A stretch of DNA of 14,656 nt, taken from NCBI GenBank assembly GCA_021778575.1, contig JAJYCH010000033.1, positions 1 through 14,656 on the forward strand, in the 5' to 3' direction. This document shows, one piece after another, positions 1 to 14,656 of this stretch (the stretch's first letter is position 1; every line of letters starts with the position of its first letter). A model generated the notes under the pieces. It saw only the letters and a program-made list of their open reading frames with translations. It was not told the DNA's origin and did no database searches. The translations under genes and the position numbers were made by a program. The DNA comes from Planctomycetota bacterium. Its GTDB lineage: Bacteria > Planctomycetota > Planctomycetia > Isosphaerales > Isosphaeraceae.

Positions 1-228
<228 letters not shown>

Positions 229-1449
229 CTATTCGAGAGGCAGCGTCACCGTCACCTCGCCCGAGAAGGCGAGCTTCGGGTCGCCGGGACCTTTTAGCGT
301 CGCTTCGAGGTTCGCGATCGTCCGGGGGACCATGCCTTCGAACAACGTCTTGCCGGACGCCGTGACCTTGACCGGCTTGTCGAGGTCGACGAGCCGATCG
401 TCGAGCATCAGGACCAGTTTCGCGACCCCTTCGGCCTTCTCGATCTTGATCTCTTGCCCGTCGACCGACACGACGACCGTCGACCGGGCCTTGGCCTGGC
501 CGGCTGGAACGGCGAGCCAGTAGAAGCGGTCGTGGGTCACGTCGTCCTGGTGCCAGACGACCTTTTTGGGGACCGGGTTGCGGGTGAACCCAGCCATCCA
601 GGGGACGGCGGAGGCGTCTTCGAGGTTCATCCAGTGGGCTCGGCCGGGATGGATTTCGACGTGATGAACATAGCCTTCGGGGTCACTCTTCTGAAGTTCG
701 TCGAGCTTGACGCCCCACTCGCCGCCGATCTTGTTGCGGTTGTAGGCCGAGTCGTTCGCGCCGACGTGGATGGCGAACGGTATGTTCCGCAAGCCAAGCG
801 GCACGGTCTCGTTGGGGTGCCCGGCCATCATCGACGCCGCGCCGAACCGGTCGGCCATCCGAGGGGCGATCTGATAGACACCATCACCGCCGGCCGAGTA
901 ACCCATCAAATAAACCCGGTCGCGATCGACGCCTTCAAAGACGACCATATCCTCGATCAACCGCTCGAAGAACGCGTCGATGTGCGACTGATGCCAGAGG
1001 TCCCAGGTGTTCGTCGGGGCTCTCGGGGCGAGGTAAACTCCTTCGGCCGGTTTATAAAGTCCCTTCTGGTTCTCATACTGCTGATCATTGACCCGAGCCG
1101 GAGCCCCGCCGCCACCGTGCATCGACAGGAACAGGCTCCGACCCGACTTCGGCTTCTCACCAAAGACCTTGTAAGCGAACGGCATCTTCAGGTCGCCGAT
1201 CTCGATCCGCTTCGCCTTGACCTCGGCTTCGCGATCCTTCTTGACCTCGGCCAACCGGCGTTTGACGAGAATGTCGAGGGCCTTGGAGGCGTCGGCTTTG
1301 GTCAGGGGAGTCGTCGCGAATTTGGCGGAGTCGCCGTTCTTCAAAGCCTCGACAGCGACCTTGGATTTGGCCGGGTCAACCTCGTCGGCGCGGAGTGGTG
1401 AACCGAGGAAAGAGCCCAGGCAGGCGACGGAAACAAGCAGCCGATTCAT
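229..1449 (-). CDS. Secreted alpha/beta-hydrolase (esterase or PHB-depolymerase-like)
   Basis: The 406-aa product starts at the ATG at 1449-1447, where a signal peptide (MNRLLVSVACLGSFLG) begins; an in-frame extension to 1542 has no such logic. An HGGGG oxyanion-type motif lies at residues 111-115. The nucleophile elbow GYSAGG at 183-188 gives Ser185 as the nucleophile. Likely partners are Asp233 (in GANDSAY) and His272 (in GRAHW). These mark the alpha/beta-hydrolase fold, in the neighbourhood of polyhydroxybutyrate depolymerases and dienelactone-hydrolase-like esterases. A charged helical region (about 50-85) precedes the fold, and a beta-rich domain of about 110 residues follows it (from about 295). 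The protein probably hydrolyses an ester outside the cytoplasm; the substrate cannot be read from sequence. It is the last of three same-strand genes, 99 bp after its neighbour. Confidence 0.85.
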   Translation of the reverse strand: MNRLLVSVACLGSFLGSPLRADEVDPAKSKVAVEALKNGDSAKFATTPLTKADASKALDILVKRRLAEVKKDREAEVKAKRIEIGDLKMPFAYKVFGEKPKSGRSLFLSMHGGGGAPARVNDQQYENQKGLYKPAEGVYLAPRAPTNTWDLWHQSHIDAFFERLIEDMVVFEGVDRDRVYLMGYSAGGDGVYQIAPRMADRFGAASMMAGHPNETVPLGLRNIPFAIHVGANDSAYNRNKIGGEWGVKLDELQKSDPEGYVHHVEIHPGRAHWMNLEDASAVPWMAGFTRNPVPKKVVWHQDDVTHDRFYWLAVPAGQAKARSTVVVSVDGQEIKIEKAEGVAKLVLMLDDRLVDLDKPVKVTASGKTLFEGMVPRTIANLEATLKGPGDPKLAFSGEVTVTLPLE

Positions 1450-1489
1450 GGAGTGATCTCGAAAAGGGAAATCTATCTGACAAATGTAC

Positions 1490-1515
1490 GGTAGGGCTTG
1501 CCCTGCCCAACGGGC
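1490..1515. repeat. Double short palindrome (REP-like)
   Basis: Two adjacent hairpins sit between genes: AGGGC-TT-GCCCT at 1493-1504 and GCCC-AAC-GGGC at 1505-1515. The segment opens with GTAGGG, as do both palindromes of the doublet at 3608-3716, so it may belong to a related family of short intergenic repeats. It could equally be local secondary structure between two co-transcribed genes. Confidence 0.35.
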
Positions 1516-1548
1516 TGAAAAATCGCAGTCGAGGCGTTCCACTAATAC

Positions 1549-2109
1549 TTAATCAATTGTATGGATTAGTTGATCTGAACTCAATCCATCAGGCACCTCG
1601 CCTCGATGCAGGTATTGATAGCCGAAGCCGACGGCGCAGTCGGGTAGTCCCAGGGCTCGGACGAGTTCTTCGTGCAGTTCGACGGCGAACGCGAAATCAC
1701 CTCGGAGGATCGCGTCAACCTTCTCGGCGACGGATGGGTCGGCCAGGGTCTCGCACAGGAGACGAACATCACCCCCGGTTTCGGCCTCGTCTCCCTCGTC
1801 CTCGCCGAAATAGGCGGGGTCGGAGTTGTAGGAATCGACGAACTGCCCATCGGCGAACAGCCAGTAACAAAGGATGTCATCGTCGTGGTTCAAGACCGCC
1901 AGGACCGGGGCGTCCGCCTCGCGTGACAGCAGTGTGCCCACCTGCTCGATGGCTTCGGGGTTCTGCCAGTCGGACTCCTCTTCGTAAGCAACGACATAGC
2001 CGCCGACCGCTGGCGAGACGTACGCTTTGCGGCCGGCCCGCTTCAGAGCATCCGCGACACGGCGAGGGTCGCCATGCTTGACCGAGAAATTGACGTAGAA
2101 ATTCCCCAT
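1549..2109 (-). CDS. Conserved-looking protein of unknown function (186 aa)
   Basis: I cannot give this protein a function. It is a soluble 186-residue product with no signal peptide and no membrane segment. Features seen: an N-terminal beta-alpha-like stretch beginning MGNFYVNFSVKHGD; a VSPAVGGYVVAYEEES segment around residues 31-46; a hydrophobic and acidic stretch VLAVLNHDDDILCYWL near 69-84; a strongly acidic linker (FGEDEGDEAE, about 100-109); and a C-terminal helical region with FELHEELVRALGLP-like text. It resembles small paralogous proteins that I recall from planctomycete genomes, with no name. The ATG at 2109-2107 is preceded by GAGAGG, a usable ribosome-binding site. It lies 27 bp after the transglutaminase-like gene, so co-transcription is likely. 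No catalytic motif is visible. Confidence 0.8.
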   Translation of the reverse strand: MGNFYVNFSVKHGDPRRVADALKRAGRKAYVSPAVGGYVVAYEEESDWQNPEAIEQVGTLLSREADAPVLAVLNHDDDILCYWLFADGQFVDSYNSDPAYFGEDEGDEAETGGDVRLLCETLADPSVAEKVDAILRGDFAFAVELHEELVRALGLPDCAVGFGYQYLHRGEVPDGLSSDQLIHTID

Positions 2110-2136
2110 GAGCCTCTCGAGGGTTATTGGTGCATC

Positions 2137-3258
2137 TCACTTGATCTCCACAACCTGATCCATCTCGGTCGACAGCTTGACCGTCTGCTTGAGCTCACCT
2201 TCGGGCCGGACGACCAGGACCTCGTACGACAGATCGCCGGGCAATTCGAAGGTTGTGGCCTCGGCAATCTTATCTTGCGCCACCAGCTTTCCATTCAACC
2301 GAACGGTGATCTCTCCCGGCGAACCCGCGATCTTGAACGTGACCTTGCGGCGGAGCGTGTAGCGGCGGGTGATGTCCTCGGCGGGGACTTCTTTTGAGGC
2401 TCGCTTCCAGACCATCGGGAAGTAGGTTTCGTTCGCCTGGAACGAGGTGGCGTAGATCCGGTTATTGGGCTTGGTTTCGTCAGCCTTCGCGGCCTGGCCG
2501 ACGAACCACCCTTCGTTGAGCTTGCTGGGCTCGCAGGCCCCCACGAACGACCATTCATGATCCCAGATTTCGACCCACGTATGATTACCCGAGTTATCCG
2601 TCCAGCGCGGCGTTCCCACCATTCTCGCCGGGATTCCCACCGCCCGGCAGGCGTCGATCAGCAGGATCGACAGCCCGGTGCACGAGGCGAAACCAGCCTG
2701 GACCGACTCGTAAGGGCTCTGGTCGGGCTTGGGCCGCCTGGTCGCGTGGTAGGCGACGTTGAAGGTCTTGAAGACCTCGACGTTGAGCCGCTTGACGGCC
2801 TCGGTCGGTGACGGGCATTCCTTGGCGATCGGCAGGAATCGGTCGTAAAAATCCTTCCGCCAGTCGTCGCGACGCTCGTTGATGCTGGCATAGGGCAAGA
2901 CGTGGTCGAAGAACAGTTCCTTGGGGATCGACTTGCCCCAGGGGGTCGCTTCGCGGGCGAGATACGCATATTTGACGTTGGATAACAAATAGTCCTTGCC
3001 CAGAGTCTTGAGGTCGCTCTCGGGCATGTGGGCGATCAGAAAGCCGACGGCCTCGCGCTGGTCGGCGGGAGCCTCGGCGATCGCGTTGATCAGGGCCGTG
3101 CCGTTGTCGCCGGCCTTGGCCAGCTTGTCGGCAACGGGCGATCGAAGCTCGGTCGGCAAGAGTTCGAGAACCGGGTGATCCATCCCCGCCCGGGCCAACA
3201 ATGGGAACGCAACAAGCCCCAGGGCGAGGGTCGCGACGATTCGGCGAAAACGTATCAT
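2137..3258 (-). CDS. Secreted transglutaminase-like protein
   Basis: The product has 373 residues from the ATG at 3258-3256. That ATG has AAGGA seven bases upstream and opens directly into a signal peptide (MIRFRRIVATLALGLVAF, cleavage near ARA-G). An upstream in-frame TTG at 3288 is less likely. The papain-like transglutaminase core is visible: Cys193 in GFASCTGLS, a helix LLIDACRAVGIPARMVG (199-215), and His226 in NHTWVEIWD. The usual third residue, an Asp in a D-P-T-like position, aligns with Glu243 in CEPS, although Asp233 is also nearby. A C-terminal beta domain (about 300-373) looks Ig- or carboxypeptidase-regulatory-like. It probably acts on or binds peptides outside the cytoplasm as a protease or peptide-modifying enzyme. 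It is the first gene of the minus-strand cluster, and a MITE lies 37 bp upstream of its start. Confidence 0.85.
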   Translation of the reverse strand: MIRFRRIVATLALGLVAFPLLARAGMDHPVLELLPTELRSPVADKLAKAGDNGTALINAIAEAPADQREAVGFLIAHMPESDLKTLGKDYLLSNVKYAYLAREATPWGKSIPKELFFDHVLPYASINERRDDWRKDFYDRFLPIAKECPSPTEAVKRLNVEVFKTFNVAYHATRRPKPDQSPYESVQAGFASCTGLSILLIDACRAVGIPARMVGTPRWTDNSGNHTWVEIWDHEWSFVGACEPSKLNEGWFVGQAAKADETKPNNRIYATSFQANETYFPMVWKRASKEVPAEDITRRYTLRRKVTFKIAGSPGEITVRLNGKLVAQDKIAEATTFELPGDLSYEVLVVRPEGELKQTVKLSTEMDQVVEIK

Positions 3259-3287
3259 GCGTTCGTCCTTCAAGAAGCTCGACGGCA

Positions 3288-3295
3288 AAAAACGA
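3288..3295. repeat. Left target-site duplication of the MITE
   Basis: AAAAACGA directly abuts the outer end of the left terminal inverted repeat. The same eight bases recur in direct orientation directly outside the right end. Confidence 0.85.
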
Positions 3296-3506
3296 GGCTC
3301 ATGTGCGGAGATCGGTGCGGGTAAACTGCGCGGTCTGGGCTAAGAATAGCTAAGATTGGACAAGCTCAATTAGCAGGACGACCGAAACATGAGCCCTGTA
3401 ATGAGTTGAGACGATGGAAGTCTGAGACTTGGAGCGGAAATCGACAAGCCCAATTCTTTCAGAGCCGAATGTAGCATCCCTCTCCACCGTTCTCCGCACA
3501 TGAGCC
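3296..3506. mobile_element. Miniature inverted-repeat transposable element (MITE), 211 bp, possibly ISL3-derived
   Basis: The left end (3296-3317) begins GGCTCATGTGCGGAGA, and the right end (3485-3506) is its reverse complement with one mismatch in 22 bases. Both termini are flanked by the exact 8-bp direct repeat AAAAACGA, which is the signature of a cut-and-paste insertion. The interior is about 167 bp, lower in GC than neighbouring genes, and encodes no transposase, so the element is non-autonomous. An 8-bp duplication and termini starting with GG fit the ISL3 family best; IS256-type elements also make 8-9 bp duplications. The family call is inference, while the TIR and duplication are read directly. 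The element sits between the divergent transglutaminase-like and DUF4350-like genes. Confidence 0.85.
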
Positions 3507-3514
3507 AAAAACGA
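3507..3514. repeat. Right target-site duplication of the MITE
   Basis: AAAAACGA begins at the first base after the right terminal inverted repeat and is identical to 3288-3295. Confidence 0.85.
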
Positions 3515-3533
3515 AGCCAACTCGCGCCGCGAA

Positions 3534-3580
3534 TCGAATGATTCTACTGGCCAGGCGAGGGGGCTACCAGAATCATTTGA
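3534..3580. repeat. Long hairpin in the intergenic region
   Basis: TCGAATGATTCT at 3534-3545 pairs with AGAATCATTTGA at 3569-3580 over 12 positions, with one G-T wobble. The stem continues imperfectly inward (ACTGGCC against GGCTACC) around a GC-rich loop. No T run follows on either strand, so it is not a classic intrinsic terminator. It could be the remnant of another repeat element or a structured RNA. Confidence 0.6.
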
Positions 3581-3607
3581 GTAAAGACAGGACGATTCCA
3601 AGGTCTG

Positions 3608-3716
3608 GTAGGGTCGGCTGTGCGGACCGTTAGTTTGGCCATCGAAAGACCAGAAGTCGCCGATCAATCCCACGGAATTTGGCGATCGAGCTCACGGTCC
3701 GCACAGCGGACCCTAC
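3608..3716. repeat. REPIN-like doublet of inverted GC-rich palindromes
   Basis: The 23-bp segment at 3608-3630 (starting GTAGGGTCGGCTGTGC) and the 23-bp segment at 3694-3716 are reverse complements with a single mismatch, 63 bp apart. Each arm is itself a hairpin. The right arm has a perfect GGTCCGC-ACA-GCGGACC (3696-3712); the left arm (3612-3628) has one mismatch in seven pairs. Two REP-like palindromes in opposite orientation make the architecture called a REPIN or BIME. The spacer holds a 12-bp direct repeat (TTTGGCCATCGA at 3634 and TTTGGCGATCGA at 3678). No target duplication is visible at its ends. Confidence 0.75.
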
Positions 3717-3849
3717 AGTTGTCCGAGTGTTTTGCGCTCCGCTCGTCGGCAAAGACCAGACCTCGACGAGGAACCCGCTTGATTTCGACTCCGAAATCCT
3801 TCACACTCGGCAGGAGTCGTTCCGGCAACCCGGTCATCGAGAATTCGAC

Positions 3850-4752
3850 ATGAACCGCGTGATCCTGCTCGTTCCGGTCTTCCTGGTTGTCGGCGTCGGG
3901 TCGCTTGCCTCGGGTCAGCAGGTGGCTGACACGAAATTTGATACGAAGGTCGCCAAGCCGGCTTATACGGCGACGCATCCCAAGGTTCTATTCGACGAGG
4001 CCCATGCCAACTTTCACACGACGACCGGCCGTTACAAGCCGTTTGCCGACCTGATCGCCAGCGACGGCCTGAAAGTTACGCCCAACCTCTCGGATTTCTC
4101 GAAGAAGACGCTCCAGGGGGCCGATGTCCTGGTCATCGCCAACGCCACGGCAGACCAGAAGAAGTCCGCGTTCACCGACGCCGAGGCTGACGCCGTCCGC
4201 GACTGGGTCCAGCAAGGGGGCTCGCTGCTCCTGATCACCGATCACGACCCGTTCGGCTCGGCCTCCGAGAGCCTGGCCCAGCGGTTCGGGGTCGAGATGA
4301 GCAAGGGGTACACGTCCGACCCCGCGCACTCGGAACCGAGGAGCCAGTCGTGCCTGAACTTCACCCGCGAGGAAAAATTGATCGGCGACCATCCGATCAC
4401 CCAGGGACGCAATGATTCCGAGCGGATCAACCGGGTCGTCACCTTCACCGGGCAGTCGCTCAAGGGGCCGAGCGGAAGCGTCGCCTTGCTCAAGCTGGCC
4501 GACACGGCGATCGACAGGGTTCCGCCCGACAACAAGCTGACCTCCGCCGCCGGCCGAGCCCAGGCGCTGGCGTTTCCGTTCGGCAAGGGGAAAGTGGTCG
4601 TGATGGGCGAGGCCGGCCTGCTCTCGGCGCAGGTGACCGGCCCCGATCGCCAGCCGATGGGCATGAATTACCCAGGGATCGACAACCGCCAGCTCGCCCT
4701 CAACATCATGCACTGGCTGGCAATGCCGAAGGCAAAGGACGAGGCGAGATAA
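3850..4752 (+). CDS. Secreted DUF4350 / GATase-like domain protein
   Basis: The product has 300 residues from the ATG at 3850, which opens into a signal peptide (MNRVILLVPVFLVVGVG, cleavage near ASG-Q). The longer frame back to 3679 would read through the palindrome doublet and bury the signal peptide. The mature part shows a Rossmann-like class I glutamine-amidotransferase-type fold: VLFDEAHANFHT (47-58), a helix with PFADLIASDG, ADVLVIANAT (91-100), a helix ending VRDWVQQGGSLLLITDHDP (116-134), and a late strand GKGKVVVMGEAGLLSA (245-260). This layout matches DUF4350-type domains that bind rather than cleave. No catalytic Cys occurs at a nucleophile elbow, so a binding or structural role is more likely than amidotransferase activity. 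A hairpin follows the stop within 12 bp. Partner and ligand are unknown. Confidence 0.8.
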   Translation: MNRVILLVPVFLVVGVGSLASGQQVADTKFDTKVAKPAYTATHPKVLFDEAHANFHTTTGRYKPFADLIASDGLKVTPNLSDFSKKTLQGADVLVIANATADQKKSAFTDAEADAVRDWVQQGGSLLLITDHDPFGSASESLAQRFGVEMSKGYTSDPAHSEPRSQSCLNFTREEKLIGDHPITQGRNDSERINRVVTFTGQSLKGPSGSVALLKLADTAIDRVPPDNKLTSAAGRAQALAFPFGKGKVVVMGEAGLLSAQVTGPDRQPMGMNYPGIDNRQLALNIMHWLAMPKAKDEAR

Positions 4753-4763
4753 GCCTCAAGGAG

Positions 4764-4790
4764 ATCAGAGAGATTGCCAGGGTCTCTGAT
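4764..4790 (+). terminator. Candidate hairpin after the DUF4350-like gene
   Basis: ATCAGAGA at 4764-4771 and TCTCTGAT at 4783-4790 form a perfect 8-bp stem with an 11-nt loop, starting 11 bases after the stop codon. There is no T run downstream, so it may protect RNA ends or act only weakly as a terminator. Confidence 0.45.
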
Positions 4791-4901
4791 AACCGGCCAT
4801 CATATTCCCAGCGATCTCTCGGCAATGCCCGGTCTTGAAGCAGACGCAATTTAGTGCGACGATTCATGAGGGGCGACGCCGATCACCCAGGCGGAATGCT
4901 C

Positions 4902-5096
4902 ATGCCACGCAAAGTTCGTGAGTTAATTGGCGACCTGGAGCGAGCGGGATTCGTGAATCGGGGCGGAAGAGGGAGCCATCGGAACTTCGAGCACCTACAA
5001 GGTTCGCGTGTCACTGTCTCCGGCCAACAGGGAGACGATGCCAAACCCTATCAAGAGCGAGAAGTTCGACGAGCGATCGAGGAGGTCCGATCATGA
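4902..5096 (+). CDS. hicA: HicA-family mRNA interferase toxin
   Basis: The 64-aa product matches the small dsRBD-fold HicA/YcfA family. It has the opening MPRKVRELIGDLERAGF, the hallmark GSHRNF with the presumed catalytic His26, then a strand RVTVSG and a C-terminal helix (REVRRAIEEV). HicA toxins cut mRNA and tmRNA independently of ribosomes and are neutralised by direct binding of HicB. The start at 4902 follows GGCGGA by about six bases; an in-frame ATG at 4896 would add two residues, and a longer upstream frame has no family match. The stop overlaps the next ATG as ATGA (5093-5096), so the two genes are translationally coupled in the usual toxin-first order. All key features of the family appear intact. 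Confidence 0.88.
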   Translation: MPRKVRELIGDLERAGFVNRGGRGSHRNFEHLQGSRVTVSGQQGDDAKPYQEREVRRAIEEVRS

Positions 5097-5323
5097 CCGA
5101 CGCCGCGAAATATGTGAAAATCGTGGAGTGGTCCGACGAGGACGGCGCATTCGTCGGCCAGTGCCCCGGGATCATCGGCCCTTGCTGTCACGGCAGGGAC
5201 GAGGTTGAAGTCTTTCGCCAACTCTGCGAGATCGTCGAGGAATGGATCGAGATCGCCCACCAGGACGGCCGCCCCTTGCCTCCTCCGACTGCCGGAACCA
5301 ATGTCGCCCGGAAGATCGCCTGA
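5093..5323 (+). CDS. hicB: HicB-family antitoxin (short form)
   Basis: The 76-aa product has the partial RNase H-like HicB fold: YVKIVEWSDEDGAFVGQCPG (7-26), then a helix spanning DEVEVFRQLCEIVEEWIEIA, and a short tail LPPPTAG. HicB binds HicA and blocks its active site. Many HicB proteins carry a C-terminal helix-turn-helix or ribbon-helix-helix for autorepression. Here the chain stops at residue 76, just after the core domain, so no DNA-binding part is present. Either autoregulation is absent or another protein supplies it. The start codon overlaps the hicA stop by four bases. Confidence 0.85.
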   Translation: MTDAAKYVKIVEWSDEDGAFVGQCPGIIGPCCHGRDEVEVFRQLCEIVEEWIEIAHQDGRPLPPPTAGTNVARKIA

Positions 5324-5380
5324 AACCCTGCCTCGTATCGTCATCAGATCACCCGTTCGCGAGCGGAAGGAATCAACCCT

Positions 5381-5980
5381 TTGGACGAGGTTCTGACGGT
5401 CATTCGCGAGTTTGTGTCAGGCGAAATCGGCTCTCTGGAATTCCGGGACCGACTTTACGCCGATGAGAGGTTCGAGACATTTCTGCGCAACGACCCAAAT
5501 CTACGGCAGCCTAACTACGTTGGACGTAGCGTTTACCTCTTCTTGCTTGAGCAGGATTATGACGATCCGGGTGGAGTCCTGAGCGCTCAGGGGGCTCTAG
5601 CCGACTTCATGCAACGAAATGGCATCGACCACACAAAAACCAGGACGTACGCCGCCTTATTCAACTTGATCCTGGATGCTCAACCACGCTGGCTTCTAGT
5701 CGATTCGAAATATGTCTTTGAGAAGATAATATCAGCCGCCGAAGGCAGAACAGGCGGCGAGTTGCGATCCTGGCTAGCCGAAGAATTTCTTCGAAGGTTC
5801 CGCTATGCCGAAAAACCACCTGAATGGATTCAATCGCCTGCCTGGCCAATCAATCAGAATGGCCCGCTTGTCTTTCTGGGAGATCTCGAGATCAAGAACT
5901 ATTTCCATGATCTGGCCAAAGCTTACCTCTTCCACGACCCCAAGTCGGGTACAACGGAAACCATCATTCAGGTGTACTGA
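5381..5980 (+). CDS. Protein of unknown function, lower GC, possibly immunity-protein-like
   Basis: The 199-aa product starts at TTG 5381, with GGAAGGAA nine bases upstream. It is soluble, with no signal peptide or membrane helix. The N-terminal half is helical (DEVLTVIREFVSG; YLFLLEQDYDDPGGVL at 52-67). The C-terminal half has KPPEWIQSPAWPINQNGPLV (145-164) followed by FLGDLEI and ends with ETIIQVY. A Trp/Pro-rich PEW-x4-AWP motif of this kind occurs in DUF1963-like and other proteins annotated as immunity proteins of polymorphic toxins. That is a weak resemblance, not an identification. By rough hand count the gene is about 52-53% G+C, against the high 50s to high 60s in the next gene, which suggests later acquisition. 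It lies 57 bp after hicB and 53 bp before the ADP-ribosylglycohydrolase gene. Confidence 0.75.
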   Translation: MDEVLTVIREFVSGEIGSLEFRDRLYADERFETFLRNDPNLRQPNYVGRSVYLFLLEQDYDDPGGVLSAQGALADFMQRNGIDHTKTRTYAALFNLILDAQPRWLLVDSKYVFEKIISAAEGRTGGELRSWLAEEFLRRFRYAEKPPEWIQSPAWPINQNGPLVFLGDLEIKNYFHDLAKAYLFHDPKSGTTETIIQVY

Positions 5981-6033
5981 CGCCAAGCTCTTGTTCGTCT
6001 TGAGCAAGTATTCCGCCGCCGAGAGGGCTATCG

Positions 6034-6966
6034 ATGACCCAGCGCCAGGACCGGATCGCCGGAGGTTTGATCGGCTTGCTCGTGGGCGATGCCCTGGGGG
6101 TTCCTTATGAGTTCCATTCCGCCGAGGCGATCCCCGCCGAATCGCTGATCGAATACGAACCTCCCGCCGGGTTCATGCGGTCCCACACGGTGATGCCGGG
6201 AACTTATTCGGACGATGGGGCTCAGGCCCTTTGCTTGCTGGCCTCGCTCCTGGATCGGGGACGGCTCGATCCCGACGATTTCGCGAAGCGGCTGGTCGAT
6301 TGGTTAACGCGTGGATACTGCGCGGTCGACAACCGGGTTTTTGACGTCGGGATTCAGACGAGACGGGCGATCCGGGCTCTGCAAGCGGGAACGCCGCCGC
6401 TCGAGGCCGGCCCTTCGGAAGAACAGGCGAATGGCAACGGGTCGTTGATGCGTGTCCTTCCGCTGGCGCTCTGGCATCTCGGGACCGATTCCGAACTCGT
6501 TGAGGACGCATGCTTGCAGTCCCGGATTACTCATGGCCATGCGCGATCGGAGGCCTGTTGCGCCTTGTATTGTCTCTGGGCCAGGCGCATCCTTGAAGGC
6601 TCAGCCGATCCCTGGAGCAACGCCGTGACCACTTTCCGGAGCTTGATCGACGACGACTCTGCTCTCCGTCGCGAACTCGACGGCGCGATCCGTCCCGATG
6701 ATCCGCCGGCCGGCACCGGTAGCGGTTACGTCGTCGACTGTCTCCATTCGGCTCGCCTGGCGGTGCAGGCCGGTGACTTCGAACAGGTCGTCCGGTCGGC
6801 GATCCGGCTCGGCGACGATACCGACACCACGGCGGCCGTCGCCGGAGGAATCGTCGGGCTCCGCGATGGGCTAAAATCGATTCCCGACCGCTGGGTCCAG
6901 AAGCTCCGAGGCGGCGACTGGTACGAACCACTTCTCCAAGGTCTGCTCGCTCGATACCCTGCTTGA
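6034..6966 (+). CDS. ADP-ribosylglycohydrolase family protein (DraG/ARH-like)
   Basis: The 310-aa product shows the family motifs in order. GLIGLLVGDALGVPYEF lies at residues 11-27. YSDDGAQALCL at 58-68 carries the first metal-binding Asp pair, Asp60 and Asp61. NGNGSLMRVLPLAL is at 133-146, THGH at 166-169, and GDDTDTTAAVAGG at 260-272 carries the second metal-binding Asp cluster. Such enzymes use a binuclear Mg site to remove ADP-ribose from proteins (DraG from nitrogenase reductase, ARH1 from Arg, ARH3 from Ser) or hydrolyse related ADP-ribosyl compounds. The length is normal for the family and the protein is cytoplasmic. The ATG has GAGAGGG six bases upstream. No ADP-ribosyltransferase partner is seen in the window, so the substrate is unknown. 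Confidence 0.9.
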   Translation: MTQRQDRIAGGLIGLLVGDALGVPYEFHSAEAIPAESLIEYEPPAGFMRSHTVMPGTYSDDGAQALCLLASLLDRGRLDPDDFAKRLVDWLTRGYCAVDNRVFDVGIQTRRAIRALQAGTPPLEAGPSEEQANGNGSLMRVLPLALWHLGTDSELVEDACLQSRITHGHARSEACCALYCLWARRILEGSADPWSNAVTTFRSLIDDDSALRRELDGAIRPDDPPAGTGSGYVVDCLHSARLAVQAGDFEQVVRSAIRLGDDTDTTAAVAGGIVGLRDGLKSIPDRWVQKLRGGDWYEPLLQGLLARYPA

Positions 6967-7016
6967 TTTGATCCGGACAATCGCCGGAACCATCCTCTCC
7001 TCGGGAGTATTCCCCT

Positions 7017-8546
7017 TTGTGGAATCGCTTGCCACGCTGGCTTGATAATCCGATTCTGGTCAAGCATGCTCGGTCGAGACTCCGGCAGATCCATCTGCTG
7101 CCGTCGATCGGAATCATGGCGGTGATCTCGCTGGCGATCGTTGTGGGGGGCTACCAGTGGAACGGGCTCCAGGGAAGCGAGACGTTCGGCATGCTGATGA
7201 TCTTGCAGTCGGTCATGCTGGGCGTGATGGGGGCGTCGCAGGTTGCTGCTTCGGTGGGCAAGGCGCGGGAGTCGGGGATTCTTGACTTCCACCGGGTCAC
7301 GCCGATGTCGCCGTTCTCGCTGGCCCTGGGATTCTTCTTTGGAGCGCCGATCCGCGAGTACCTGATGTTCGCGGTAACGTTGCCGTTCTCGATGGTCTGC
7401 GTCTTCATGGGTCGGCCGAGCCCCCTGGGAGCCATTCAACTGCTCTTTCCGCTGATCCTGGGGGCGTGGGTGATGCACGCGATCGCGCTCTTGAATGCTC
7501 TGGCGGGCAAGAGCGGGAAGTCGAATTCGGGCTCGCGAGGTGTGATCGGGCTGGTGATGTTCCTGGTCTTCGGCGGAAGCTGGTTCGTTCCCAGCTTCTT
7601 CAGCGCGGCGACGGTGGTGGACGAGTTCCCGACGGGGACCGTCTACGGCATCAGAATTCCCTGGCTGATGATCTTGCCGCTCGACCTGCTACCGGTCATC
7701 GGCTTTTTTCTGGTCGGGGCGACCCGGAAGATTGCCTCGGAACGGGCCCATACCCTTTCGAAAGGGCAGGCGCTGGGTGCGTTGACGACCGCCGCCGTCC
7801 TGATCGTGGGCGGGCTCTGGGATATCGAGGTGCACTTCATCTGGACACTGGTCGTGCTCTACGGTCTGGTGGTCGGCTCGATCGTCCTGACGTCGGCGAT
7901 CACGCCGAATCTTGATGAGTTCGCCAAGGGGATTCGCAAGGCCGCGAAGGAGGGGCGAAAGTACCCCTCGGCCTGGTCTGATCGCGGGTTGAACCGGATC
8001 GACGTGTTCTGCTTCGGCGCGGTGGTCCTGATCGCGGCGACGGTCTGCTGGCGGATGATCGAGAAACCGGTTGCGTGGGTACCGGCCGGTTCGATTTCGT
8101 ACTCGCTACCGATCGCCATCGGGGTTCTGGTGGTGGCTTATAACGGGCTGGCGTTGCAGTATTTTCTGCTCCGGTTCGGCAAGCGCGGTCCGGTCGTGTA
8201 CGCGCTGTTCCTGTTTACCGTCTGGCTGCTGCCGCCGGTCTGCGGAGCGATTTCCGCCGCCGCTCGGGCCCAGACCCGGACGCCCGACACTCCGGCCGAC
8301 ATCTGGTCTCCGGCGCTGGCCAGCCTCAGCCCGGTCGCCGGGATCGTCATCTCCTCGGGAATCTTCAGCATCCCGGGAATCCGCGAGGCACAGGCCTGCG
8401 CACTGGTGCCCGCCTTGGTCCTGGCGCTGCTGTTCAATAACCTGGTGACCTCGATTCGCCGGGGGGTCGAGAAGAAAATTCACCCCGCCGACGAATCCAG
8501 AACCAGTCCCGACAAGCCGACAGAGCTGGTTCCGATCCTTGCTTAA
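7017..8546 (+). CDS. Polytopic membrane protein, ABC-2-type permease-like
   Basis: The 509-aa product starts at TTG 7017, nine bases after GGGAG. I count about 11-12 hydrophobic segments, for example near residues 32-52, 58-82, 103-132, 139-165, 174-198, 213-236, 253-300, 335-355, 368-392, 397-420 and 438-490. The cytoplasmic loop text ESGILDFHRVTPMSPFSLA (85-104) resembles the coupling region of ABC-2-type permeases, in which planctomycetes are rich. No ATPase gene is adjacent, so it would need a partner encoded elsewhere. The C-terminal tail (HPADESRTSPDKPTE) is polar and probably cytoplasmic. It lies 50 bp after the ADP-ribosylglycohydrolase gene on the same strand. The permease assignment is moderate; integral membrane location is clear. 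Confidence 0.8.
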   Translation: MWNRLPRWLDNPILVKHARSRLRQIHLLPSIGIMAVISLAIVVGGYQWNGLQGSETFGMLMILQSVMLGVMGASQVAASVGKARESGILDFHRVTPMSPFSLALGFFFGAPIREYLMFAVTLPFSMVCVFMGRPSPLGAIQLLFPLILGAWVMHAIALLNALAGKSGKSNSGSRGVIGLVMFLVFGGSWFVPSFFSAATVVDEFPTGTVYGIRIPWLMILPLDLLPVIGFFLVGATRKIASERAHTLSKGQALGALTTAAVLIVGGLWDIEVHFIWTLVVLYGLVVGSIVLTSAITPNLDEFAKGIRKAAKEGRKYPSAWSDRGLNRIDVFCFGAVVLIAATVCWRMIEKPVAWVPAGSISYSLPIAIGVLVVAYNGLALQYFLLRFGKRGPVVYALFLFTVWLLPPVCGAISAAARAQTRTPDTPADIWSPALASLSPVAGIVISSGIFSIPGIREAQACALVPALVLALLFNNLVTSIRRGVEKKIHPADESRTSPDKPTELVPILA

Positions 8547-8558
8547 AAAAGCAGGATC
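8534..8558 (+). terminator. Hairpin overlapping the permease stop codon
   Basis: GATCCTTGCTT (8534-8544) and AAGCAGGATC (8549-8558) pair over ten bases with one bulged T, closing an AAAA loop. The TAA stop (8544-8546) lies at the loop. No T tract follows. A weak terminator or 3'-end stabilising role is inferred. Confidence 0.5.
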
Positions 8559-8697
8559 ATCAATCAAATGAACGTTTGGCGCGACACGCTGTTCATCCCC
8601 GAAGGAGCCGGCTTACACGATCCGGAGCCGCTCTACCGCCAGCGCGGGCGATTCGGTCCCGCACTGTTATATTCTCGATCATGAAGATCAGGGGGTG

Positions 8698-8838
8698 ATG
8701 ATGCCGATCGTCCTGATCGACCCCAAGAATTCCAAGGCCCCGGCCAAAGCCGCGCTAAGCCAGGAGCCGATTCCCTGCCGTTCCAAACCGAGCCCCGCCA
8801 ATTTCCTTCTGGCGGGGCTCGCCCGGTTCAGCGTGTGA
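8698..8838 (+). CDS. Candidate small protein (46 aa), doubtful
   Basis: An ATG at 8698 follows AGGGGG closely and opens a 46-residue frame (MMPIVLIDPKNSKAP...). Third-position GC is high, about 21 of the first 24 codons by my count, as in real genes here. Against it, the last third of the frame is the perfect hairpin at 8789-8821, and its end overlaps the stop of the minus-strand gene at 8828. No family is recognised. It may be noncoding sequence that happens to share the genomic composition. Confidence 0.25.
   Translation: MMPIVLIDPKNSKAPAKAALSQEPIPCRSKPSPANFLLAGLARFSV
8789..8821. terminator. Perfect 12-bp stem-loop between convergent genes
   Basis: CGAGCCCCGCCA (8789-8800) and TGGCGGGGCTCG (8810-8821) are exact reverse complements around a 9-nt loop. 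It lies six bases beyond the stop of the minus-strand 120-aa gene and downstream of the plus-strand permease gene, the right place for a bidirectional terminator. There is no U tract beyond a short TTT on the minus side, so it would be a non-canonical terminator. Confidence 0.65.
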
Positions 8839-9190
8839 AGACGTTCACCGGGAAGCCCGGGTCGAGGAGCAGGAGTCGAAAATCATTGCCGCGAAACAGG
8901 TTGAGCGAAGTCATCCCCTCGGCGATCGCGTTGCGGATCGCCCGCTCGGCGAGCCGTTTTCGCTCGGCGGTATCGGCAAGGCGTCGATCGCCTGGCAACT
9001 CGATCGTCCGACGAAACGACGAGAGCGACTGGGCTCGCTGCTCGTTGGCGGACGGGCACCGCCCGGGGTTGTTGAACGCCTTCGAGCTCCAACAAGCCCA
9101 TCCATAACCCCGCTTGACCATCTGGGCGAGGCGACGTACCATCCGTGGCCCACCTCTGACTTTCCCTCTTTTGATACGTTTGATGCTCAC
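8828..9190 (-). CDS. Hypothetical basic protein (120 aa)
   Basis: I do not recognise this protein. From GTG 9190-9188, preceded by GAGGGGG four bases upstream, it has 120 residues. An ATG at 9142-9140 (MVRRLAQMVKRGYGW) would give 104 residues and has AGAGG about ten bases upstream. Codons before that ATG are less GC-rich at position three, while those after it look like neighbouring genes, so the shorter form may be right. The chain is basic, with a Trp/Cys-containing start (RGYGWACWSSKAFNNPGRC), an Arg/Ala-rich helical middle (AERKRLAERAIRNAIAEG) and a hydrophobic end (DFRLLLLDPGFPVNVFTR). It has no signal peptide. It diverges from the large fusion gene with only 36 bp between starts. A perfect hairpin follows its stop. 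Confidence 0.5.
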   Translation of the reverse strand: MSIKRIKRGKVRGGPRMVRRLAQMVKRGYGWACWSSKAFNNPGRCPSANEQRAQSLSSFRRTIELPGDRRLADTAERKRLAERAIRNAIAEGMTSLNLFRGNDFRLLLLDPGFPVNVFTR

Positions 9191-9226
9191 TTTTCCCCCT
9201 CAACGCACGGTGGCGGGCGGCGAATC

Positions 9227-12200
9227 ATGGATGATTCCGCGAAACAGCCTCGGACCGCTTTTCGCGTTCTGACGCTCCTGGCGCTGGTCGCGCTGGCGCT
9301 TCTGGTCCGGATCGGCGCGGCGTTCGTGGTCACTCGCTATGTCGAGGGGCAGGGGAAGCTCTGTGTCTTCGCCGACACGAATATTTACTGGGAACTGGCC
9401 CGAACCATCGTCGACGGTCAGCCTTACGTCGTCGACCAGTTCGGCAGCCCGCACTATGCGCTCCGGACTCCGGGTTACCCGCTGTTTCTGGCGGCGTGTC
9501 GAGCCGTCTTCGGGGCGAATCTGCTCGATGTCCGGCTAGTTCAGGCGGTTCTGGGGGCCTTGAGCGTCGGGCTGGTGGCGAAGCTGGCACGAAGGGTCTT
9601 GGACAGTAGCCAACCCGCTGGTGATGCCACCAACCCCCCACCCCAACCAACAGGGGAGGCGGTCAGCGGAGACCAGCGAGATTCCATCCCTCTGATGGCG
9701 GCGGCTCTTGCGGCGGTTCATCCTTACCTGGCGGCACTTTCGGCCCTGGTTCTTTCCGAGGCGATCTTTCTACCGTTGATGATGCTGGGTCTCTGGGGGC
9801 TGGCGAGTCTCTGGAGTCGGCCCGGTCCGAAACGGCCGGTCCTGGTGGCGATCGGCACTGGCCTGGCCCTGGGAATGGGGATTCTGGCCCGGCCGTCGTG
9901 GGCCTTGTTCGTTCCGGTGGTTCTGGGAAGCTGGGTGATCGGGTCAGGGCAGGGGGCTCGATTCGCGGCGTTCCGACGGTCGATCCTGGTCGCTCTGGCG
10001 ACGTTGGCGGTTCTGGCTCCGTGGTGGATCAGGAACGAGCGGGTGATCGGCAAGTTTGTGCCCACGGCGTTGTGGGTGGGGGCGAGCCTGTACGACGGGA
10101 TCAGCCCGCGGGCCGATGGTTCGAGTGCGATGGAGTTCGTCGAGGCTCCCGACGTCCGGTCGCTGGGTGAGATCGACCAGGACGCTCTGTTTCGTCAGCG
10201 GTCGGTCGACTTTGCTCGCGAGCACCCGGGCCGGGTCCTGGAACTGGCGGCGATCAAGCTCGGGCGGTTCTGGAGCCCCTGGCCGAACGCCGACACGCTC
10301 CGATCGCGCTGGGTTTCGGTGGGCTCGGCGGTGGTGACTCTGCCGATCTTCGCCCTGATCGCGCTCGGGGCTTTCGACCGCCGGCGCGACTTCCGGGCTC
10401 TGGTCTTGCTGGGCGGCCCGCTGATCTATTTTTGCCTGCTTCACATGGTCTTCGTCAGTTCGATCCGGTACCGGATTCCCGGCGAGCTTCCCGCGCTGGG
10501 GCTGGCGGGCCTGGGTCTGGTCCGAATCCTGAAGGGGCTTCGACCGATGAGCATTCGTCGACGGATTCGCCAGTGGCTGGGCTGGGCGCTGGTCCTGGTC
10601 GTCTCGGTCGCGCTCGGCGGGGCGATCGCGGCCTATTTTTATGTGACCGATAGCAACACGCTGGCGGATCTGATCCGCCGCGAGTCGCCGAAGTATCTCC
10701 CTCGGAGCCGGGTCGAGGTCAACCGGGTCCGGGTCGGCTGGTTCAAAGGGGAAGTGACGATCAACGAGCTCGAGATCCGCGAGCATCGCGACGGCACGAC
10801 CGGTCCGATGATCGGGCGATCGAAGTGGATTCAGGTCAGATTCGACCCGTGGGCGATGATGAAAGGGCGATTCGAGGCTCGCGACGTGACCGTCGCCAAG
10901 CCGACGATCCGCCTGGCCCGGAAGCCCGACGGGACCTGGAACGTCCAGGGACTTCTGGCCGATCCGTTTCCGACCACGTCCACCGGAGCCACGCCGCCGA
11001 TCACGATCCAGGAAGGGACGATCGAGCTGGTCGAGGATGGATCGACGGCTCCGCTGACGCTCCTCCGCGAGGTCTCGATCAAGATCCCGGCCAGCTCCAG
11101 CGCGACTGCGCCGGTCAACTTCGAGCTGACCGCCAAGGGGGACGCCGGTCTGTTCGACCGCGTTCACGTCGAAGGGACCATCGACCCCACCACTGGCCAG
11201 GTCAAGCTCCGCGCCGGCGAACTGGTTCGCCTGACCCTCTCCAGAGGATTGCGCGATAAGCTGCCTGCCGCGATCGCCCGGGGTCTCGGTCAGGCCGGTC
11301 TGGAAGGGGGGGAGATCGACGCCGATCTGCCGAGCCTGACCTTCGACCCCAGGGCCACGCCTCGGTTCCACTATCAGGCCACCGCCAATCTCAGACGTGG
11401 TCTCTGGAAGTGCCCGAAGCTGCCGTTCCCGCTCAGCGACATCTCGGTCAACGCCGCGCTCAAGGATGGCGAGCTGACCATCCTTCAAGGTTCGGGCAGC
11501 GACGGATCAACCAGCCTGAGCCTCACCGGCAAGTCGACGCTCAACCTCGACGAGCCAGCGAAATCGGTCTTCGAGATCCACGCCGTGGCCACCAACCTCG
11601 AACTCGACGAGCGGATTCGGCGCTGGATTCCCGACGAGACGAAGGAACTCTGGGACGCCTACTTCCCCCAGGTCAACGCCACGCCCTCGACCAGCGCCGG
11701 GCGGGTCAACGTCGACGTGGTCGCCGGGCGGTCCGAACCATCGGCGAAGATCGATTATGCCGTGGATGTTATGTGTGCCGATGTCTCGATGAAATACAAG
11801 CATTTTGCCTATCCGGTCGACCATGTTCAGGGAAATCTGCACTTCACGCCGGGCAAGATGACTTTGAATGTGCGAACATTGATTGGTAATCAGCCGCTGG
11901 TGGTCACCGGCGACATCAACGATCCAGGCCCCAATGCCGAAGCCCGGTTGACATTCAAAGTTGCCTCGTTACCGATCGACGACGTCCTTCGGAAAGCCTT
12001 GCCGCGCGAGGTCAGGACGAAGGTCGATCAGTTCCAGCCGGCCGGTAGCGTTCGAGGAACCGCCAAGCTGCACCGGCGTCCCCCGTTGAACAAGGGCGAC
12101 GATCCGCGAGGCCGGGTCGACTTCGATGCCTGGATCGAACTCAACAAGGGCTGTTCGATCATCTGGGAGGGGCTGAAGTATCCGGTCCTGAATCTCGAAG

Positions 12201-13867
12201 GGGAGTTCGAGATCCATCCCGACCACTGGATCTTCCGGAAGATGCACGGCAACGGTGGTCAGGCCCAGATCCGGGCCGAAGGGGACGTGAAGCAGATCGC
12301 TCGCGATCGATTCAAGGTCGACGTCAACATCCAGGCCGATAACTTGCCGTTTGACGACCAGCTCAAGAACGCCTTGCCCACCCCCTGGCGGGTGACCTGG
12401 ACGACGCTCAACCCGACCGGGGCGAGCGATATCGTCGCCGATATCCACGTCGAGCCCGGCAAGCCCGATCACAGCCGGGTTGTGATCGTCCCTCGATCGG
12501 GGACCGGCGTGAAGCTCCGGTTCAACCCCTTGAGCGTCGTCGAAGGGGGGACGGCCAACCCCATCGAACTTCGAATGGACGAAGTCTCGGGCGAGTTTGT
12601 CTACGATACTTCATTCGTGCCGCATACGTCGATGAAAGGTGTCAAGTTCGCGTTCCAGGGTGCTGAAGTCAAGTTCGCCGAAGGGGCCGTCGACGTCAAG
12701 GACAACGGCCAGTTCGACCTTGGAGTCAACGGCCTGGAGGTGAAGGACCTCCGGCTCGACGACGGGCTGATTCGCTACATGCCGCCGGTCATGGCCGCCA
12801 ACGCCCGGCGTCTGAAGGACGACATAATCCCGTTCATCAAGGCCGATCTCCGGCTCGGCTGGTCGGGTAAGCCCGGCGAACCCGCCTATTGCCAGTGGGA
12901 CAAGGCGATGGTGGTCCTGACCAACAACAAGATCTCGGCCGGCAATGACCTGAGCCTCGAACATATCGAGGGGCAGCTTGATAACGTCCGCGGGTCATTC
13001 AACGGCCGAGCCCTTGATGTTCACGGTAAGCTCCGGATCGATAGCGTCAACATCCTCAACCAGCACGTCGACGGGCTGACGGCTAACCTCGATGTCGAGA
13101 ACGGCGCGGCGCGGCTCACCGAGATCAAGGCGAAGGTTCTCGATGGGACGCTCAACGGCCGGATCTTCGCGACGCTCGACGCCACGCCGCGCTATTCGCT
13201 CCATTTCGAGCTTCAGAAGGCCAACCTCACCGCCTACGCGCTGGAACAGCCGGGTCACCAGGGGTTCAAGGGGCTGGTGACCGCGCAGATCGACCTCAGC
13301 GGGTTGGGGTACGATCCCCGGACCATCACCGGCGACGGGATGGCCCGGATCGTCCAGGGAGACCTCGGGACTCTCCCCGTCGCTCTCCGGTTCGCCAACT
13401 TCCTGAAACTCGGCAAGGACTCGAAAAAGGACACGAAAACCGCCTTCGACTTCGCCGAGCTATTCTTCACCGTGAAGGACGGCGACACCACGCTGAACCC
13501 GGTCCACCTGGTCGGCAACGCCTTCAGCCTGGAAGGGCACGGCAAGGTCGACGTCCGGGGCGATATCGACCTGAAGCTCAAGATTTTGCCGGGGCGTGAT
13601 GGCCTGAATATCCCCTTCCTCAGCGTGTCAATCCGCGAGCTGGGCGGTCAGATCGTGGTCGTCCGGGTCCACGGACCGGTCGCGACCCCAGCATTCAACC
13701 TCGAACCGATCCCCGCTACCGGCGAATTCGGCAAGGCGATAAAGCAGAACATCCAGACCAGGAAAACCGGTCTCGTCGGCCCGATGCGCGAGCGGTTCGA
13801 CTTTCGACCCAGGAACGGCCTGACCGGCCGCTGGTTCGGGCCGAATCCGGGTGAGAAGGTCGACTGA
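9227..13867 (+). CDS. Fusion of a GT-C glycosyltransferase (PMT_2/GT39-like) with an AsmA-like protein
   Basis: A single 1546-residue frame. Residues 1-440 are a polytopic GT-C enzyme. After the first helix (12-36) comes a periplasmic loop with FADTNIYWELARTI (Asp50) and LRTPGYPLFLAACRAVFG (79-96), then LSEAIF (176-181) and about ten hydrophobic segments, as in PMT_2 enzymes that move sugars from polyprenyl phosphate onto lipid or protein. A Pro-rich loop lies at 128-150. A basic stretch (LRPMSIRRRIRQW) precedes a helix at 451-473. Residues 475-1546 are AsmA-like: beta-rich text, at least five repeats of about 125 residues, and an AsmA_2-type C-terminal region (1255-1495). AsmA-family proteins such as TamB and YhdP span the periplasm and carry phospholipid. 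By the positive-inside rule the junction is cytoplasmic and both active parts are periplasmic. Coupling of glycolipid synthesis to lipid transfer is inferred. Confidence 0.85.
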   Translation: MDDSAKQPRTAFRVLTLLALVALALLVRIGAAFVVTRYVEGQGKLCVFADTNIYWELARTIVDGQPYVVDQFGSPHYALRTPGYPLFLAACRAVFGANLLDVRLVQAVLGALSVGLVAKLARRVLDSSQPAGDATNPPPQPTGEAVSGDQRDSIPLMAAALAAVHPYLAALSALVLSEAIFLPLMMLGLWGLASLWSRPGPKRPVLVAIGTGLALGMGILARPSWALFVPVVLGSWVIGSGQGARFAAFRRSILVALATLAVLAPWWIRNERVIGKFVPTALWVGASLYDGISPRADGSSAMEFVEAPDVRSLGEIDQDALFRQRSVDFAREHPGRVLELAAIKLGRFWSPWPNADTLRSRWVSVGSAVVTLPIFALIALGAFDRRRDFRALVLLGGPLIYFCLLHMVFVSSIRYRIPGELPALGLAGLGLVRILKGLRPMSIRRRIRQWLGWALVLVVSVALGGAIAAYFYVTDSNTLADLIRRESPKYLPRSRVEVNRVRVGWFKGEVTINELEIREHRDGTTGPMIGRSKWIQVRFDPWAMMKGRFEARDVTVAKPTIRLARKPDGTWNVQGLLADPFPTTSTGATPPITIQEGTIELVEDGSTAPLTLLREVSIKIPASSSATAPVNFELTAKGDAGLFDRVHVEGTIDPTTGQVKLRAGELVRLTLSRGLRDKLPAAIARGLGQAGLEGGEIDADLPSLTFDPRATPRFHYQATANLRRGLWKCPKLPFPLSDISVNAALKDGELTILQGSGSDGSTSLSLTGKSTLNLDEPAKSVFEIHAVATNLELDERIRRWIPDETKELWDAYFPQVNATPSTSAGRVNVDVVAGRSEPSAKIDYAVDVMCADVSMKYKHFAYPVDHVQGNLHFTPGKMTLNVRTLIGNQPLVVTGDINDPGPNAEARLTFKVASLPIDDVLRKALPREVRTKVDQFQPAGSVRGTAKLHRRPPLNKGDDPRGRVDFDAWIELNKGCSIIWEGLKYPVLNLEGEFEIHPDHWIFRKMHGNGGQAQIRAEGDVKQIARDRFKVDVNIQADNLPFDDQLKNALPTPWRVTWTTLNPTGASDIVADIHVEPGKPDHSRVVIVPRSGTGVKLRFNPLSVVEGGTANPIELRMDEVSGEFVYDTSFVPHTSMKGVKFAFQGAEVKFAEGAVDVKDNGQFDLGVNGLEVKDLRLDDGLIRYMPPVMAANARRLKDDIIPFIKADLRLGWSGKPGEPAYCQWDKAMVVLTNNKISAGNDLSLEHIEGQLDNVRGSFNGRALDVHGKLRIDSVNILNQHVDGLTANLDVENGAARLTEIKAKVLDGTLNGRIFATLDATPRYSLHFELQKANLTAYALEQPGHQGFKGLVTAQIDLSGLGYDPRTITGDGMARIVQGDLGTLPVALRFANFLKLGKDSKKDTKTAFDFAELFFTVKDGDTTLNPVHLVGNAFSLEGHGKVDVRGDIDLKLKILPGRDGLNIPFLSVSIRELGGQIVVVRVHGPVATPAFNLEPIPATGEFGKAIKQNIQTRKTGLVGPMRERFDFRPRNGLTGRWFGPNPGEKVD
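10532..10549 (+). promoter_or_regulatory. Internal ribosome-binding site and ATG at the fusion joint
   Basis: AAGGGG at 10532-10537 stands nine bases before an in-frame ATG at 10547-10549 (Met441). That ATG begins exactly the short basic tail plus membrane anchor expected at the start of a free-standing AsmA protein. Internal initiation could give a separate 1106-residue AsmA-like product besides the fusion. It may also be a relic of two once separate genes. Confidence 0.45.
11231..12784 (+). other. Protein-level repeats in the AsmA-like part (five signature sites)
   Basis: A signature of the form L-x-[LIF]-[DS]-x-x-[LI]-x-x-x-[LIM]-P recurs at residues 669 (LTLSRGLRDKLP), 791 (LELDERIRRWIP), 915 (LPIDDVLRKALP), 1040 (LPFDDQLKNALP) and 1175 (LRLDDGLIRYMP). 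The spacings are 122, 124, 125 and 135 residues. A second periodic motif precedes several sites: FPLSDISVNA (734), YPVDHVQGNL (862) and YPVLNLEGEF (985). A looser sixth site may be LTAYALEQPG (1334). The interval given runs from the first to the last signature. Confidence 0.75.
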
Positions 13868-13909
13868 GGAATCGGTTCCTGAATGGAATCATTTCGCGAG
13901 CTGGGCAAC

Positions 13910-13937
13910 TTGACTTTTAAAATGACGACCGTAATAT
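13910..13937 (+). promoter_or_regulatory. Sigma70-type promoter for the TetR-fabF unit
   Basis: TTGACT (13910-13915) and TAATAT (13932-13937) are separated by 16 bases in the 110-bp gap after the fusion gene. Each is a close match to the consensus -35 and -10. The TetR start codon lies 40 bases beyond the -10. The stretch is clearly more AT-rich than its surroundings. Confidence 0.7.
13922..13935. promoter_or_regulatory. Candidate TetR-family operator
   Basis: ATGACG-AC-CGTAAT is a dyad whose two 6-bp halves match at five of six positions. It overlaps the promoter spacer and the first bases of the -10. A repressor bound there would block RNA polymerase, which fits autoregulation by the adjacent TetR-family gene. 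Binding is inferred only. Confidence 0.5.
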
Positions 13938-13977
13938 CAACCGAGCAGGCCGGGTTCGGTCTACCGACGAGGATGCC

Positions 13978-14583
13978 ATGCGCTATGGTCCCGAACACAA
14001 GGCCAGGACCCGAGGCAAGATTCTCGAAGCGGCGGCTCGGCTGTTCCGTCGTGATGGTTATCAGGCTTCGGGCGTCGACAAGGTCATGGCCGAGGCTGGG
14101 CTGACTCCCGGCGGGTTCTACGCTCATTTCGGCTCGAAGCAGGCCCTCCTGGCCGAGAGCTTGACGCAGGCGGGAGCCGAGATGGGAGCCCGGCGAGTGG
14201 CTCTCGTCGATGGGTTGGCGGGTCGTCAGTGGATCGAGGCATTCATTGACGATTATTTGAGTGACCAGCACCGCGACCATCTCGAACAAAGCTGTCCGCT
14301 GGCCGCGTTGATCTCCGAGGTCGCGCGAGCCGACCGGCCCGTCAAGGAGACGTTCGAGGGGATGGTCCAGGAAGTTGTCCGGGCATTCGAGGTCCATGCG
14401 ACCGACGACGGCGCTGGCACCTCCGAGGAGCGAGCCCTGGCGGCGGTTGCGCTCTGCGTCGGTGGATTGGGTCTCTCGCGGTCGGTGCAAGACCCGGCTC
14501 TGTCATCGAGGATTCTGGATGCGTGTCGCAACCAGGCGAGGATAATTCTCTCGCCCGGGCGTCGCAGGCGAAAACAGTCCTGA
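13978..14583 (+). CDS. TetR/AcrR-family transcriptional regulator
   Basis: The 201-aa product has the N-terminal TetR DNA-binding domain: helix TRGKILEAAARLFRRDGY (11-28), then the helix-turn-helix SGVDKVMAEAGLTPGGFYAH (31-50) and the trailing FGSKQALLAESL. The remaining 135 residues are a helical ligand and dimer domain with text like SCPLAALISEVARADRP, typical of the LmrA/YxaF-like subgroup. It would repress until a small ligand binds. GAGGA lies four bases before the ATG at 13978. A sigma70-type promoter carrying a dyad lies just upstream. The gene ends 15 bp before a FabF-type start, so the pair is probably one operon, with fatty-acid or polyketide chain building as the regulated process (inference). 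The highly basic C-terminus (SPGRRRRKQS) is noticeable. Confidence 0.9.
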   Translation: MRYGPEHKARTRGKILEAAARLFRRDGYQASGVDKVMAEAGLTPGGFYAHFGSKQALLAESLTQAGAEMGARRVALVDGLAGRQWIEAFIDDYLSDQHRDHLEQSCPLAALISEVARADRPVKETFEGMVQEVVRAFEVHATDDGAGTSEERALAAVALCVGGLGLSRSVQDPALSSRILDACRNQARIILSPGRRRRKQS

Positions 14584-14598
14584 TCGGGAGGTCGTCCA

Positions 14599-14656
14599 AT
14601 GGATACGGGCAGTCAACGAGTGGTCATCACGGGCTTTGGCGCGGTCACGCCGGTCG
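14599..14656 (+). CDS. 3-oxoacyl-ACP synthase (FabF-type), 5' end only
   Basis: Only the first 19 codons are in the window. The peptide MDTGSQRVVITGFGAVTPV matches the typical N-terminus of beta-ketoacyl-ACP synthase II (RVVITGxGxVTPxG), a condensing enzyme of fatty-acid or polyketide elongation. GGGAGG lies seven bases before the ATG. The catalytic Cys-His-His lies outside the window, so housekeeping FabF cannot be told from a specialised condensing enzyme. Confidence 0.8.
   Translation, partial: MDTGSQRVVITGFGAVTPV

Follow-up and report, generated by a model that had tools for sequence, protein, structure and literature searches.

A GT-C glycosyltransferase joined to an AsmA-like protein in a planctomycete, a local single-chain form of a conserved tandem gene pair

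We identified a gene that encodes a GT-C glycosyltransferase and an AsmA-like protein as a single 1546-aa chain (9227..13867, + strand). The window, a stretch of 14,656 bp, is the entire contig C764 of a MAG of 5.35 Mb (883 contigs, 75% complete). Genome comparison shows the fusion to be a local form of two genes whose tandem arrangement is conserved. The analysis establishes the anatomy of the protein, its predicted folds and invariant residues, the conserved pairing of the two genes and their recurrent fusion. We propose that the enzyme and the bridge may work as one unit in which a lipid is loaded at the site where it is made or modified.

The open reading frame begins with ATG and has zero internal stops in the ORF listing, and the pattern of GC by codon position is unchanged across the junction of the two halves. 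This agrees with the uninterrupted 1546-codon frame claimed in a preliminary description of the sequence. Homologues of equal length and the alignment also support the frame; the start at 9227 is matched at the identical place by P0002, and P0003 starts one residue earlier. Directly 3' of the gene is a TetR-family regulator (13978-14583, +). Upstream on the same strand is a 509-aa protein (7017-8546, +) with many hydrophobic stretches by eye and zero Pfam matches. The window also encodes an ADP-ribosylglycohydrolase family protein (6034-6966, +; PF03747, 241 bits), a protein with weak DUF4350/GIFT-type matches under their cut-offs (3679-4752, +) and a transglutaminase-like protein (2137-3288, −; PF01841).

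Residues 1-438 (9227..10540, +) make up the glycosyltransferase part. The Pfam PMT_2 model matches the N-terminal third of the window protein (35 bits; cut-off 26.1), and a GT-C transmembrane fold is predicted by AF2 in the N-terminal half, as the PMT_2-type enzyme called earlier from the sequence would have it. PMT_2 is under its cut-off in the fused relatives P0004, P0024 and P0034. Hydropathy gave nine hydrophobic segments in this part and one more at residues 455-473. The AF2 helices are read as a conserved 7-helix GT-C module and three later helices, which are followed in the model by a basic stretch and then by the anchor helix at 443-474. A conserved acid in the first periplasmic loop is catalytic in the GT-C family. 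An acid after the first helix, Asp50 (9374..9376, +), is D in 82 of 82 aligned GT sequences, and lies at what we take to be the expected place of the GT-C catalytic residue (a predicted role). Residues H406, S412 and R414-Y415-R416, all within 406-416 (10442..10474, +), are likewise invariant in 82/82 sequences.

A short basic linker (residues 436-450; 10532..10576, +) joins the two halves and has an expected cytoplasmic position; the loop of 19 residues that precedes the hydropathy peak contains 6 K/R and no D/E. The helix that anchors the AsmA-like part in the inner membrane (residues 443-474; 10553..10648, +) was recovered as helix 2-33 of the AsmA model and helix 443-474 of the GT model, and coincides with the hydropathy peak at 455-473. 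Both the basic linker and the membrane anchor of the preliminary description are thus found. The pLDDT of the anchor helix is about 57-67 in the GT model, and its packing on the enzyme is thus only putative. Structural alignments to OST and ArnT extend to model residues 470-478, into this helix. The idea that the anchor may act as an extra GT-C helix stays a suggestion from the model because of these pLDDT values and because only 12 of the rows bearing on it are fused proteins.

The C-terminal half is named AsmA-like on the basis of near-cut-off Pfam scores in the window protein (DUF748, residues 444-686, 42.7 bits vs 50; AsmA, residues 1257-1425, 27.5 bits vs 29.8) and AsmA scores over the cut-off in four of the five other scanned proteins (P0003, P0004, P0034 and P0014, with P0024 just under). 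Of the families proposed earlier for a domain search, PMT_2 and AsmA are among the Pfam matches at E up to 1; AsmA_2 and DUF3971 are not. The YhdP model is under its cut-off in all six scanned proteins. The TamB model (PF04357) gave no match in the window's genome or in 12 chosen relatives; 6/14 control genomes matched.

The predicted order of features is that of an AsmA-like protein, as had been proposed, with an N-terminal anchor helix, a chorein-N-like domain and then beta modules. The chorein-N-like domain (residues 479-686; 10661..11284, +) is the predicted mouth of a groove. The long beta-rich part (residues 494-1494; 10706..13708, +), recognized from AF2, the spacing and the AsmA match at 1257-1425, is expected in the periplasm; short helices at intervals of 122-155 residues mark out about six beta modules within it. 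The AsmA model (AF2, pTM 0.58) has 51 strands, with strand alternation above that of shuffles. In structural matches its N-terminus resembles lipid-transfer scoops, and in the structural list of the model outer-membrane barrels score as high as Vps13. No solved PDB structure was matched by sequence with the AsmA profile at E up to 1. The chain ends in a low-confidence tail (residues 1515-1546; 13769..13864, +; pLDDT <50 in model residues 1074-1105).

A homologue search of 99 genomes (own included) gave matches in 96. Stretches taken from genomes whose listed matches were clear yielded 81 loci in 80 genomes, which were classed. GT-C and AsmA frames occur in tandem, on one strand and within 400 bp, at 63 of the 81 loci; four loci are fused and 14 belong to other classes. 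One of these 14, L105, is also tandem by profile search, which brings the tandem loci to 64. With the window added, both genes were seen in 71 genomes (64 tandem, 5 fused, 2 apart). Thus, the coupling of the two genes is independent of fusion, as 64/71 genomes have the pair split but adjacent. The preliminary description was right about the two halves and the single chain, and missed that it is a local variant of a tandem pair. Tandem pairs come from families f1, f2, f4, f5 and f7. In many split pairs the genes are no more than 50 bp apart or share 4 bases, and the four-base overlap of several suggests coupled translation. In G006 (L044) and G023 (L059/L060) both genes are on one contig, about 12-20 kb apart; the pair is adjacent in G032 and G038, which have the same genus code. 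At L042, L054 and L066 the enzyme is ≤0.8 kb from a contig end or the edge of the stretch. Locus L081 (G049) has the enzyme, with zero AsmA matches within 8 kb of it, and six loci of f8, f9 and f10 hold an AsmA gene but no enzyme.

We did not identify a conserved third operon member across the five families by flank clustering. A TilS-like gene (named by eye) is upstream in 13 f1 loci of 10 genera (L039, L040, L042, L045, L051, L057, L063, L065, L070, L072, L073, L075 and L116). It also occurs near a lone AsmA gene, with the enzyme absent, at one locus each in f9 (L102) and f10 (L110), and was not found in the scanned flanks of the window. This neighbour is a hint that the loci descend from one shared genomic position. 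Other flanking genes named by eye (NAD kinase-, dxs- and dapF-like, and a transporter-like gene) are each present in some genera only. We read these genes, and the TilS-like gene, as shared surroundings and not as parts of the unit.

We propose a two-module inner-membrane protein with the GT-C enzyme at the N-terminus and the AsmA-like bridge at the C-terminus. The GT-C module would transfer a sugar, carried on polyprenyl phosphate at the periplasmic leaflet (putative activity and donor), to a lipid or lipid-linked acceptor (also putative). The linker would lie in the cytoplasm and the anchor helix would lead back out, according to a topology suggested by hydropathy and AF2. The mouth of the groove, predicted to be chorein-N-like, would open at the same leaflet as the active site, and the groove would run towards the outer membrane, presumably as a path for lipid transport. 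The product, or a lipid awaiting modification, might be handed over by loading into the groove at the site of synthesis. The two modules are usually encoded by two close or overlapping genes in five Planctomycetia families of the set, and form a single chain in at least two lineages of Isosphaeraceae.

It is quite probable that the enzyme and the bridge belong to a shared pathway. The full statement, in which they work as one unit and a product or substrate lipid is loaded at the site of synthesis, is plausible, with slightly less than an even chance of being correct. More tentative is a direct hand-over by substrate channelling, in which a lipid glycosylated at the periplasmic leaflet would be loaded into the attached trans-periplasmic bridge, giving a dedicated outer-membrane glycolipid. 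Hand-over of a sugar-modified lipid can reasonably be inferred, and the modelled anatomy, which puts the enzyme where a chorein-N-like groove meets the membrane, is consistent with it. The simplest role that would exploit the shared-leaflet topology is uptake, by the bridge, of a lipid made or modified by the enzyme.

The pair and its fusion suggest that sugar attachment and lipid delivery are parts of one process. A bridge encoded beside one enzyme, and sometimes fused to it, names a candidate cargo maker; the identity of the lipids that AsmA-like bridges carry, and the way they select and load them, could then be probed with a single-residue change. The outer membranes of planctomycetes are little studied. 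An outer membrane exists to receive cargo, given that almost all lipid A genes are essential in Planctopirus limnophila (PMC10632474) and that LptD and BamA are reported in all planctomycete genomes searched (PMC3422733). The onward carriage by AsmA-like proteins of GlcN-PG, another glycosylated phospholipid, is stated as unknown in PMC12713373.

The two proteins might instead share a pathway and differ in cargo. An ArnT-like enzyme would decorate lipid A or another envelope component, the bridge would move ordinary phospholipids, and the two would be paired because both are made together for envelope growth. We consider this rather unlikely. Mere co-regulation predicts neither the one-chain fusion in at least two lineages nor a pairing with no other gene across five families, and the enzyme is not recognized as an ArnT equivalog (NCBIfam ArnT model, 11.7 bits vs a cut-off of 567).

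The occurrence of the AsmA-like protein apart from the enzyme bears on how closely the two are tied. We chose 23 genomes of the class: every f3, f6 and f8-f11 genome of the set, and a single one from f5. All 23 have an AsmA match, two of them a weak one (G088, E 8.8e-5; G049, E 7.7e-21), and a strong enzyme match (E <1e-40) in two (G049 and G059). The AsmA-like protein without a strong enzyme match was found in f3 (13/14 genomes), one f5 genome, f8, f9, f10 and f11, and must therefore have work that is independent of the enzyme. In other classes of the phylum 127 of 132 genomes have an AsmA match, and 20 stretches from these classes with a strong AsmA match and room upstream gave no enzyme match (0/20 at E up to 1e-3). 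From these distributions, the AsmA-like protein is more widespread than the enzyme, which some families either gained or retained.

Within the window's genome (75% complete) there is a single match to the Pfam AsmA model. Our own AsmA profile (A3) gave four matches there, with the fused gene among those listed, and weaker AsmA-like frames may be present. Each of twelve chosen relatives (93-100% complete) has one strong A3 match (>1100 bits; the next best is 78 bits), and weaker A3 matches occur in 11 of the 12. By these profile scores the protein appears to be the main close relative of its kind in each genome and is not proven to be the sole bridge.

Several observations count against the reading of enzyme and bridge as one unit. 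These are, from genome comparison, the AsmA-like protein without the enzyme, the enzyme alone in G049 and the separated genes of G006 and G023, and, from the models, the pLDDT of the anchor, the pTM of the AsmA model and the barrels that score like Vps13. In other GT-C enzymes the C-terminal domain has been proposed to hold the acceptor. The AsmA-like part could accordingly be an acceptor-holding periplasmic domain of the enzyme and not a transport bridge, and the reach of the OST and ArnT structural matches into the anchor helix favours such a role. However, a part of 1100 residues with about six repeated modules, which is found without the enzyme in many genomes and whose N-terminus resembles lipid-transfer scoops, makes this improbable.

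A whole-sequence database search returned 39 proteins (12 fused with the window included, 26 AsmA-only of 1067-1115 aa, and one distant). P0002, 73% identical to the window protein, matches it at the junction in both residues and frame (ILKGLRPMSIRRR), and another ten fused proteins are 41-65% identical. Among the genomes, fused genes were identified in G008, G025, G034 (Tautonia sociabilis GM2012) and G039, where the gene sits on an 8.67-Mb contig; the AsmA sequence of G025 is that of P0034, named Tautonia marina. NCBI taxonomy places Tautonia in Isosphaeraceae, class Planctomycetia, and family code f1 is therefore named Isosphaeraceae here, and its class Planctomycetia (codes and NCBI ranks may disagree for some members). 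Against the fusion, a genome of the same genus as the window's, G001, has two genes with an ATGA overlap, on a MAG contig with coverage 1.24. Relatives are thus a mixture of fused and split forms and are not all split. The comparison of genomes and database proteins confirmed the fusion as real and recurrent.

The junction is near 10546, where the preliminary description placed it, and the old AsmA start, now an internal Met, is more exactly residue 441 (10547..10549, +). Its ATG lies within ATGA, at the site where split relatives begin the AsmA gene, and judged by sequence a separate AsmA start may still be possible there. The +1 frame of the window ends at the junction in DR-stop, like the split gene of G001; given the shared DR-stop and ATGA, the fused and split states differ by a net one base of frame. 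This likeness, the fragmented MAG and the AsmA-only proteins P0010 and P0011, the closest rows to the window and P0002 on the larger tree described below, are what one would expect of an error made in sequencing or assembly where two genes overlap. Yet an error is very improbable, and a single-assembly artefact is rejected as the main reading, by the junction of P0002, by the fused genes of T. sociabilis, T. marina and the G039 contig, and by six of the 12 fused proteins (P0003, P0006, P0007, P0009, P0024 and P0025), which have no Met near the junction and hence no ATG of their own for the AsmA half (GTG/TTG starts are possible). The window protein is also present on three contigs, perhaps not independent ones.

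How often fusion arose was considered on two trees of the AsmA part. The first has 50 rows, from loci and proteins with both halves seen, and leaves out all AsmA-only database proteins, the f1 loci L044 and L059 and all but three loci of other families. On it the state changes at least two times between fused and split. One fused clade, the one to which the window belongs, comprises P0001-P0009 (9/9 rows, support 91), and another Tautonia with P0024/P0025 (6/6 rows, support 88). Two changes is a low count, because P0014 and P0017 (on 4.4- and 7.8-Mb contigs) look like true split members near the fused P0004. The second tree has 114 rows, 15 of them fused, and was made with a faster method (FastTree); it requires a minimum of eight changes, seven of them forced by well-supported branches, and takes in AsmA-only proteins whose upstream genes are unseen. 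We do not claim eight independent fusions from a count that uses such proteins. Three of the AsmA-only proteins (P0012, P0013 and P0020) have an annotated start inside the anchor helix, and are perhaps frameshifted or mis-started fused genes. Gain and loss of the fusion are indistinguishable because the trees are unrooted; fusion as the ancestral state is unsupported, as pairs are generally split in f2, f4, f5 and f7, and in most of f1. A chance or neutral fusion, in which the stop between co-transcribed genes disappeared and their linkage means nothing for function, would be mutationally easy in view of the many close or overlapping pairs, and accords with at least eight changes on the 114-row tree, but is highly doubtful because the fused state fills both clades among the rows seen whole (AsmA-only rows left out) and because the pair is conserved across five families and its surrounding genes are not.

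Both halves are of familiar types. Neither the gene pair nor its single-chain form is reported in the literature found, which comprised titles and abstract starts of the best-ranked matches, with subscription papers and preprints mostly outside. Database names of the fused proteins, where given, cover either the enzyme or the AsmA end, and the link between the two is thus easily overlooked. ArnT, the transferase of 4-amino-4-deoxy-L-arabinose to lipid A, has the PMT_2/GT-C fold in common with the enzyme half, at 14% identity in the structural match; to our knowledge it has no AsmA-like part. The oligosaccharyltransferases AglB, PglB and STT3 and protein O-mannosyltransferases are 10-15% identical to the enzyme half in their rows. 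Unlike in these enzymes, only three long helices lie here between the large loop and the anchor helix, on our reading of the AF2 model. AsmA, YhdP, TamB, YdbH and DUF748 proteins likewise have the anchor helix, chorein-N-like start and long alternating beta strands predicted here. The window protein differs from them in scoring just under the curated cut-offs and in being fused to, or elsewhere paired with, a glycosyltransferase. We know of no GT-C or AsmA-like part in MprF. MprF and similar proteins are a precedent for lipid modification coupled to translocation; MprF modifies the lipid on the cytoplasmic side and moves the product across one membrane (PMC12713373).
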